Shown in pieces: positions 1 through 64,000 of a stretch of 64,000 nucleotides of DNA (the first letter of the stretch is position 1; each line of letters starts with the position of its first letter). Below the pieces are notes generated by a model, which did not search any database, was not told the DNA's origin, and worked only from the letters and a program-made list of their open reading frames with translations. The DNA comes from Bacteroidota bacterium (GTDB lineage: Bacteria; Bacteroidota; Bacteroidia; UKL13-3): positions 186,825 to 250,824 of the forward strand of contig JAZKBU010000005.1 of NCBI GenBank assembly GCA_040388375.1, in the 5' to 3' direction. Made by a program: the position numbers and the translations under genes.

Positions 1-3000
1 TAGTACCTGAAGTAAAAGTAGCCGAGCTTGTAAATGTACCTGCTACGCCAATAGTTCCACCATTTACTAAGGTAACATTGTTAGTGGTTCTGGCTCCACT
101 TACTATTAAGTTGTTATAGTTAAAAGCATTGATAGTTTGTGCTCCGGTACCATCAAAATCAATAGTTGAGCCGGTGTTGGTATATGTACCTGCACCCACT
201 GTAAATGTGCCTGAAATGGCAATGGTACCTGTATTGGCTAATACCCTGTTTCCACCTGTACCATTTAAATTGGTGTAATCACCTGCAACTATGTTTTGAG
301 CACTTGCACTATTGTATACTACAGAACATGTCCATGTTTCTCCGCTTGGAATAGGTGTAGTAGCTACACTTTGAGTATTCAGTGTTCCTGTTCCACTGGT
401 GCTGGCTATTCCGTTTAAAGTAAAAGTAACCATGTTTAAAGTAACGCCACTGTTAATAGTTAATATTCCATTTACCGTAATATCGGCAGTAGCAGTTTTG
501 GTACTTGTACCTGCACAGGTTAAATTGTTAAAAGTAAAATTAGGAATATTTTGTGCAGCACCATTTAAATTAATATTGCTATTAGTGGTAATGAAAGAAC
601 CTGAAGTAAAAGTAGCCGTATTGTTTAAATTACCTGCAATGGCAATAGTACCGGTAGGAGATAGTGTTACATTGTTTGTAGTTCTTGCACCACTAATAGT
701 TAGTACGTTATAGTTAAATGCATTTACGGTTTGTGCACCAGTTCCATTAAACTCAAAAGTATTACCGGTAGTAACAATAGTACCTGAAGTAAAAGTAGCC
801 GAGCTTGTAAATGTACCTGCTACGCCAATAGTACCGCCATTTACTAACGTAACGCTGGTAGTAGTTCTTGCACCACTCACCACTAAGTTATTGTAATTAA
901 ATGCAGGAACTGTTTGTGCTGTGGTACCATTAAACTCAATGGTAGAGCCTGTATTTACAATAGTACCTGAAGTAAAAGTAGCCGAAACTGTAAATGCACC
1001 TGCAATGGCAATTGTTCCGCTGTTGGCTAAAGTAACATCATTGGTAGTTCTTGCCCCGCTTATGGTTAAGTTATTATAGTTAAAAGCTCTAACCGTTTGT
1101 GTTGTTATACCATTGTAGTTAATAGTGTTAGCAGTATTAACAAAAGTTCCCGAAGTAAATGAAGCTGTGTTGCTAAAAGTACCGGCAATTCCTATAGTGC
1201 CACCGTTTACTAAAGTAACATTGCTAGTAGTTCTGGCACCGCTAATGGTTAAGTTATTATAATTGAAAGCAGGAACTGTTTGTGCTATAGTACCATTAAA
1301 ATCAACAGTAGAACTAGTGTTGGTGTAAGTACCTGCACCTATTGTAAATATACCTGCAATACCAATAGTACCAGTTGGAGATAATGTCCTGTTTCCACCT
1401 GTACCGGTTAAGTTAGTATAATTACCATCTACTATATTTTGTGCGCTTGCACTGTTATAAGCTACAGCACATGTCCAGGTTTTGCCACTTGGAATTGGTG
1501 TAGCAGCTACACTTTGAGTATTCAGTGTTCCTGTTCCGCTGGTGCTGGCTACTCCGTTTAACGTAAAGGTAACCATGTTTAAAGTAACCCCACTATTAAT
1601 GGTTAATACTCCATTTACAGTAATATCAGCTGTAGCAGTTTTTGTGTTACTACCAGCACAGGTTAAATTGTTAAAGGTAAAATTAGGAATATTTTGAGCT
1701 GCCCCATTTAAGTTAATATTACTGTTGGTCGTAATAAAAGCACCCGAAGTAAAAGTAGCCGTATTGTTTAAATTACCTGCAATAGCAATAGTACCGGTAG
1801 GAGATAGTGTAACATTATTTGTAGTTCTTGCACCACTAATGGTTAGTACGTTATAATCAAAAGCATTAACAGTTTGAGCGCCTGTTCCGTTAAAATTAAA
1901 GGTATTGCCACTGGTAATAATAATACCTGAAGTGAATGTAGCAGAATTAGTAAACGTACCAGCTACTCCAATAGTACCGCCATTTACGAGTGTAATATTG
2001 TTGCTGGCTCTGGCTCCGCTAATGGTTAGGTTATCGTAGTTAAATGCAATAATAGTTTGTGCATTAGCGCTGTTGTAATTAACAGTACTACCTGCAGTAA
2101 TAAATGCACCCGTAGTAAAAGAAGCAGAATTGGTAAAAGTACCAGCAATGTTTATGTTACCTGATAACGTAACATTATTAGTAGTTCTTGTTCTTGTAAT
2201 GCTTATGTTATCATAATCAAAAGCAATAACAGTTTGCGCTCCCGTGCCATTGTAAGCAACACTACTTCCTGTTGTAATAAAAGTACCCGTTGTAAAAGAA
2301 GCTGAGTTTGTAAAAGTATTACCAATACCAATAATACCACTACTGGCTAAGGTTACATTATTAGCACCTCTTGCACCACCAATAGTTAAGTTATTATAAT
2401 TAATGGCAACAATGGTTTGTGCCGCAGTACTGATATATTCAAAAGTATTACCGGTACTAATAAAGGTACCCGAAGTAAAACTGGCCGAATTAATAAAATT
2501 ACCGATAACAGTTATTGTACCTCCATTGGCTAAAGTAACACTGGTAGCAGCCCTTGTGCCACTCACCGTTAAATTATTATAGGTTAAAGGAATAACAGTT
2601 TGTACAGAGTTTCCATTGTAATTAATGGTAGTACCCGTTGTAATTAAGCTGCCCGAAGTATAAGTAGCTGAATGAGTAAAAACACCTGAAATGCCTATTG
2701 TTCCACTGTTAGATAAAGTTACATCATTGGTAGTTCTTGCACCACTAATAGTTAAGTTAGTATAATTTAAAGCGGGTATGGTTTGTGCACCAGTACTGTT
2801 AAAATTAAAAGTACTACCGGTAATTAAAATAGCACCGGTTGTAAACGTAGCTGAAGTAGTAAAAGTACCTACTATATTCACTACTCCGCTAATAGTAACA
2901 TTATTGCTGGTTCTTGTACCACTGATAATTATATTGTTATAATTGGCAGTAGGTACTGTTTGTGCACCGGTACCATTAAAATCAACAGTAGAACCGGTGT

Positions 3001-6000
3001 TGGTATAAGTACCTGCACCCACTGTAAAGGTACCTGCAATACCAATAGTACCCGTAGGAGATAATGTCCTGTTTCCTCCAGTACCATTTATATTAGTGTA
3101 ATTACCTTCTACTATATTTTGTGCGCTTGCACTATTGTATTGTACCGTAAATGTCCAATTTTCTGCTGTAGGAATAGGAGTAGCACTTACATTTTGAGTA
3201 TTCATTGTTCCTGTTCCGCTGGTGCTGGCTACTCCGTTTAAAGTAAAGGTAACCATGTTTAAAATAACTCCACTGTTAATGGTTAATATTCCATTTACGG
3301 TAATATCAGCAGTAGCCGTTTTAGTACCGGTACCTGCACAGGTTAAATTGTTAAAAGTAAAGTTAGGAATATTTTGAGCCGCTCCATTTAAGTTAATATT
3401 ACTATTGGTAGTAATAAAAGCACCCGAAGTAAAAGTTGCCGTATTGTTTAAATTACCTGCAATGGCAATAGTACCGGTAGGAGATAGTGTAACATTACTA
3501 GTAGTTCTTGCACCACTAATGGTTAGTATATTATAATTAAAAGCATTAACCGTTTGTGCTCCGGTTCCGTTAAAATTAAAAGTATTACCTGTGGTAACAA
3601 TAGTACCGGAAGTAAAAGTAGCAGAATTAGTAAAAGTTCCTGCAACACCAATAGTACCATTTGCCAAAGTAATATTATTCGTAGTTCTGGCACCGGTAAT
3701 GGTTAAATCATTATAGTTAAAAGCAATAATAGTTTGTGCATTAGAACTATTGTAATTGATGGTGTTCCCTGTTGTAATATATGCACCTGTTGTAAAAGTG
3801 GCTGAGCTTACAAAAGCACCTCCGATAGTAATAGCATTACCAAGCGTTACACTGTTAGTCGTTCTGGCACCACTAATAGTTAAATTATTATAATCAAACG
3901 CAATAACAGTTTGTGCACCTGTACCATTGTAAGCAATAGTACTACCTGTATTAATAAAATCACCTGAAGAAAAAGTAGCCGATAAGGTAAGTGTACCTGA
4001 CACACCAATGGTACCACTGCCGGCTAACGTTACATTATTAGTACCTCTTGCTCCACTAATAGTTAAGTTGCCATAATTAATAGCAACAATGGTTTGTGCT
4101 GTGGTACTGTTATATTCAAAAGTATTATTTGTACCAATAAAATTACCCGAAGTAAAAGTAGCCGAATTAGTAAAATTTCCGGTAACAATTATAGTACCTC
4201 CATTAACTAATGTTACGCTGGTAGTAGTTCTTGTACCGCTCACCGTTAAATCATTATAAGTTAAAGCGGCAATGGTTTGTGCGGTATTTCCGTTGTAATT
4301 AATATTAGTTCCTATTGTAATTAAGCTACCCGAAGTATAAGTAGCTGAATGGGTGAAAACACCTGAAATACCTATCGTTCCACTGTTAGATAACGTTACA
4401 TCATTGGTTGTTCTTGCACCACTGATAGTTAAGTTAACATAGTTTAAAGCAAGTACAGTTTGACTACCGGTACCATTATAATTAATAGTACTACCGGTGA
4501 AAACAAGAGCTCCTGAAGTAAACGTAGCAGAAGGAGTAAAAGTACCTGCAATATTTACTACCCCGGTAAAGGTAACATTGTTGCTGGTTCTTACTCCGCT
4601 AACAGTAAGATTATTATAGTTGAAAGCAATAACCGTTTGTGCTCCTGTACCGTTGTAATTAATGGTGCTCCCTGCGGTTATATAAGCACCGGTGGTAAAA
4701 GTAGCTGAACTGGCAAAAGTTCCTGAAATATTTATATTACCGCCAACGGTTACACTATTGACGGTTCTAGCACCACTAATAGTTAAATTGGTATAATCAA
4801 TTGGCATAATAGTTTGCGCGGTGGTACCATTATAGTTAATGGTAGTACCTGTAATTACTAAACCACCCGATGTAAAAGAAGCTGCATTGGTAAATGCACC
4901 GGCAATACCAATGGTTCCATTATTATCCAATGTCACGTTATTAGCACCTCTTGCACCACTAATGGTTAAATTGTTGTAATTAATAGCAGCAACAGTTTGT
5001 GCAGCGCTACTATTGTATTCAAATGTATTACCCGTGGCAACATACCTACCTGAAGTAAAAGTGGCTGTACTTGTAAAAGTACCCAGTATAGTTATAGTTC
5101 CACCGTTTACTAAAGTTATATTCGTTGTTGTTCTTGCTCCACTAATAGTTAAATTATTGTATGTTATCCCAACAATAGTTTGTGCTGTAGTGCCATTGTA
5201 TTCAATAGTAGTACCAGAGGTTATTAAACTCCCTGTAGTATATGTGGCCGAGTTGGTAAAAGTGGCGGCAATGGTTATAGTTCCTGTATTGGCAATAGTT
5301 ACATTATTGGTTGTTCTTGCTCCGCTAATGGTTAAACTGTTATAATTAAAAGGAATTACCGTTTGTGCTCCAGTTCCATTGTAATTAAAAGTTCCTGTTA
5401 CAATATAAGCACCACTGGTAAAGGTAGCAGTGTTTGTGAAGGTATTAGATACATTGGTATTACCCATTGTAATAGAGTTAGTTGTTCTTGCGCCACTAAT
5501 ATTTAAGTTATAATATGAAGAAGCCCTGATGGTTTGTGCACCAGTACCGCTATAATTAACAGTTGTTCCAGTGTTATTTACTGTAAAGGTTCCTGTTGCA
5601 GAGCCTGTTACGCCTGCGCCAGTTATGTTTATAGTACCCGCACCAGTAACGACAAAAGAGTTTTCGTTACTAGCCCCGGCAAAAACAAGATTTTCAATAT
5701 TCACAGTACCCGTGCTTACGGTAACAAAGTTATCTTCATTTCCAGAAGTAGTATTTGCAAACATTATGCTTCCGCAAGTTAATGTACCAGCCCCAACCGC
5801 AACAGTCTGATCATTATTGTTACCAAATGGATCTACAAAGGTTATTGCACCTGTTACTGTTAGTGAATTACTACCAGAAATGGTAATAGTACACGAAGCA
5901 TCAGAAGTATTACCAAAGATAAAGGAGCTGCAAACAGCCGCAACATCCACGGTAACGCTTCTTCCACTTGGTAATGTTACATCGTCACCTATACCAGGTA

Positions 6001-6166
6001 CACCTGTTGGAAGCCAGTTGGCTCCGTTGTTCCAGTTACCAGTTGTCACATTAAATGTTTTGCTCACAGCAAATACATGTATGCTTGACAATAACAAAAT
6101 GGAAAAGAATAAAAATTTTACGAGGGGGTTTAATAGGTTCTTTTGTTTATTAAAATTTATGTACAT
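1..6166 (-). CDS. Giant repetitive secreted adhesin-like protein (C-terminus beyond window)
   Basis: The reading frame runs leftward from an ATG at 6166 and is still open at base 1, giving at least 2055 residues. The first ~35 residues form a signal peptide (a K/N-rich start, then LVKFLFFSILLLSS, ending near VFA). Next comes a module reading GNWNNGANWLPTGVPG, which resembles the start of the mature protein encoded at 11841-14240. From about residue 220 onward the protein is built of ~61-residue units (183 bp; some 59, 60 or 57 residues) with the core AFNYNNLTVSGARTTNNVT followed by GTIGVAGTFTSSATFTSG. I count about 24 standard units. Composition is rich in T, N, G, S and V, as in beta-helix or stacked beta-strand surface proteins. 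The frame is consistent at both ends, so there is no net frameshift. A T9SS sorting domain is likely but lies outside the window. Function (adhesion, matrix) is inference. Confidence 0.88.
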   Translation of the reverse strand, partial: MYINFNKQKNLLNPLVKFLFFSILLLSSIHVFAVSKTFNVTTGNWNNGANWLPTGVPGIGDDVTLPSGRSVTVDVAAVCSSFIFGNTSDASCTITISGSNSLTVTGAITFVDPFGNNNDQTVAVGAGTLTCGSIMFANTTSGNEDNFVTVSTGTVNIENLVFAGASNENSFVVTGAGTINITGAGVTGSATGTFTVNNTGTTVNYSGTGAQTIRASSYYNLNISGARTTNSITMGNTNVSNTFTNTATFTSGAYIVTGTFNYNGTGAQTVIPFNYNSLTISGARTTNNVTIANTGTITIAATFTNSATYTTGSLITSGTTIEYNGTTAQTIVGITYNNLTISGARTTTNITLVNGGTITILGTFTSTATFTSGRYVATGNTFEYNSSAAQTVAAINYNNLTISGARGANNVTLDNNGTIGIAGAFTNAASFTSGGLVITGTTINYNGTTAQTIMPIDYTNLTISGARTVNSVTVGGNINISGTFASSATFTTGAYITAGSTINYNGTGAQTVIAFNYNNLTVSGVRTSNNVTFTGVVNIAGTFTPSATFTSGALVFTGSTINYNGTGSQTVLALNYVNLTISGARTTNDVTLSNSGTIGISGVFTHSATYTSGSLITIGTNINYNGNTAQTIAALTYNDLTVSGTRTTTSVTLVNGGTIIVTGNFTNSATFTSGNFIGTNNTFEYNSTTAQTIVAINYGNLTISGARGTNNVTLAGSGTIGVSGTLTLSATFSSGDFINTGSTIAYNGTGAQTVIAFDYNNLTISGARTTNSVTLGNAITIGGAFVSSATFTTGAYITTGNTINYNSSNAQTIIAFNYNDLTITGARTTNNITLANGTIGVAGTFTNSATFTSGTIVTTGNTFNFNGTGAQTVNAFNYNILTISGARTTSNVTLSPTGTIAIAGNLNNTATFTSGAFITTNSNINLNGAAQNIPNFTFNNLTCAGTGTKTATADITVNGILTINSGVILNMVTFTLNGVASTSGTGTMNTQNVSATPIPTAENWTFTVQYNSASAQNIVEGNYTNINGTGGNRTLSPTGTIGIAGTFTVGAGTYTNTGSTVDFNGTGAQTVPTANYNNIIISGTRTSNNVTISGVVNIVGTFTTSATFTTGAILITGSTFNFNSTGAQTIPALNYTNLTISGARTTNDVTLSNSGTIGISGVFTHSATYTSGSLITTGTTINYNGNSVQTVIPLTYNNLTVSGTRAATSVTLANGGTITVIGNFINSASFTSGTFISTGNTFEYISTAAQTIVAINYNNLTIGGARGANNVTLASSGIIGIGNTFTNSASFTTGTFITTGSSVAYNGTGAQTVIAFDYDNISITRTRTTNNVTLSGNINIAGTFTNSASFTTGAFITAGSTVNYNSANAQTIIAFNYDNLTISGARASNNITLVNGGTIGVAGTFTNSATFTSGIIITSGNTFNFNGTGAQTVNAFDYNVLTISGARTTNNVTLSPTGTIAIAGNLNNTATFTSGAFITTNSNINLNGAAQNIPNFTFNNLTCAGSNTKTATADITVNGVLTINSGVTLNMVTFTLNGVASTSGTGTLNTQSVAATPIPSGKTWTCAVAYNSASAQNIVDGNYTNLTGTGGNRTLSPTGTIGIAGIFTIGAGTYTNTSSTVDFNGTIAQTVPAFNYNNLTISGARTTSNVTLVNGGTIGIAGTFSNTASFTSGTFVNTANTINYNGITTQTVRAFNYNNLTISGARTTNDVTLANSGTIAIAGAFTVSATFTSGTIVNTGSTIEFNGTTAQTVPAFNYNNLVVSGARTTTSVTLVNGGTIGVAGTFTSSATFTSGTIVTTGNTFEFNGTGAQTVNAFNYNVLTISGARTTNNVTLSPTGTIAIAGNLNNTATFTSGSFITTNSNINLNGAAQNIPNFTFNNLTCAGTSTKTATADITVNGILTINSGVTLNMVTFTLNGIASTSGTGTLNTQSVATTPIPSGETWTCSVVYNSASAQNIVAGDYTNLNGTGGNRVLANTGTIAISGTFTVGAGTYTNTGSTIDFDGTGAQTINAFNYNNLIVSGARTTNNVTLVNGGTIGVAGTFTSSATFTSGT
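211..3600. repeat. Higher-order ~570 bp repeat blocks inside the giant gene
   Basis: Besides the 183 bp unit, a longer block of about 570 bp occurs three times, near 211-780, 1351-1920 and 3031-3600. Each copy contains the same distinctive peptide (read on the minus strand) GTLNTQSVAATPIPSGKTW and a variant unit with GGNRTLSPTG. Copies start 1140 and 1680 bp apart and are highly similar at DNA level. They are separated by different numbers of simple 183 bp units, as expected from recombinational expansion. Confidence 0.8.
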
Positions 6167-6622
6167 TTATAATGAGGCTTAATTTTGTTCTTATATACGA
6201 ATTAACTATACATTACAGATTTTATCAATTGGTAAATATTATCTTTTGTTTAAATAATAGCATGTGTTCGCTAGGTTGCAATATAATTATTCAAGTGGTT
6301 ATAGGTGCCTAGCTGTAATAGTTTTGCCCCAATTAGACAACTGAGTGTACTAAATTTGTAACTCAGACGATATAATCGTCAACTAGCATAATTTAAGGAT
6401 GTTAACATAAGTTTAAAATACCCAAGTTATCAACATAAAAAGTAATTTTTTGAAGTTGAAAAGGTGTTAATAAACGACATGATGATAGCAGAAATTGGCA
6501 AAATATTAATGCCTGTATTTTTAACTAAAGGCAGTATTTTTTTCAATTATAAACTGTATAAAAACAAAAAAAATCCCAAGCTTTAAACTTGGGATTTTTT
6601 GTAATCTGTAAAATACTTAATT
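6167..6622. other. Intergenic region upstream of the giant gene
   Basis: This A/T-rich stretch of 456 bp lies between the start of the giant gene and the end of sucB. It must hold the promoter of the giant gene, but I see no convincing TTTG / TAnnTTTG pair. The only clear element is the sucB terminator near its right end. No open frame of note is present. Confidence 0.6.
6571..6597 (-). terminator. Intrinsic terminator of sucB
   Basis: A perfect 10 bp stem (AAATCCCAAG / CTTGGGATTT, loop 7) is flanked by A and T runs. It lies about 25 bp past the sucB stop codon. Confidence 0.85.
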
Positions 6623-7840
6623 TTATAAATCAAGAACCATTTTATGAGGGTCATTACCTTCGGTAAGTAACAAAACAGGATTCTCTAAACATTGTTTTAC
6701 TTTTACTAAAAAGCCAACAGATTCTCTTCCATCAATAATTCTGTGGTCATAACTCAATGCTAAATACATCATGGGGCGGGCTACTATTTGCCCATCCTTA
6801 ACAACAGGACGTTCAATTATATTATGCATGCCCAATATAGCCGATTGAGGAGCATTGATAATAGGAGTACTCATCATACTGCCAAAAACACCACCATTCG
6901 TTATGGTAAATGTTCCACCGCTCATTTCTTCTAAACTTAATTTGTTATCCCTAGCTTTACCTGCCAAACGAGCTACTTCAGCTTCTATTTCAGCTAGGCT
7001 CAAGCTTTCCGCATTTCTAATTACCGGAACTACCAATCCTTTTGGAGCCGAAACAGCTATAGAAACATCGCAGTAGTCATGGTAAATAATTTCTTCACCA
7101 TTAATGTAAGCATTAACTGCCGGGTATTGTTTTAAAGCTACGGTTACAGCTTTGGTAAAAAAGCTCATAAAGCCAAGGTTTACACCATGCTTTTCTTTAA
7201 ACTGAGTTTTAAACTGGTTACGTAAATCCATAATTGGTTTCATGTCAACTTCGTTAAAAGTAGTTAACATAGCTGTTTCATTTTTAACAGCAACCAATCT
7301 TTTTGAAACAGTTTTACGCAATGAGGTCATTTTTTCAGTACGCTCATTTCTTCCTTTTGTTTCATTGGTAGTTATTTTCAACTGTGCTTGCACAGCATCA
7401 TTTTTTGTTATACGTCCGTCTTTTCCGCTGCCTTTTACATCCTTTGCATCAATTCCTTTTTCAGCTAATATTTTAGTTGCTGCCGGTGAGGGAAAAGGTT
7501 TAGCATTATCGTTAGTAGTATTAGCAGTAGCAACAGGTGCAGTAGTTTCTTTGGCAACAGGAGCCTCCACTTTTTTTGCTTCAGGTTTTGCACCCTCAGG
7601 TTTAGCAGCACTATCATCTATTAAACAAATTACATCACCTACTTTTATAGTATCACCTTCGTTGGCTTTAGTAGTAAGTATGCCTGCTTTTTCAGCATTC
7701 AATTCAAAAGTAGCTTTGTCACTTTCAAGTTCACAAAGCAATTCATCCATTTCTACATAATCACCTGTTTTTTTATTCCAGCGTGCAACAGTTACTTCGC
7801 TAATAGATTCGCCTACGGTAGGTACTTTTATTTCGAGCAT
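6623..7840 (-). CDS. sucB: Dihydrolipoyllysine succinyltransferase, E2 of 2-oxoglutarate dehydrogenase
   Basis: This is the E2 core enzyme that transfers the succinyl group from lipoamide to CoA in the 2-oxoglutarate dehydrogenase complex of the TCA cycle. The 405-residue protein begins with a lipoyl domain (residues 1-75) with the lipoylated lysine K42 in ESDKATFE. An A/P/K/T-rich linker follows, then an E3/E1-binding domain (about 113-150, [20 protein letters not shown]). The rest is the acyltransferase domain with the catalytic motif DHRIIDG (H366, D370). The start PTVGESISE is typical of SucB rather than of pyruvate dehydrogenase E2. Length is normal for the family. sucA and lpd are not adjacent, so the complex is encoded at dispersed loci; the gene stands alone between secreted-protein genes and has its own terminator. 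Confidence 0.95.
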
Positions 7841-7870
7841 GATTGTAATTGATTGTTATAAAATTTAGCG

Positions 7871-7902
7871 CAAATTAATCATTTGGAAGTTTATAAAACA
7901 AA
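7871..7902 (-). promoter_or_regulatory. Possible sucB promoter
   Basis: Read leftward, TTTG (complement of 7899-7902) is followed after 21 bp by TAATTTG (complement of 7871-7877), about 30 bp before the ATG. This approximates the Bacteroidota consensus TTTG-N19-TAnnTTTG but is one base short in the -7 box, so the call is tentative. Confidence 0.3.
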
Positions 7903-7990
7903 AACAGCTGGTAATTTTAATTAGCTTATTGTTTTTTATACCATTACGATTGCTCAATACATTATAATATGTGGGATAAACTATAAAATA

Positions 7991-8024
7991 AAAGCCCGGT
8001 TGGTACATATACTAACCGGACTTT
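7991..8024 (-). terminator. Intrinsic terminator of the 8052-11570 gene
   Basis: An 11 bp stem (7991-8001 with 8014-8024) is followed by T-rich sequence leftward. One pair is a G-U wobble only in the minus-strand RNA, which fits use by the leftward gene ending at 8052. Confidence 0.75.
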
Positions 8025-8051
8025 TATGGATTTATTGAATAAATGAATAAC

Positions 8052-11000
8052 TTATTCCTTAATCATTTTTTGAATATAAGTAGTGTGCTCGTTTGATACT
8101 TTCAATAAATAAATGCCTTTATTTAAAGTACTTGTGTTTACTTGTATCTGGTTTAAAGTATTGTTTTCAAACGATTGATTTAAATAAACCTTACCCGTTA
8201 TATCCATTATACTTACTTCTATATTATTATTCAAAATAGAATTAGGCAATACAATAGAAATGTTTTCGTTAAAAGGATTAGGGAAAGTAAGTAATGGCGC
8301 AGCCGATACATTTTTTACACCCAACATATTTCCTAACGTAAAGTTAGCTGTAAAAACAGAATCTGAGCTCTTGCTAAATAAACCAGATGCAGCATTTACT
8401 TTCCAAATGAACGATTTGGTTTGACCTTTTTGAACACCCAATGAAACCAATAAAGCCCTAATTTGGCCATAGGTTAAAGTTAAAGAAGTATCAGCTCCGG
8501 CTGTAGTAGAAGGAATACTTAATATAGGATTGGTAAAATTGCCGCCCGTAGAATCCAATACCCAAGTATAAGTAGCTGTGGCAAGTAAAGGACTATTGAT
8601 TGATTTGGTCCATGAGATAAATACCGTTTGATTAGTGTCTCCCTGAATAGGAATAGTAGTATTGTTTGCAGGCGATAGTAATTTAAAGTTACTCAAAGCA
8701 GTGAATGTAATAATATCACTCGTACCCCGTGGTAAAATTTGATACCCAGTAAAGGCATAAGGTGAATTTAAGTTTGATTGTTGAGTGCCCAAACCAATAA
8801 CATGGAAGAAATTAGTAGTAGGCTTCAGTGCCCCAACTAAATTACTCGTTGCATAAATTCTTATGTTTGTGGTATCGCCTGCCAAGGTAATTATTGGGTA
8901 AGTTGAATTGGCTCTCCAAATAGTGTCGGTTTGTGTTGTTAAAAATTTAACACGGTTTAACCTAACCAAATTATTTTCTGTATTTTCATCCAATTTGCTT
9001 TCTAAAACAGGATTGTTAATTGATTTACCTGAAGCCAATAATTTTAAAGTATCTAAAGTATTAATAATAAGTAAGCCCCTGTTAGATGATACCATACCTT
9101 GTACCAAAATACTATCACCTTCACTTGGTGTGTAACCAAAATTGTTTGCTGTATTTGATACCGTTATGCCCCCAGTATTGTCGCGTAAAACAAACTGTAA
9201 ACCATTCGTACGTTGATTTACGCCATAAACAATGCCACTCAACTCTACTAAGGTATTCAATGAGTCAGGAACACCAGTAATTGAATTGATAGCGTTGATT
9301 TTTGATATAGTATAGTGTGGGGGAGGTGGAGAGGAGGTACCTGATCCAGTTGCACTTAAGATAGAATAAGAAGAATCTATGTCGCGTACTACATAAATTA
9401 ATACGTGGTAATTATTGCTATGACTTATGCTTGTAATATTTACAAAATTAGTATCGCCTTTGTATACACATTTAGCATTGGTATCATTTTGATAACGGGT
9501 GCTAAATGTAAAAGCAAAATTAGAAAAGGCGTTATAGTAAGTTACTGTTTTAGTCGGAATTCCCGCTGTAATACCAGCATTTGCTTTAACAAAAACCAAA
9601 GTAGTATAAGTAGCGTTGGTATAGCTGCTTGGTTTAGTCCATTCAATTTTAGCACTGGTGGTTGTTAGACCCGTAACTGTTACACCAATAATATTTTCAG
9701 GTGGCACAGCTTTGGTAATTCCAGTTACATTACTTGGGTTAGAGTATAAAGAGTCGCTGTTGTTTACTACATATATTACAGCATAATAAGTAGATGAAGG
9801 AACTAAATTTACCGGGGTTATTACGTTTGAATCACCATTGTAAACACAGAAAGCACCCGGATCAATTTGATAAGGAGTACCTGCACCAAAAGTTGAATCA
9901 GGGCTATAATACAATGGGTCCCTGCTAGGGCTTCCCGAGTTAATGGCAGAACCTTTTTTCAAAAATACCAGTGTTGAATAATTGGCATTGTTATAAGTAC
10001 TGTCCTTGGTCCATGATAAACGGCAGGTGTATGGAGTAAACGAAAGGAAAGTAACTGATTTAACATTAGCAGGACCTGCGCTAGCCGTAATACCTTGCGC
10101 ATTAATTACAGGCGAGTAGTTTGAGTCAACATTATTGATAGCATAAGCTACTAAATAATAGTTTGTTCCTGCAGTTAATCCTGCAATTCTTAAAGTAGTA
10201 CTATCGCCTTTATAAATACAATAAGCGCCTGAGTCAAGTGATAATGGAGAACCATTTCCAAAGTTGCTATCAGCAGTAATTAAAGTTGGATTTGTTGTTG
10301 GTATACCTGCGGTTATTGCGGAGGCTGCTTTTACGTATACAACCATGGTGTGGTTAGTATTTGAGTAACCTGTTGGTTTTGCCCAGGTAATGGTAGCTGT
10401 TTCTCGTCCGTTATTACCAAAAGTTAGTGCTGTTATTGCCCTTGGAGCAGTGCTTTGAGTCGTAAAACTTCCTAATGTAACTGTAGCATAAGCACTATCT
10501 AAATTACGTACAACAAATATTGCTACTTGGTACAATGTGTTTTGAGTTAAACCAGATGTAGCCACATTATTTGTATCACCTTTGTAAATACATCTGGCAG
10601 CAGCATCATTCTGATAAAAAGAACTAGCCAATGAAAAATTAGCATTAGCCGTATAATAATCGGCAGATAAATTAGGACTGCCCACAGTAATAGCAGTAAC
10701 AGGTTTAACAAAAACCAAAGTAGTCATAGTACTATCTACATAATTACTATTTTTAGACCAAGTAATATTAGTTGTTGTAGTGGTAATTGAGTTAAATGCA
10801 GTGGTAAATACGGATGGTGGATTATTGCTAGCACTAGCATTTAAATCAGCCCATGTATTAGCCGTTCTAATACCATCCATGTTTAAACGAGGTGCAGAAG
10901 CGGCTGTGCCTTGACGTAATGCCAAACGGCCTAAAGCCGCAGCATCAGCTGTTGCACCACCAATGGTAGCTACTGTAGCAGTAGTTGGCTCAGTTGAAGG

Positions 11001-11570
11001 AAAGGCACTTGGTATATTATAAACCAGAATACTATCATTGGCAGTTCCTGTTGTAAATTGGTATTTTACTACCAATAACGAAGTAGTGTTAGTTGCAAAA
11101 CTATCAGTACTGTAAACCGCCAGATCAGTAGATTTAGAAATACCTATACGGTAATATCCGGTACCTGCTGCTTTTATAAACAAACGACCCGTAAACAGGG
11201 AAGTAGAGTTTTGTGGTAAATAAGCAAAAAAGTAATCGCCAGCATTAGTTGCTTTACTTACGTTCAGCATAAAAGAAGTATACAAACTGCCTGAATTAGT
11301 ATTGGCAAATAAATCCCTGTATACATCTTGTCCGGTAGTGTCAATTTTAGCTCCATTACCTATGGCAGATAAGTTGTAGCCAGAAAACGATAAACCAGCA
11401 TTTGTTACAGAAACAGGTAATACCGTGGATGTTAAAATTTGTACCCAATTGTTAGTAGTAAGAGGGCTTGTAGCGGTGTAGTCAAAGTTTTCAGTAATAA
11501 GTTGTTGTGCTTGTACTGAATAGTTAAACCCCCATACTAAAAATAGCAAAAAAGTAAATTTTATTTTCAT
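8052..11570 (-). CDS. T9SS-exported multi-domain protein with FN3-like repeats and an OB-fold-like domain
   Basis: The ATG at 11570 gives an ideal signal peptide (MKIKFTFLLFLVWGFNYSVQAQ); the open frame extends 8 codons upstream to a TTG at 11594, which I judge not to be used. The mature protein has an N-terminal region starting QLITENFDY. Four ~115-residue repeats follow, each with a strand like TTLVFVK, a turn like CVYKGDTN and an end like IYVVRNIDSSY; they look like fibronectin-III-type domains. Next is a segment LNTLVELSGIVYGVNQR with GLQFVLRDNTGGI, resembling the OB-fold domains found in Bacteroidota surface proteins. The last ~80 residues form a T9SS sorting domain (FPNPFNENISI, GIYLLKVS, ending KMIKE). 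It is therefore secreted or cell-surface attached. The binding target is unknown. Confidence 0.9.
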   Translation of the reverse strand: MKIKFTFLLFLVWGFNYSVQAQQLITENFDYTATSPLTTNNWVQILTSTVLPVSVTNAGLSFSGYNLSAIGNGAKIDTTGQDVYRDLFANTNSGSLYTSFMLNVSKATNAGDYFFAYLPQNSTSLFTGRLFIKAAGTGYYRIGISKSTDLAVYSTDSFATNTTSLLVVKYQFTTGTANDSILVYNIPSAFPSTEPTTATVATIGGATADAAALGRLALRQGTAASAPRLNMDGIRTANTWADLNASASNNPPSVFTTAFNSITTTTTNITWSKNSNYVDSTMTTLVFVKPVTAITVGSPNLSADYYTANANFSLASSFYQNDAAARCIYKGDTNNVATSGLTQNTLYQVAIFVVRNLDSAYATVTLGSFTTQSTAPRAITALTFGNNGRETATITWAKPTGYSNTNHTMVVYVKAASAITAGIPTTNPTLITADSNFGNGSPLSLDSGAYCIYKGDSTTLRIAGLTAGTNYYLVAYAINNVDSNYSPVINAQGITASAGPANVKSVTFLSFTPYTCRLSWTKDSTYNNANYSTLVFLKKGSAINSGSPSRDPLYYSPDSTFGAGTPYQIDPGAFCVYNGDSNVITPVNLVPSSTYYAVIYVVNNSDSLYSNPSNVTGITKAVPPENIIGVTVTGLTTTSAKIEWTKPSSYTNATYTTLVFVKANAGITAGIPTKTVTYYNAFSNFAFTFSTRYQNDTNAKCVYKGDTNFVNITSISHSNNYHVLIYVVRDIDSSYSILSATGSGTSSPPPPHYTISKINAINSITGVPDSLNTLVELSGIVYGVNQRTNGLQFVLRDNTGGITVSNTANNFGYTPSEGDSILVQGMVSSNRGLLIINTLDTLKLLASGKSINNPVLESKLDENTENNLVRLNRVKFLTTQTDTIWRANSTYPIITLAGDTTNIRIYATSNLVGALKPTTNFFHVIGLGTQQSNLNSPYAFTGYQILPRGTSDIITFTALSNFKLLSPANNTTIPIQGDTNQTVFISWTKSINSPLLATATYTWVLDSTGGNFTNPILSIPSTTAGADTSLTLTYGQIRALLVSLGVQKGQTKSFIWKVNAASGLFSKSSDSVFTANFTLGNMLGVKNVSAAPLLTFPNPFNENISIVLPNSILNNNIEVSIMDITGKVYLNQSFENNTLNQIQVNTSTLNKGIYLLKVSNEHTTYIQKMIKE

Positions 11571-11783
11571 AGAATTATTTAATAAGTTTTTCAATGATAC
11601 ATTTTTTTGTAGTTAAAAAAGAGAGAGATTTAATAAGGATAGAAATTTGACAATCAATGTTTAGTGTTAAAAATTGTTAATCAATATTACATACTTACTA
11701 TTTAATAGCAATTGTTTTGTTTAAGAGAGAAATAGCGTTTTATAGCTTATATTATTAACCCTTCATTTGGACTTATTCTAAAT

Positions 11784-11821
11784 AAAAATCCCTGATTAAG
11801 CAATGTTAATCAGGGATTTTT
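11784..11821 (-). terminator. Strong intrinsic terminator of the 11841-14240 gene
   Basis: A perfect 16 bp stem (11784-11799 with 11806-11821; GC-rich centre TCCCTGATT) with a 6-nt loop and flanking A/T runs lies 20 bp past the stop codon. Confidence 0.9.
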
Positions 11822-11840
11822 AAATCATCGAAATCAGTAA

Positions 11841-14240
11841 TTATTCCTTGATAATTTTTTTAGTATACACCTCATTTTGATTGGTAAGCTTTACTAAATA
11901 AATACCTCTGTTTAAAAAGCTGGTATTTATTTCAACACCGTTAACAGAAGCTGCTGCATTTATTTCCTGACTAACATACACTTTACCATTTATATCTAAT
12001 ATTTCAATAAACTGAGTGGTGTTTGCATTGGTAACAATATTTAATTTATCGTTTACCGGGTTTGGACTTAATTCCACTACTAATTTAGTTTCATTGTTAA
12101 TTTGAATAGTTTTTGAGTAGTCAAACTGACCGTCAAAATCAATTTGTTTGAGCCTGTAGAAAATAGTTGAGGGTTTGCTTGTATTATTCAATGCATCAAT
12201 AAAAGTATAATTGCAGGTAGTTGAAATATTTCCGTTTCCTTTTACTTTACCAATCATTTCAAAGTTTGTTCCGTCAAAACTTCTTTCAATTTCAAATTCT
12301 TTGTTATTGGTTTCCGAAGCAGTAATCCAGTTTAGAACAGAGCTGTTATTAATAGATACACCAGTAAATGAAATATATTTAACAGGCAACGGATTTTGCG
12401 AAGCAGCCGAACCAATATAAAACGTATTATTAATAGTTGTTGTGGTTAAATTAGTTCTACTTGCCTGAGGTAATAAAACCGTTCCACCTCCGTCAACAGC
12501 AGTTCCTGGCGCAATGGCACTTGCCAAAGTTAAACGTATATTAGCCGGTGTTGTAATTTGCCCAATAGTAGCAGAACCTTGCACTTTAACGGCAAAGTCA
12601 GTAGCTGAAATACCATTTCCCGTAGCAATAGTCCAGCTGTAATTTTTACGAACGTTCACTGTAACATTATTGGTAGCGTTATCGCTAAAAGGGCTTGCAA
12701 ATAAAGTAAAACCGGCTGCATCAGTATGTGATACAGTTAAAGTACCAGCCGATGAGGGGTTACTTGTTATCCATGCATAACGTTTTGATGTTGGTGTACC
12801 GAAAGGGAATAAACAAGAATCTAAATTATTAGTAGAGGTATTGCCCGATGGAAACCAACGTGTTAAATTTCCGGTTCCAAAAAGGTAACCAAGGTTGGCA
12901 GTAATAAGTCCATTATTGGTTCCACTATTACCAATGGTTAAATTATATCCGTTTAAATTAAGCGCTCCGCTATCAAGAGCCAATCTTGCACCTCCAAAGT
13001 TTACAGCCCTGTCTAGGCGTAAACCAAAAGCATTATTGCTTAAAGTAAAGTTTATATTGGCAGTACCGGAATTATTAATACCCAAAATACCTGCTCCGCT
13101 TATGGTTTGTAATTTTGTACCATTAAAAATATAATTAGGTGTTCCACTCGCTGCATTCATATAACAAATACCGGGTGAGTTAACAATAATGCTTCCTTTA
13201 ATATTGAGTGTACCCGTTAGTCCCAAAGTAAATTGTCCTGAATCTACCTGTAAATTTTCGAAAGTAGCTGTTCCACCTGTTGCGCTATATGATGATGTTG
13301 AACGGTAGATAAAATTAGCATAAGTTCTTCCAGAAAAAGCAGGACCACCAGTTGTTGAAGAAAATATAAAATTACTACCAGAAGAGAAAGTTACTTTAGA
13401 TGCTGGTTGACCCAACCCAAATGGATTAGCTCCTGCATATTGCTGAAATACAGAGCCAGAATCAAAAACAACAATATTGGGAACACCAATCAAGCCAAAA
13501 ACATTACCGGTATAGTAGTTGCTATTCATTTGTACCTTTCCTTGATTTCTTACTCTAATGGCATTGGCATCTGTGGCAAACAATTTACATTTATCCGAAA
13601 AGGTAATGGTACCCATTATTTCGGCATAAGCACCAGTATCAATAATCATGGTTACAGAAATTCCTGTGCAGTACATGTTTAAAGTGGCCCCACTGGCAAT
13701 TTCTAGTGCAGGTAGTGTAGTAGATACGTGTTTGAAAACTAATTTTGGAAAAGCCCCAAAACTAGTTGAAGCTGCTATAGTACTAGAACTACCTGTTGTT
13801 AAAGTAGTATTACTAGCTATGGCCGAAATCTCACCTATAAAATTGTTGGTTCCAGTATATAGTTGGTCGTACAAACGAAATTGACTTAAAAAAGTAGTAC
13901 CTGTGCCAGTTACGGTTACCCCACTTCTACCAATAGTACCTGTTCCAACATCTGCTACTGCTGTTGAAAAATTTACATTGACACCGTTAATTAGGCGTAA
14001 ACGACCAATGGTTTGTGTACTCACATTGGTAACAGTTGGGTTGGCTTGTGTACTACCGTTAAAAACAAGTACATCATTGGCTGCTGGGCTCGTTCGTGTG
14101 GGTGTCCAGCTGGCTGCAGCGGTAAAATCGCCTGTTGCAACATTCCATGTGTAAGTTGTTTGCGCCATTAACTGGTTGTATCCAACACAGATTAATAAAC
14201 AAATAAAACTTTTCGCAAAAAGTGTAAATATTTTTTTCAT
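11841..14240 (-). CDS. T9SS-exported autotransporter-like surface protein
   Basis: This 799-residue protein has a signal peptide (MKKIFTLFAKSFICLLICVG, cleavage after QLMAQ). The mature start TYTWNVATGDFTAAASWTPT matches the GxWxxxxxWxP module at the start of the giant protein encoded at 1-6166. The middle is rich in G, T, N and S with patterns like FENLQVDSGQFTLGLTGTLN, suggesting a beta-helix-like fold. Near residue 635 begins the conserved Bacteroidota module LPVKYISFTG ... NWITASETNNKEFEIERS ... FYRLKQIDFDGQFDYS. A T9SS sorting domain follows (LSPNPVNDKLNIV ... GIYLVKLTN, ending KKIIKE). It is secreted or surface-anchored with unknown ligand. It has its own terminator and a leader resembling that of the 16201-17421 gene. 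Confidence 0.9.
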   Translation of the reverse strand: MKKIFTLFAKSFICLLICVGYNQLMAQTTYTWNVATGDFTAAASWTPTRTSPAANDVLVFNGSTQANPTVTNVSTQTIGRLRLINGVNVNFSTAVADVGTGTIGRSGVTVTGTGTTFLSQFRLYDQLYTGTNNFIGEISAIASNTTLTTGSSSTIAASTSFGAFPKLVFKHVSTTLPALEIASGATLNMYCTGISVTMIIDTGAYAEIMGTITFSDKCKLFATDANAIRVRNQGKVQMNSNYYTGNVFGLIGVPNIVVFDSGSVFQQYAGANPFGLGQPASKVTFSSGSNFIFSSTTGGPAFSGRTYANFIYRSTSSYSATGGTATFENLQVDSGQFTLGLTGTLNIKGSIIVNSPGICYMNAASGTPNYIFNGTKLQTISGAGILGINNSGTANINFTLSNNAFGLRLDRAVNFGGARLALDSGALNLNGYNLTIGNSGTNNGLITANLGYLFGTGNLTRWFPSGNTSTNNLDSCLFPFGTPTSKRYAWITSNPSSAGTLTVSHTDAAGFTLFASPFSDNATNNVTVNVRKNYSWTIATGNGISATDFAVKVQGSATIGQITTPANIRLTLASAIAPGTAVDGGGTVLLPQASRTNLTTTTINNTFYIGSAASQNPLPVKYISFTGVSINNSSVLNWITASETNNKEFEIERSFDGTNFEMIGKVKGNGNISTTCNYTFIDALNNTSKPSTIFYRLKQIDFDGQFDYSKTIQINNETKLVVELSPNPVNDKLNIVTNANTTQFIEILDINGKVYVSQEINAAASVNGVEINTSFLNRGIYLVKLTNQNEVYTKKIIKE

Positions 14241-14367
14241 AGTCCTTTATTAAAGTGTCGCAATTTATAGCTTACAATTCAAAAGTTTATAAAAAAAATA
14301 GCCCTGATTTTGGCTTTTACATAACAAGAAAAATAACATTTTAATGTCATAAATGTGATGAAAATAC

Positions 14368-14401
14368 AAAAGCCCGTTCTACTTATATAGAACAGGCTTT
14401 T
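14368..14401 (-). terminator. Intrinsic terminator of the 14424-15983 gene
   Basis: A 14 bp stem (14368-14381 with 14388-14401) contains one position that pairs (G-U) only in the minus-strand transcript. Loop 6, T-rich tail, 22 bp past the stop codon. Confidence 0.85.
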
Positions 14402-14423
14402 ATATTTTAAATCGGATTAAAAT

Positions 14424-15983
14424 TTAATTTTTAACAATACGTTTGCTAATAGTTTGTTCACCATTATTTATTCTAATAAAATAAATTCCATTATTCATAT
14501 TATCCAGTTTAAAGCTATAAGTTAAACTATTTGGATTGCTAGAGAAACAAACTTTACCCGTCATGTCTATTACTTCAACAGCATAAATATTTTGATTGCT
14601 TGTTACCTTAATTTCATTGCTGAAAGGATTGGGACCAACTACCACATCCAATTGATTATTATTTGATACTTTTACAACATTGGTATAAGTAAATTGACCA
14701 TCAAAATCAATTTGTTTTAAGCGATAGTAAGTAGCGCTAGTCATAGGAGTGTAGTCAATAAACTGATAATTGCTTAAAGCATTGGTTGTTCCATTGCCTT
14801 TTACAAAGCCTATTTTTTCAAACGATTTGTTATCAGAACTTTTTTCCAATTCAAAACCGTAATTATTTAGTTCAGTAGCTGTAGACCAGTTTAAAACTAC
14901 ATTGTTAATAGTTGCGCTGGCATTGAACGATATTAGTTTTACCGGAAGTGTAGTTGTTCCGGGAGTAAAAGCAATACCTCTAAAAATAGTGTTAGTAGCA
15001 GCAGTTGCCAATGTAACAGCGGTTACGTTAGAAGCAGTATCGTTAATTCTTATAGCTCTGTTTAATGCCGCTTCAGCAGTAGTTGCTATAATTGTTGGTG
15101 GGGTAGTAGTCCAGTCAACAGCCAATCCGCGAGCACCAACAGTACTACCGGTTCCGGTTGTTAATGTATAGGCTAAAGTCCAGGTGCTTCCACTTCTGGT
15201 CCATTTTTGAATACCACCACCATTGGCAATACTTCTGTCATCAGCTACATAACAAATGCTTGAATCATACTTCATAGAGAAAGCATACGGAGAACAAGAT
15301 CCTGTTCCGCCAACAAGTGTTATATAAGGAGTAGATACATTACCTGAATTGGTAGGAGCTCCGGTACCTAATTTCCAAATACCAATAGTTCCAGAAGCAG
15401 TTGCATAATACAATTGAGTTCCGGCATTGCTTATAAAGCGCGTATTAGTACTTGAAGTTGTTACAATCGTGTCAATATTTGAAGATGTATTACCAAAAAC
15501 AATTCCGGTGTTTCCACCTCCACCCCAATAGTTTGTTCCATTGGTAAAAACGTGGCGCGGGTTATTACCTGATAAAGTGGTACTGGTGAAAGTAGGAATA
15601 GTAGCTACTCCGGCACTATTAACAGATACAACAGCACGGTTAACGGCTGCTGAAGTTGTTGCACTAACTGATGATGTATAAGGCGCAGCTGTTTTATAGG
15701 CAAATAATACCAATGACGATTTATTACCTGCTAAAGTTAGCATTCCTTCCGATGTTGCAGAACCACTCAGGCAAACAGCATTGCTTCCCGTTCTGGGTAA
15801 AATATTGGTGTTTACATAAGCACCGGTTAAGGTAAATTGATCAATAGCAACATTATTCCCTGTGTTGGCAAGTGTTGCTAAACTATCTCCAACTCTTAGT
15901 ACAGCTATGTTTCCGGCAGTAAACTGCGCTTTAGCAGCTAATAATGACAATGAACTTATTAATAGTAATAGTATTTTTTTCAT
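14424..15983 (-). CDS. T9SS-exported protein, possibly propeller-like
   Basis: A 519-residue protein with a clear signal peptide (MKKILLLLISSLSLLAAKAQ). The mature N-terminus FTAGNIAVLRVGDSLATL is followed by about 320 residues with repeated short strands and turns (RFISNAGTQLYYATASGTIG, WKLGTGAPT), compatible with a beta-propeller; this fold is inference. From about residue 345 there is the LPVKLISF ... LNWSTATELNNYGFELEKS ... YYRLKQIDFDGQFTY module, then a T9SS sorting domain (VVVGPNPFSNEIKV ... GIYFIRINNGEQ, ending KRIVKN). The last 81 residues are 73/81 identical to those of the next gene (16201-17421), showing recent duplication or gene conversion of the C-terminus. The N-terminal halves are unrelated. 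Confidence 0.88.
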   Translation of the reverse strand: MKKILLLLISSLSLLAAKAQFTAGNIAVLRVGDSLATLANTGNNVAIDQFTLTGAYVNTNILPRTGSNAVCLSGSATSEGMLTLAGNKSSLVLFAYKTAAPYTSSVSATTSAAVNRAVVSVNSAGVATIPTFTSTTLSGNNPRHVFTNGTNYWGGGGNTGIVFGNTSSNIDTIVTTSSTNTRFISNAGTQLYYATASGTIGIWKLGTGAPTNSGNVSTPYITLVGGTGSCSPYAFSMKYDSSICYVADDRSIANGGGIQKWTRSGSTWTLAYTLTTGTGSTVGARGLAVDWTTTPPTIIATTAEAALNRAIRINDTASNVTAVTLATAATNTIFRGIAFTPGTTTLPVKLISFNASATINNVVLNWSTATELNNYGFELEKSSDNKSFEKIGFVKGNGTTNALSNYQFIDYTPMTSATYYRLKQIDFDGQFTYTNVVKVSNNNQLDVVVGPNPFSNEIKVTSNQNIYAVEVIDMTGKVCFSSNPNSLTYSFKLDNMNNGIYFIRINNGEQTISKRIVKN

Positions 15984-16155
15984 GATATTTTAATGTGTGA
16001 ATTTTTTGCAAGGTTAATATTGACGCTTTAGCAAATAGTTAGGTTTATGTTAATATAATGTAACCAATTTTAAACCCCGTTTCAAAATTCAGGATAAGTT
16101 TATATTTTACCTATATCAGATTTAAACCCCATGTTTATTACAGAATTAAAACAAA

Positions 16156-16180
16156 AAAAGCTGCCCGTAAGGCAGCTTTT
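16156..16180 (-). terminator. Intrinsic terminator of the 16201-17421 gene
   Basis: A perfect 10 bp stem (AAAAGCTGCC / GGCAGCTTTT) with a 5-nt loop lies 20 bp past the stop codon. Confidence 0.88.
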
Positions 16181-16200
16181 TAATAGAATAATATTTTTGA

Positions 16201-17421
16201 TTAGTTTTTGATAATGCGTTTGCTGATTGTTTGCTCACCATTATTTACACGGATAAAATAAACACCATTATTCATGTTATCTAACTTAAAGCTATAGTTT
16301 AAACTATTTGGATTGCTTGAGAAACAAACTTTACCTGTTACATCAATTACTTCAATAGCAGAAATGTTTTGGTTGCTTGTTACTTTAATTTCGTTGCTGA
16401 AAGGGTTTGGTCCAACTACTACATCCAATTGATTATCGTTTGATACTTTAACAATATCAGAATAAGTGAATTTGCCATCAAAATCAACTTGTTTTAAACG
16501 GTAGTAAACGGTTGTTGATACCTGTGTATTATCTATAAATTGGTAGTTACTAATAATATTTGTATTTCCGTTTCCTTTTACTTTGCCAATGGTAGTATAG
16601 TTCTTAGCATCAAGGCTACGCTCTACTTCAAAGTAGTTATTGTTTATTTCACTGGCTGTACTCCAGTTTAAAGTAGTATTGTTATTATTATTGTAAGCAG
16701 TAAAATTATTCCATTTTACTGGAAGTGTTCCTGCTACTGTAAAACTATAGTCATCAATACTTAACCCGTCATCACTTCCACCTACGTTTGGATCTTGCCA
16801 TCTTAACCACAATGTATCACCAACATTAACTGTTAAACTTGATACAGTGAATTGGTAATAAGCTCTATTGGCACTTTGGTTACCATCTAGAGTAGTAGCT
16901 GAAGCAAGCGTAACTTTACTTACTAAGTCGCAAGCAGGAACTCTTGTCCATGTGCCTGTAAATATTTTTGCAGTACCAGCTGTGTCTAAACTATTATTAA
17001 CGGAATAATAAAAGTATAATGAATCTAATCCTGTTCTGCCACCTGATCTCCATTGTTCCATAAACATATTGATAGAGAATGAAGTAAAACTAGCTCCAGA
17101 ATTATTAATGTATTTTACTCCAAAATTAGGTGCAACACTATTACTAGCTAAACCACCTAAACATCTTTCTGAGTTAGTTCCTGTGCCGAAACTATAAGTA
17201 TCACCAGAATTAGCACTACCATCACCTGCACGGTAAGTAGTGTTTCCGGGGAGTTCATTTATCCACCAGCCAGCAGGTAAAGTTGTTTGCGCTGTACCAG
17301 AGGTTGATAACGTATTAAAGTTTTCTGAATAGATAGATGACTGATTAGTAATGGCAATAAATTGACCAAAACCTGATTTGCTTGCAAGCAATATTGCTAT
17401 TGCGTAAATTAATTTTTTCAT
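16201..17421 (-). CDS. T9SS-exported protein with jellyroll-like anchor domain
   Basis: This 406-residue protein starts with a signal peptide (MKKLIYAIAILLASKSGFGQ). The mature part begins YSENFNTLSTSGT followed by TTLPAGWWINE, the usual opening of choice-of-anchor / jellyroll domains in Bacteroidota secreted proteins, and contains DTLWLRWQDPNVGGSDDGLSIDDYSF, typical of the same domain (calcium-site-like acidic loop). From about residue 235 comes the LPVKWNNF ... LNWSTASEINNNYFEVERS ... YYRLKQVDFDGKFTYS module and then a T9SS sorting domain ending KRIIKN. It carries no catalytic motif that I recognise; a binding or structural role is inferred. It is the rightmost of four consecutive T9SS cargo genes. 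Confidence 0.9.
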   Translation of the reverse strand: MKKLIYAIAILLASKSGFGQFIAITNQSSIYSENFNTLSTSGTAQTTLPAGWWINELPGNTTYRAGDGSANSGDTYSFGTGTNSERCLGGLASNSVAPNFGVKYINNSGASFTSFSINMFMEQWRSGGRTGLDSLYFYYSVNNSLDTAGTAKIFTGTWTRVPACDLVSKVTLASATTLDGNQSANRAYYQFTVSSLTVNVGDTLWLRWQDPNVGGSDDGLSIDDYSFTVAGTLPVKWNNFTAYNNNNNTTLNWSTASEINNNYFEVERSLDAKNYTTIGKVKGNGNTNIISNYQFIDNTQVSTTVYYRLKQVDFDGKFTYSDIVKVSNDNQLDVVVGPNPFSNEIKVTSNQNISAIEVIDVTGKVCFSSNPNSLNYSFKLDNMNNGVYFIRVNNGEQTISKRIIKN

Positions 17422-17441
17422 TTCTTGTTATTAAAGTGCGG

Positions 17442-17449
17442 CAAAAATA
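17442..17449 (-). promoter_or_regulatory. Candidate -7 box (TATTTTTG)
   Basis: The complement reads TATTTTTG, an exact TAnnTTTG match, 20 bp before the ATG of the T9SS gene. No good TTTG is seen at the usual -33 distance, so only half the promoter is supported. Confidence 0.35.
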
Positions 17450-17638
17450 GGCGATTAAACTTGAATATTACTATAGGGGAAACACTAGTAATTAACATTT
17501 TGCCCTGTTTTATGTACTTTCCCTCTGTGTATTAGGTAGTTCCGTTTAAATGTTATTTAAATATTAATATTAAAAACATTTAATTTTACAATACCAGTTA
17601 TTAACTAATTGATATTGTTGTAATAGCAAAGTTAAAAA

Positions 17639-20485
17639 CTAGAATTTAACAGCCATACCCACCATAATATGGCGTTGTTGCAAATACCTGGCAGGATTAG
17701 TAGGAGGTGGGCCACCATTGCCTAAACGAGGGTCATTGTAACGAGGGTCAGTCCATGTTTCAGGTACGTTATCGCCATTAGCGTAAGCTGAACCTGTAAC
17801 CGGGTTAATAATGGAAGCATTTTGGTTGTTGAAAATATTGGTAATTTGAATATTCCATGAAACATTTACTTTTTTAAATTTCATGTATTTAGTAAAAGTA
17901 AAATCAGCCCAGAACCAATAATCGCCAATTTTACTCCAACGTGCATCAGGGTTAGGGTCGGTTACATATATGGGTCTGCCCGTTTGTGCATCTACACGCT
18001 GAAATATAGCAGGCGTGTACCTGATACCTGAACGCGTAACGGTTTCAAAATAAAAACTCATGTTATTTAACCACGATTTATTAAAGAATCCTTTTTTACG
18101 AGCAATTTTAAAAACATGGTTTGTTTTAAAATCAATTGGCACATCCCAAGGTAAAAAATATTCTTTGGTATCTTCAACAGCTCCACTGGCCAATAATTGT
18201 TTTAGTTTTTCATTGGCACTGGCACTTTGCCCGGTAGTTACCATATAGGTTACCGATGCTTGACCTTGATACCATGTTCCTATACGTTTAATATAGCCCA
18301 ATTCAATTCCCCTGCTTCTGGCATAATCAGAGTTAATACGCATGGTACGGGTAACATCTCTACCGGTCACATCTTTTATAATAACGGAAGCTGTGGTCAC
18401 AAAATCGTATTTATCTTTCCAGAAAGCAGAAACGGTTAAAGCGTCATTGGTAGTAATTTGAGAACGTAAGCCAATTTCATAGCTAATATCCACCTCAGGG
18501 TTTAAGTTAGGATTACCAACCGTAGCAGCCGTACTTCTATCTTGGTAAAGTGGGTTTAAGCCCGGATATATGTAAGAAGGATGTGGTAAAATGGTACTAT
18601 GCCCGTAGTTAAAATAAAGCATTTGGTTTTCGGCAATAGGGAAGGATGCAGATATTTTAGGTAAAAACCTGAACTTATAACGCATATCGCCAATTTTAGT
18701 AGTTAATGATAAAAAGTCGGCACGTACTTCATCTCTGATTGGCGAGTTACTATTAGCTATCGCATCATCAATATATTGTCCTGGAGCCCAATATTCAAAA
18801 CGACCACCAATACTGGCTACTAAACCTTTGTATTTTATTTGATCAGTTATATAAAAACCACCTCTTCTGGGATTTACTTTCCATACATCGCTTTGCTGAC
18901 CTAATCTAAACGATTGAGATTGAGAACCGTCAGATAATGTAATGGGAGCTCCAACCCAAGGCCTTACCACATCAATCCATAACATTTCCTGAAATTTCAT
19001 TTCAAAACCAAAAGTGAATTTGTTTAATGAATTTCGTGAAAAAACATTTCCTTGTGCTTTAGCTACATATTCCTCTAAGTAATGGTGATGCCATAAACTG
19101 GCAATTCCATTGTTATTATTAAAACCACTAGGTAACTGCACAAAAACAACATCGGTACCTGCAGTAGGTAAAAATATGGGACTTGGGAATAAATTAATGG
19201 AGTTTGCATCAAACTCTTGGTCAACATTTTTTGGTCGCCAGTCACGGCCATTGGCATCAGCACGTAACTGAACAAAAAACCTTGAAACGGTAGCATCAAA
19301 ACTAAAACGTTTATTAACAGATTGTTTATAGTTAATTACCTGCATATAAGCATCGTGGGTAAACGTATTGGCATTATCCATTTGCTCGCTAAAGTTATAT
19401 TGGTAACCCGGTTGAAAAGGCACATCATTACCAAAAATACGCAACATATTAATATCCTGATTAATAGTTAACGACCTTAAAAGACTGAAAGTGAATTTTT
19501 TGCTATTACTTAAATCGTAATTTACTTTTATAAATGCACTCCACTTATTATCTTGGTAAGGGCTCCAATCCGTATTGTTATAAAGCGATGATTTAACTTG
19601 TTTGGCCGGGTTCAGGTAAAACTCATCAGTAAAAGCAGCACGTAAAGCTACTGAAAACTTTACCTTATTTTTTAAAGCTTTTTTCAAAAGGGGGCCACTT
19701 AAGTTAAGTTCGCCCACTTGTGTATTCCAATTGGCTCGTGAGGTATTATTAAAACCAAAATTATCCCTTTTATAGCTGGCATTTACTTCGTATTTATCGC
19801 CACCTCTTTTTGTTTTTGTACTAATTACCCCTGCCGTAGCATCGCCCACTTCAGCTCCAATACCACCTGTAGTAATTTCAATTTCACTAATGGCATTTGA
19901 GCCAATGTCAAGTCCAAAACCTGTTCCCGCTAAAGGGTCGGTAACAGAAACACCGTCAATATAAGTACCTGTTTCGTAAGTTCTACCACCGCGAATATTC
20001 ACACCAGCAGGCGATTGTACTACACCGGGTTGTGTATTTACCAATTGTTGTAACTGGCGCGAAGGTCCTAAATCAATATTGTCCTGGCTAATGGTATTAA
20101 CAGTTTGTGGTTTATCAACATCAATTAAGGGTTTTTTACCTACAATAACTATTTCGTCCATATTGGTACTGGCAGGAGTCATTTCAATAGTTCCAATATT
20201 GGTTGTTTGGCCTGCTTTTACTATTACTTCCGTTTTTAAAGTAGTTTTAAATCCTAAATATTTTATTTCAAGATTGTACTCACCAACCTTCATGTTTTTA
20301 ATAGTAAAAATACCATCGCTATTGGTTTGGGCACCAAAAGAACTTCCTTTTACTACTACTGTTACACCTATAAGTGTTTCATTTCTTTTAGCATCAATTA
20401 CTTTACCCGTAATGTTACCAATATTTTGCCCAATTAATTGAGTAGTAAGTAAACAGAATAATAAAGCCGTATAAATATATTTCAT
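17639..20485 (-). CDS. TonB-dependent outer-membrane receptor with carboxypeptidase-like N-terminal domain
   Basis: A 948-residue outer-membrane transporter that would use TonB energy to import a bulky substrate. The order is: signal peptide (1-19, ending LIGQ); CarboxypepD-reg-like domain (about 24-110, GNITGKVIDAKRNETLIGV); plug domain (about 112-240, QQLVNTQPGVVQSPAGVNIRG and YIDGVSVTDPLAG); then a long beta-barrel with alternating aromatic strands, ending in phenylalanine (GMAVKF), as barrels do. No SusD-type lipoprotein follows, so it is not a classical SusC/SusD pair, and the substrate cannot be read from the context. It stands alone, divergent from the DUF4783 gene across 255 bp. A siderophore, vitamin or peptide substrate is possible. 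Confidence 0.93.
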   Translation of the reverse strand: MKYIYTALLFCLLTTQLIGQNIGNITGKVIDAKRNETLIGVTVVVKGSSFGAQTNSDGIFTIKNMKVGEYNLEIKYLGFKTTLKTEVIVKAGQTTNIGTIEMTPASTNMDEIVIVGKKPLIDVDKPQTVNTISQDNIDLGPSRQLQQLVNTQPGVVQSPAGVNIRGGRTYETGTYIDGVSVTDPLAGTGFGLDIGSNAISEIEITTGGIGAEVGDATAGVISTKTKRGGDKYEVNASYKRDNFGFNNTSRANWNTQVGELNLSGPLLKKALKNKVKFSVALRAAFTDEFYLNPAKQVKSSLYNNTDWSPYQDNKWSAFIKVNYDLSNSKKFTFSLLRSLTINQDINMLRIFGNDVPFQPGYQYNFSEQMDNANTFTHDAYMQVINYKQSVNKRFSFDATVSRFFVQLRADANGRDWRPKNVDQEFDANSINLFPSPIFLPTAGTDVVFVQLPSGFNNNNGIASLWHHHYLEEYVAKAQGNVFSRNSLNKFTFGFEMKFQEMLWIDVVRPWVGAPITLSDGSQSQSFRLGQQSDVWKVNPRRGGFYITDQIKYKGLVASIGGRFEYWAPGQYIDDAIANSNSPIRDEVRADFLSLTTKIGDMRYKFRFLPKISASFPIAENQMLYFNYGHSTILPHPSYIYPGLNPLYQDRSTAATVGNPNLNPEVDISYEIGLRSQITTNDALTVSAFWKDKYDFVTTASVIIKDVTGRDVTRTMRINSDYARSRGIELGYIKRIGTWYQGQASVTYMVTTGQSASANEKLKQLLASGAVEDTKEYFLPWDVPIDFKTNHVFKIARKKGFFNKSWLNNMSFYFETVTRSGIRYTPAIFQRVDAQTGRPIYVTDPNPDARWSKIGDYWFWADFTFTKYMKFKKVNVSWNIQITNIFNNQNASIINPVTGSAYANGDNVPETWTDPRYNDPRLGNGGPPPTNPARYLQQRHIMVGMAVKF

Positions 20486-20740
20486 GAAATAGCTGAATCA
20501 ATAAAAGGCTTGCAAAATAGTTGTTTGTATTTGTTTTGCATAATTAAGTTTATGTTGTGTAGGCTTGTGCAAACATTTTTATAATGCCGGTTGACTGATT
20601 GTTGTTTGAAAACCGCCAATGCACGGGAATTTACTTTTGTTACAATTCAATTATCCTGCACTTTGAGTATAAATTAATGGCATGGTTTTAGTTATTTTTT
20701 GTTATGCTTGCAATACTAAAATTGTAATCGCAAAAATAAT

Positions 20741-21106
20741 ATGAAACGAATATTTTTATTTCTTTTACTAATACCATTTATCGCCAAAGCTGATGTGTTT
20801 GATGATGTGGTTGCTTCTATTAGAACCAATAATAGCGATGTAGTAGCAAAATATTTAAACCAAAGCGTTGAACTTACTTTGTTAGAAACGGAAAGTTTGT
20901 GCAGTAAAGCACAGGCTGAACAAATGCTAAAAAAGTTTTTTGATAAATATCCTTCTAAAACAATTGTTATTAAACACCGTGGATCTTCTGCACAGGGTGC
21001 CAAATACGCTATAGCTACTTACGAAACAGCTTCGGGTATGAAAATGCGATTATATATTTTCATGAAAGATAACTTAGTACATGAATTAAAGGCAGAACGA
21101 GAATAA
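20741..21106 (+). CDS. DUF4783 family small exported protein
   Basis: A 121-residue protein with a short signal peptide (MKRIFLFLLLIPFIAKA) and a mature domain DVFDDVVASIRTNNSDVVAKY ... AEQMLKKFFDKYP ... KYAIATYETASGMKMRLYIF. This is the pattern of the Bacteroidota DUF4783 family, an NTF2-like fold whose function is unknown. No catalytic residues stand out. It is periplasmic by signal peptide. The next gene starts 57 bp downstream on the same strand and may be co-transcribed. Confidence 0.8.
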   Translation: MKRIFLFLLLIPFIAKADVFDDVVASIRTNNSDVVAKYLNQSVELTLLETESLCSKAQAEQMLKKFFDKYPSKTIVIKHRGSSAQGAKYAIATYETASGMKMRLYIFMKDNLVHELKAERE

Positions 21107-21163
21107 AATTGAAGTAACAGTTTTACATTTATTAAAATTTAAAATAGCATATAATTATAGCCT

Positions 21164-21853
21164 ATGGAGAATCCATTAGAGAAGATAACAGAACTGTTAT
21201 TAAATAAATCATCGACTAAGCAATTAGCATTTCGTACTACCAAGCAAGCTTTTTCTATTTTAAAAACAGAGCTTAAGCAAATAGAAACAGCATTAATACC
21301 TAGTATAACAGCTGTTGACAAAAACGTAGAAGTAAAATATACCGATAAAGGTGAATTAGAAATTCATTTAAAGTTTAGTGGCGATACACTGGTTTTTATG
21401 ATGCACACCAATGTGTTTGATTTTGATGAGCAACATGCGGTAGCCAAATCGCGTTATGTACAACAAGATGCATTAAGAGAGTTTTGCGGATTAATTCAGG
21501 TCTATAATTTTTTGAGTGATTCTATAAAATATAACCGCGAAGCAGATGCCGGTTTTTTGGTGGCACGCATTTTTGTCAATAAAGAAAACCATTTTTTTGT
21601 AGAAGGTAAAAAACCATTTTCATTTTTATATAACGATTTTGAAAAACAGGTTTTTGATAACAAAGCAGCTCATGACATTATTGTAGAAGCCATCAAGTTT
21701 ACACTTAATTTCGATTTAAAGATGCCTCCTTTTGATGCGGCTCAATTTATTAGTCTGGAGCAAAAAAATATGATGAGTTATAGTAGTGGTATTCCAACAC
21801 AAAAACAATTAGGGTTTACTATTACAAAAGAAAACACCGAAAATAATTACTAA
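21164..21853 (+). CDS. Conserved Bacteroidota protein of unknown function
   Basis: A 229-residue cytoplasmic protein without signal peptide or membrane segment. The N-terminal ~50 residues are helical (KQAFSILKTELKQIETALIPSI). The middle reads ELEIHLKFSGDTLVFMMHTNVF and the rest is mixed alpha/beta with FFVEGKKPFSFLYNDF. I recognise no family with a known activity. It lies between DUF4783 and parE, and shares a bidirectional terminator with the convergent parE. The function remains open; the codon use and composition match the neighbours, so it appears to be a resident gene. Confidence 0.7.
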   Translation: MENPLEKITELLLNKSSTKQLAFRTTKQAFSILKTELKQIETALIPSITAVDKNVEVKYTDKGELEIHLKFSGDTLVFMMHTNVFDFDEQHAVAKSRYVQQDALREFCGLIQVYNFLSDSIKYNREADAGFLVARIFVNKENHFFVEGKKPFSFLYNDFEKQVFDNKAAHDIIVEAIKFTLNFDLKMPPFDAAQFISLEQKNMMSYSSGIPTQKQLGFTITKENTENNY

Positions 21854-21891
21854 AAAAAATCCCCATTTGCAATTACAAATGGGGATTTTTT
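21854..21891. terminator. Bidirectional terminator between convergent genes
   Basis: A perfect 16 bp stem (21854-21869 with 21876-21891, centre TCCCCATTTG) with a 6-nt loop and A/T runs on both sides serves the rightward gene ending 21853 and parE ending 21891. The stem touches the parE stop codon. Confidence 0.9.
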
Positions 21892-23765
21892 TATACCAAT
21901 TCTTCGTCTTCTACTTCGGCAAATAAAAAGTCTTTCTCAACCCTTAAATTATTGATGATAAAGTTTTGCCTGTCCATGGTGTTTTTACCCATATAATATT
22001 CCAGTAATTTTTGAATAGTAGTTTCCTGGTTTAACAGAACTGGTTTTAAGCGGATATCTTTACCAATAAATAAACCAAACTCTTCCGGGCTAATTTCACC
22101 CAATCCTTTAAATCGGGTAATTTCAGGTTTTCCTTTTAACTCATGAATGGCTCTTTGTTTCTCTTCTTCGTTATAGCAGTAAATAGTTTTTTGCTTATTA
22201 CGTACACGGAATAAAGGAGTTTCTAAAATATACAAATGCCCGTTTTTAACCAAATCAGGGAAAAACTGCAGGAAGAAAGTCATAATCAATAAACGAATAT
22301 GCATACCATCCACATCCGCATCAGTTGAAATAACTATTTGGTTGTAACGCAAATCATCAATGCTTTCTTCAATATTTAAGGCATGTTGCAACAAGTTAAA
22401 TTCTTCATTTTCATAAACAATTTTTTTGGTCAGTCCGTAACAGTTTAGTGGTTTGCCACGTAAACTGAATACAGCTTGCAACTCTACATTTCTACTTTTA
22501 GTTATACTTCCACTTGCACTATCACCTTCGGTAATAAACAAAGTAGTATCAAAGCGTTTATCAGTTGTATTGTCGTTATAATGCAAACGGCAATCGCGTA
22601 ATTTTTTGTTATGTAAATTAGCTTTTTTAGCACGCTCATTGGCTAACTTACGTACCCCGGCTATTTCTTTACGTTCACGCTCACTTTGCATAATACGCTT
22701 TAATAAAGCGTCAGCACTTTCAGGATGTTTATGTAAGTAATCGTCTAATTCCTTTTTTACATAATCAACAATAAATTGCTTTAAACTAGGCCCGTCAGGG
22801 TAAATAGCAGTAGAGCCTAACTTTGTTTTGGTTTGACTTTCGAAAACAGGTTCCTGAATACGTACACTTACGGCAGCTACTATACTTTGGCGTATATCTG
22901 CTAAGTCAAACTCCTTTTTATAAAACTCGCGTACTGTTTTGGCAAAGGCCTCTCTAAAATAAATTAAATGCGTTCCACCCATGGTGGTATGCTGTCCGTT
23001 TACAAAAGAGTAATATTCTTCGCCATATTGATTTTCGTGGCTAATAGCCAATTCAATATCTTCCGATTTTAAATGGATAATAGGGTAACGTAAATCTTCT
23101 TCGTTGGTTTTACGTTTCAATAAATCCAATAAACCATTTTTCGAAAAATACTTTTCACCATTAAAATTAATAGTTAAGCCGGCATTTAAATAAGTGTAAT
23201 TCCAAATCTGGTTAACAATAAACTCATTGATATACCTGTAATTTCTAAAAATAGTTTCGTCAGCTATAAAAGTAATTAAAGTGCCATCAGGCTCCATGGT
23301 ATCATTAATCTTGTGGTCTTTTACCAGTTGTCCTTTTTCAAACTCAGCCGCTTTTGATTTACCTTGGCGGTACGATTGTACTTTAAACGAAGCCGATAAA
23401 GCATTTACAGCCTTGGTTCCCACACCGTTTAATCCTACCGATTTTTTAAATGCTCCACTATCGTATTTACCACCGGTATTTATTTGACTTACACAGTCAA
23501 TTACTTTACCTAAAGGAATACCACGTCCAAAATCGCGTACGGATACTTTATTGTCGTCAATTTTTATATCAATAACACGGCCATTACCCATTACAAACTC
23601 ATCTATTGAGTTATCGATAATTTCTTTTATAAGCACATAAATACCATCATCTACCGAACTACCATCGCCCAGTTTTCCAATATACATTCCCGGACGAAGA
23701 CGAATGTGTTCGCGCCAATCGAGCGAGCGTATCGAGTCTTCGGTATAATTAACTTCTTCTGCCAT
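21891..23765 (-). CDS. parE: DNA topoisomerase IV subunit B
   Basis: ATPase subunit of topoisomerase IV, which decatenates replicated chromosomes together with ParC. The ATG at 23765 begins the family-typical [20 protein letters not shown]; the frame stays open 8 more codons to a TTG at 23789 that I reject. The 624 residues contain the GHKL ATPase (RLRPGMYIG 22-30, Mg/ATP-binding N52 in [11 protein letters not shown] lid [13 protein letters not shown] 111-123), transducer domain, and TOPRIM domain (E413 in EGDSASGS, D482/D484/D486 in DADVD, RFKGLGE 551-557). The EGDSASGS form and short C-terminus mark ParE rather than GyrB. parC is not adjacent in the window; the upstream neighbour is the divergent aconitase gene. 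Confidence 0.93.
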
Positions 23766-24153
23766 ATTGCATCCAATTTTAAAAGGCAAAAATAAGCTAG
23801 TTTAAGAGCTCTTTTATTTAAATTTATCAACTAAATATTTTGTGCTTAAACAGAGCGAGTTAACGGTAAATGCAATGAATACGGAAATTGAAATGAGTTT
23901 TAGTAATTTGTTTTTTAAACTTATAAACAGCTTTTATTGAGTGCGGTGTAAAATGTAATAGTCTCCCGAAACTATTTAGATAAAATATAAATTAGATACG
24001 TAAAACACTGTCGAAATGTTCTTAATTTTCGAAAGTGCTTTTTATTATAAATTTTTGTTGGTATTTATTTTTCCAAAAAATTAATTAATGCTACATTGCG
24101 ACCACTTTTGAAAAAAGGTACATTTTACATCGTAAAACAACAATTTTTATAAT
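23766..24153. other. Divergent intergenic region between parE and aconitase
   Basis: 388 bp of A/T-rich DNA must hold both promoters. An imperfect hairpin (CACTGTCGAAA 24006-24016 with TTTCGAAAGTG 24027-24037, one mismatch, loop 10) lies about 115 bp before the aconitase ATG. No open frame or clear consensus promoter is seen. Confidence 0.5.
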
Positions 24154-26421
24154 ATGGCATTTGATATTGAAATGATTAAAGCTGTATACGCCAGAATGGA
24201 TGAACGTATAGCAGCCGCTCGCAAAGCAGTAAATAAACCTTTAACTTTAACGGAGAAAATTTTGTATAGCCATCTAACTCAAGGCAATGCAACTACCAGT
24301 TATGTAAGAGGTAAAAGTTATGTTGATTTTGGACCGGACAGGGTAGCCATGCAAGATGCAACGGCTCAAATGGCTTTATTACAATTCATGCAATCAGGCC
24401 GTCCAAAAGTAGCAGTTCCTTCTACTGTTCATTGCGATCACTTAATTACAGCTAAAAATGGTGCTGACGAAGATTTAGCTTTTGCCAATAAAGAAAGTAA
24501 AGAAGTTTTTGAATTTTTAGGTTCAGTATCTAATAAATACGGAATTGGATTCTGGAAACCGGGTGCAGGCATTATTCACCAGGTAGTTTTAGAAAACTAC
24601 GCATTCCCGGGTGGAATGATGATAGGAACAGATAGCCATACTGTAAATGCAGGTGGTTTAGGAATGATTGCCATTGGTGTGGGTGGAGCTGATGCTTGCG
24701 ATGTAATGGCCGGCTTACCTTGGGAACTAAAAATGCCTAAATTAATTGGTGTAAAACTAACCGGAAAACTAAACGGTTGGACTGCACCTAAAGACGTAAT
24801 ATTAAAAGTAGCTGGTATTTTAACCGTAAAAGGTGGTACCGATGCGGTGGTTGAATATTTTGGCGAAGGTGCAACAAGTATGAGTTGTACCGGTAAAGGA
24901 ACTATTTGTAACATGGGTGCTGAAATTGGAGCAACTACTTCAACATTCGGTTACGATGATTCAATGGCTCGTTATTTAAAAGCAACTGGCAGAGCAGAAG
25001 TAGCTGAACTAGCTGATGCTGTAAAACACCATTTAACGGCAGATGCAGAGTGTTATGCAAACCCTGAATTATATTTTGACCAAGTAATAGAAATTGATTT
25101 AAGTACTTTAGAGCCACATGTAAACGGACCTTTTACTCCTGATTTGGCTACTCCAATATCAAAATTAAAAGAAGTGGCTTTAGCTAATGGCTGGCCAACT
25201 AAAATATCAGTGGGTCTATTAGGTTCTTGTACCAACTCAAGCTACGAGGATATTTCAAGAGCCGTTAGTTTAGCTAAACAAGTTTCTGCTAAAGGTTTAA
25301 CAGCTAAAGCTGAATATTTAATTAATCCGGGTTCAGAGCAAATACGTTATACCATTAAACGCGATGGTTTCTTAGAAGTGTTTGATAAAATAGGTGCAAA
25401 AGTATTTACCAATGCCTGTGGACCTTGTATAGGTATGTGGGATAGAATGGGTGCAGAGAAACAAGAAAAAAATACCATTATCCATTCATTCAACAGGAAC
25501 TTTGCTAAACGTGCTGATGGTAATCCAAATACTTATGCATTTGTGGCTTCACCGGAAATAGTAACAGCAATGGCTATTGCAGGTGATTTAACTTTTAACC
25601 CATTAACAGATTATTTAACAAACGATAAAGGTGAGCAGGTAAAATTAGACGGACCTTACGGTGATGAATTACCAACCAAAGGTTTTGCGGTAGAAGATGC
25701 GGGCTTTATAGCTCCTGCAGTTGATGGAAGTCAGGTACAGGTTGCCGTTTCTCCAACTTCTGACAGGTTACAATTATTAGATCCGTTTGCAGCTTGGGAA
25801 GGCAGCGATTTAAAAGGATTGAAACTATTGATTAAAGCTAAAGGTAAATGTACTACCGACCATATTTCAATGGCTGGTCCTTGGTTAAAATACCGTGGAC
25901 ATTTGGATAATATTTCTAACAATATGCTAATTGGAGCGGTTAATTTCTTTAACGAAAAAACTGATTCAGTAAAAAACCAATTAAATGGCGAGTATGCTTC
26001 GGTACCTAAAGTACAACGCGAATACAAAGCACAAGGAATTGGCAGTATAGTAGTTGGTGATGAAAACTATGGTGAAGGAAGTAGCCGCGAGCATGCAGCT
26101 ATGGAACCTCGTCATTTAGGTGTACGTGCGGTATTGGTAAAATCATTTGCCCGTATTCACGAAACCAACTTGAAAAAACAAGGTATGTTGGGTTTAACAT
26201 TTACTAATAAAGAAGATTACAATAAAATATTAGAAGATGATATAATTGACATTAATGGCTTACATACTTTTGCTCCGGGTAAACAATTGGAGTTGGTATT
26301 AAACCATAAAGATGGTTCAAGCGAAACTATATTGGTAAACCACACTTATAACGAGCAACAAATAGAATGGTTTAAAGCCGGTGGAGCTTTAAATATTATT
26401 AGAGCAAGTGTAGGGAAATAG
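24154..26421 (+). CDS. acn: Aconitate hydratase, mitochondrial-type
   Basis: Converts citrate to isocitrate via cis-aconitate in the TCA cycle using a [4Fe-4S] cluster. The 755-residue protein begins [19 protein letters not shown] and is of the mitochondrial aconitase type rather than AcnB, which has a different domain order. Cluster ligands are visible as C359 ([10 protein letters not shown]) and C422/C425 (NACGPCIG). The C-terminal swivel domain carries the substrate-binding loop [17 protein letters not shown] near residue 640. Catalytic region [14 protein letters not shown] is at 157-170. Full length, no break. It is monocistronic, with a terminator downstream; sucB in this window belongs to the same pathway but is 16 kb away. 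Confidence 0.95.
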
Positions 26422-26455
26422 TTGTTAGCTGATAGTTGACAGACCATAGACGATA

Positions 26456-26480
26456 GTCACACTGAGCGAAGTCGAAGTGT
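26456..26480. repeat. Dispersed intergenic repeat (GAGCGAAGTCGAAG type)
   Basis: GTCACACTGAGCGAAGTC followed by GAAGTGT lies in the 3' flank of acn, just before its terminator. From general knowledge this type of motif recurs in intergenic DNA of many bacterial genomes; only one copy is in the window. Confidence 0.45.
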
Positions 26481-26482
26481 TT

Positions 26483-26518
26483 AAAATCAGCAATCAATTT
26501 ATTTTGGTTGCTGATTTT
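26483..26518 (+). terminator. Intrinsic terminator of acn
   Basis: A 13 bp stem (AAAATCAGCAATC with GGTTGCTGATTTT, one G-U pair, loop 10) is followed by a T run. Confidence 0.82.
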
Positions 26519-26536
26519 TTGTTTTTACATTCTTCC

Positions 26537-26560
26537 GTAGAGACATTGCATGCAATGTCT
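26537..26560. repeat. Palindromic intergenic repeat, copy 1
   Basis: GTAG followed by a perfect 20 bp palindrome (AGACATTGCATGCAATGTCT, 26541-26560). A related copy lies at 29339-29362. Confidence 0.6.
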
Positions 26561-26570
26561 TATACAAAAC

Positions 26571-26602
26571 AAAAAGCAATCAGGTAATCTTGATTGCTTT
26601 TT
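26571..26602 (-). terminator. Intrinsic terminator of the peroxidase gene
   Basis: A perfect 12 bp stem (AAAAAGCAATCA / TGATTGCTTTTT, loop 8) lies 38 bp past the stop of the leftward gene; it could act both ways. Confidence 0.82.
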
Positions 26603-26639
26603 GTTTTAAAGAAATAATAATAAGGGCAGTTATTTTTAG

Positions 26640-27761
26640 TTAATTAGCTACCACCTGGAAAGGATTGCTGAATTTTGGATCACTTATCATTTTATAATCA
26701 GTTAGTGTTTTTAAGAAAGCCACCAAAGCTTCTTTGTCTTCTTTGGTATAATTAAATCGTTTAGGCATTTGCACATTATTGGTAATTTCTGAAAGCTCCC
26801 AACTTAAGTCTTTGTGGTTTTTAATACCTTCGCTGTAATGGTTAAGCACATCATTTAATGTGGCAAACCTGCCATCGTGCATATAGGGTGCTGTTAAGGC
26901 TACATTGCGTAAACTTGGTATTTTAAAGCTACCGTTTAATGCAGTATCCATAATTCCGAATTTGAGTACAAAAGTATTATTGCCTGCAATTCCTTTATCG
27001 GTATAATTTAAATCCAATCCAATATTGGCCCAGTTACTCCAGCTTCTTTGAAAGTTGCTATTAGGGTTATGGCAATCAATACAACCATTTTTTATAAAAA
27101 GTTGTTTTCCTTTGTTTTCCACGGGTGTAAATGATGGAAAATTAAACGTATAATCAAAGTTGCTTGCATTAAGCGCTATATCAAATTTACTGTTTTCGCA
27201 ACGGATTGCTTCCAGGAATGTAGCAATGGAAATAGCAATATTCTCCACGGTTACACCATCAGAAAACGCCTTTGCAAATAAGTTTTGATAATCCGGGTAT
27301 TGTTTCAATTTCTTAGCTATTGCATTAATATCGGTAAAACCCATTTCTACGTGATTTGATATAGGTTTAAGTACCATTTCGGTTAAATTGCTTTCTCTCA
27401 AATCCCAGAAAAAGCCACTGTTGTTAGCTAGGTTACTAAAGCCCATGCTGTTTCGGCTGGTCAATTCGTTTTTAAAGCCGGTTGAAAACTGTTTGCCGTC
27501 AGCAAATGCGTTTGCCTGAAAATGGCAACTGGCACATGCAATGGCATTGGTGGCTGATAGGCTTTTATCGTAAAATAAAACCCTGCCCACGGTGGCTATT
27601 TGGTTTTTGTTGGCAGAACCTTCGTAATAAACGTAGTTGTTATCGGGTAAAACAAGCTTTGTTGCTTTTAGCTGGTATGAATCCGGATTTTTAGTACATG
27701 ATTGTATAAACCAAAAACTGATTAATACCAATGCGATGAGGGTGAATAATTTCGATTTCAT
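26640..27761 (-). CDS. Di-haem cytochrome c peroxidase-like lipoprotein
   Basis: A 373-residue periplasmic or membrane-tethered member of the bacterial CcpA/MauG family, which reduces hydrogen peroxide or carries out related haem oxidations. The signal ends in a lipobox (FWFIQSC, lipidated C22). Two c-type haem motifs are present: C76-A-S-C79-H80 and C226-I-D-C229-H230. The C-terminal region has YMHDGRFATLNDVLNHYSEG, characteristic of the family. Only two CxxCH motifs are seen, as in classical Ccp. It is followed leftward by a terminator; the upstream barrel-like gene (27790) is only 28 bp away on the same strand and is probably co-transcribed ahead of it. Confidence 0.9.
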   Translation of the reverse strand: MKSKLFTLIALVLISFWFIQSCTKNPDSYQLKATKLVLPDNNYVYYEGSANKNQIATVGRVLFYDKSLSATNAIACASCHFQANAFADGKQFSTGFKNELTSRNSMGFSNLANNSGFFWDLRESNLTEMVLKPISNHVEMGFTDINAIAKKLKQYPDYQNLFAKAFSDGVTVENIAISIATFLEAIRCENSKFDIALNASNFDYTFNFPSFTPVENKGKQLFIKNGCIDCHNPNSNFQRSWSNWANIGLDLNYTDKGIAGNNTFVLKFGIMDTALNGSFKIPSLRNVALTAPYMHDGRFATLNDVLNHYSEGIKNHKDLSWELSEITNNVQMPKRFNYTKEDKEALVAFLKTLTDYKMISDPKFSNPFQVVAN

Positions 27762-27789
27762 AGTTTAAAGTATTATATGGTTTGATATT

Positions 27790-28485
27790 TTAAAACACAA
27801 CAATAAAGTTTAACAAATTGGGTAAGGTTAATGCAGCTCCTTTTGTCTTGGTATTGGAAGGAGGTAAATTACTGGGATCATTACTACTATAATTAGTAGT
27901 CATTGTCCATGAGTCGCTATAATAGTAGCTGGCTTCGGTAGAAAGTGCCAAGTGCTTATTTAAATTAAACTGCATACCCAATACCAAGCCCGCTCCGTCC
28001 ATAGAGGTTGACCTGTTATTTGATGTAACAAATTCCTGTTGAAATGGTCCGCTGGCAAATCTTGATAGGGTATTATTAACCGATTTCTGAGAGATATAAT
28101 CAAATCCGATATAACCGGTCCATCTTTTGGTTATTAAAGTCTGGTACTCCATACCCAAGCGTAAATCCAATGTTTCAGTAAAAGTACTGTTTTGGTTAGT
28201 AGAGCTTTCGTCAGAGTTGTTATTGTTTACATAACCCGTACCTATTCTTATACCAATTAATGCATTTTGACGGGGTAAATATTTAAAGGCTTTTAAACTG
28301 ATGGTATAAGGACTTGTAACAGTATTGTTTGGTGTTCCCGAAAAATTAACAAATTGCCTCACAAAGGAAACTACGTTTAAGCCAATCTGGAATTGATAAG
28401 GTTTACTACTGATTTTAATAGAGTCGTTTGTTTGGGCGCAAACAGTACCGGTAAGTAAAAGTAAAATGAGTGTTAATTTTTTCAT
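27790..28485 (-). CDS. Predicted outer-membrane beta-barrel protein
   Basis: A 231-residue protein with a signal peptide (MKKLTLILLLLTGTVCAQ) from the ATG at 28485; an extension to a TTG at 28503 is unlikely. The mature part shows alternating hydrophobic strands (YQFQIGLNVVSFVRQF, NALIGIRIGTGYV, HLALSTEASYYYS) and ends in phenylalanine (LNFIVVF), as small porin-like barrels do. I recognise no specific family. It precedes the di-haem peroxidase by 28 bp in the same direction, so the two may be one transcription unit. Confidence 0.72.
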   Translation of the reverse strand: MKKLTLILLLLTGTVCAQTNDSIKISSKPYQFQIGLNVVSFVRQFVNFSGTPNNTVTSPYTISLKAFKYLPRQNALIGIRIGTGYVNNNNSDESSTNQNSTFTETLDLRLGMEYQTLITKRWTGYIGFDYISQKSVNNTLSRFASGPFQQEFVTSNNRSTSMDGAGLVLGMQFNLNKHLALSTEASYYYSDSWTMTTNYSSNDPSNLPPSNTKTKGAALTLPNLLNFIVVF

Positions 28486-28667
28486 AGGTGATGTATAATT
28501 CAAATGTATTTTTTATAATCCGGAATTACAATGTGTTGGTAACGTATGAATTAATAATTAAGTATAATTTTACATTTATTGTTTTGTCATTTATGTTAGA
28601 CCACACAAAAATAAAAAAGGCTGCATGCCGTTAAACATTATTTATATTTATAATAAACAATTTACCC

Positions 28668-29342
28668 ATGAAGAAATTAATAGTGTTTTTTTTACTGATA
28701 GCTTTTACTAAAGTTTCATACACGCAAAATTTAAGTTACGACAGCCTGTTAAGAGAAGTAAAGCAACAACAGGTTGTGTTGGGTAATTATTATAAAAAAG
28801 CAGTAACTGTTAAAAGCAAAGACTCCATTATTGCATGTGCGCAGTTTTATATTTTAAGAACCATTGCCAATAATTTTTTTAACCATTGGTATGGAACCCG
28901 TTGGAGTTTTTACGGACAAACACGCACTCCGAAAGAAGGCTCCATTGCTTGTGGTTATTTTGTAACGACTGTTTTATACGATGCGGGTTTTAAAATACCG
29001 CGTGTGCAGTGGGCTCAACTGGCATCAGAAGTTTTTATAAAACGATTCAGTACTGATATAAAACGTTTTCGCAATGAGCCTATTGAAAACATAAAAAAGT
29101 ATGTAGCTGACAAAAGCAATGGTTTATATATAGTGGGTTTAGATTGTCATGTTGGATTTATTTTAAAATATAACAATACCATCCAATTTATTCATTCCAG
29201 TTATTATAATAATGGAATGGGTGTAGTTGCTGAAAACCTGGAAGGACATAATCCGCTTGATGATTCCCATTACGTAGTAATAGGAAAAATTTTAGATAAC
29301 AAAAGTATTATACATTGGTTATTACAAGAAAATATTTCGTAG
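28668..29342 (+). CDS. Secreted NlpC/P60-like cysteine hydrolase (putative)
   Basis: A 224-residue protein with a signal peptide (MKKLIVFFLLIAFTKVSYTQ). Residues 91-101 (GSIACGYFVT) put a cysteine, C95, at the start of a helix. Residues 158-167 (LDCHVGFILK) place H161 at the start of a strand and FIHSSY (H176) follows 15 residues later. This Cys ... HVGF ... FIHSS layout matches the NlpC/P60 papain-like fold that cuts peptide bonds in cell-wall peptides, although the usual DCSGF is changed to ACGYF. The assignment is by pattern only. It would act in the periplasm. The TAG stop codon lies inside a palindromic repeat. Confidence 0.6.
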   Translation: MKKLIVFFLLIAFTKVSYTQNLSYDSLLREVKQQQVVLGNYYKKAVTVKSKDSIIACAQFYILRTIANNFFNHWYGTRWSFYGQTRTPKEGSIACGYFVTTVLYDAGFKIPRVQWAQLASEVFIKRFSTDIKRFRNEPIENIKKYVADKSNGLYIVGLDCHVGFILKYNNTIQFIHSSYYNNGMGVVAENLEGHNPLDDSHYVVIGKILDNKSIIHWLLQENIS

Positions 29343-29407
29343 AGACGTTGTATGCAACGTCTAAATATTGACTGTTATTAAAAAGACTTAGCTTGCTACG
29401 TCTCTAC
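29339..29407. repeat. Palindromic intergenic repeat, copy 2, with inverted end
   Basis: GTAGAGACGT (29339-29348) opens an inner palindrome (AGACGTTG / CAACGTCT, 29343-29362), and the inverse ACGTCTCTAC closes at 29398-29407. It spans the stop codon of the NlpC-like gene and touches the DUF1801 stop codon. Confidence 0.6.
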
Positions 29408-29811
29408 AGGTTAGACTTTTTAAGAGATAAAGCCATCAACTCCTTTAAAACTTCCATATCTACATCAGCTAATTTTTTTATATAAAGACAAACCTTGCCG
29501 GTTTTGTGTTTACCCAGCCTTTCCAACAATTCATCCTTATTGTCAAAGCTTGCTTCCAGGTATATGGTAAGGTCGTTTTTACGGGGCGAAAAGGCAATTA
29601 TAGGCATATCGCCTTCGCGGCCGCTTTCGTATTTATAATGGCAGGTGCCAAAACCAATAATAGCCGGTCCCCACATTTTGGCTTTAAACCCTGAAAGCTC
29701 TTCCATCATTTTTACTATGGTAAAGCAATCTTGCTTTCTGGAGTCATCGGCAACTGTAGCTAAAAAATCGTTTACACTTGCTGTTGTTTCTACCGTTTTA
29801 TTTTTTGCCAT
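29404..29811 (-). CDS. DUF1801 family protein
   Basis: A 135-residue cytoplasmic protein. The pattern SVNDFLATVADDSRKQDCFTIV then ELSGFKAKMWGPAIIGFGTCHYKY and KNDLTIYLEASF matches DUF1801 (YdhG-like fold related to frataxin/YjbR). The biochemical role of the family is unknown. Length is usual. It is single, divergent from bestrophin across 63 bp and convergent with the NlpC-like gene. Confidence 0.85.
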   Translation of the reverse strand: MAKNKTVETTASVNDFLATVADDSRKQDCFTIVKMMEELSGFKAKMWGPAIIGFGTCHYKYESGREGDMPIIAFSPRKNDLTIYLEASFDNKDELLERLGKHKTGKVCLYIKKLADVDMEVLKELMALSLKKSNL

Positions 29812-29874
29812 GGTTTATATCATTAAGTTTGTAAAAATATTTCATTTACACCTAAAAATTATATCATTGTTTTA

Positions 29875-30744
29875 ATGAAAGCCTATAATCCAAAAGCCTG
29901 GACCAAACTCATTTTCCATTTTCATAAATCAGATTCGTTTAGAATGCTATTGCCTGCCATTATAGCCCTAGCTATTTATTCAGCAGTATTGTGTTATGTA
30001 GAGGTTGAATTAAAACTTATTCATTTGCGTAGCACCACCGTGCTACACTCACTTTTAGGTTTTGTGTTATCGTTGTTATTGGTTTTTAGAACCAATACTG
30101 CTTACGACAGGTGGTGGGAAGGGCGCAAGCTTTGGGGCGATTTGGTAAATAACAGCCGCAATTTAATGTTTAAAATAAATGCTTTTTTACCTGATGGCGA
30201 AAAAGAAACAAAACAGCATTTCAGTATTTTAATAGGCAATTTTGCCATGGCTTTAAAAGAACATTTGCGCCACGGTATTAAACCTGATTTGATTGATGAA
30301 CACCCAAACTTAAGCAAACAAACATTGGCCGCAAGCACACATGCGCCCAATAAAATTATACAACAGTTATTTATTGAAACCAACAAGCTGCATGAGCAAG
30401 GTATTATTAATGCAGAAAAGCTATTGGTGTTAAATGGAGAACTAAGCTCGTTTGCCAATGTGGTGGGTGCCTGCGAGCGTATTAAATCTACACCCATTCC
30501 TTATTCGTACAGTACTTTTATAAAGCGTGTTATTTTAATTTATACCATTACGCTTCCCTTGGGTTTGGTCGATGATTTTAAATGGGCCACTATACCCATG
30601 GTGTTGTTTGTGTTTTATGCATTTGCCGGATTGGAGCTGATAGCAGAAGAAATTGAAGACCCATTTGGTAAAGAGGATAATGATTTGCCTACGGATGATA
30701 TAGCGGAAAGAATAAAGAAAAATTTGGTTGATATATTGAAGTAA
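29875..30744 (+). CDS. Bestrophin family membrane channel
   Basis: A 289-residue integral membrane protein of the bestrophin / UPF0187 family, which forms pentameric anion or cation channels. Characteristic features: MKAYNPKAWTKLIFHFHKS at the N-terminus, a hydrophobic segment LLPAIIALAIYSAVLCYVEV, then HSLLGFVLSLLLVFRTNTAYDRWWEGRKLWG, the family hallmark, and near residue 200 SSFANVVGACERIKSTPIPYSYS. The C-terminal pair of membrane segments (FIKRVILIYTITLPLGLVDDF, ATIPMVLFVFYAFAGLELIAEE) is followed by EEIEDPFG, matching the bestrophin C-terminal motif. Monocistronic. Ion preference cannot be read. Confidence 0.92.
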   Translation: MKAYNPKAWTKLIFHFHKSDSFRMLLPAIIALAIYSAVLCYVEVELKLIHLRSTTVLHSLLGFVLSLLLVFRTNTAYDRWWEGRKLWGDLVNNSRNLMFKINAFLPDGEKETKQHFSILIGNFAMALKEHLRHGIKPDLIDEHPNLSKQTLAASTHAPNKIIQQLFIETNKLHEQGIINAEKLLVLNGELSSFANVVGACERIKSTPIPYSYSTFIKRVILIYTITLPLGLVDDFKWATIPMVLFVFYAFAGLELIAEEIEDPFGKEDNDLPTDDIAERIKKNLVDILK

Positions 30745-30756
30745 AACACGTTGTTC

Positions 30757-30966
30757 GTTGTTGTGTCTCCCGACCAACAACTTTAGTTTGTGGATTGGTG
30801 GGGACACCAACCACGGACAAAATATCCAAATAATATAAAAAGGAGGCGAGCGCGGGGCAGACAAAAAAGCGGGCCGCGCATCAGGCCTGCGGGGAGAAGC
30901 ATTTTTTTGTCTAGCGTTTTTGGATACTTTTTTGGCAATGCAAAAAGTATCAAGAAAAAAAGATTA
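30757..30966 (+). repeat. Composite intergenic repeat, copy A
   Basis: Contains, in order, TTGTGTCTCCCGACCAACAA, AAAAAGGAGGCGAGCGC, a G+C-rich piece CATCAGGCCTGCGGGGAGAA, and TTTTTGGATACTTTTTTGGC with its hairpin. Copy B at 33047-33300 carries the same pieces inverted. The G+C is unlike its surroundings. Confidence 0.8.
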
Positions 30967-30975
30967 TAGCTAAAA

Positions 30976-31012
30976 ACAAAAGGGTTGACTAAACATTAGT
31001 CAACCCTTTTGT
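30976..31012 (-). terminator. Intrinsic terminator of the multicopper oxidase gene
   Basis: A perfect 17 bp stem (30976-30992 with 30996-31012; centre AAGGGTTGACTAA) with a minimal loop and T tail lies 22 bp past the stop codon. Confidence 0.9.
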
Positions 31013-31033
31013 TTTAATGATTGTAGTTAAAAC

Positions 31034-32890
31034 TTATTGTAATAAAATTTTCTGTACCATACGTGTGTTGCCTGATACGTACTCTACAAATACAAATCCT
31101 CTTGGTAAATCATCTACCTGAATACTTGTGTTGCCATTAATAGCAGCTATATTTTCTTCTTTAATGGTTCTGCCTAATACATCAATAAACCGAATGCTGC
31201 CTTTACCCGCAGTATAACCTTTAATGTTTAATACATTGCCGGCAGGGTTCGGATAAAATGCTAAGTTGGCTTTTTCTGTTAAAGTACTTTCTTTTATACT
31301 AATATGTTTGCCCGTTACTTTGTTGTAAGATGCTGTATCTAATACCACAAACTGATGCATCATAGCGCTGTCTTCGTGGGTAAGAATATGGCAATGGTAC
31401 ATAAAACCACTCATCATATCAATTTGATTATGCATCATTAAAGTATCACCATAATGGTCAAATTGAGCAATAAAGCGTAGCGTAGTTCCTGCTCTTATCA
31501 ATACATCGTCTTTGTAACCCATTAAGTGTTTAGGTAAAGTATTGTTGTAAACAGATTGTTTAATGCCTGCACTGTCAATATCAAGTACCTGGAATTGCAC
31601 TTTGTGAATATGGAAAGGATGCGCTTTGTTGGTTTTGTTTTCAATAGTCCATATTTCGGTAGTACCTACTAAAATGGTATCATTCATTAATTCCATATCC
31701 ATTGGCATACTGTCAATAGTCCAAACGGGGCCGCCACCGCTACCACCGCCACCGTTTCCGTATAAGCGTTTTGGTGCTCTTTTAAAAGCATTGGTTGTAT
31801 CCAATATCGGGTACGATTCCAAAGAGTCAGGAATGCTTGTTATTTTACTCGCTGCTTTTAAAGTGGTATCAATAACCAATGCCATAAAAGGAAATGCTGC
31901 AGGTCCGCTAATAATATCGGCAGGAATAGTGTTGGCTAAGTTTTGCAAATAAATAGTATCACCTTGTTGTTTACCGGTGCAGTTAACCAACATTTCCATT
32001 CTTTCGCCCGGTGCTATTATGATCGATTGCATAGGGAATGCTTTGGGTGTATAACCACCATCAGTAGCTACCAGCCACATGCTGTCGTTTGGATTGCTAA
32101 CAGGTGCTATGCTATCGTTAATACCTAAACTAAGCGAGCTGATAGGTGAACCATTTAAAAAGCGCAAACGAACTACTTCGTTAGGTACATGCATGGCTCC
32201 GTATAAAAGACCATTTACCATTAAGTAATTACCGGGGCCCGGACGTGAGTTAGCTACCATTGATGTAGCTACATGATTGGTAAAATTAAACTTTTTTTCT
32301 TGTACAACTATCGGGAAATCGTTTACACCATAATCGTGCGGTAACTTGTTTTTTACTGCATCGGTAGGGCTTTCTATAATAATCATACCCGCTAAACCCA
32401 TTGCCACCTGCATAGTAGTACTATCCATTAAATGTGAGTGGTACCAAACGGTTTGTATCGGGTCTATTATTTTAAAGCTGGGAACCACCGGCATATCCCA
32501 CATGCTGTTCGATTCAATTATTTCATGTGGACCACCATCCATGTTTGAAGGTAAGTTTAACCCATGAAAGTGCATGGTGGTTCTTTGGGTCATGTTGTTA
32601 AACGCATTGATAGTTACTTGTTGCCCTTGTTGCCAAAACATAGTGGGGCCTAAGTAGCTAATATTGTTACTATCCATTTGGTTGTAACAAAAAGTGGGTA
32701 CTGTTGCGTTGGTTGAGTCCGTTCCACCATTGGGGTTAAAGTTATGGTTAGCGCTGTCAATGCTAATATTAAAGGTGTTGGTGTTTCTGATGGCCGGTGG
32801 CGCATAAACTCTGTTGATGAATTTTTGTGCCGTAGTCATCTTGCTAATCAGTAAGATAAATACGAGTGTAGTGAGTACGTTTCTTTTCAT
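31034..32890 (-). CDS. T9SS-exported multicopper oxidase
   Basis: A 618-residue laccase-type enzyme that oxidises a substrate one electron at a time and reduces oxygen to water. Signal peptide 1-21. Copper motifs: TMHFHG (H107, H109) and WYHSH (H151, H153) in the first cupredoxin domain; HPFHIH and YHCHILTHEDSAMM in the last, supplying the type 1 His-Cys-His-Met set and the remaining type 2/3 ligands. The last ~75 residues are a T9SS sorting domain (FYPNPAGNVLNIKG ... VQKILLQ), so it is exported to the surface or medium. A methionine-rich stretch DSMPMDMELMND in the linker recalls copper-resistance oxidases such as CueO; whether the substrate is Cu(I), Mn(II) or a phenol is unknown. The gene stands alone between inverted copies of a composite repeat. 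Confidence 0.94.
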   Translation of the reverse strand: MKRNVLTTLVFILLISKMTTAQKFINRVYAPPAIRNTNTFNISIDSANHNFNPNGGTDSTNATVPTFCYNQMDSNNISYLGPTMFWQQGQQVTINAFNNMTQRTTMHFHGLNLPSNMDGGPHEIIESNSMWDMPVVPSFKIIDPIQTVWYHSHLMDSTTMQVAMGLAGMIIIESPTDAVKNKLPHDYGVNDFPIVVQEKKFNFTNHVATSMVANSRPGPGNYLMVNGLLYGAMHVPNEVVRLRFLNGSPISSLSLGINDSIAPVSNPNDSMWLVATDGGYTPKAFPMQSIIIAPGERMEMLVNCTGKQQGDTIYLQNLANTIPADIISGPAAFPFMALVIDTTLKAASKITSIPDSLESYPILDTTNAFKRAPKRLYGNGGGGSGGGPVWTIDSMPMDMELMNDTILVGTTEIWTIENKTNKAHPFHIHKVQFQVLDIDSAGIKQSVYNNTLPKHLMGYKDDVLIRAGTTLRFIAQFDHYGDTLMMHNQIDMMSGFMYHCHILTHEDSAMMHQFVVLDTASYNKVTGKHISIKESTLTEKANLAFYPNPAGNVLNIKGYTAGKGSIRFIDVLGRTIKEENIAAINGNTSIQVDDLPRGFVFVEYVSGNTRMVQKILLQ

Positions 32891-32921
32891 AGTTTAATGT
32901 TTAAGTGTTTGTTTGAGGGCG

Positions 32922-32950
32922 CCAATATACTATTAAATAGTGTTGGCAAA
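32922..32950 (-). promoter_or_regulatory. Candidate multicopper oxidase promoter
   Basis: Read leftward: TTTG (complement of 32947-32950), 17 bp, then TATATTGG (complement of 32922-32929), one mismatch from TAnnTTTG, 31 bp before the ATG. Confidence 0.35.
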
Positions 32951-33026
32951 CAAGAGGGGAAATACTCTTTTTGAAGGGGGAAATACTCTTTTTATGCACA
33001 GGTTATTATTAAAAGTTGTTTATGCC

Positions 33027-33050
33027 ATTGCAGGCGTCCTCGCCTGCAAT
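33027..33050. repeat. Perfect 10 bp hairpin (GCAGGCG / CGCCTGC)
   Basis: ATTGCAGGCG, loop TCCT, CGCCTGCAAT. It abuts composite repeat copy B and looks like an independent mobile or dispersed hairpin. Confidence 0.6.
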
Positions 33051-33300
33051 CTTTTCTTTTCTTATTTCGATACTTTTTGCATTGCCAAAAAAGTATCCAA
33101 AAACGCTTTAGGTTGTTGGTCGGGAGACACAACAACGGCAAAATGCTTCTCCCCGCAGGCCTGATGCACGGCCCGCTCCCGTCCCGATAACTATCGGGAG
33201 CTATCGGGATTCGTCTGGCCTGCGCTCGCCTCCTTTTTATAATTATGGTTTATGATATTTAAAAAAACACTGGCTTGCTTGTTGGTCGGGAGACACAACA
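33047..33300 (-). repeat. Composite intergenic repeat, copy B (inverted relative to copy A)
   Basis: On the complement it gives the same ordered pieces as copy A, with two insertions: a second TTGTGTCTCCCGACCAACAA and a TCCCGATA / TATCGGGA hairpin (33182-33199). The right end extends into the open frame upstream of the SH3 lipoprotein. Confidence 0.8.
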
Positions 33301-33391
33301 AGGGACAGAAGTGGGAGGCTTGCTTCCGATAAATTTAACTTTACTATTCGTATTAAAAACTATTAATTGCGTAACCCTTTTTATAACAACA

Positions 33392-34192
33392 ATGAACTTA
33401 AACTTCTTAAAGCGTAACTTTTTTTTTGTACTATTTCTTGGCCTGATGGCAAGCACAGTGGTGTCATGCGGAAGCGATAACGAAATAGCCTCGGTATGTA
33501 TGACCGATAAAGCACCCGTATACAGCAAGCCATCGAAAAAAGAAGGTACACTTTTATCTGCGGTATCGCTTGGTGAAAAGCTCACCTTTTTAGATGAAAA
33601 GGAAGAGGATGAAAAAGGAAAGAAATATTTAAAAGTAAAATTAGTTGATGGCAACGAAGGCTGGATACTGGCCGATTATGTGGTGGTGAAAGCCATGCCT
33701 GGGGTAATTTATGAAAAAATGAATATTTATTCGCGACCTGATTTGGCTTCTATTACTAAAAAGACTTTGGATGAAATGGATATTATAGCCATTGTTACCA
33801 GAAAAGATGACTGGATAGAAATAATAGCCAAACGCACTACAGGCAAAGGAACTGAAAAGGGCTGGATAAAAGACAAAGGCTATAGTGAAGGTACTACCGA
33901 TTTAGCTGCAGCCGTATTTATTACCCGTGCTATGGGTATTACCCAACCCGATGAAAGGTTAACCGAATTGAAAGCCGTAATGGATAATGATAATTTATCA
34001 GGCTCCAGCTTTCACCACATATTATTAAGCGAAATAAGAAAAATAGACCCAACCGCTTACCCTAGTGAGGAAGAATACATGGAAGAGTTGCAGGCAAAGG
34101 CTGCACAGGAAGCAGAGGCCGCACAAGCCGCAGCAGAACAGGTAGCAACACCTGATACAGCAAAAGTGATAAACGAACAGGCTCCGCAATAA
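33392..34192 (+). CDS. SH3b-domain lipoprotein
   Basis: From the ATG at 33392 the 266-residue protein has a lipoprotein signal (FLKRNFFFVLFLGLMASTVVSC, lipidated cysteine 27). The frame is open upstream to 33275, but that part is composite repeat DNA and would bury the signal, so I choose 33392. Two SH3b-like units follow: PVYSKPSKKEGTLLSAVSLGE to GNEGWILADYVV, and MNIYSRPDLASITKKTL to EKGWIKDKGY. Such domains bind peptidoglycan peptides or other cell-envelope ligands. The C-terminus is an Ala/Glu-rich helix (EELQAKAAQEAEAAQAAAEQ). Convergent with the next gene. It probably faces the periplasm. Confidence 0.82.
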   Translation: MNLNFLKRNFFFVLFLGLMASTVVSCGSDNEIASVCMTDKAPVYSKPSKKEGTLLSAVSLGEKLTFLDEKEEDEKGKKYLKVKLVDGNEGWILADYVVVKAMPGVIYEKMNIYSRPDLASITKKTLDEMDIIAIVTRKDDWIEIIAKRTTGKGTEKGWIKDKGYSEGTTDLAAAVFITRAMGITQPDERLTELKAVMDNDNLSGSSFHHILLSEIRKIDPTAYPSEEEYMEELQAKAAQEAEAAQAAAEQVATPDTAKVINEQAPQ

Positions 34193-34217
34193 AAACTACT
34201 AATAGAAAATACTTATA

Positions 34218-35120
34218 TTATTTAGTCTTAATTATTCTTATTGTTTCCGTTTGTTTTTCAGGAGTAACAACAGTTAGTATATAAATGCCCTTTGCCAAAT
34301 GGCTAATATCAATTGGGTTTAATATTTCATGTAGTTCTCCTTCCATCAATACTTTTCCGGTCAAGTCCGATAAATAGTATGGTGTCAAAATATCTTTTTG
34401 ATGTAACTCCACATTTACTATATCCGTTGCCGGATTTGGATATACTTTAGCCAATATTTCAAAGTCATCCGCTTCTATTGGAGCAGATACATCTTCTACG
34501 TCACTGGCTTTAAAATTGGCGCTTGCCCGTATTATTTCAAAGGGCTTTGTATTGGCTAATATAGAGGTATATAATTTTCTAAGCTCCCTCTTATCAGGAT
34601 GCAGTCGTATAATGTTTTTCTGCTTGTCAGTAAACTTAACAAGTTTCGTATATTTTCCTTGTTCAATCGCACTATCAATTTGAGCATATTGAAAATAGTT
34701 TTGAAGCCCATATATTAAACTATCCGTAACTTTTAAAGCAAATATTCTATAGGAACTATCATTTATCTGCTCACTGAAATAATAAAGCGTTCTGAATTTA
34801 CAAACAGTCCCTTTAAAAAGAGTATCGCCCGTCTCAATATTAATAATACAATTATATTTCCGGGTAGATGAAATTTTGAAAGTTAAAGGGAAACAACGCC
34901 CTTCAATTTGTAAAGTATCACCTAAAATTTTTGAAAGGTTTCGGTTTCTCTTAGGAAACGGAGCATCAAAAGTGCTTTTTAAATTTTCCCTTATGGACTT
35001 CTCCATCGCTATTTCGTCTGCCATGCATCCCATCATCATCTTAACTTTTTCTTCGGCAGAAGGCCCACATGAAAAAAGAAAAAGTATAGCGCTTATAAAA
35101 AGTATAATTAAATGTTTCAT
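34218..35120 (-). CDS. Putative lipoprotein carrying a T9SS sorting domain
   Basis: A 300-residue protein with a lipobox (MKHLIILFISAILFLFSCG, C18). The central ~200 residues have no family that I know; they include CFPLTFKISSTRKYNC and ETGDTLFKGTVCKFR with several cysteines. From about residue 225 there is a T9SS type A sorting domain (AKVYPNPATDIVNVELHQ, YLSDLTGKVLMEGE, GIYILTVV, ending IRIIKTK). A lipobox and a T9SS tail in one protein is unusual: it could be cut by signal peptidase II and then carried across the outer membrane, or the lipobox may be fortuitous. The metallopeptidase gene lies 6 bp upstream in the same direction, so the two are almost certainly co-transcribed. Confidence 0.78.
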   Translation of the reverse strand: MKHLIILFISAILFLFSCGPSAEEKVKMMMGCMADEIAMEKSIRENLKSTFDAPFPKRNRNLSKILGDTLQIEGRCFPLTFKISSTRKYNCIINIETGDTLFKGTVCKFRTLYYFSEQINDSSYRIFALKVTDSLIYGLQNYFQYAQIDSAIEQGKYTKLVKFTDKQKNIIRLHPDKRELRKLYTSILANTKPFEIIRASANFKASDVEDVSAPIEADDFEILAKVYPNPATDIVNVELHQKDILTPYYLSDLTGKVLMEGELHEILNPIDISHLAKGIYILTVVTPEKQTETIRIIKTK

Positions 35121-35126
35121 GAGTCT

Positions 35127-36056
35127 TTAATATTTTAAAGCCTTCATTTTTTTACCGAAAAACAAAGCCCTCGATGGCTCGTCAAGTTCATTTTTCCAGC
35201 CAATTAAATATTGCGTAAAAGGCGAAACATTCAAAGAGTCAATATTCCGGTAAGCAAAAGCCATTACCTCATTCGGATATAGTTTCATGGCCGTTGCCTT
35301 TTTACGCTTGGCACTTCGTTTCGTATCAAACGGACTAATATACAAATCCAACGCACCAAAAATATGCAAGAACTCATGCGCTATGACAGCCGGATTTTTA
35401 AAGCTCACAATGGAGTATTCAATATTGGCACTACTGGCAGAATGAAGCGTAACCGAAATTTCATCTGTATAATAATTATTTACAAAGTACATCAACACCA
35501 CATTATCCGTTTGGTTAATATCGCGCAGACGGGCTATCAACCTTTCGCGGTCACTCAAGTTGTTTTTGGTTTTTACTATCGTGGCAGAGTCAACCGGAAG
35601 CGTGAGCCCTGCAGTTTTAGCAATGCGGTCAGCCCAACGGTCCAGTTTGCCTATACCAACCGAAGCAACAGGCGAAAAGAGCGTACCGTAAAGTGTTTTA
35701 TTGGGAAAGTTATTGGCAATAGGAATAACCTTTTTATTTTGATGGTATTGCACATCAATATTTAATGGAATATTATTTTCAAAAGCCCTGTTTTCAATCC
35801 ATTCCGTAGCTATACCAATCGAGTCAAGCGTTGATTGAATATCATAACTAGTCCAGGCTTGCGTACCCTTGGTATCTACAAATATGGTGTACAGCACCAC
35901 CTTGCCAATTAGTTTTTTACATACATTATTATCAACGGTGGCAATTCTAAAAGTATTTTCATTGTTTTTATAGGAGTGACAAGCACCGAAAAAAAATAGG
36001 GCTGCTGTCAGCAAAAAAAGAAGGACCGTTTTGGTATGCGTAACTGTTGTACTCAA
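35127..36056 (-). CDS. Putative zinc metallopeptidase lipoprotein
   Basis: A ~309-residue protein whose frame has no in-frame ATG. I choose the TTG at 36056 because it gives a compact lipoprotein signal (STTVTHTKTVLLFLLTAALFFFGAC); the frame stays open to another TTG at 36104. The zinc motif HEFLHIFGALD (H227, E228, H231, D237) fits the HExxHxxGxxD signature of metzincin-like peptidases. Text before it, EYSIVSFKNPAVIAHEF, is typical of secreted metalloproteases. No family is recognised beyond this. Its stop lies 6 bp before the 34218-35120 gene. A near-miss ATG frame lies upstream at 36168, so the 5' end deserves care. Confidence 0.72.
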   Translation of the reverse strand: MSTTVTHTKTVLLFLLTAALFFFGACHSYKNNENTFRIATVDNNVCKKLIGKVVLYTIFVDTKGTQAWTSYDIQSTLDSIGIATEWIENRAFENNIPLNIDVQYHQNKKVIPIANNFPNKTLYGTLFSPVASVGIGKLDRWADRIAKTAGLTLPVDSATIVKTKNNLSDRERLIARLRDINQTDNVVLMYFVNNYYTDEISVTLHSASSANIEYSIVSFKNPAVIAHEFLHIFGALDLYISPFDTKRSAKRKKATAMKLYPNEVMAFAYRNIDSLNVSPFTQYLIGWKNELDEPSRALFFGKKMKALKY

Positions 36057-36168
36057 GCTATGGGATTTTTTGTCCAAACCTATTAAAAAAATACAGCTAA
36101 GCAAGGGCTTGCTTGTAGTATTTGTTTTAAGAAAGCCATACCGCTTTGTTAGAATCCTTAAACAACAT

Positions 36169-36302
36169 GGTTAACGTTTCGCTTATTTGCTTAGTTGCAG
36201 TGTGCGGAACGAAAATTTGTCGTGCTAAGATAGAAATGAAAGTGTAAAACAAATCTGAATTTAAGCGATTTAGCGGCAATTGAGCAAGACTACTTGTTAG
36301 GC
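36169..36302 (-). repeat. attC-like recombination site 2
   Basis: On the minus strand it begins GCCTAAC (complement of 36296-36302) and ends CGTTAACC, with an imperfectly self-complementary interior of 134 bp including CGCTAAATCGCTTA pairing with TAAGCAAATAAGCG. It is homologous along its length to the site at 37299-37428. Layout (RYYYAAC ... GTTNNNY, long imperfect hairpin) resembles integron attC sites. Confidence 0.55.
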
Positions 36303-36307
36303 ACAGT

Positions 36308-37291
36308 TTATTTTCCTAGCGAGGCTGTCGAAGGATTTATTGGGGCATTTTTTACTTCTTCAGATTCTCGCAGTCTAGCCAACATTAAACTCAATGACTT
36401 TAGCTTGTCTGTGCTTAATGTCAAATTAAGAGCGGTGCCTTGTGAACGAATATCAAAAACTCTTTTGTGTGTCTCAGAAAGAAATATTCCTTTAGAACCA
36501 CTTGTCAAAACGAAGCTTCCACCCATTTTACAAATTTGAGATGTCATGTATAAACCGTAACCAGAATTAGCCCATATATTTGATTCGTCAGCTTTTACGC
36601 CTGCATAAGCTTTACCAGATATACCTGGTTGAATAGCAAGCTTTACGGCATCAGTATCATTTAGAACACTTAAATAAGGATTCTGCATTAAACTTTGCTT
36701 CAGTCCAATTCCTCTGTCAAGTATAGCTAAAGATACCTTTTTCCTTTCCGGCCAATGTTGTGCGCAAAAGCCAAATTGATTCGATTCTGAATGTTCAACC
36801 ACATTTCGAAGAATTTCCCTGATTGAATACTGAAGAGTATCAAATAAATCACCTGAATCAGTTCTCGTTAATATGTGACTCAACGTAGTTGCTCTTCCAG
36901 TAAGGTATTCTCCAACAGGCTTACCTATTTTATCAGCATCTTTAATGATGTTATTACAGTAAAATATTTTAATTGGAATTGCGGTCAGGCTTTTTTCCCA
37001 ATTTGGATCAGCATCCCCATATTCAATTCCGATTGCTCTAAAAAATCCCATGTCAGCAGCTTCTTGCATTTTTTTAATATTTACTCCCGAAAATTTCCTT
37101 TCAGGCCTGTAATCTCTGAAATGCTTTATTTCACTGCTTAGAAATAACAATGTAAAGGGCTCCACTTTTCCAGCATTTTCAAAATCGAATACATATTCAT
37201 CCGTTTCCTCAAGAAACCACAGATCAATTATAAATTGAATTGTCTGCATGTTTGATGTCAATCTTGGTATTTTAATTGTCTGTTTTGTCAT
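36308..37291 (-). CDS. STAS-like plus GHKL-ATPase protein (anti-sigma kinase-like)
   Basis: A 327-residue cytoplasmic protein. The N-terminal ~120 residues resemble a STAS-like sheet/helix domain (EYVFDFENAGKVEPFTLLF). Residues 150-290 form a GHKL ATPase: N-box REILRNVVEHSE (158-169, Mg-binding N163), G1 box LDRGIGL (191-197), G2 box NSGYGLYM (242-249). A histidine-phosphoacceptor domain is missing, so it resembles SpoIIAB/RsbW-type protein kinases or ATP-binding regulators rather than a sensor kinase. The partner is unknown. The gene lies alone between two attC-like sites with its ATG 7 bp after a GTTAGGC, the standard geometry of an integron cassette. Confidence 0.75.
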   Translation of the reverse strand: MTKQTIKIPRLTSNMQTIQFIIDLWFLEETDEYVFDFENAGKVEPFTLLFLSSEIKHFRDYRPERKFSGVNIKKMQEAADMGFFRAIGIEYGDADPNWEKSLTAIPIKIFYCNNIIKDADKIGKPVGEYLTGRATTLSHILTRTDSGDLFDTLQYSIREILRNVVEHSESNQFGFCAQHWPERKKVSLAILDRGIGLKQSLMQNPYLSVLNDTDAVKLAIQPGISGKAYAGVKADESNIWANSGYGLYMTSQICKMGGSFVLTSGSKGIFLSETHKRVFDIRSQGTALNLTLSTDKLKSLSLMLARLRESEEVKNAPINPSTASLGK

Positions 37292-37298
37292 AAATTGG

Positions 37299-37428
37299 GC
37301 CTAACGTTTTGTAGCCTAGCGCTGTTGCTGATTGCGTGACATTAATTTGTTTTGCTAAGATAAATATTGAATGCGTAAAACAAAGTTCAAACACAGCGAT
37401 ATAGTGGCAATAGAGCCAAGGGCTGGGC
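37299..37428 (-). repeat. attC-like recombination site 1
   Basis: On the minus strand it ends CGTTAGGC (core, complement of 37299-37305) right before the ATPase gene, and begins near GCCCAGC (complement of 37422-37428, one mismatch from RYYYAAC). Interior arms TTTGTTTTGC and GCGTAAAACAAA pair. It shares the interior AATTTGT, TGCTAAGATA and GTAAAACAAA segments with site 2. Confidence 0.55.
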
Positions 37429-37456
37429 TATTGTTCTAAATTATAATGACAAATTA

Positions 37457-37681
37457 TTACTTAATCTTTTGACTAAGTCCTTGTAATGACCTTTGCATTT
37501 CTGATTGTCCAGTTAGTATTTGGGATAAGCCATTGTTTGCAATCTCAGCAAGAGTTGAGAGATAAATAGTTTGCAAATACTGAATATATAATTCAGGTTT
37601 TGTATTCCAATCAACCCCGAATTTCTGTTTAAAGGGTATTTTTTGTGCTTCAAAAGTTTTGTCAAAGTTAGATGTTGCCAT
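37457..37681 (-). CDS. Small hypothetical protein in cassette-like segment
   Basis: A 74-residue protein (MATSNFDKTFEAQKIPFKQK ... SQILTGQSEMQRSLQGLSQKIK). The C-terminal half is Q/S/L-rich and helical, possibly a short coiled coil. No signal peptide or membrane segment. No family recognised. It starts 14 bp after the DUF4145 gene in the same direction, so it is a likely operon partner, and it is followed by attC-like site 1. Confidence 0.6.
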   Translation of the reverse strand: MATSNFDKTFEAQKIPFKQKFGVDWNTKPELYIQYLQTIYLSTLAEIANNGLSQILTGQSEMQRSLQGLSQKIK

Positions 37682-37695
37682 GCGATTAAATTTAT

Positions 37696-38376
37696 TTATG
37701 AACGATTGTCTCTTTTGTCGATTGCTGCTTTTGCTCCTTCTGGAATTTTGAACGAATAAAAGTCGTCTATCTGTTTGGGTTGCGTAATTAATATGTCAGT
37801 AATGATATTTACAAAGCCGAATAGTTTATATGCGGCTTCTCTGTCATCAGTTAAATCAATTTGTCCTGGATGAACAGCATTATTGCCAATTACTCTAACG
37901 CTATCTAATGCTTTCTGCATTTTTTCAGGAAGCCCCTTCTTAACAAGGTTACCAATGTCCTCGTTAATATTTTCTCCTTTTTCACCAAGGTGTTTACAAA
38001 GCTTCTGAACCGCCAAACGAAGTAAGGCTGTTGCTCCTCTTGGAGAAAGCTCCACTATACCTCGTGCTTCTTCAAAATCTTTCTTAATATCATCTGGCAT
38101 ATCTGCGTTGGCAAGGGGAGCAGAGCCAGCAGTAGGGAATAACATCCTTCTTTCATCAGTGTGTCTGTTGTCAAGCCAAATTGTATGTTTTTGGCAATGT
38201 TTACACTGGGAAAAAACAAGCTCTGCAATATTGCCTTGCCATTCTTTTTGTCCTCCAGAGTTTGCTCTCTTTTTGTCATACTTGTCAGCATAGCTCCAAA
38301 TATGTTCAGAGTAAGCACCACAAATAGGGCAATTAAATGAACTTAACTCAAATTGTATCGGAGTGTATGGTGTCAT
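37696..38376 (-). CDS. DUF4145 domain protein with zinc ribbon
   Basis: A 226-residue protein. The N-terminus is a zinc ribbon (C16-P-I-C19 and C58-K-H-C61). Residues ~95-190 are the DUF4145 helical domain (IVELSPRGATALLRLAVQKLCKHLG ... LDSVRVIGNNAVHPG), a HEPN-related fold found alone in accessory regions or attached to restriction and other nucleic-acid-acting proteins. RxxxxH, the HEPN RNase motif, is not evident (RVIGNNAVHPG replaces it), so a catalytic role is uncertain. It is the first gene of a two-gene unit in the cassette-like segment. The conspicuous dyad at 38458-38495 lies ~80 bp upstream of its ATG. Confidence 0.82.
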   Translation of the reverse strand: MTPYTPIQFELSSFNCPICGAYSEHIWSYADKYDKKRANSGGQKEWQGNIAELVFSQCKHCQKHTIWLDNRHTDERRMLFPTAGSAPLANADMPDDIKKDFEEARGIVELSPRGATALLRLAVQKLCKHLGEKGENINEDIGNLVKKGLPEKMQKALDSVRVIGNNAVHPGQIDLTDDREAAYKLFGFVNIITDILITQPKQIDDFYSFKIPEGAKAAIDKRDNRS

Positions 38377-38457
38377 AATTTGTTAGTTTGTATTTTTTGT
38401 TTCATGGTATCTCGTTTTTTCAGCCTTGCCGGTAACTTATATATATGAATCATTTTA

Positions 38458-38495
38458 TTAGACTAATACAACCGTTTTAGGGTGTATTAGTCTAA
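38458..38495. promoter_or_regulatory. 13 bp perfect dyad upstream of the DUF4145 gene
   Basis: TTAGACTAATACA (38458-38470) and its exact complement TGTATTAGTCTAA (38483-38495) with a 12-nt spacer. No T run follows, so an operator or a cruciform fits better than a terminator. Confidence 0.45.
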
Positions 38496-38719
38496 CTCTC
38501 GTTACTCAAACCTATCTAAAAAATATATCCAAACAATAGCTTGCTTTTACTTGCTTATACAGACTTAGTTGTTTTGTTAAATAGTAAATAGTTGAAAATA
38601 AAATAAATAAAAGCCAAAGTAGTGTTTTTTGTTTAAGCATACCACCTGAAAAAAGAGTATTTATACTACTAAAAAAGGGTATTTCTACTACAGGTATTAA
38701 AAGGGCTTAATGTGTTTTT

Positions 38720-39125
38720 ATGCTCCCTCAGTTTTCAAGGTGCACCAAAAATAGTTTTTACATGCACCCTCAATTTCTATGGTATAGTAAAAATACTTTT
38801 TACATACTCCCTCATTTTTTAGGGAGTACCAAAAATAGTTTTTACATACTCCTCCAATTTTTAAGGAGTACCAAATTAAGGAGTTTCATATACCTTGAGT
38901 TTTTAAGGTGTAGTAAATTAAGTTGTTTCATGCTCCTCCGATTTCTAAGGAGTACTACATTAAGTAGTTTTATACACCTTCAGTTTTGAGGTAATAATAA
39001 ATGACGTTATTTTATACACCTCCAATTTCTAAGGAGTACCCAATTAAGTAGTTTCATACACCTTGGATTTTTAAGGGGCAATACATTAAGTTATTTAGTG
39101 CTCCTTCCATTTCTAAGGAGTATAG
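38720..39125. repeat. 42 bp tandem repeat array, about 10 copies
   Basis: Units begin at about 38720, 38763, 38804, 38847, 38888, 38931, 38973, 39015, 39057 and 39099 (spacing 41-43). Each has a small hairpin such as TACTCCT / AGGAGTA and a tail like ACCAAATTAAGTAGTTTCA. Copies are degenerate, with two alternating flavours (ACTCC and ACACC types). No spacers, so not CRISPR. Confidence 0.8.
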
Positions 39126-39146
39126 AATGGCATAATATCTTTTATT

Positions 39147-39227
39147 GAACCCTTTCAGGGTTCTCGTTCGTATTTTACTTTTTACCGTAGGTTTCACCTA
39201 CGGTTAGTCTATTTAACCCCTTCGGGG
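39147..39227. repeat. Three hairpins with TTC loops
   Basis: GAACCCT-TTC-AGGGTTC (39147-39163), ACCGTAGGT-TTC-ACCTACGGT (39184-39204) and CCCC-TTC-GGGG (39217-39227) share the loop but have unrelated stems. Confidence 0.65.
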
Positions 39228-39540
39228 TAGTGTATATGATGTGGTTTAATAATATAAGCATTCAACGAGTTAACCATTCAACCAATTAACAATCTTCCCT
39301 TCGGGGTTAGTCTGTATGGTGCGGTTCCACAATATAACCATTCAACCAATTCCCCCCTTCGGGGTTAGTTTATAAAATGCGGTCGAACAATATAACCATT
39401 CAACAAGTTAACCATTCAACCAATTAACAAATCCTCCCTTCGGGGTTAGTCTGTATGGTGCGGTTACACAATATAACCATTCAACAAGTTAACCATGCCA
39501 CCAATTAATAATTCAACCAGTTAACATGCCAACCAATTAA
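39217..39540. repeat. Tandem long repeat with CCCTTCGGGG and AACCATTCAAC units
   Basis: The sequence CCCTTCGGGGTTAGTCTGTA followed by TGGTGCGGTT, then ACAATATAACCATTCAAC and short AACCATTCAAC / CAATTAAC microrepeats, recurs at about 39297, 39355 and 39436 with a diverged copy at 39217. Confidence 0.7.
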
Positions 39541-39611
39541 CCCGTTCACAACCCAACCCATCAACCCAATAACAAATAATTAAAAATCACTTATCATTGC
39601 AATGAATCTAC

Positions 39612-41717
39612 ATGCAAGGCAAGTCGTTTTTAGAAACTCCCATAGAATATTTAAAAGGTGTTGGTGCGGCCAAGGCTGAACTGCTGCAAAAGGAGTTTGC
39701 TATTTTTACCTTTAACGATTTACTCTATTACTTTCCCTATCGCCACATTGATAGAAGTAAAATGTATCAGATTAGTCAGTTGGACGATACCATGCAGTAT
39801 GTGCAGTTAAAAGGTACCATTAACAATATAAAAACAGTAGGGCAGGGTGCGGCAGCGAGGCTAACAGCCACCTTAAACGATGGCTCCGGAAGTATTGAAC
39901 TTATTTGGTTTCAGGGGCAAAAATGGATAAGGGAAAGTTTAGTGGCCGGTAAACCCTATGTGGTTTTTGGTAAGCTAACCGAATTTAACAGGGCTTTTAG
40001 CATGGTACACCCCAGTATGGAAGACCCCACACAGGTAAATGAAAAGCTGTACATGAAAATGATGCCGCTTTACAATGCCAGCGAAAAAGCCAAAAAAAGA
40101 GGATTGGATACCCGAACCCTCATGAAGTTAACCAATACTTTGTTAACCGATACGCGTTTGCATATTGAAGAAAACTTACCTGAACCTATTATAGCCAAAC
40201 ATAAGCTGATAAGCCGCAAGCAAGCCATGATGCAGATTCATTTTCCCGAATCGTTTCAGCTATTGCATGCAGCCGAGCAACGTTTAAAGTTTGAAGAATT
40301 ATTTTTTAACCAGCTGCGTATATTACGCTATAAGCTAAAACGGCATGCCGTTTATAACGGCATAAAAATTACCAAAATAGGCGAGCATTTTAATGGTTTC
40401 TTTGCTAACCAATTGCCCTTTGAATTAACCAATGCGCAGAAACGTGTGTTAAAAGAAATACGTGCCGACATTCGCAGTGGCAAACAAATGAACCGCTTAA
40501 TACAGGGCGATGTGGGCAGTGGTAAAACAGTAGTAGCCTTAATGACCATGCTGATGCTGATAGACAACGGTTACCAGGCTACTATGATGGCACCTACCGA
40601 AATATTGGCTACACAACATTATGCTACCATAAAAAGTTTATTGGGCGATATGCCCATACGGGTAGAATTGCTTACCGGTTCGGTAACCAAGAAAAACAGG
40701 AAACCATTATTGGAGGATTTAAAAGCTGGAAAAATACATATACTCATTGGTACCCATGCATTGATAGAAGATGCGGTGGAGTTTAACCGATTAGGCATTG
40801 CCATTATTGATGAACAACACCGTTTTGGGGTGGAGCAACGGGCTAAGCTCTGGAAAAAAAACCAGCACCCGCCACATATATTGGTAATGACGGCTACACC
40901 CATTCCGCGTACTTTGGCTATGACCTTGTATGGCGATTTGGATACCAGTATGATAGATGAATTGCCCGCAGGGCGTAAGCCTATTAAAACCATTCATAAG
41001 TACGATAATAACCGATTAGAAGTATATGGCTTCATCAGAAACGAAATACAAAAGGGCCGACAGATATATATTGTATACCCCTTAATAGCAGAAAGCGAAA
41101 AGCTTGATTTTAAAAACCTGGCCGAAGGTTACGAAAGTATTTGCAGGGAGTTTCCTTTACCGCAGTATGCTGTAAGTATGGTACATGGTAAAATGAAAGC
41201 AGCGGAAAAGGATTTTGAAATGCAGCGTTTTGTAAAGGGACAAACCAATATAATGGTGGCCACTACGGTTATAGAAGTAGGCGTAAATGTACCCAATGCC
41301 AGTGTAATGATTATAGAAAGTGCGCAACGTTTCGGGCTTTCGCAGTTGCACCAGTTACGGGGCAGGGTAGGGCGTGGTGCCGAGCAAAGTTATTGTATAT
41401 TAATGACCGATTTTAAAATAAGCCAGGATGGAAAACTCCGCATGAAAACCATGGTAGAAACCAACGATGGCTTTAAAATAAGTGAAGTAGATTTACAGTT
41501 GCGCGGTCCGGGCGATATGGAGGGTACTATGCAAAGTGGCGTATTGGATTTACGCATAGCCAGTATAGTTGATGATAAAGATATATTGGAAACAGCCCGA
41601 AAGGAAGCACAGTTAATTTTAGAAAACGATAATACCCTTGAAAAACCCGAACATATATTATTAAACCAATACTTAATGTTATACAGACAAACCAATAAGT
41701 GGGGAGCGATTAGTTGA
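39612..41717 (+). CDS. recG: ATP-dependent DNA helicase RecG
   Basis: RecG remodels stalled replication forks and branch-migrates Holliday junctions. The 701-residue protein starts METHIONINE-QGKSFLETPIEYLKGVG at 39612; an ATG 10 bases earlier is out of frame. Residues ~50-170 form the wedge/OB domain (VQLKGTINNIKTVG, LNDGSGSIELIWFQGQKW). The helicase core has Walker A QGDVGSGKT (298-306), Walker B variant DEQH (400-403) followed by RFGVEQRAKLW, TATPIPRTLA, and motif VI QLRGRVGRGAEQSYC. Length is standard. It is rightward, single, behind the repeat region. Confidence 0.96.
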   Translation: MQGKSFLETPIEYLKGVGAAKAELLQKEFAIFTFNDLLYYFPYRHIDRSKMYQISQLDDTMQYVQLKGTINNIKTVGQGAAARLTATLNDGSGSIELIWFQGQKWIRESLVAGKPYVVFGKLTEFNRAFSMVHPSMEDPTQVNEKLYMKMMPLYNASEKAKKRGLDTRTLMKLTNTLLTDTRLHIEENLPEPIIAKHKLISRKQAMMQIHFPESFQLLHAAEQRLKFEELFFNQLRILRYKLKRHAVYNGIKITKIGEHFNGFFANQLPFELTNAQKRVLKEIRADIRSGKQMNRLIQGDVGSGKTVVALMTMLMLIDNGYQATMMAPTEILATQHYATIKSLLGDMPIRVELLTGSVTKKNRKPLLEDLKAGKIHILIGTHALIEDAVEFNRLGIAIIDEQHRFGVEQRAKLWKKNQHPPHILVMTATPIPRTLAMTLYGDLDTSMIDELPAGRKPIKTIHKYDNNRLEVYGFIRNEIQKGRQIYIVYPLIAESEKLDFKNLAEGYESICREFPLPQYAVSMVHGKMKAAEKDFEMQRFVKGQTNIMVATTVIEVGVNVPNASVMIIESAQRFGLSQLHQLRGRVGRGAEQSYCILMTDFKISQDGKLRMKTMVETNDGFKISEVDLQLRGPGDMEGTMQSGVLDLRIASIVDDKDILETARKEAQLILENDNTLEKPEHILLNQYLMLYRQTNKWGAIS

Positions 41718-41976
41718 TTGAGGATTGCGGATTTGTGAATTATGATTCTTGAATTATGATTTTTGAATTATAAAAAATCACACATCACAAATCCGAAATT
41801 ACAAATGCAATTGATGAGTTTAACGAATAAATAAATAATATTGAAAAAAAATCATACATCCGAAATCAAAAATGTAATTTTATGTTTGAAGTATAATAAT
41901 GAAATAAAAATATTGAGTTTTAATAAAATCACAAATTCGAAATCCAACATCACAAATCCAATATCATAAATCACAA
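41718..41976. repeat. Microrepeat spacer with ATCACAAATCCGAAAT motifs
   Basis: The 259 bp between recG and the DUF1569 gene consist largely of degenerate copies of AATCACAAATCCGAAATT, first in inverted (GGATTTGTGA) then direct orientation, running right up to the next ATG (ATCACAAATG). Confidence 0.6.
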
Positions 41977-42441
41977 ATGAATTTTCACCAATTTCCCGAT
42001 ATAGATTTTACTGCATTGCGCAAAGAGTTACATGCAGAAACACCTGCCACCTTTGGCAGCATGAATGCCCAACAGATGATAGAGCATTTGAGTTTAATTT
42101 ACGATTATATACTTTCTGACCTTACCATTACTATATTAACACCCGAAGAGAAGATAGAAAAAGTGAAGAAACTGTTTTTATGGTCAGTAGGTGGGTTTAA
42201 GCAAGGCGTAGTAAACGACTTTACCCGTACCTTATCGTTTGAAACAAAACACCCCAATATAGAGGTAGCCATTGGCGAATTTGAAAAACGCCATTATCTG
42301 GTTGCGGATGTATTAGCCCAACAAAAGGTAGAGGGTAAAACCCACCCTGTATTTGGCTTATTAAATAACGAAGAGTGGCTGCAGTTTTTTACCAAACATA
42401 CCTGGCACCACTTTAATCAGTTCGGTTTAGTGAGCCTTTAG
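41977..42441 (+). CDS. DUF1569 / DinB-like protein
   Basis: A 154-residue cytoplasmic protein that fits the four-helix DinB-like superfamily (DUF1569). The metal-ligand pattern is present: TFGSMNAQQMIEHLSLIYDY gives the first histidine (about 37) and HTWHHFNQFGL near the C-terminus the others. DinB-like proteins include metal-dependent thiol transferases, but no activity is assigned to this subgroup. Monocistronic; its start is embedded in the microrepeat spacer. Confidence 0.8.
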   Translation: MNFHQFPDIDFTALRKELHAETPATFGSMNAQQMIEHLSLIYDYILSDLTITILTPEEKIEKVKKLFLWSVGGFKQGVVNDFTRTLSFETKHPNIEVAIGEFEKRHYLVADVLAQQKVEGKTHPVFGLLNNEEWLQFFTKHTWHHFNQFGLVSL

Positions 42442-42555
42442 GCCAAAAGTTCCATTTTTTATCTGTCTATAAATCAGCTATAAATATTTTTTTTAGGGAG
42501 TATTGTAACAAAAATTACCTGTTCACGTATTAACCAACAAAAAAAGAAAACATCT

Positions 42556-43956
42556 ATGAAAAAATTAATACTAGTAAGCACTTTATTCCTGGTTGGATTA
42601 ATGCTTAGCGCACAAAACAAAATAGCTTTAGCTGACTTTACAAAAATTACTGTACCAGCCAATTTTGAAGTAAAATTAGCCCAATCAACAAGCAATCAAA
42701 TTGAGTTTTCGCAAGATCAAATAAAAAGATACAATGCCACCTACTTGGAGAAAGGTTTTAAAGTAGAGAACGGAACTTTAACTTTTAACTTAGGTGAGTT
42801 TAACTCCGCTTTACCCGTAGAAGTAACTATTTATAGCAACAACCTACAGGAAATAAGACTAGAAGGAAACGGACAAATAGGCATGGCTACCGATAGTGTA
42901 TTTAAAGTACCCAGCTTAAAAGTATATGCAGACGGAGCCACCAAAGCCGACCTTTATTTAGAAGTAGATAAATTAGTAGCTGAAATAAACGGAGCCAGTA
43001 AATTAGTAATTGACGGAAAAGCAACTGAAGCTAAATTAGAAGCTACAGGTGCATCGAAAATAGAAGCATTGGGTATGGCTTTTGAAAACCTGGATGCAGA
43101 AGCCAGTGGTGCTTCAAAAATAAGAGCTACTGTAAAAAATAATTTAAAAGTATCAGTAAGCGGCTTATCGAAAATGGAGTATGCCGGTAACCCTAAAAAT
43201 ATAGAAAAAGAAGTAAGCGGTGGTGCCAAGTTAGAGCAAACAAATGAAGATGAGAATAGTGGAAGTATAAGTGCCGGTGTTGATATTAATAAAGGAAGAA
43301 AACACCGCAATAAAAAACGCAGCACCAATATGGAAACTGCCTTTGGAGGAATAGAAATAGGTGTGGGTGGTTTAGTTACCCCTGATATGAATACTACTTT
43401 AGCTGCCTCAAACAAAAACTTGGAAACAAATTTTGGTAGCTCATGGCGTTTTGCTATCAACTTTGGCGACTGGGATATTCCAATTGTAAAAGGTCGTTTA
43501 GCATTTACTACCGGTTTAGGTCTTAGCTTTGACCACTACGGTTTTAAAAATAAAGATTCTGTAATAAGCGATAACAGCAAACAACTTGCTTTTGATGCGC
43601 CCGCAGCTACTTTATCAACCAACCGCTTAAGCCAGTTTAACTTAACTTTACCATTATTGCTTAAATACAATAGCAATTACAATAAACACGATAACCGTTT
43701 TTATGTAGCAGCAGGTGTTATAGTAAACTACTCAGTAACCAACAGCATTTACACTGAATACAGCAAAAACGGAATTGATTATGAAAACCGTGCAAGTGGC
43801 GACTTTTTTGTAAACCGTTTACGTGCCGATGCAACAGTAAGAATAGGTTACAGCTTTGCCAGTGTATTTGTTAACTATGGTTTGGTTCCTTTGTTTGAAA
43901 CCGCAAACGTGGCCGATACAAGAACCATTCAAACAGGTATAGCTTTTAATTTTTAA
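42556..43956 (+). CDS. DUF2807 beta-helix fused to an outer-membrane barrel
   Basis: A 466-residue exported protein with a signal peptide (MKKLILVSTLFLVGLMLSAQ). Residues ~22-230 form a DUF2807 (putative auto-transporter adhesin, head GIN) domain with a tell-tale repeating pattern of ANGASKLVIDGKATEA, ATGASKIEALG, ASGASKIRATVKNN and GLSKMEYAG. A basic linker (KGRKHRNKKRS, about 247-257) precedes a C-terminal ~200-residue domain with PorT-like outer-membrane barrel strands (WRFAINFGDWDIP, RFYVAAGVIVNYS, RIGYSFASVFVNYG) ending AFNF. The fusion suggests the DUF2807 helix faces the periplasm or surface from a barrel anchor. Not seen as an operon; a terminator follows. Confidence 0.8.
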   Translation: MKKLILVSTLFLVGLMLSAQNKIALADFTKITVPANFEVKLAQSTSNQIEFSQDQIKRYNATYLEKGFKVENGTLTFNLGEFNSALPVEVTIYSNNLQEIRLEGNGQIGMATDSVFKVPSLKVYADGATKADLYLEVDKLVAEINGASKLVIDGKATEAKLEATGASKIEALGMAFENLDAEASGASKIRATVKNNLKVSVSGLSKMEYAGNPKNIEKEVSGGAKLEQTNEDENSGSISAGVDINKGRKHRNKKRSTNMETAFGGIEIGVGGLVTPDMNTTLAASNKNLETNFGSSWRFAINFGDWDIPIVKGRLAFTTGLGLSFDHYGFKNKDSVISDNSKQLAFDAPAATLSTNRLSQFNLTLPLLLKYNSNYNKHDNRFYVAAGVIVNYSVTNSIYTEYSKNGIDYENRASGDFFVNRLRADATVRIGYSFASVFVNYGLVPLFETANVADTRTIQTGIAFNF

Positions 43957-43973
43957 TAAAATAAACAATAAAG

Positions 43974-44002
43974 AAAAACGAAACTCAAACAGTTTCGTTT
44001 TT
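43974..44002 (+). terminator. Intrinsic terminator of the DUF2807-barrel gene
   Basis: A perfect 12 bp stem (AAAAACGAAACT / AGTTTCGTTTTT, loop CAAAC) followed by a T run. Confidence 0.88.
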
Positions 44003-44026
44003 TTTTGCTTTACAGTGTAGTGTATT

Positions 44027-44842
44027 ATGAAAACTATTTTAATTACAGGCTCATCAACAGGAATAGGTAAAGCTACTGCTATATATTTTGCAGAAAAAGG
44101 TTGGAATGTGGCAGCCACCATGCGCAATACCGAAAACGGAAAAGACTTATCAGCATACCCCCATGTAAAAGTATTGGTGTTGGATGTAATGAACCAAGCC
44201 AGTATTGATAAAGCCATAGAAGAAACCATTGCCCTATTTGGCCGCATAGATGTGTTGTTTAACAATGCGGGTTATGCCCTGGTGGGTGCTTTTGAAGCCA
44301 TGAGCGAAGAGCAAATTAAAAAACAGTTTGATACCAATGTGTTTGGGGTAATGAATGTAACACGTGCCATTTTGCCTTATTTCAGAAATAAGCGCAGTGG
44401 AACCATCATCAATACTACTTCGATGGGCGGTTTGTTTACCTTCCCCTTATACAGCGTTTACCATGCTACCAAGTGGGCTTTAGAAGGTTTTATGGAATCG
44501 TTACACTACGAGTTGAAACCATTTAATATACGCGTTAAGAACATAGAACCCGGTGCTATCAGAACCGATTTTTATGACCGTTCGCTCCAATTGGTATCTA
44601 TGGCAGCATACGATGCTTATGTAAAAACAGCGCATCACAATATGTTAAATGCAACAGCCAATGCATCCAATGCAGAAGTAGTAGCCAAAGAAGTATTTAA
44701 AGCCGCTACCGATAACAACTTCAGACTGCGTTATCCCGTTGGTGGAGGCTCATCATTATTACTTTTTATAAGAAAGCTAGTACCCTTAAATATATTTTTT
44801 GCCTTAATGCGCTGGCAGGTAGAAAAGGGTTTTAAAAAATAA
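44027..44842 (+). CDS. Short-chain dehydrogenase/reductase
   Basis: A 271-residue NAD(P)-dependent oxidoreductase. Cofactor motif TGSSTGIG (7-14), NNAG (79-82), and catalytic S132, Y145 and K149 (YHATK) are all present, so it should be active. A downstream PGAIRTDFYDRS motif is usual for classical SDRs acting on small alcohols or ketones. The substrate cannot be inferred. It begins only 25 bp after the preceding terminator and is monocistronic. Confidence 0.92.
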   Translation: MKTILITGSSTGIGKATAIYFAEKGWNVAATMRNTENGKDLSAYPHVKVLVLDVMNQASIDKAIEETIALFGRIDVLFNNAGYALVGAFEAMSEEQIKKQFDTNVFGVMNVTRAILPYFRNKRSGTIINTTSMGGLFTFPLYSVYHATKWALEGFMESLHYELKPFNIRVKNIEPGAIRTDFYDRSLQLVSMAAYDAYVKTAHHNMLNATANASNAEVVAKEVFKAATDNNFRLRYPVGGGSSLLLFIRKLVPLNIFFALMRWQVEKGFKK

Positions 44843-45055
44843 GGCATCATACAAATGGATATATAGTATTTGCATGCAATACTTAAAAAGCATTTAAATT
44901 ATTTAGAGGGTTTGAATACCTGTTAAAAGTAATGGTAGATAGGGCAGAGTAAGAATAAAACATTAATTTTGGCCGTTTGTTAAAGTAATGGAAAGCTAAT
45001 AAGAATAGCGGCAAGATTATTGTCGTTTCAATTACTTTAAAATTAATAATTCAAT

Positions 45056-45955
45056 ATGATAGAGGATAAACCTGTTTTAAAGGGAAAAGAAATACCGTTA
45101 ACAGTTAGCGAATATGTTAGCAGGCTTCGCTCTTTAACAGCCATTCCAACATCCAATTTTCTACTATCAACCATTCAGTTTTGGAATGACGAGCAAACAG
45201 TAAAGTTTTATGCCATAGAGGAGGCATTGTTACTGGTGCATTTAAAACCACCCTTTGGCTGTCCCTTTGCTTATGTATTGTGTACTGAAATTACTGATGA
45301 ATTGATAAACTGTTGTATGGCTATTATACAGCCATTAGGTGTATTTAAATTACGTGTTACCGAAGCCACAAATAGTTTAAGCAATTATGTTTTACAAGCT
45401 GAGTTAGATGAGAACGAATATGTTTACCAATTAAAAGACTTGGCTGAATTAGCAGGTAGTAAATATAAAAAACAACGCAATGCTTTAAAAAAAGTAGTGA
45501 AAGAAAATGAGGCCATTCAATTCAATGTATACGAATTAAAAGATTACACTGAAATAGAAGCGTTAACTACTTTTTGTAAAGAATGTATAGAAGCTAAATC
45601 AGATAAAAGCGATTCGAATACCGTTAACTTAAACAAAGAATGGCTTGCCTTTAACAAGTGTATAGCCTTGCGAAAAGAGCACCCATTAAAATTGGCTGTT
45701 GTAACCATAGCCGGTAAGTTAAGCGGTTTGCTTATTTTCGAGGAGCTTAACAAAGACTGGATAGTAGGGCATTTTTTTAAAACAATAAATGGTTTAGGTG
45801 TGTATTTGTTAAATGCATTCAGTACTTTTATGCTTAGTCAAAATTATTCATACTTCAATTTCCAAGAGGATAGAGGCGTGGAGTCGTTGCGTTATTTTAA
45901 GCAGCAATTAAATCCAATCAGTTATTTAAAGTCGTATCAAGTTATCAGTAAATAG
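45056..45955 (+). CDS. DUF2156 (LPG-synthase-like GNAT) protein
   Basis: A 299-residue protein with no signal or membrane segment. EYVYQLKDLAELAGSKYKKQ (121-140) and RNALKKVVKENEAI match the core of DUF2156, the catalytic domain of phosphatidylglycerol lysyltransferases, and NFQEDRGVESLRYFKQQLNP near the C-terminus matches its acceptor-binding end. Such domains transfer an aminoacyl group from tRNA onto a lipid or another amine acceptor. Free-standing DUF2156 proteins are of unknown substrate. It ends one base before a membrane-protein gene, so the two are translationally coupled. Confidence 0.8.
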   Translation: MIEDKPVLKGKEIPLTVSEYVSRLRSLTAIPTSNFLLSTIQFWNDEQTVKFYAIEEALLLVHLKPPFGCPFAYVLCTEITDELINCCMAIIQPLGVFKLRVTEATNSLSNYVLQAELDENEYVYQLKDLAELAGSKYKKQRNALKKVVKENEAIQFNVYELKDYTEIEALTTFCKECIEAKSDKSDSNTVNLNKEWLAFNKCIALRKEHPLKLAVVTIAGKLSGLLIFEELNKDWIVGHFFKTINGLGVYLLNAFSTFMLSQNYSYFNFQEDRGVESLRYFKQQLNPISYLKSYQVISK

Positions 45956-45956
45956 T

Positions 45957-46493
45957 ATGAAAGTTTGGTTAAATAGAATATTACTGTTTTTAACGGGAGC
46001 CACTACGTTTACGGCCATTAACTATAGTTTCGATTTTATTTTATACCCCTTTGTTATTTACCATATGGGTGTATTGTATGGTTTCTTTATCATGATACTG
46101 CTTTCGTTTTTATTTTGCTGGCTGTACTTTATTATATATGATTATTTAAAGCGCGATTTTTTAGGCATTGAATATTCAAAAGAAAAAATGAATGCCATTA
46201 TTGCCAACGAGGAGAGCGTAGGCTTGAAATTATTATTGGTTAAAATATTGCGTAAAAGCAGGGCTTTCCTATTTATATTTTTGTCTATTTACTTTGATCC
46301 GTTTGTGGCAGTGGCCTTTGAGCGTAAAGGTAATTTTGAATACAATGGTTTAAGTGCCCGCGATTGGCGCTTATTTATTTTGAGCTTATTTATCAGCAAT
46401 GGGTTTTGGGCAAGCACTGTATTTTTAGGCTTATCGTTTTTTGAGTTTGTGCTAAAACTAATCAAAGACTGGTGGTATTTGTTAGGGCAATAA
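45957..46493 (+). CDS. Integral membrane protein coupled to DUF2156 enzyme
   Basis: A 178-residue protein with about four membrane segments: ILLFLTGATTFTAINYSFDF, FVIYHMGVLYGFFIMILLSF with FLFCWLYFIIYDYL, FLFIFLSIYFDPFVAVAF, and LFILSLFISNGFWASTVFLG. Charged loops face the cytoplasm (RKSRAF). No family recognised. It starts one base after the DUF2156 stop and overlaps nothing else. It could be the membrane partner of that enzyme, in the way that MprF joins a membrane flippase to a DUF2156 domain; this is inference. It converges with the subtilase gene, 5 bp away. Confidence 0.68.
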   Translation: MKVWLNRILLFLTGATTFTAINYSFDFILYPFVIYHMGVLYGFFIMILLSFLFCWLYFIIYDYLKRDFLGIEYSKEKMNAIIANEESVGLKLLLVKILRKSRAFLFIFLSIYFDPFVAVAFERKGNFEYNGLSARDWRLFILSLFISNGFWASTVFLGLSFFEFVLKLIKDWWYLLGQ

Positions 46494-46498
46494 GTGCG

Positions 46499-49105
46499 CT
46501 ATTGTTTCATTATTTTTTTAGTAATTACTAAATCGCCAATGATGGTTTGTACTATATACAAACCGCTTTGCAATGTCTTTAATTCGCTCAGATCAATTTC
46601 TATATTATTGTTACCTACTGTAAAGGTTTTATTTAATTTTAGTTGCCCTGATAAATCATACACTTTAAGGGTACAATCACCTATCGTTTTGTTTGAATTT
46701 ATTTTTATATAACAAGTTTCACTAAACGGATTGGGGTAAAATAGTATATTGGTTAATGAAGGCGCATCAACACTTACTGTTTTAGAGTAGTGGTAAGCAC
46801 CATCGTAATCCAATTGTTTTAACCTGTAATATATTTTGTTGCCAAAGCTGTTGGCATTACCAAGGTCGTTTAACGCATCAGTGTATTGGTAATTTTGAAC
46901 ACGCAATGAATTGCCTACTCCTTTTACAAAGTTTATTTTAGTAAATAAGCTGTTATCGAAAGAGCGCTCTATGTCAAAACCATTATTGTTTATTTCAGTA
47001 AGCGTACTCCACTGTAATAGTATTTTACTGTCAATATTTTCTGCATTGAAGCTAAGCCATTTTACAGGCAATGTAATAGAGGAAGCAGCAAAGCTTTTGG
47101 TATTGTATAAGCTAAAGGTAGAGTCGCCATTGTAATCGAAAATAGCAATATGGTAAGTAGGAGTGCCCGCTATATTGTTATAAACAGGTAGCATACTGTT
47201 AGCAGTGCCATTATATACCACATAATTATTGGTGCCTACTTGCGTACCCAATCCAAAAGTATCTTTGGCTATGTATTTGGTTCCATTTACCGGTAATGCA
47301 TTTACAGGCCCTGAGCTATTAGCTATAATTAATCGTTTAGTACCATTGCCTTTGGTAAAGCTGTTTATTCTAAAGTTAGCCGTGCTTGATGAAAAGTTTG
47401 CTAACACAATATTACTCGAAGCAATTTGTGGTGTAGCAATAAAACCACTGCCAATCATAGCAAATGCCTGTGGCGCTGCATTAAGTAAAGTGTTTTTATG
47501 TTTTACTTTAATGGTATAAAACCCGGTAGGTAAATTAGTAGCATAAATTTGTTCCACATTGTCCCTGTAATTATCGCCCGTAGTGGCTGCTGCGCTTGGG
47601 TTGTACGGATTTAGTATAAATGGCGTGTATATTTGATTGGTAGTATTATTAATCAGCCTAAGGTCTAAATCGTTTACCAAACGCAATATACTATCGTTTA
47701 ATGCAGGCGGGCGGACTAACGCAGTTGGGTCCGTCCAACTAATGGTTATTTTAGTTGTGTCTGTATTGTTTATGTAGATAGGTAATTCAAATGAATCAGT
47801 ATTGTTTAAACTGTATTCACGTATCATGTTTTTTGATGAATCGCTAATCAGTTGTGCTGCTTTGGCTATGTTTAACAAACCCCATCCGCTTTCGTAATTG
47901 GGGCCTAACGTGGCTTTGCAATTATCAGCAGTATGAATAGCCAAACCTTTTAGCGTAGCCGCTTTCATCCATTTGTTATTGGTGTTATAATAATGTTGTT
48001 GTAAAAGATACAACGAACCACTTGCCGCAGCTGATGCACCTGAAGTACCACCCAGACTTGTATAAGCAGAGTCGTGTGTACTGTTTGGTGTTACTGTTGT
48101 ACCAGTTCCGGTTACTACATCCGGTTTTATACGGCCATCATCAGTTGGTCCCCAACTGCTATAACTATAAGTATTAATAGGAGCAGTAATAAACCCGTTG
48201 CTTTGTATGGGTACTGCACCTACCGAAAGTATATTTTTAGCCGTGCCGTATGTTACTACGCAATCATAAGGGCCAACGGTATCGCGGGTAGTATAGCTTA
48301 ATGTCCATGCAGAGCCATTCCAGATATAATGTGGTGTGTTGGGTGCTAACTTATTTCCACGGTCATTGCCAACCGCTTTTACTATTAAATAATACGGGTT
48401 GGTATAAGCAATGCTGTCCCATTGTTTGGTGGTATTATCATAAAAGCCAAACTGCCAGTCTTTGGTAGTGCTAATGGTGGTGTCGCCTAACCAATAAGTA
48501 TTGGGGCCACTCACAAACCAAGCCGCCAAGTCACCATACGCATGGTTTGATAGCAGTAAACCATTTGCTGCCGCAGCCATTTCAGCTATATCGTTATCGT
48601 AAACCCAAGCCTTTAAATTACTTTGGTAAGCCATTCCTTTTGCATTGGCATCAACGCCACCGGCTACCAGTATGCCTGCTATATTGTTGGAGTGACCTAA
48701 CAATATAGTATTGGTATCCATTTGAGTTACGCGTCCTATAAATTCTTTATGAGTTGCCCTGATGGCTCCACCATCCCACATGCCTAATTTGTTTACACCT
48801 AAACCTGTTAAATTTAATCCTAAACCTCCAGCAGGCCAAACTTTATTTACACTAAGGGTATTGGCTAAACCTATATTGGTACAGGTAGTTTTATAACTCG
48901 GAAATCCATTGTCAGCAAAACCACTGAACTGAATTTTGTCCTGATTAAGTGTAATTGGATTTTGTTTGAACAAAAATAAATTGCGGTATTGCGCTAAATT
49001 GTTTTGGTATTTTTTGTAGAGTAAAAGCACTGCATCAGGCTGCGCTAACAGCCAAAGTGGTAGTAAGGTAATAACTACTATAAGCGCTTTTGGTTTCATA
49101 ATCAT
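46499..49105 (-). CDS. T9SS-exported subtilisin-like serine protease
   Basis: A ~868-residue S8 family protease. The ATG at 49105 or 49099 is preferred (MKPKALIVVITLLPLWLLAQ is a good signal) over the TTG at 49120. The catalytic triad is visible as D in LGMWDGG, H in GHSNNIAGIL, and S in GGTSGASAAASG. After the protease core comes an FN3-like domain (ITISWTDP onwards), the LPVKWLSF ... QWSTLTEINNNGFDIERS ... YYRLKQLDYDGAYHYS module and a T9SS sorting domain (FYPNPFSETCYIKI ... ITKKIMKQ). It is secreted or surface-bound and degrades extracellular protein. The flavoprotein gene lies 29 bp upstream on the same strand, but a shared role is unlikely. Confidence 0.92.
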   Translation of the reverse strand: MIMKPKALIVVITLLPLWLLAQPDAVLLLYKKYQNNLAQYRNLFLFKQNPITLNQDKIQFSGFADNGFPSYKTTCTNIGLANTLSVNKVWPAGGLGLNLTGLGVNKLGMWDGGAIRATHKEFIGRVTQMDTNTILLGHSNNIAGILVAGGVDANAKGMAYQSNLKAWVYDNDIAEMAAAANGLLLSNHAYGDLAAWFVSGPNTYWLGDTTISTTKDWQFGFYDNTTKQWDSIAYTNPYYLIVKAVGNDRGNKLAPNTPHYIWNGSAWTLSYTTRDTVGPYDCVVTYGTAKNILSVGAVPIQSNGFITAPINTYSYSSWGPTDDGRIKPDVVTGTGTTVTPNSTHDSAYTSLGGTSGASAAASGSLYLLQQHYYNTNNKWMKAATLKGLAIHTADNCKATLGPNYESGWGLLNIAKAAQLISDSSKNMIREYSLNNTDSFELPIYINNTDTTKITISWTDPTALVRPPALNDSILRLVNDLDLRLINNTTNQIYTPFILNPYNPSAAATTGDNYRDNVEQIYATNLPTGFYTIKVKHKNTLLNAAPQAFAMIGSGFIATPQIASSNIVLANFSSSTANFRINSFTKGNGTKRLIIANSSGPVNALPVNGTKYIAKDTFGLGTQVGTNNYVVYNGTANSMLPVYNNIAGTPTYHIAIFDYNGDSTFSLYNTKSFAASSITLPVKWLSFNAENIDSKILLQWSTLTEINNNGFDIERSFDNSLFTKINFVKGVGNSLRVQNYQYTDALNDLGNANSFGNKIYYRLKQLDYDGAYHYSKTVSVDAPSLTNILFYPNPFSETCYIKINSNKTIGDCTLKVYDLSGQLKLNKTFTVGNNNIEIDLSELKTLQSGLYIVQTIIGDLVITKKIMKQ

Positions 49106-49134
49106 TTTATAGTAAAACAAATATATTTATTTTA

Positions 49135-50331
49135 CTATAAAATACGGTTAAAGTATTGCGCCAAGTAATAACCCATACTAAAGTTGGCTTGCAGTAAATA
49201 ACCTCCTGTTGGTGCATCCCAATCAAGCATTTCGCCCATGCAAAAAGTATTGGGTATTTTGGTCAGCGCTAAGTTGGCATCAACTTCAGTTAAGGCTATA
49301 CCACCAACGGTTGAAATGGCTTCGTCAATAGGAGCAGTACCTATAACAGTAAGCGGAAGATTTTTTATCTTATAAGCTAATATTTCTGCACTTAAAAATT
49401 CTTCTTTGGTTAATATAGCTTTTAACAAAGCTGCTTGTGTCGCATTGATGTTTAAATCAAATTTCAGTATTTCGCTTATCGATTTTTGTTCATTGCCTAA
49501 CTTCTTCTCAATAGCTACCTGATGTAATGTTGGTTTTAAATCAATGGATAGATGAGCTTCGTTTTTTGAATTCAGTTGAGCTCTTATTTTATTGCTTAAA
49601 GCGTATATCGCTCCACCTTCTAGTCCTAATTTGGTAATAGCCAATTCACCTTTTTTAGTTAAGCTGCCACAAGTGGCCGCAATGTTTTTTAAATATTGCC
49701 CTTCGTGCTCGTTGATAAAATCAGCAGGCCATGTTATTTCAAATGCACAGTTTGATGCCTGAAAAGGAATGGTTTTAATGCCTTGGTTGACAAATAAGGA
49801 AAGCCATGTTCCGTCAGAACCTGTTTTAGCCCAACTGCTGCCTCCTAATGCAAAAACAGTATAGTCGCTGCTTATATGTGTAGTTTCGGTTGGTGTTTTA
49901 AATACCAGTTCATCATTGTTCCAACCTAACCATTCATATTGTGTTTGAATACTTACATTGTTTTGCTTTACCTGATTAACAATGGTGTTTAATACTTCAA
50001 TGGGTTTTAAATCTTTTAATGGAAATACTCTTTTGCTGGAACCAATAAATGTTTCAATACCTATTTGGTGTAACCAGTATTGTAAATCGTTATTGTTAAA
50101 AGTTTCAAAAAAAGGCTTTATAAATTTAACAGGTGTATACTTATTAATAAACTCTTGCGGAACCTCAGAGTGTGTTATGTTTAAACCACCATCACCAGCC
50201 ACTAAAAACTTACGGCCAACGGCAAAGTTTTTTTCATAAATAGTTACATCAAAAACCTGTGTGTTTATTTGTGCGGCTAGCATTAAAGCCGATGGGCCTC
50301 CACCAATGATGGCAATTGTTTTTTTACTCAT
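49135..50331 (-). CDS. HI0933-family FAD-dependent oxidoreductase
   Basis: A 398-residue cytoplasmic flavoprotein. The dinucleotide-binding GGGPSALMLA motif at 10-19 is followed by GRKFLVAGDGGLNITH (about 39-54) and a second motif, SSDYTVFALGGSSWAKTGSDG. TGGYLLQANFSMGYYLAQY near the C-terminus is also conserved in this family of aminoacetone-oxidase-like / TIGR03862-type flavoproteins. Substrate unknown. Downstream the subtilase begins after 29 bp on the same strand. Confidence 0.87.
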   Translation of the reverse strand: MSKKTIAIIGGGPSALMLAAQINTQVFDVTIYEKNFAVGRKFLVAGDGGLNITHSEVPQEFINKYTPVKFIKPFFETFNNNDLQYWLHQIGIETFIGSSKRVFPLKDLKPIEVLNTIVNQVKQNNVSIQTQYEWLGWNNDELVFKTPTETTHISSDYTVFALGGSSWAKTGSDGTWLSLFVNQGIKTIPFQASNCAFEITWPADFINEHEGQYLKNIAATCGSLTKKGELAITKLGLEGGAIYALSNKIRAQLNSKNEAHLSIDLKPTLHQVAIEKKLGNEQKSISEILKFDLNINATQAALLKAILTKEEFLSAEILAYKIKNLPLTVIGTAPIDEAISTVGGIALTEVDANLALTKIPNTFCMGEMLDWDAPTGGYLLQANFSMGYYLAQYFNRIL

Positions 50332-50404
50332 GAATGTAAGCGCAAAAATGCTTATTTAATGTTTTAAAACAACTGCATAATCATACTAAATAAATACCCG
50401 AACA

Positions 50405-50442
50405 AAAAACAGGTCATTCTCCTATAAGAATGACCTGTTTTT
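50405..50442 (-). terminator. Intrinsic terminator of the nuclease gene
   Basis: A perfect 16 bp stem (50405-50420 with 50427-50442, core ACAGGTCATTCT), 6-nt loop, T tail, 21 bp past the stop codon. Confidence 0.9.
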
Positions 50443-50462
50443 ATTTTAATGAATTGAATAAG

Positions 50463-51836
50463 TTAATTAGTTGGACCGTTGTCTACTGTTGCTTCTATCG
50501 TAGCTTGAATATTTGTAGGTAAGTTACTTAAAATATTGTAGCCGGTTGCTGCTTCAATAGCATCTACTGAAGTTCTGTAAGTTCCCCATGAGCTGCTCAC
50601 TGTGTTTATATTAGGTGTGTTTACCGCAATTACACGTGTGCTGGTAGTTACACGGCTTACATCATTGGTGCCTTGTGTTAATACTACAATTACTTTCCAT
50701 ACATTGCTGGGAACAGTAATGTTTCCATTGTTAATGGTATTGAATGTGCCGTTTGAACCAGTACCACCAATTCCATAAGAACCCATAATAACATATACTT
50801 CATTGCCGGCATTAACCAATGTACGGGTATAGTTTTCTAGGTTAGCCCATGTTTGTTGGTTATTATTAGGTGCCTGAGGTATCATATTAGTCATTAAAAA
50901 AGTAGCTGAATTATTGGCAACAGTTGAAGTTCTGTCTGCTGACGGGCAGTTATGACCTCTGTCAAAACCACTACCTGAATAGCTTGTACTGCCTACTTGG
51001 TACCAACCGGCAGGTAAGGTAGCATCGGCTCTAAAATCATCCTGACGAGCGGCTGAACCTAACCAGTTTGGCCCTACATACCAGCTAACCCAATTAGCGG
51101 TAGCTCTGGAGCGGTTGTATGAAAGAATAAATTGTGTTTTTTGCATTAAATAGTTGTTTTCGTTGCTTATTACATTGGTTGCACCACTTGGGTTACCCAT
51201 AGCCATGTGGTCACCGTCAACACCTCCGCCAGTTCCTCCACCGCTATTGTCATTTATAACAAAATCATCAATATTGATACGGTTGGTACCACCTGAAATT
51301 TTTCTGATTTCGAAACGAACGTTACCTGTAACTGACATAGTAAAGGTGGCTGTTTGTAAAGTAGTGGCAGAAGTAGTAATGGTTGAACCTACTTTGCTGT
51401 ATGAGGTTCCGCTGTTTGTAGACATCCATAACTCCCAGGTACTGTTTGCATCTGTTCCGTATTTGGCATGTTGAATAGTTACACTTGATGCACCAGTAGT
51501 GGCATTAAACTGCATAGTTAATTTACCTGTATTTCTAATGCGTACTGATTTAGTTCCATTTTTAGGATCGCTGCTGGTGTTACCAATTAAGGCATCATCT
51601 AAATTCCAGCTACCAGAGCTAAGCGAAATAGCAGCAGCGGCATAGGCTGTTTTTGTTCCACTTTCAAAGTTTTCCGGAAAACCACTTGTAATGGCTAAAG
51701 TACTTGTACTGGATGGATTTTGTTTAGTGGTGTTTGGGGTATTGGCAAGTGTTGGACTGGTGTTTTCTTTTGAACATGCACTTAATACTAATAGTCCGAT
51801 AATAGTAATAGCGAGGTACTGTTTAATTTGTTTCAT
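50463..51836 (-). CDS. Secreted lipoprotein DNA/RNA non-specific endonuclease
   Basis: A 457-residue lipoprotein (LAITIIGLLVLSAC, lipidated C23) from the ATG at 51836; an ATG at 51857 gives an N-terminal extension of 7 residues. The N-terminal part (about 55-200) is a carbohydrate-binding-like sandwich with FEIRKISGGTNRINIDDFVI. The C-terminal part is a NUC1-type endonuclease: YNRSRATANWVSWYVGPNWLG, then FDRGHNCPSADRT with the catalytic H295, and NMIPQAPNNNQQTWANLE with the metal-binding Asn. It would degrade extracellular or periplasmic nucleic acid, for nutrition or defence. No T9SS tail is evident. It is preceded by a terminator-bounded gap from the amidoligase operon. Confidence 0.88.
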   Translation of the reverse strand: MKQIKQYLAITIIGLLVLSACSKENTSPTLANTPNTTKQNPSSTSTLAITSGFPENFESGTKTAYAAAAISLSSGSWNLDDALIGNTSSDPKNGTKSVRIRNTGKLTMQFNATTGASSVTIQHAKYGTDANSTWELWMSTNSGTSYSKVGSTITTSATTLQTATFTMSVTGNVRFEIRKISGGTNRINIDDFVINDNSGGGTGGGVDGDHMAMGNPSGATNVISNENNYLMQKTQFILSYNRSRATANWVSWYVGPNWLGSAARQDDFRADATLPAGWYQVGSTSYSGSGFDRGHNCPSADRTSTVANNSATFLMTNMIPQAPNNNQQTWANLENYTRTLVNAGNEVYVIMGSYGIGGTGSNGTFNTINNGNITVPSNVWKVIVVLTQGTNDVSRVTTSTRVIAVNTPNINTVSSSWGTYRTSVDAIEAATGYNILSNLPTNIQATIEATVDNGPTN

Positions 51837-51940
51837 GATTATATGGTTAAATATCATGCAAATTATCAGCCTTGAAGTTATTTAATTAACAAGCATTTAT
51901 TAAGAATCAATTATCAAATGGTAGCTCTACTATTAATTGT

Positions 51941-53131
51941 TTACTCTTCAAAAAAAGCAATGTTTCCACCCACCCAATCAAAGTCTTTATTGTAACGTAC
52001 ACCAATCATTTTACCTCTGCTCATACGTCCTAAGTTGGTAGCTAATGTTGGCCGTTCATCGCCATCGGGCCAAAGGTACATCATGCGTATTTCGCATTTA
52101 ACACCTCCTACAGGCGATTGAATGGCTGCTGCATAATTTACTTTTTCCTGTAAAATCCAATTCTCCGGGTCTTTTATGTTCTCCATGTCTGCTGGTTTTA
52201 CATCTATAATAACCCCCATTCCACTAAAGCTGAACAGGGGTTTTAAAACATAGTTTTCCAAATCTGTTGGAATGCTTTTTAGCTCATGTAGAAAATAGGT
52301 ATTGGGTACAAATTTGTTTCTTAAAAAAGGCATGGTGTATTTGCTGATTCTATAAAACCAATGTGGATGCGTAATCCATTCTACATCTAAATCATCTTGT
52401 AAATTAATGCTGTATGTAAAATCAGGATTGGCTGCTAAGTCATCAAAAATTAAACGGTTGTATATGCGTTTTACTGCTATTTCTTTTCCTTCTTTCTGGT
52501 AAAAAACTTTGTTGCCTTTTTGTATTAACTCGCTTAAGCAAACTATTGGTATGCCTAAGTTGGCTACAGTCGCATAAAAATCAATCCTCGTTTTTTGCTC
52601 ATGGGGTTTCAGGTCCATGAGTATAACCTGTTCAGGATTGCAATTGCCAATAATGGTTTTACGCAACAAGGCTAAATAAGAATGGTGGTTTAAGCCGCTG
52701 CTGTAATGCGAAAAGTTATCGGGACAGTAAAACCACTTTTTGTATTCAAGGCCAATAATATCTTCCCAGGCATACAAGCTGGGAAAGCCTTGCAGCTCTA
52801 TGAGTTTAGGTATAAAATTTCCTTGTTCATCTTGGCAAATACCAAAATCAATACAAATAAAATGAGGGTGTTTGCCTTCATTTTGCATGCGTAAATTTTT
52901 GGGTATGGCTTTTTCTGTTATTTCTTTAAAGTTGGGTTTAACTATTACATCTACTATTTGCTCGCAGGCTGAAACCAATTTTTGCTTTAAGTTTTTGTCA
53001 ACAAACATCGGTGTTTCGGCTATTCTAAACACTACATCCTGTTGGTATAAATTATTTAAATGCTGCACAAAACTTTCGTAATGTGCCTGCTTAAATGTTT
53101 CGTTATACTTTTTGCGAATAGCGGCTATCAT
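51941..53131 (-). CDS. Large ATP-grasp-like protein, last gene of the amidoligase operon
   Basis: A 396-residue cytoplasmic protein of a conserved uncharacterised type. Motifs suggestive of an ATP-grasp fold are KLIELQGFPSLYAWED, ENYVLKPLFSFSGMGVIIDV (a Lys followed by a glycine-rich loop, as in the ATP-grasp lid), WILQEKVNYAAAI and CEIRMMYLW with a terminal acidic stretch. It overlaps the preceding gene by 4 bp (ATGA), so it is translationally coupled to the glutamine amidotransferase. In context it is likely a second ligase that joins or amidates a carboxylate. The assignment to the ATP-grasp superfamily is from motif reading and should be checked by profile search. Confidence 0.75.
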   Translation of the reverse strand: MIAAIRKKYNETFKQAHYESFVQHLNNLYQQDVVFRIAETPMFVDKNLKQKLVSACEQIVDVIVKPNFKEITEKAIPKNLRMQNEGKHPHFICIDFGICQDEQGNFIPKLIELQGFPSLYAWEDIIGLEYKKWFYCPDNFSHYSSGLNHHSYLALLRKTIIGNCNPEQVILMDLKPHEQKTRIDFYATVANLGIPIVCLSELIQKGNKVFYQKEGKEIAVKRIYNRLIFDDLAANPDFTYSINLQDDLDVEWITHPHWFYRISKYTMPFLRNKFVPNTYFLHELKSIPTDLENYVLKPLFSFSGMGVIIDVKPADMENIKDPENWILQEKVNYAAAIQSPVGGVKCEIRMMYLWPDGDERPTLATNLGRMSRGKMIGVRYNKDFDWVGGNIAFFEE

Positions 53132-53952
53132 GCACTTACTTGTTTTTGTTGAACAGATAACAAAGCATTGTCTAAAAACTGTGGAATAATAAGGCTTTGG
53201 GTAAGCATAATTTTATCTTCATCATGCAGGGTTGCTATCATGGTATTGTATTTTTCTATACCATGGTTTTCTATGACCAATTGTTTTTTCTCTTCGCTTT
53301 GCCAATAATGTAACATGCCTTCAGCATCGGCTTCCGGATGAAATTGTGTGCCTACCATTTCCGGACTGAAACGAATAGCCATCAATGCTCTTTCTAACGA
53401 TACATGTGGGCGCAGTTTTTCTAAGGCTAAAATCTGTGCACCCATTTTTTCTATTTTGCTATCATTAGGTGCTATAACCTGCCATTTACGTGAATCAACT
53501 ATGTAAAAAGGGCGTGGCAGGTTTTTAAAAATTAAGTCGCCTAAACCTTCATCGGTTGAGAAAACAGGGTAAGTGCCAAACGATTCGCTTTTACGTAAAC
53601 ATACATCGCCTAAATTAAAATGATGGCACATCACCTGAAACGAATGGCAAATGAAAAAGATGTGTTTTTTATCGGTTGCTGTTTTATTGTGCTTCATTAC
53701 ATCTTTTACAAACTTTATATAGTTCTTTTCCCAGCCTTCATTATCTACAGGGCTTCCGGGGCCACCACTGGAAATATAAATATCATAATCTAAAGTAGGT
53801 TTCTCTTGTTTACCTCTTATATCAAATACTGTTTTTTGTATGGCTACGCGATGATTGGCAGCATAGTTATCCAGTATCTGGTGTATGTTTCTCATGCCTT
53901 GGTTTTCTGTACCGTTGTACATATCAAGGATGGCTATTTTAATATTTTGCAT
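53128..53952 (-). CDS. Class I glutamine amidotransferase
   Basis: A 274-residue GATase I domain protein that releases ammonia from glutamine for a partner enzyme. Oxyanion loop ISSGGPGSP (60-68), nucleophile C102 in FFICHSFQVM, and H205 and E207 in GTQFHPEAD form the complete triad. No synthetase domain is fused; it overlaps the large ATP-grasp-like gene by 4 bp, which may be its ammonia acceptor, and begins 11 bp after the GCS2-type ligase gene. Similar to GMP-synthase-like amidotransferases; the exact family is not known to me. The tail of ~35 residues after position 240 has no counterpart in the fold. Confidence 0.9.
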   Translation of the reverse strand: MQNIKIAILDMYNGTENQGMRNIHQILDNYAANHRVAIQKTVFDIRGKQEKPTLDYDIYISSGGPGSPVDNEGWEKNYIKFVKDVMKHNKTATDKKHIFFICHSFQVMCHHFNLGDVCLRKSESFGTYPVFSTDEGLGDLIFKNLPRPFYIVDSRKWQVIAPNDSKIEKMGAQILALEKLRPHVSLERALMAIRFSPEMVGTQFHPEADAEGMLHYWQSEEKKQLVIENHGIEKYNTMIATLHDEDKIMLTQSLIIPQFLDNALLSVQQKQVSA

Positions 53953-53963
53953 ATGTTTATTTT

Positions 53964-55076
53964 TTATACGTTTGTTCCTATTAATGTTTGTGTGCTTATA
54001 AAATCAACCACATCTTTTAAATTATTGGTTTGTTGGAATACTGCCAACTGCCTGTCGGCACCGGTGCCTCGCTCTAACATTTTTTGTACATAATCTATTT
54101 CATTCCTACTGCCTAGTTCATCTACCACATCGTCAATAAAATCCAACAGTTCATATATTAACGATTTGGTATCTACTTCACATTCCTTTCCAAAATCTAC
54201 CATTTTTCCATCAATGCCATAACGCGATGCACGCCATTTGTTTTCGTTTAACAAGGCTCTTTTGTAAATAATAAAGTTTAAGTTTTGACTGCGCAGTTTG
54301 TATAGCTTGGCACATAAAGCCTGAAATATGGCGGTTATGGCTAAGGTTTCATCTAACAGCATGGGTATATCACAAACCCTGAACTCTACTGTATCAAAAA
54401 ACGGATGCACACGTAAGTCCCACCATATTTTTTTAGCATTGTCAATACAATTGGTTTTAACCAAAAGCCTCACATAATTATCGTACTCTTCAATGGTTTC
54501 AAAAAAATCAGGAATACCGGTACGTGGAAACTTATCAAATACTTTGGTGCGAAATGATTTAAAACCCGTATTGCGTCCTTCCCAAAAAGGGGAGTTGGTA
54601 GAAAGGGCATATACATGCGGTAAAAAATAACGTACCGAGTTGGCTATATGAATGGCCATTTCGCGGCTTTCCATACCCACGTGTACATGTAAACCAAAAA
54701 TTAAATTAGAGCGGGCAGCATCTTGTAATTCATTTACTATTTCGTTGTATCGAGGGTGTTCGGTAATGAGTTGTTGCTCCCATTTACTAAACGGATGGGT
54801 ACCACTTGCACCAATACGTAAACCTAAATCGCCTGCCACGTTATGAATGGTTTTACGTAAATTGGCTAAATCAATACGGGCTTCGCTCATGTTACGGCAA
54901 ATACCTGTTCCAACCTCTACCACGGCTTGATGCATTTCTGCTTTTACCTGGTCGTCAGTTAATATTTTAGCTGCAGCTTCTACTATTTTCTGGTCATGCG
55001 ATTTGAGCTCCCGGGTAACGGGGTCAATAACCATGTATTCTTCTTCAATGCCTACTGTAAATTTACTTAAATTCAT
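53964..55076 (-). CDS. GCS2-family carboxylate-amine ligase
   Basis: A 370-residue enzyme of the glutamate-cysteine ligase type 2 / YbdK family (COG2170), which makes a gamma- or amide-linked dipeptide from a carboxylate and an amine using ATP. The N-terminus FTVGIEEEYMVIDP carries the metal-binding glutamates, followed by VVEVGTGICRNMSEAR, ASGTHPFSKWEQQ, and FGLHVHVGME with conserved histidines. WWDLRVHPFFDTVEFRVCD is also typical. Length matches the family. The substrate pair is unknown; glutamate-cysteine ligation is possible but the company of ATP-grasp and amidotransferase genes argues for a different product. Confidence 0.9.
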   Translation of the reverse strand: MNLSKFTVGIEEEYMVIDPVTRELKSHDQKIVEAAAKILTDDQVKAEMHQAVVEVGTGICRNMSEARIDLANLRKTIHNVAGDLGLRIGASGTHPFSKWEQQLITEHPRYNEIVNELQDAARSNLIFGLHVHVGMESREMAIHIANSVRYFLPHVYALSTNSPFWEGRNTGFKSFRTKVFDKFPRTGIPDFFETIEEYDNYVRLLVKTNCIDNAKKIWWDLRVHPFFDTVEFRVCDIPMLLDETLAITAIFQALCAKLYKLRSQNLNFIIYKRALLNENKWRASRYGIDGKMVDFGKECEVDTKSLIYELLDFIDDVVDELGSRNEIDYVQKMLERGTGADRQLAVFQQTNNLKDVVDFISTQTLIGTNV

Positions 55077-55094
55077 CGTTCATCCACTTATAGT

Positions 55095-56099
55095 TTATAC
55101 TTGTTTGGCTGACTTAGCTACTTTTTTAGCTGTGGTTTTTTTAGCAGGTGTTTTGCTTTTGCCTACAGCCTGGCTAATAAAATTACCCCACGATAAATTA
55201 TCCTGATTGGTATTTTGTGCTTTGGCTCTTTCTATCGCATAATCGGCCATAGTGTTTACTACCCAATCAAAATTTTCCTGCCCCACACTTTCAACCGATG
55301 AGTCAGGAGCAGGGTTACAAAAATCAATAGCATAAGGAATTCCATCACGCACAGCAAACTCAACGGTGTTAAAGTCGTAACCTAAACCTTGGTTTAAACG
55401 CAGCGTATAATCTGTAATGGTTTCTAATGTTTTAGGATCAGCCGTTTCCCATTCCGCCTGATAACGCAAGTGGTGTGGATTGCGTGGTTCGTACTTCATT
55501 ATTTTTACATGCTTACCGCCTACGCAGTAACAACGGTAGTATTCAGTAAATATAATTTCTTCTTGCAGCAACATAACCAACTGACCTGTTTCCTGATGCT
55601 TTTCAAAAAACTCGTTGGCATCATGTACTTTATAAACACTTTTCCAGCCGCCACCATCGTGGGGTTTCATGTATGCCGGAAAACCAATATGTGCAAACAT
55701 GGCTTCCCAATCCAATGGCATAATCATATTGCGAAACGAATTTTCGTTGGTATCATCTGGCCTTTCATTGGAAGGCAATAAAAAAGTTTTAGGAACCGGA
55801 ACACCTAATTTTACAGCTAAGCAATTGTTAAAAAACTTTTCATCGGCACTCCACCAAAATGGGTTATTGATAATGGCTGTGCCCATTAAAGCCGCATTTT
55901 TTAAGTAAGCCCTGTAAAAAGGTACATCCTGACTAATACGATCAACAATAACTGCATAACCGCTATCCGAAGCTTGTTCCAGTTTATCGAGTTTTACAAA
56001 CTCAGCTACCATGTCTTTTTCACCACGGCTATTAATGGCATCAATAAATGCTTGCGGAAACGAATTTTCCTGTCCGAATAAAATACCAATTTTTTTCAT
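55095..56099 (-). CDS. ATP-grasp ligase with Lys/Ala-rich tail
   Basis: A 334-residue ATP-grasp enzyme related to D-Ala-D-Ala ligases and RimK. Motifs include the ATP-lid GFPAYMKPHDGGGWKSVYKV (about 155-175), LQEEIIFTEYYRCYCVGGK, and the Mg-binding YDFNTVEFAVRDGIPYAIDFCNPAPD at the C-terminal end of the core. After about residue 310 there is a basic tail (SKTPAKKTTAKKVAKSAKQV) like those of histone-H1-type proteins, which may bind nucleic acid or acidic surfaces; the tail is dispensable to the fold. It starts 36 bp after the esterase and 18 bp before the GCS2 gene, so it is the second gene of the operon. Confidence 0.88.
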   Translation of the reverse strand: MKKIGILFGQENSFPQAFIDAINSRGEKDMVAEFVKLDKLEQASDSGYAVIVDRISQDVPFYRAYLKNAALMGTAIINNPFWWSADEKFFNNCLAVKLGVPVPKTFLLPSNERPDDTNENSFRNMIMPLDWEAMFAHIGFPAYMKPHDGGGWKSVYKVHDANEFFEKHQETGQLVMLLQEEIIFTEYYRCYCVGGKHVKIMKYEPRNPHHLRYQAEWETADPKTLETITDYTLRLNQGLGYDFNTVEFAVRDGIPYAIDFCNPAPDSSVESVGQENFDWVVNTMADYAIERAKAQNTNQDNLSWGNFISQAVGKSKTPAKKTTAKKVAKSAKQV

Positions 56100-56135
56100 G
56101 GCTTTTAGTGTTTATCGTTAGTAATGTTTTATGAA

Positions 56136-56840
56136 TTAAATTAAGGAGAGATAATGCGGAAACATATCGCGCCAAACAGGCCAGTCGTGCCCGCCAAAGG
56201 GTCTTACATCAAGCCAATGGTCAATACCTTTGCTGTGTAATAGCTGGCTCATTTCTTCGTTGGCTGTTTTACACATATCGCCTTCGGCTGTACCTAAAAA
56301 TATTTTCATGTTCCATAAATCCGGATGGTTATTAGCAGGTATAAAATCAGGTGGATTATTGAAGTAAATATTGTCATCGTAATAGCCAAACACTTGGTCT
56401 TTTATATCAAATTTAGCACCCATGCTAATCATGGCATGCACGTTTTCCGGATGTTTAAAAGCGTAATTGGCAGCATGGTAACCACCAAAGCTGCAACCTG
56501 CTGTTATTACCCTGTCAAAACCTGTTTCTGCTTTGGCACGTGGCACCAGTTCATGGTGTAACATGTTATCGTAACAAGTGTGGTTATAAGCTCTTGTGTA
56601 TGCGTCAACATGTTTGTTATACCAGCTTAATTCGTCAATACCATCAATACAATATATTTTTACTAAACCATTGTCAATAAAGCTGGCTGCCGATTCAATT
56701 AATTTAAAATCTTTGTTTTGATAATACCTGCCCATAGAAGTAGGGAAAGCAATGACGGGCATTCCTTTTTCCCCAAATACTTGCATTTCTATTTCTTTGT
56801 CTAAGTTGGGGGAGTGCCACTTAAAATAATTTTCTATCAT
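56136..56840 (-). CDS. Alpha/beta-hydrolase esterase, first gene of the amidoligase operon
   Basis: A 234-residue cytoplasmic alpha/beta-hydrolase. The nucleophile is S117 in AGCSFGGYHA and the catalytic His is H218 in FGGHDWPVWRD; an acidic member is probably D193 or nearby. The start PVIAFPTSMGRYY and YCIDGIDELSWYN match the esterase-D-like family in Bacteroidota. It is the promoter-proximal gene of the leftward operon and lies divergent from another esterase (57013) across 172 bp. It may hydrolyse an ester or amide in the product of the cluster. Confidence 0.85.
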   Translation of the reverse strand: MIENYFKWHSPNLDKEIEMQVFGEKGMPVIAFPTSMGRYYQNKDFKLIESAASFIDNGLVKIYCIDGIDELSWYNKHVDAYTRAYNHTCYDNMLHHELVPRAKAETGFDRVITAGCSFGGYHAANYAFKHPENVHAMISMGAKFDIKDQVFGYYDDNIYFNNPPDFIPANNHPDLWNMKIFLGTAEGDMCKTANEEMSQLLHSKGIDHWLDVRPFGGHDWPVWRDMFPHYLSLI

Positions 56841-57012
56841 AGGCTTAGGTTGGGGTAATAAGTATTTACATCGTTGGGTAGCTTATGCTGTGATTTTGAA
56901 TGGTATAACGTACACACAAATACGTTTTTTTTATATACAAAAGCAATGAATTATTTAATTTTTAATTTTGTTGATGTTTGATTTAAAAGCGCTTAACATT
57001 GTAACCTTTTAA

Positions 57013-57801
57013 ATGAAAGCCCTCCGTCAGTTATTACTTTTTAAGTCAAATGCATTAAACCGTTCTGTTCATGCTGATTTAATTTTACCTGCACAAATTG
57101 ACCCGGCACAAGCTTATTCTTTATTGGTTTTAAATGATGGACAGGATATGCAGGCGTTGCATATACAACATATTTTAGAGCAGCTATGGAGTAAAGGTAT
57201 ATGCAAGCCTTTTATATTAATTGCACCGCATACGCAAGATAGAATGGTTGAGTATGGTGTAACCGGTTATGTAGATTTTAAACAACGTGGTTCTTTGGCT
57301 AAGCAGTACACCCAATTTATTGTGGAAGAGTTAATACCTCAATTGCCTGAACGCTTACAGTTAAATGTGTTTAAAGAGCATGTAATAGGTGGTTTTAGTT
57401 TGGGTGCATTGTCGGCATTTGATATAGCCTGGAACAACCCGCAGGTGTTTAGCAAAGTAAGTGCATGCAGTGCTTCGTTTTGGTGGCGTAGTAAAGATTT
57501 AGATGAGGGTTATACCGATGCAGATAGAATAATGCACAAGGTTGTAAAAGAAACCAAGCATAAACCGGCATTACAAATATGGATTCAATGCGGTACTTTA
57601 GATGAAACGGCTGATAGAAACAACAACGGTATTATAGATAGTATTGACGATGCTTTGGATTTAATAAAAGAACTGGAGCTAAAAGGATTTACCCAACATA
57701 TAGATTTGTTTTACCACGAAATAATAGGAGCTAAGCATACTCTGGAAACCTATGGTTTAATGTTACCCCAGTTTTTGCGTTGGGCATTTCCAAACAACTA
57801 A
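57013..57801 (+). CDS. Esterase-like alpha/beta-hydrolase with an EF-hand-like loop
   Basis: A 262-residue putative esterase without signal peptide. Nucleophile S129 (GGFSLGALSAFD); acid likely D197 in QCGTLDETAD; His likely H242 in GAKHTLETYG. Between the acid and the His lies DRNNNGIIDSIDDALD (201-216), with D201, N203, N205, D209 and D212 at EF-hand positions 1, 3, 5, 9 and 12, so it could bind calcium. It diverges from the amidoligase operon and belongs to the same neighbourhood of two esterases, suggesting a shared substrate. Confidence 0.85.
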   Translation: MKALRQLLLFKSNALNRSVHADLILPAQIDPAQAYSLLVLNDGQDMQALHIQHILEQLWSKGICKPFILIAPHTQDRMVEYGVTGYVDFKQRGSLAKQYTQFIVEELIPQLPERLQLNVFKEHVIGGFSLGALSAFDIAWNNPQVFSKVSACSASFWWRSKDLDEGYTDADRIMHKVVKETKHKPALQIWIQCGTLDETADRNNNGIIDSIDDALDLIKELELKGFTQHIDLFYHEIIGAKHTLETYGLMLPQFLRWAFPNN

Positions 57802-57873
57802 TTAAAAATCCACATCAGTAAAGGCTTTAAGTTGTATTTTTACTATTTTTGATATTGGATAAATACAAAAAAT

Positions 57874-58140
57874 ATGTGGTATAAAATCATTACAACTTTA
57901 AATGAGTATACAGCGACTAATAAATTGCTTGACACAATCAAATTTAAAAAGACAAAAGCGAATGGTGTTATACTGCTATTTCAAATAGATGCAACCACTT
58001 ATTATCTATACTTAGAGTATTGGGAGAATGATAAGATACTTTTCGAAATTGCCAATCCGGAATTTAGTGTGAGGAGAATTGGAGAACAAGAACCTATTGG
58101 AGTAACAAAGGAAAACGTTATTTATAAGCCAGAAGATTAA
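57874..58140 (+). CDS. Small hypothetical protein
   Basis: An 88-residue ORF (MWYKIITTLNEYTATNKLLD ... KENVIYKPED) without signal peptide. Secondary structure seems all-beta (ILLFQIDATTYYLYLEYW). No family is recognised. It lies between the esterase and another hypothetical ORF on the same strand; spacing is 72 and 45 bp. Either may be accessory. Coding is supported only by length, an ATG and codon composition like the neighbours. Confidence 0.5.
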   Translation: MWYKIITTLNEYTATNKLLDTIKFKKTKANGVILLFQIDATTYYLYLEYWENDKILFEIANPEFSVRRIGEQEPIGVTKENVIYKPED

Positions 58141-58185
58141 TTATTTCTCAACATAAATTTTGCTACGGAAATCTTATATTTGGTT

Positions 58186-58524
58186 ATGAAAAAGTGGAGG
58201 TTAGACCCTTTAGAAGTTGTCAGAAATTATTCAAACTATGAAATTGTTGAATCGGATACAATTATTCTTTTAACATTTCTCGAAAAAGCATACTATCAAC
58301 AGAACAAAAGAACATTACGAAAGGTTAAGAATATTTCTTTTGATGATACACTAATGCAAATAACTATACATTCTTTGACACCAATAGAAGGAGAACCAGA
58401 AAACATGTCTTATAATATGAGAGTTGCTTTTTCATATAAGGAAGAGTATTGCTTTTGGGTATATTTTGATGACGAACGAATTCGTGTTTTTACTATGCAT
58501 AAACTTCTAGGTTTAGACAGTTAA
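58186..58524 (+). CDS. Small hypothetical protein
   Basis: A 112-residue ORF from ATG 58186 (an upstream TTG at 58180 adds two residues). Patterns IVESDTIILLTFLEKAYY and EEYCFWVYFDDERIRVF suggest an alternating beta structure. No family is recognised. It converges with the helicase gene, with 93 bp between them. It may be paired with the 57874 ORF. Confidence 0.5.
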   Translation: MKKWRLDPLEVVRNYSNYEIVESDTIILLTFLEKAYYQQNKRTLRKVKNISFDDTLMQITIHSLTPIEGEPENMSYNMRVAFSYKEEYCFWVYFDDERIRVFTMHKLLGLDS

Positions 58525-58617
58525 ATTCTAAAGATAGTTATAAGGTAGAAGATGTTGTTGGTTCAATTAAAAGGGTAAACGAAAAGTGTAGCATTTATGT
58601 ATGGGCCATTTATCTAT

Positions 58618-59949
58618 TTATTTTTTACTGCTTTTTTTAATGGGCTTGCCATATTTTAAACGCATTTTTTCTGCGTGCGGAATTTTACTGTTGGTTTTTA
58701 AATTCTTTGCTTTCTTTTGGTGGAAAGCAGGTCCTGCTAAGTCTTTTTTAGGTTTTTTTACCAGTATGTTTTTCATTTTTATTACCGGTATTTCTTCCTT
58801 TATCAGCACATTCGAAACCACTAAATCATCAGGTGTTTGGAGCAATTCAATTTTAAGTTTAATCAATGCTTCAATGTTATTGCGGTATACTTGTTCCTTT
58901 TCAGTAGTTAACGTAATAGCTATACCTTTTTTATCAGCACGACCCGTACGCCCAATTCTATGCACGTAACTTTCTGGTATTGGTGGCGTATCAAAATTAA
59001 TTACGTGGGTAACTTCTGTTAAGTCCAATCCACGTGCTATAATATCAGTAGCAATTAACACACGGCAGTTACCGCTGTCAAAGTTGGTGATGGTGGCAAA
59101 ACGTTTGTTCTGTGCTTTGTTAGAGTGAATATAATCTACTACCTGTTTGCCTAGTATAGGTTGTAAAATACTAAACAATAAATCAACCATGCTTTTGGTA
59201 CTTAAAAACACAATTACCTTGGTCATTTCAGGATGCTCCTTTAATAAAAGCGGTATTAAGTTAGCTTTGGTATTAAAGTTTTTTACGTTGTATCCTGTTT
59301 GAACAATATTTTTTAAAGGCGTAATATCAGTAGCAGCTTCCACCTTTACGGGGTCGTTAAAATACAGTGCAATTAAATTTTCTACTTCCGGTATCATGGT
59401 AGCCGAAAACAAAATGTTCTGGTGTTTTGGTGGCAATAAATCAAATATGCGCGATAACTGGTATTTAAAACCCAAGTCTAGCATTTCATCAACCTCATCA
59501 ATTACCAGTTTTTTAATGGTTTTGGTTTTAATGGTATCACTCAGTATTAAATCCAATAAACGCCCGGGAGTAGCTACTAAAATATCTAAACCTGCTAAAA
59601 TTAAATCTTTTTGCGGAGCCATATTTACGCCACCAAAAACGCCACCTACTTTTACATCCATGTAAGTAGTTAATTTCTCTACTTCGCCAACTACCTGTTT
59701 TACCAACTCGCGTGTAGGCACTAAAATAAGCACCTGAATGGTTTTTTGGTGTGCAAATTTTATATCGCGTAAGCACGGTAAAAGGTAAGCAAATGTTTTA
59801 CCCGTTCCCGTTTGCGCTATACCCAATACGTCCCTGCCCGATAAAATGAGCGAAAATGTTTTTTCCTGAATAGGTGTAGGTTCACTAATACCTAGGTCGT
59901 TAAGGGCATTTAATAAAGGATTGCTTAGGTTTAATTGGTCAAATGTCAT
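58618..59949 (-). CDS. DEAD-box family RNA helicase with DEVD motif
   Basis: A 443-residue ATP-dependent RNA helicase. Q-motif region FDQLNLSNPLLNALNDLGIS and EPTPIQ, Walker A AQTGTGKT (45-52), PTREL, motif II DEVD (151-154) instead of DEAD, SAT (182-184), and HRIGRTGRADKKG for motif VI. The C-terminal ~60 residues are basic (KNILVKKPKKDLAG ... KKSSKK), an RNA-binding tail as in RhlE-like enzymes. The nearest class is RhlE/DbpA-like but the symbol is not certain. Substitution at the third position of motif II is tolerated in some members. Divergent from DUF6702 (60019 gene is same strand, so they read toward the same end). Confidence 0.92.
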   Translation of the reverse strand: MTFDQLNLSNPLLNALNDLGISEPTPIQEKTFSLILSGRDVLGIAQTGTGKTFAYLLPCLRDIKFAHQKTIQVLILVPTRELVKQVVGEVEKLTTYMDVKVGGVFGGVNMAPQKDLILAGLDILVATPGRLLDLILSDTIKTKTIKKLVIDEVDEMLDLGFKYQLSRIFDLLPPKHQNILFSATMIPEVENLIALYFNDPVKVEAATDITPLKNIVQTGYNVKNFNTKANLIPLLLKEHPEMTKVIVFLSTKSMVDLLFSILQPILGKQVVDYIHSNKAQNKRFATITNFDSGNCRVLIATDIIARGLDLTEVTHVINFDTPPIPESYVHRIGRTGRADKKGIAITLTTEKEQVYRNNIEALIKLKIELLQTPDDLVVSNVLIKEEIPVIKMKNILVKKPKKDLAGPAFHQKKAKNLKTNSKIPHAEKMRLKYGKPIKKSSKK

Positions 59950-60018
59950 ACAGTTGAGTTTTGTGCAAAGGTAAGCTATAAGTTGGGTTGTTTAGCATGT
60001 TTAGTTACAGGCAGGCAA

Positions 60019-60537
60019 CTAATTGAATTCGAAAACGGCTTGTGTTTGCGGATTAACCAGTTTAAAGCTTTTGCGTTCATTGTTTACATAACAATGAATG
60101 AGGTTACTTTGCTCCGGCAAAAAGTCGTATAAAAGGCTGTTGGAAATGCTTATTTTATTACTGTTTGCCCCATTGGCTTCAAAATAACACCAAGTAGCTT
60201 CTTCTTCTATTTCGTAACCAATACAATGTAAGGTCAGGTTTTTATTGGCTGTGTTTATAACCAACCTGTCTTTAAAATATTTTTCTAAAAAGGCATTGAG
60301 AGCTGTATCTTTTTTATTTAAAACCGTTTTTACTTTATACAGTTTGAATAAAGCATTTTGTAAATCATCGGTAAACAGGCGGCAACTGATAGCTGCGGTA
60401 TTGTTTTTATTGAATTTTATTTCGGTTACACTCACATAAAACGGGTGAGGCATTTTAGCCGAAATGCTTATTAAAAAAGCACTTACCGCTAAAATAAAGA
60501 GCATTTTAGTATTTAGTTTAAATTGCTTTTTTTGCAT
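60019..60537 (-). CDS. DUF6702 family exported protein
   Basis: A 172-residue protein with a hydrophobic N-terminal segment (MLFILAVSAFLISISAKM) that is either an anchor or a signal. HPFYVSVTEIKFNKNNTAAISC right after it is the family hallmark. The rest is a beta-sandwich-like domain (ISCRLFTDDLQNAL ... LTLHCIGYEIEEEATWCYFE). In Bacteroidota this family commonly neighbours HupE/UreJ and an M1 peptidase, as here. Function unknown. Its ATG at 60537 is 18 bp from the divergent HupE start at 60556. Confidence 0.85.
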   Translation of the reverse strand: MQKKQFKLNTKMLFILAVSAFLISISAKMPHPFYVSVTEIKFNKNNTAAISCRLFTDDLQNALFKLYKVKTVLNKKDTALNAFLEKYFKDRLVINTANKNLTLHCIGYEIEEEATWCYFEANGANSNKISISNSLLYDFLPEQSNLIHCYVNNERKSFKLVNPQTQAVFEFN

Positions 60538-60555
60538 GGTACAACATTACATATT

Positions 60556-61146
60556 TTGAACGACTTTACTATTTGGTTTTTACTTGGCTTAGAACATATT
60601 GCCGACTTAAAGGCTTATGACCATATTTTATTTTTGGTGGCACTTTGCAGTGTTTACCAAATAGCGCAATGGAAAAAACTTTTAGTATTGGTTACGGCTT
60701 TTACCGTAGGTCATTGTGTAACATTGGCACTAAGTACTTTCCAAATTATTACCATTCCCGGTGCTATTATTGAATTGCTTATTCCCATTACTATTGTTAT
60801 TACCGCAGGTTTTAACTTAAAGCGGGTTGGGCAGGAAACAATGGTTATTACACCCTTTCAGTATTTAATGGCATTGCTTTTTGGCTTAATACATGGCTTG
60901 GGCTTTTCGTATTTATTGCGCTCATTACTGGGCAAAACAGATTCAATCGTTCAACCCCTCTTTGCCTTTAACGTAGGTCTTGAAGCCGGTCAAATAATTA
61001 TTATACTTTGTATTTTATTTATTTCTATGTTTATCGACAAATTATTTCCCACTCGCCTGCGCAATAAAAAAATAGTGATACTGGTAGCAGTTATTGCAGT
61101 TGCTTTAACCATGTGTGCAGAAAGGTGTTTTTACTTATTTAACTAA
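60556..61146 (+). CDS. HupE/UreJ family membrane protein
   Basis: A ~196-residue integral membrane protein. No in-frame ATG exists; the TTG at 60556 gives MNDFTIWFLLGLEHIADLKAYDH, the usual start of the family, so I prefer it to the TTG at 60523 that would overlap the divergent gene. About six segments: HILFLVALCSV, LLVLVTAFTVGHCVTLAL, IIELLIPITIVITAGF, YLMALLFGLIHGLGFSYLL, AFNVGLEAGQIIIILCILF, IVILVAVIAVALTMCAE. Histidines in GHCVTL and HGLGFSYL are candidate metal ligands; the family is implicated in nickel or related cation transport. It is followed by the M1 peptidase after 6 bp. Confidence 0.86.
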   Translation: MNDFTIWFLLGLEHIADLKAYDHILFLVALCSVYQIAQWKKLLVLVTAFTVGHCVTLALSTFQIITIPGAIIELLIPITIVITAGFNLKRVGQETMVITPFQYLMALLFGLIHGLGFSYLLRSLLGKTDSIVQPLFAFNVGLEAGQIIIILCILFISMFIDKLFPTRLRNKKIVILVAVIAVALTMCAERCFYLFN

Positions 61147-61152
61147 AACCCT

Positions 61153-63516
61153 ATGAAGAAAAATATACTTAACCTGTTTTTTATGAGCCAAGTGGTGTTT
61201 GTATGCCTGTCAGTAAAGGCGCAGAATACCCGCAACAATCCAACCTCCAACCACGGAAACAAATTTGAACAGTTAGGTACTACCTTACCCGATGCCAATA
61301 CGTACCGTGCTGCATCAGGTGCGCCCGGCCATCAATACTGGCAACAAAGAGCCGATTATAAAATAGATGCTTTTTTAGATGAAAAGCAATTGCGTTTACA
61401 TGGCGATGAAAAAATAACCTATTACAATAACTCGCCCGATGTATTGAGTTATTTGTGGTTACAGCTAGACGAAAACCAGCACAATCCTAAGAACGATGCC
61501 AACTATTTTGATGGCAGCGAAAAAAGTTTTCCTATTACCAAAAACCAATTAGAAGGACTGGATGTAGCAAAAAACTTAAACGGATGTGGTGTAAACATAT
61601 TAAGCGTAACGGACAGTGCCGGAAAAGCTTTGCCTTATACCATTAACCTGACCATGATGCGTATAGATTTACCTATAGCATTAAAACCCAAACAAAAAGT
61701 TACGTTTAAAATAAAATGGAATTACAAACTTCCGGAGCGTATGAAAATAGGAGGCAGGGGAGGTTATGAGTTATTTGCTGACGATGGCAACAGCGTGTTT
61801 ACCATTACACAATGGTACCCACGTATGTGTGTGTACAGCGATTACCAGGGCTGGAACAATAAACAGTTTACCGGCAGAGGCGAGTTTTCATTGGTGTTTG
61901 GCAATTTTGAAGTAAATATGAAAGTACCCGCTGACCACGTAGTAGGCTCAACAGGCGTTTGCTCCAATTATGCCGAAGTATTAAGTGCAGAGCAATTGGC
62001 CAGATACAACCAATCCAAAAAAGCATTGCAACCCATAGAAGTAGTAACCTTAGCAGAGGCTAAGCAACGCGAAAAAAATCCGGATACGGTAAACTATAAA
62101 GTATGGAAATACAAAGCAGAAAACGTACGCGATTTTGCTTGGGGAAGCTCCCGTAAATTTATATGGGATGCCATGGGTATAAACGTGGAAAACAAACCCA
62201 TTATGTGCATGAGCTATTATGCCAAAGAAGCGTATGGCTTATACAACCGTTATTCAACCAAAACAGTAGCACATACCATTAAAACCTATTCAAAATTCAC
62301 CATTCCTTATCCGTACCCTGTAGCCATTAGTGTAGAGGCCGCTAACGGCATGGAATACCCGATGATTTGTTTTAACTATGGCCGAACTGATGAAGATGGT
62401 ACTTATAACTCACGCACCAAATACGGTATGTTAGGTGTTATTATACATGAAGTAGGGCATAACTTTTTCCCTATGATTATCAATAGCGATGAACGCCAAT
62501 GGAGCTGGATGGACGAAGGCTTAAATACTTTTGTGCAGTTTTTAACCGAGCAGGAGTTTGATAACAATTATCCTTCATCGCGTGGGCCGGCACATAAAAT
62601 GGTTGATTACATGCGCATGCCTAAAAACCAGTTGGAACCTATTATGACCAATAGCGAAAATATAGCGCAGTTTGGTAACAATGCCTATGGCAAGCCAGCT
62701 ACTGCTCTAAATATATTACGCGAAACGGTAATGGGCAGAGAATTGTTTGATTTTGCTTTTAAAACCTATTGCCAGCGTTGGGCTTTTAAACATCCGTCAC
62801 CGGCCGATTTTTTCAGAACCATGGAAGATGCCTCAGGCGTAGATTTAGATTGGTTTTGGCGTGGTTGGTTTTACGATATAGAACCTGTAGATATAGCTAT
62901 GGATACCGTTATTGCTTTTACCGTTAAACATACCGATAAAGTACCCGAAAGCATGGATACCCTATACAGAAGAGCCAGGAATACAGACGAGTTTGAAAGC
63001 ATTTCGAAACTAAGAAACAAAAAAAGCGGTATGCCATTTTTAGTTGACCAGGATACTGCCTTGCGCGATTTTTATTATTACTACAAACCCGAAAAAGAAA
63101 CCGATAGCAAAACTGTTTTAAACAGGTATGAAAACATGCAGGTGTTAAACGATGAGGAGTTTAAAGCACTCGAAAATAAACACTATTACGAAGTACATTT
63201 TACCAATAAAGGCGGTTTGGTAATGCCTATTATTATACAATGGAATTATACGGATGGCACTTCAGAAGTGGAATATATCAATGCATACATCTGGCGTAAA
63301 AACGAGTATAAAGTAGTAAAAACATTTGCCAAAAATAAACAGGTAAGCAATATAGTTATCGATCCGTTTAAAGAAACAGCCGATATAGATGAAAGCAATA
63401 ACAGCTGGCCACAAACCATTACCGAATCGAGGTTTGATTTGTTTAAAACCAAAGTATTGGGCAGAGGTGAAAATACCGACAGCAACCCGATGAAAAAAGC
63501 TAAGCAAGGGAAGTAA
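61153..63516 (+). CDS. M1 family zinc metallopeptidase
   Basis: A 787-residue exported aminopeptidase-like protein. Signal peptide ends near SVKAQ (residue 23). HEVGH (432-436) followed 18 residues later by E455 in WMDEGLNTF is a complete M1 zinc site; GAMEN-type motif appears as AANGMEYP just before it, where E and M should bind the substrate N-terminus (position 1 of GxMEN reads NGMEY). The last 200 residues (after the peptidase core) are a Bacteroidota extension with WRGWFYDIEPVDIAMD. No T9SS tail. 6 bp after HupE, so an operon with it. Confidence 0.92.
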   Translation: MKKNILNLFFMSQVVFVCLSVKAQNTRNNPTSNHGNKFEQLGTTLPDANTYRAASGAPGHQYWQQRADYKIDAFLDEKQLRLHGDEKITYYNNSPDVLSYLWLQLDENQHNPKNDANYFDGSEKSFPITKNQLEGLDVAKNLNGCGVNILSVTDSAGKALPYTINLTMMRIDLPIALKPKQKVTFKIKWNYKLPERMKIGGRGGYELFADDGNSVFTITQWYPRMCVYSDYQGWNNKQFTGRGEFSLVFGNFEVNMKVPADHVVGSTGVCSNYAEVLSAEQLARYNQSKKALQPIEVVTLAEAKQREKNPDTVNYKVWKYKAENVRDFAWGSSRKFIWDAMGINVENKPIMCMSYYAKEAYGLYNRYSTKTVAHTIKTYSKFTIPYPYPVAISVEAANGMEYPMICFNYGRTDEDGTYNSRTKYGMLGVIIHEVGHNFFPMIINSDERQWSWMDEGLNTFVQFLTEQEFDNNYPSSRGPAHKMVDYMRMPKNQLEPIMTNSENIAQFGNNAYGKPATALNILRETVMGRELFDFAFKTYCQRWAFKHPSPADFFRTMEDASGVDLDWFWRGWFYDIEPVDIAMDTVIAFTVKHTDKVPESMDTLYRRARNTDEFESISKLRNKKSGMPFLVDQDTALRDFYYYYKPEKETDSKTVLNRYENMQVLNDEEFKALENKHYYEVHFTNKGGLVMPIIIQWNYTDGTSEVEYINAYIWRKNEYKVVKTFAKNKQVSNIVIDPFKETADIDESNNSWPQTITESRFDLFKTKVLGRGENTDSNPMKKAKQGK

Positions 63517-63520
63517 GATT

Positions 63521-63874
63521 ATGGCAGCTGATAATGGTTTGGAATTGCTTGGACGTATTTTAACAATTCTATTGAATACAACCGAGGTTGATTCAAATGG
63601 TAATGTATTTGAATCAAGGAGGCGAATTGATATTATTGAGAACATAAAAATTGAGATTTACTCTCAAGAACATCCACCACCACATTTTCATGTAAAGTCA
63701 TCAAACATTAATGCAACTTTCACAATTGACAAATGTGAATTGTTAATGGGGGATATAGATTCAAAAACTCAAAAGAAGATTGAATATTTTCATTCCTTAA
63801 ATAAACATAAACTTATTGAGGCTTGGAATGAATCAAGACCATCGAATTGCCCTGTTGGACCAATAACAAATTAA
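63521..63874 (+). CDS. DUF4160 family protein
   Basis: A 117-residue protein. IKIEIYSQEHPPPHFHVKSS with the HPPPHFH core is the DUF4160 hallmark, normally ~80 residues long; this one has about 45 extra N-terminal residues. DUF4160 is often paired with DUF2442 in a toxin-antitoxin-like unit; no such partner is visible. It begins 4 bp after the M1 peptidase stop and is followed immediately (0 bp) by a lipoprotein gene. Function unknown. Confidence 0.75.
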   Translation: MAADNGLELLGRILTILLNTTEVDSNGNVFESRRRIDIIENIKIEIYSQEHPPPHFHVKSSNINATFTIDKCELLMGDIDSKTQKKIEYFHSLNKHKLIEAWNESRPSNCPVGPITN

Positions 63875-64000
63875 ATGAATAAACTTTTATTTTCTTCAGT
63901 CATAACATTAGTAATTGCTACTTCTTGTAATAACAGAACAAACACTCAGTTTGTTGGAAACAAGCAAGTTCCAATAATCAATAATAAAGACAGTAGAATT
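63875..64000 (+). CDS. Lipoprotein, N-terminal fragment (runs off window)
   Basis: The ATG at 63875 directly follows the preceding stop codon. The first 42 codons read MNKLLFSSVITLVIATSC and on; a lipobox (VIATSC, C18) is evident, then NNRTNTQFVGNK. The remainder is beyond the window, so the family is unknown. Confidence 0.7.
   Translation, partial: MNKLLFSSVITLVIATSCNNRTNTQFVGNKQVPIINNKDSRI

Follow-up and report, generated by a model that had tools for sequence, protein, structure and literature searches.

A conserved Bacteroidota gene cluster encoding three predicted amide-bond ligases, an amidotransferase-fold protein and two esterases: a candidate pathway to a gamma-glutamyl-type amide

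Within the 64,000-nucleotide stretch of Bacteroidota DNA analysed here (the window), five genes form a leftward unit with spacings of 36, 18, 11, and -4 bp, their open reading frames lying at the coordinates given beforehand, and an esterase gene diverges from them (Table 1). These coordinates and spacings confirm the layout of a leftward five-gene unit plus divergent esterase that an earlier note had described. Inspection of the EstA-EstB intergenic gap for promoters gave no complete two-part match and one lone TAnnTTTG, which lies on the plus strand.

Table 1. Genes of the cluster, with coordinates in the window and their assignments.
Gene	Coordinates	Strand	Assignment
EstA	56136..56840	-	alpha/beta hydrolase, first gene of the leftward unit
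ATPg1	55095..56099	-	RimK-like ATP-grasp ligase with a Lys-rich C-terminal tail
GCS2	53964..55076	-	glutamate-cysteine-ligase-type carboxylate-amine ligase (PRK13515)
GAT	53128..53952	-	class I amidotransferase fold; read as thiol peptidase/amide hydrolase
ATPg2	51941..53131	-	predicted ATP-grasp ligase of the glutathione synthetase / glutathionylspermidine synthetase fold
EstB	57013..57801	+	divergent esterase

GCS2 matches PF04107 (E 2.8e-62) and scores 532.5 bits against PRK13515, a model with a cut-off of 371 that gave five matches below the cut-off and none over it in 14 control genomes. Residues G9, E11, and E13 of its GhExE motif, which the available part of PMC2588565 describes as a metal/ATP motif of carboxylate-amine ligases, are present in all 61 aligned proteins. 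GCS2 thus appears to be a PRK13515-type carboxylate-amine ligase with putative gamma-glutamyl ligase activity. ATPg1 reaches TIGR00768 at E 2.3e-7 with 30.5 bits, below the cut-off of 143.4, and its profile (A4) gave only a weak match in the PDB, to a D-Ala ligase (0.0042). Its ATP-grasp residues K145, E180, E247, D259, and N262 are nevertheless invariant (59/59 aligned proteins). In 52/59 near relatives, ATPg1 ends in a tail of 25 residues or more with a K+R content of at least 18%. The length of this Lys-rich tail differs between relatives, and Arcicella and several further lineages that retain the genes have a short tail or none, which makes the suggestion of the earlier note that the tail could tie the ligase to an acidic polymer or to nucleic acid a weak one.

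ATPg2 belongs to no Pfam family at E 0.1, and among 28 relatives a single one matched CP_ATPgrasp_2, at 0.0011. Its profile found nothing significant in the PDB, the sole match being YgiC at 0.83, and a profile comparison with a 461-aa variant gave no match. The predicted structure (pLDDT 89.4) matches YgiC with a Foldseek value of 1.4e-12 and aligns with it over 343 residues at Z 26.1; human GSS follows at Z 23.6. The best 25 rows of the VIA list, all with Z between 19.6 and 26.1, comprise YgiC, YjfC, GspS, GSS, homoglutathione and trypanothione synthetases, GSS-like effectors, and Cp1B, and are followed by a row at 12.6 and then by values of 7.7 and below. ATP-grasp ligases of the GSS/GspS fold hold metal and ATP through a D, E-x-N, and K set; in a mapping by eye, these correspond in ATPg2 to D95, E112, and K297, which are present in 76/76 aligned proteins, with Gln at position 114 where the motif has Asn. 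By its fold, ATPg2 is predicted to be an ATP-grasp enzyme akin to glutathione synthetase and glutathionylspermidine synthetase, and the view that the protein encoded from 51941 is an ATP-grasp, on which the earlier single-system reading had been made to depend, is borne out by the predicted structure and the fold search.

Both esterases retain the GxSxG serine and a histidine. In EstA (PF00561, 2.9e-8; PF00756, 2.8e-7), G115, S117, G119, D188, and H218 are found in 55/55 aligned proteins, and its profile had no match in the PDB. In EstB (PF00756, 2.3e-28), the same holds for G127, S129, G131, and H242 (56/56), and the PDB matches were 2qm0 (1.7e-5) and 3gff (2.8e-4).

GAT is a member of PF00117 (E 9e-10), and the catalytic triad C102, H205, and E207, previously noted as intact, is confirmed and present in all 65 aligned proteins. 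Class I glutamine amidotransferases carry the nucleophile motif GxCxGxQ, as 3l7n does in the alignment with GAT (GVCLGAQ). GAT itself has CHSFQ, and every one of the 65 aligned proteins shows CH[SA]xQ instead of GxCxGxQ; among distant proteins, 32/35 have CHS[FY]Q and three do not fit this pattern. A second candidate motif, DSRxxQ, was dropped, as it fits only 17/35 distant proteins. By profile, GAT (A2) gave only a weak match in the PDB, to MetA (0.0034). By fold, it resembles Arabidopsis gamma-glutamyl peptidase 1 (Z 21.6; Foldseek 5.7e-12; about 16% identity), although glutamine amidotransferases and homoserine transsuccinylases match as well as the peptidase does: the highest Z is that of tm1158 (22.9), and other stand-alone amidotransferase-fold enzymes lie at 21.8-22.9. 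Gamma-glutamyl hydrolases are also among the fold matches.

Among the fetched relatives, all six genes occur in the same order and on the same strands in 53/77 loci, with EstB divergent in each of these 53, an arrangement that exceeds chance. The earlier single-system reading had also been staked on gene order being kept in other genomes, and it is. The 77 loci include L078 from Hyphomicrobiales, a 42-residue match near a contig end that was taken as a chimeric contig, and the 24 loci without the full set include some truncated by contig ends. Seven Mucilaginibacter loci carry ATPg2 alone, with ATPg1, GCS2, and GAT elsewhere in all seven genomes; in Pedobacter L056 and L070, GCS2, GAT, and ATPg2 are present and ATPg1 is absent from both genomes. 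Correlations of inter-protein distances among the six proteins (r 0.76 to 0.95) were computed without a control and carry no weight.

Genome-wide, ATPg1, GCS2, and ATPg2 are found together in 105 of 395 Bacteroidota genomes, about a quarter of the sample, and in 26 of those 105 no two of the three ligases are close together. The P value computed for this co-occurrence takes no account of relatedness and is given no weight. Among the 114 genomes with ATPg2, five lack GCS2 (E 1e-30) and four lack ATPg1. GAT is accompanied by ATPg1 in 84/86 genomes, including genomes devoid of GCS2, and is absent (E 1e-30) from 50/134 ATPg1 genomes. The proposal of a single co-inherited system of amide-bond ligases is thus sustained by both the conserved order and the co-occurrence. 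A plasmid-borne cluster was rejected, since ATPg2 had no match in the plasmid collection.

The distribution of GAT bears on its function. Where GAT and ATPg1 occur without ATPg2, GCS2 is missing from 8/16 genomes while GAT is retained, which implies that GAT need not act on a GCS2 product. In 6/8 linked clusters of GAT-less genomes, a gene of the M29 peptidase family lies between GCS2 and ATPg2; L191 has M29 in this slot, whereas the two other loci read from the same family, L205 and L206, have GAT there. Among distant linked triads, 6/22 have neither in the slot. The idea that GAT supplies ammonia finds no support in the CHSFQ motif, the fold match to gamma-glutamyl peptidase 1, and the substitution by M29; GAT is most likely better read as a hydrolase, with putative peptidase activity.

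Other classes of gene cluster were considered and set aside. A graspetide or RiPP cluster would need a precursor, for which the gaps between the five genes leave no room. Some relatives have wide gaps, but the small ORFs in them are sporadic, each recurring in at most four loci, and some look MNT/HEPN-like or GIY-YIG-like by sequence. Anti-phage defence was rejected because none of the 8 proteins compared with the PADLOC models matched a family at E 0.01.

Several known systems resemble the cluster in part. Glutathione and homoglutathione synthesis likewise pairs a glutamate-cysteine-ligase-type enzyme with a GSS-fold ligase, but the cluster adds a third ligase, a hydrolase, and two esterases, a Cys substrate is putative at most, and ATPg2, which lies outside the Pfam families, shares about 13% identity. 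A glutathione substitute serving as the only thiol was rejected, as the organism's own genome carries BshC (bacillithiol synthesis) over its cut-off. The operon survey of amidoligases from 2009 reportedly deals in general terms with peptidases that accompany GS-fold and ATP-grasp ligases; no description of this operon or its product was found in a literature search that did not extend to that survey. YgiC/YjfC and GspS, peptidyl-polyamine ligases, are the best folds for ATPg2 over nearly its whole length, yet share 12-14% identity and have other gene neighbours; YgiC and YjfC are cited as peptidylpolyamine synthetases in the available part of PMC12568646. According to the same part, the GSS-fold ligase Cp1B (9cjn; Z 22.2 to ATPg2) works in the NRPS-independent E-64 pathway, likewise a small cluster, although no GCS2, RimK-like ligase, or GAT is named there among its four genes. 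PMC2588565 describes carboxylate-amine ligases whose gene neighbourhoods include a GAT-like thiol peptidase, but these involve a different ligase family in proteobacteria, and the part available mentions neither ATP-grasps nor esterases. Arabidopsis gamma-glutamyl peptidase 1 is among the best GAT folds, but at low identity and rivalled by other amidotransferase-fold enzymes.

The computations establish co-inheritance, fold classes, conserved catalytic residues, and gene replacement, and we infer from them, with a probability of roughly one half, activities, substrates, and an order of steps that would make the cluster one cytosolic, NRPS-independent pathway to a small amide of the gamma-glutamyl type, which a peptidase and esterases would trim. 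GCS2 would join the gamma-carboxyl of glutamate, or of a similar acid, to an amine, and ATPg1 and ATPg2 would convert carboxylates to acyl phosphates so as to attach an amine or more amino acids, in the way that glutathione synthetase joins Gly to gamma-Glu-Cys and enzymes of the GspS/YgiC type attach spermidine. Acting as a thiol peptidase, GAT may take a residue, perhaps gamma-Glu, off an intermediate or the product, a step in which the M29-family peptidase could stand in, and the two esterases may cleave an ester bond of the product or of a precursor. Several observations count against this model: the genomes that lack GCS2 or ATPg1, the Gln at position 114 of ATPg2, the amidotransferases and homoserine transsuccinylase that match the GAT fold as well as the peptidase does, and the distant triads with neither GAT nor M29 in the slot.

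Three other explanations deserve consideration. GAT could be a genuine glutaminase and pass ammonia on to one of the ligases, most simply ATPg1, with a primary amide as product; the intact Cys-His-Glu triad, PF00117 membership, the steady company of ATPg1 even without GCS2, and the several glutamine amidotransferases among its best folds would suit this role, which the CH[SA]xQ motif, the peptidase-family gene occupying its slot in some genomes, and the many ATPg1 genomes devoid of GAT nonetheless make unlikely. A catabolic or detoxifying route, in which amines or amino acids are gamma-glutamylated, processed, and released by a GAT-type hydrolase, would be analogous to the Puu putrescine pathway. 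Routes with gamma-glutamylation by GS-fold ligases and later release through class I GAT hydrolases are well established, and the gamma-glutamyl hydrolases among the GAT fold matches agree with such a route; however, the six conserved genes include no oxidoreductase or transporter, and two additional ATP-grasp ligases are hard to fit into degradation, leaving this route distinctly improbable.

The remaining alternative, to which we assign little probability, is that the ligases attach residues to a protein, or to ATPg1 on its own Lys-rich tail, as a tag that the hydrolase strips off again. The resemblance of ATPg1 to RimK and the basic tail of most near relatives point in this direction, as does the relationship of GCS2 to the Pup ligase, whose closest relative it is according to the available part of PMC2588565. 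Nevertheless, the tail is variable, being short or missing in some gene-keeping lineages, no small ORF beyond sporadic inserts offers a recurrent candidate in the wide gaps, and the fold relatives of ATPg2 work on small peptides.

Returning to the biosynthetic pathway, the fact that the three-ligase set persists even in genomes with unlinked genes points to a generally useful metabolite. A hydrolytic GAT would alter which chemistry should be sought, and a defined enzyme set is now available for tracing the product. More broadly, and tentatively, the cluster may represent a widespread Bacteroidota pathway whose product, a peptidyl-polyamine or a peptide of the gamma-glutamyl type, would be new to description and would play a general part in physiology. 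Three amide ligases would build it, and the hydrolase step would be filled from either of two unrelated peptidase families, the amidotransferase fold or M29.

The five-gene leftward unit and divergent esterase described in the earlier note were borne out as open reading frames, with successive gaps of 36, 18, 11 and -4 bp along EstA-ATPg1-GCS2-GAT-ATPg2, and the source genome encodes a single GCS2.

Features of the amidoligase locus and its surroundings (window positions)
Feature	Position	Strand	Assignment
EstA	56136-56840	-	esterase family match
ATPg1	55095-56099	-	RimK-like, score below family cut-off
ATPg1 C-terminal tail	55095-55200		Lys/Ala/Pro-rich
GCS2	53964-55076	-	PF04107, clear; over PRK13515 cut-off
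GAT	53128-53952	-	PF00117 match
ATPg2	51941-53131	-	ATP-grasp by predicted fold
EstB	57013-57801	+	esterase family match
Endonuclease	50463-51857		DNA/RNA non-specific endonuclease (PF01223, E 2.2e-50)
114-aa protein	58180-58524		weak AdfA (anti-DarT factor A) match (E 1.1e-4, 22.1 bits, below cut-off 27)

The reading of these genes as one system is supported by their conserved order and co-occurrence. Among 77 loci fetched by ATPg2, in which Mucilaginibacter and Pedobacter predominate alongside Arcicella, Pontibacter and other Bacteroidetes, all six genes keep the same order and strands, with EstB divergent, in 53. Across 395 genomes of the phylum (thresholds E 0.001 for ATPg2 and E 1e-30 for ATPg1, GCS2 and GAT), ATPg2 was found in 114, ATPg1 in 134, GCS2 in 129 and GAT in 86. 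The three ligases share a genome in 105 cases: all lie within 15 kb in 60 (linked triads), just the ATPg1-GCS2 pair is close in 15, none are close in 26 and 4 are other cases, although contig breaks could mask linkage. Seven Mucilaginibacter loci carry ATPg2 alone, but ATPg1, GCS2 and GAT lie elsewhere in those genomes. Counting against a single system, GCS2 is missing from 5 and ATPg1 from 4 of the 114 ATPg2 genomes, and two Pedobacter genomes lack ATPg1.

In family f6 (L131, from G158; also G037 and G064), ATPg1, GAT and ATPg2 occur together and GCS2 is absent genome-wide at E 1e-30. Small ORFs separate GAT from ATPg2 in some Mucilaginibacter (L004, L005, L010, L021; L012, L030), and by eye these inserts resemble components of MNT/HEPN toxin-antitoxin systems or nucleases of the GIY-YIG type. 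Five f26 genomes (L180, L181, L182, L185, L186) have a gene for an aromatic amino acid lyase next to ATPg1 (PF00221 for L180:3726-5231, the one member tested), and a serine carboxypeptidase-like gene adjoins GCS2 in L180. A 42-residue match to ATPg2 at a contig end labelled Hyphomicrobiales (L078:8001-8957) probably reflects a chimeric assembly. In the window, the endonuclease gene, whose product has an apparent lipoprotein signal by reading, lies directly downstream of the leftward unit; tblastn found no match to it in 78 loci.

The assignment of the 51941 protein (ATPg2) to the ATP-grasp fold, doubted in the earlier note, is upheld by predicted-structure matches. ATPg2 matched no Pfam family at E 0.1, and its AlphaFold2 model (28 sequences; pLDDT 89.4, pTM 0.90) matched, in Foldseek and VIA-align 2, YgiC, YjfC, GspS, trypanothione synthetase, glutathione-synthetase-like effectors, human, yeast and plant glutathione/homoglutathione synthetases, and the E-64 ligase Cp1B. 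The 25 rows of this group span Z 19.6 to 26.1; the next row has 12.6 and all others 7.7 or below. D95, E112 and K297 are invariant (76/76), and Q114 occupies, in a mapping by eye, the position of the Asn in the E-x-N metal motif. According to PMC12568646, in which YgiC and YjfC are referred to as peptidylpolyamine synthetases, Cp1B serves as a ligase in an NRPS-independent pathway. The operon's likeness to glutathione synthesis is a structural one.

A second form lacks ATPg2: GAT and ATPg1 occur without it in 16 genomes, close together in 15, and GCS2 is missing at E 1e-30 in 8 of the 16. Of the 11 such loci read (L169-L179), nine (L169, L171-L174, L176-L179) encode a recurring protein of some 461 residues, which adjoins ATPg1 in eight, and the complete series EstA-ATPg1-[461]-GAT-EstB is found in L172, L173 and L178. 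The single representative tested (L179) has matches to CP_ATPgrasp_2 and CP_ATPgrasp_1, so ATPg2 seems to be replaced by another kind of circularly permuted ATP-grasp, in most cases next to ATPg1 and GAT.

The proposal that GAT supplies ammonia to the ligases was not supported. Its catalytic triad is intact (65/65), but its nucleophile motif is CH[SA]xQ rather than the GxCxGxQ of glutamine-hydrolysing class I amidotransferases, which appears as GVCLGAQ in aligned 3l7n. The fold alone is indecisive, because the GAT model (pLDDT 89.3) has similar scores against tm1158 (Z 22.9), MetA (22.1), DnfC (21.9) and Arabidopsis gamma-glutamyl peptidase 1 (21.6). Within the 60 linked triads, GAT is local in 38, elsewhere in the genome in 14 and absent at E 1e-30 in 8, and in six of these eight its usual slot between GCS2 and ATPg2 is occupied by an M29 peptidase-family protein (PF02073, E 4.7e-15 in Pfam for L123; the other five match the L123 protein at 457 to 512 bits). 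The exchange is also seen within family f36, where G302 (L191) has the M29-kind protein and the two other loci read (G132 and G263; L205, L206) have GAT. Since a peptidase would be no source of glutamine-derived ammonia, hydrolysis is the more likely common function of the slot. Two findings count against this. GAT is accompanied by ATPg1 in 84 of 86 genomes, including where GCS2 is missing, and its substrate therefore need not be a GCS2 product; and a full reading of 22 distant linked triads found GAT in the slot in 10, M29 in six and nothing in six.

The ATPg1 tail, reminiscent of histone H1-like tails, varies greatly in length; 52 of 59 near relatives pass the cut on length (25 residues or more) and composition (18% K+R or more), and it is short or absent elsewhere, as judged for distant relatives by reading C-terminal ends (anchor located in only 9 of 46). 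The window gaps leave no room for a precursor gene, and none recurs in wide gaps of relatives. The source genome also encodes BshC and so probably has a thiol route other than this operon. In PMC2588565, another carboxylate-amine ligase family lies beside a GAT-like thiol peptidase, and such neighbourhoods are interpreted as small-peptide synthesis. The six genes are most economically read as a cytosolic route in which acyl-phosphate ligases would assemble a small peptide-like amide: GCS2 would form a gamma-glutamyl-type bond, ATPg1 and ATPg2 would attach further units, GAT or M29 would trim, and EstA and EstB would cleave an ester.
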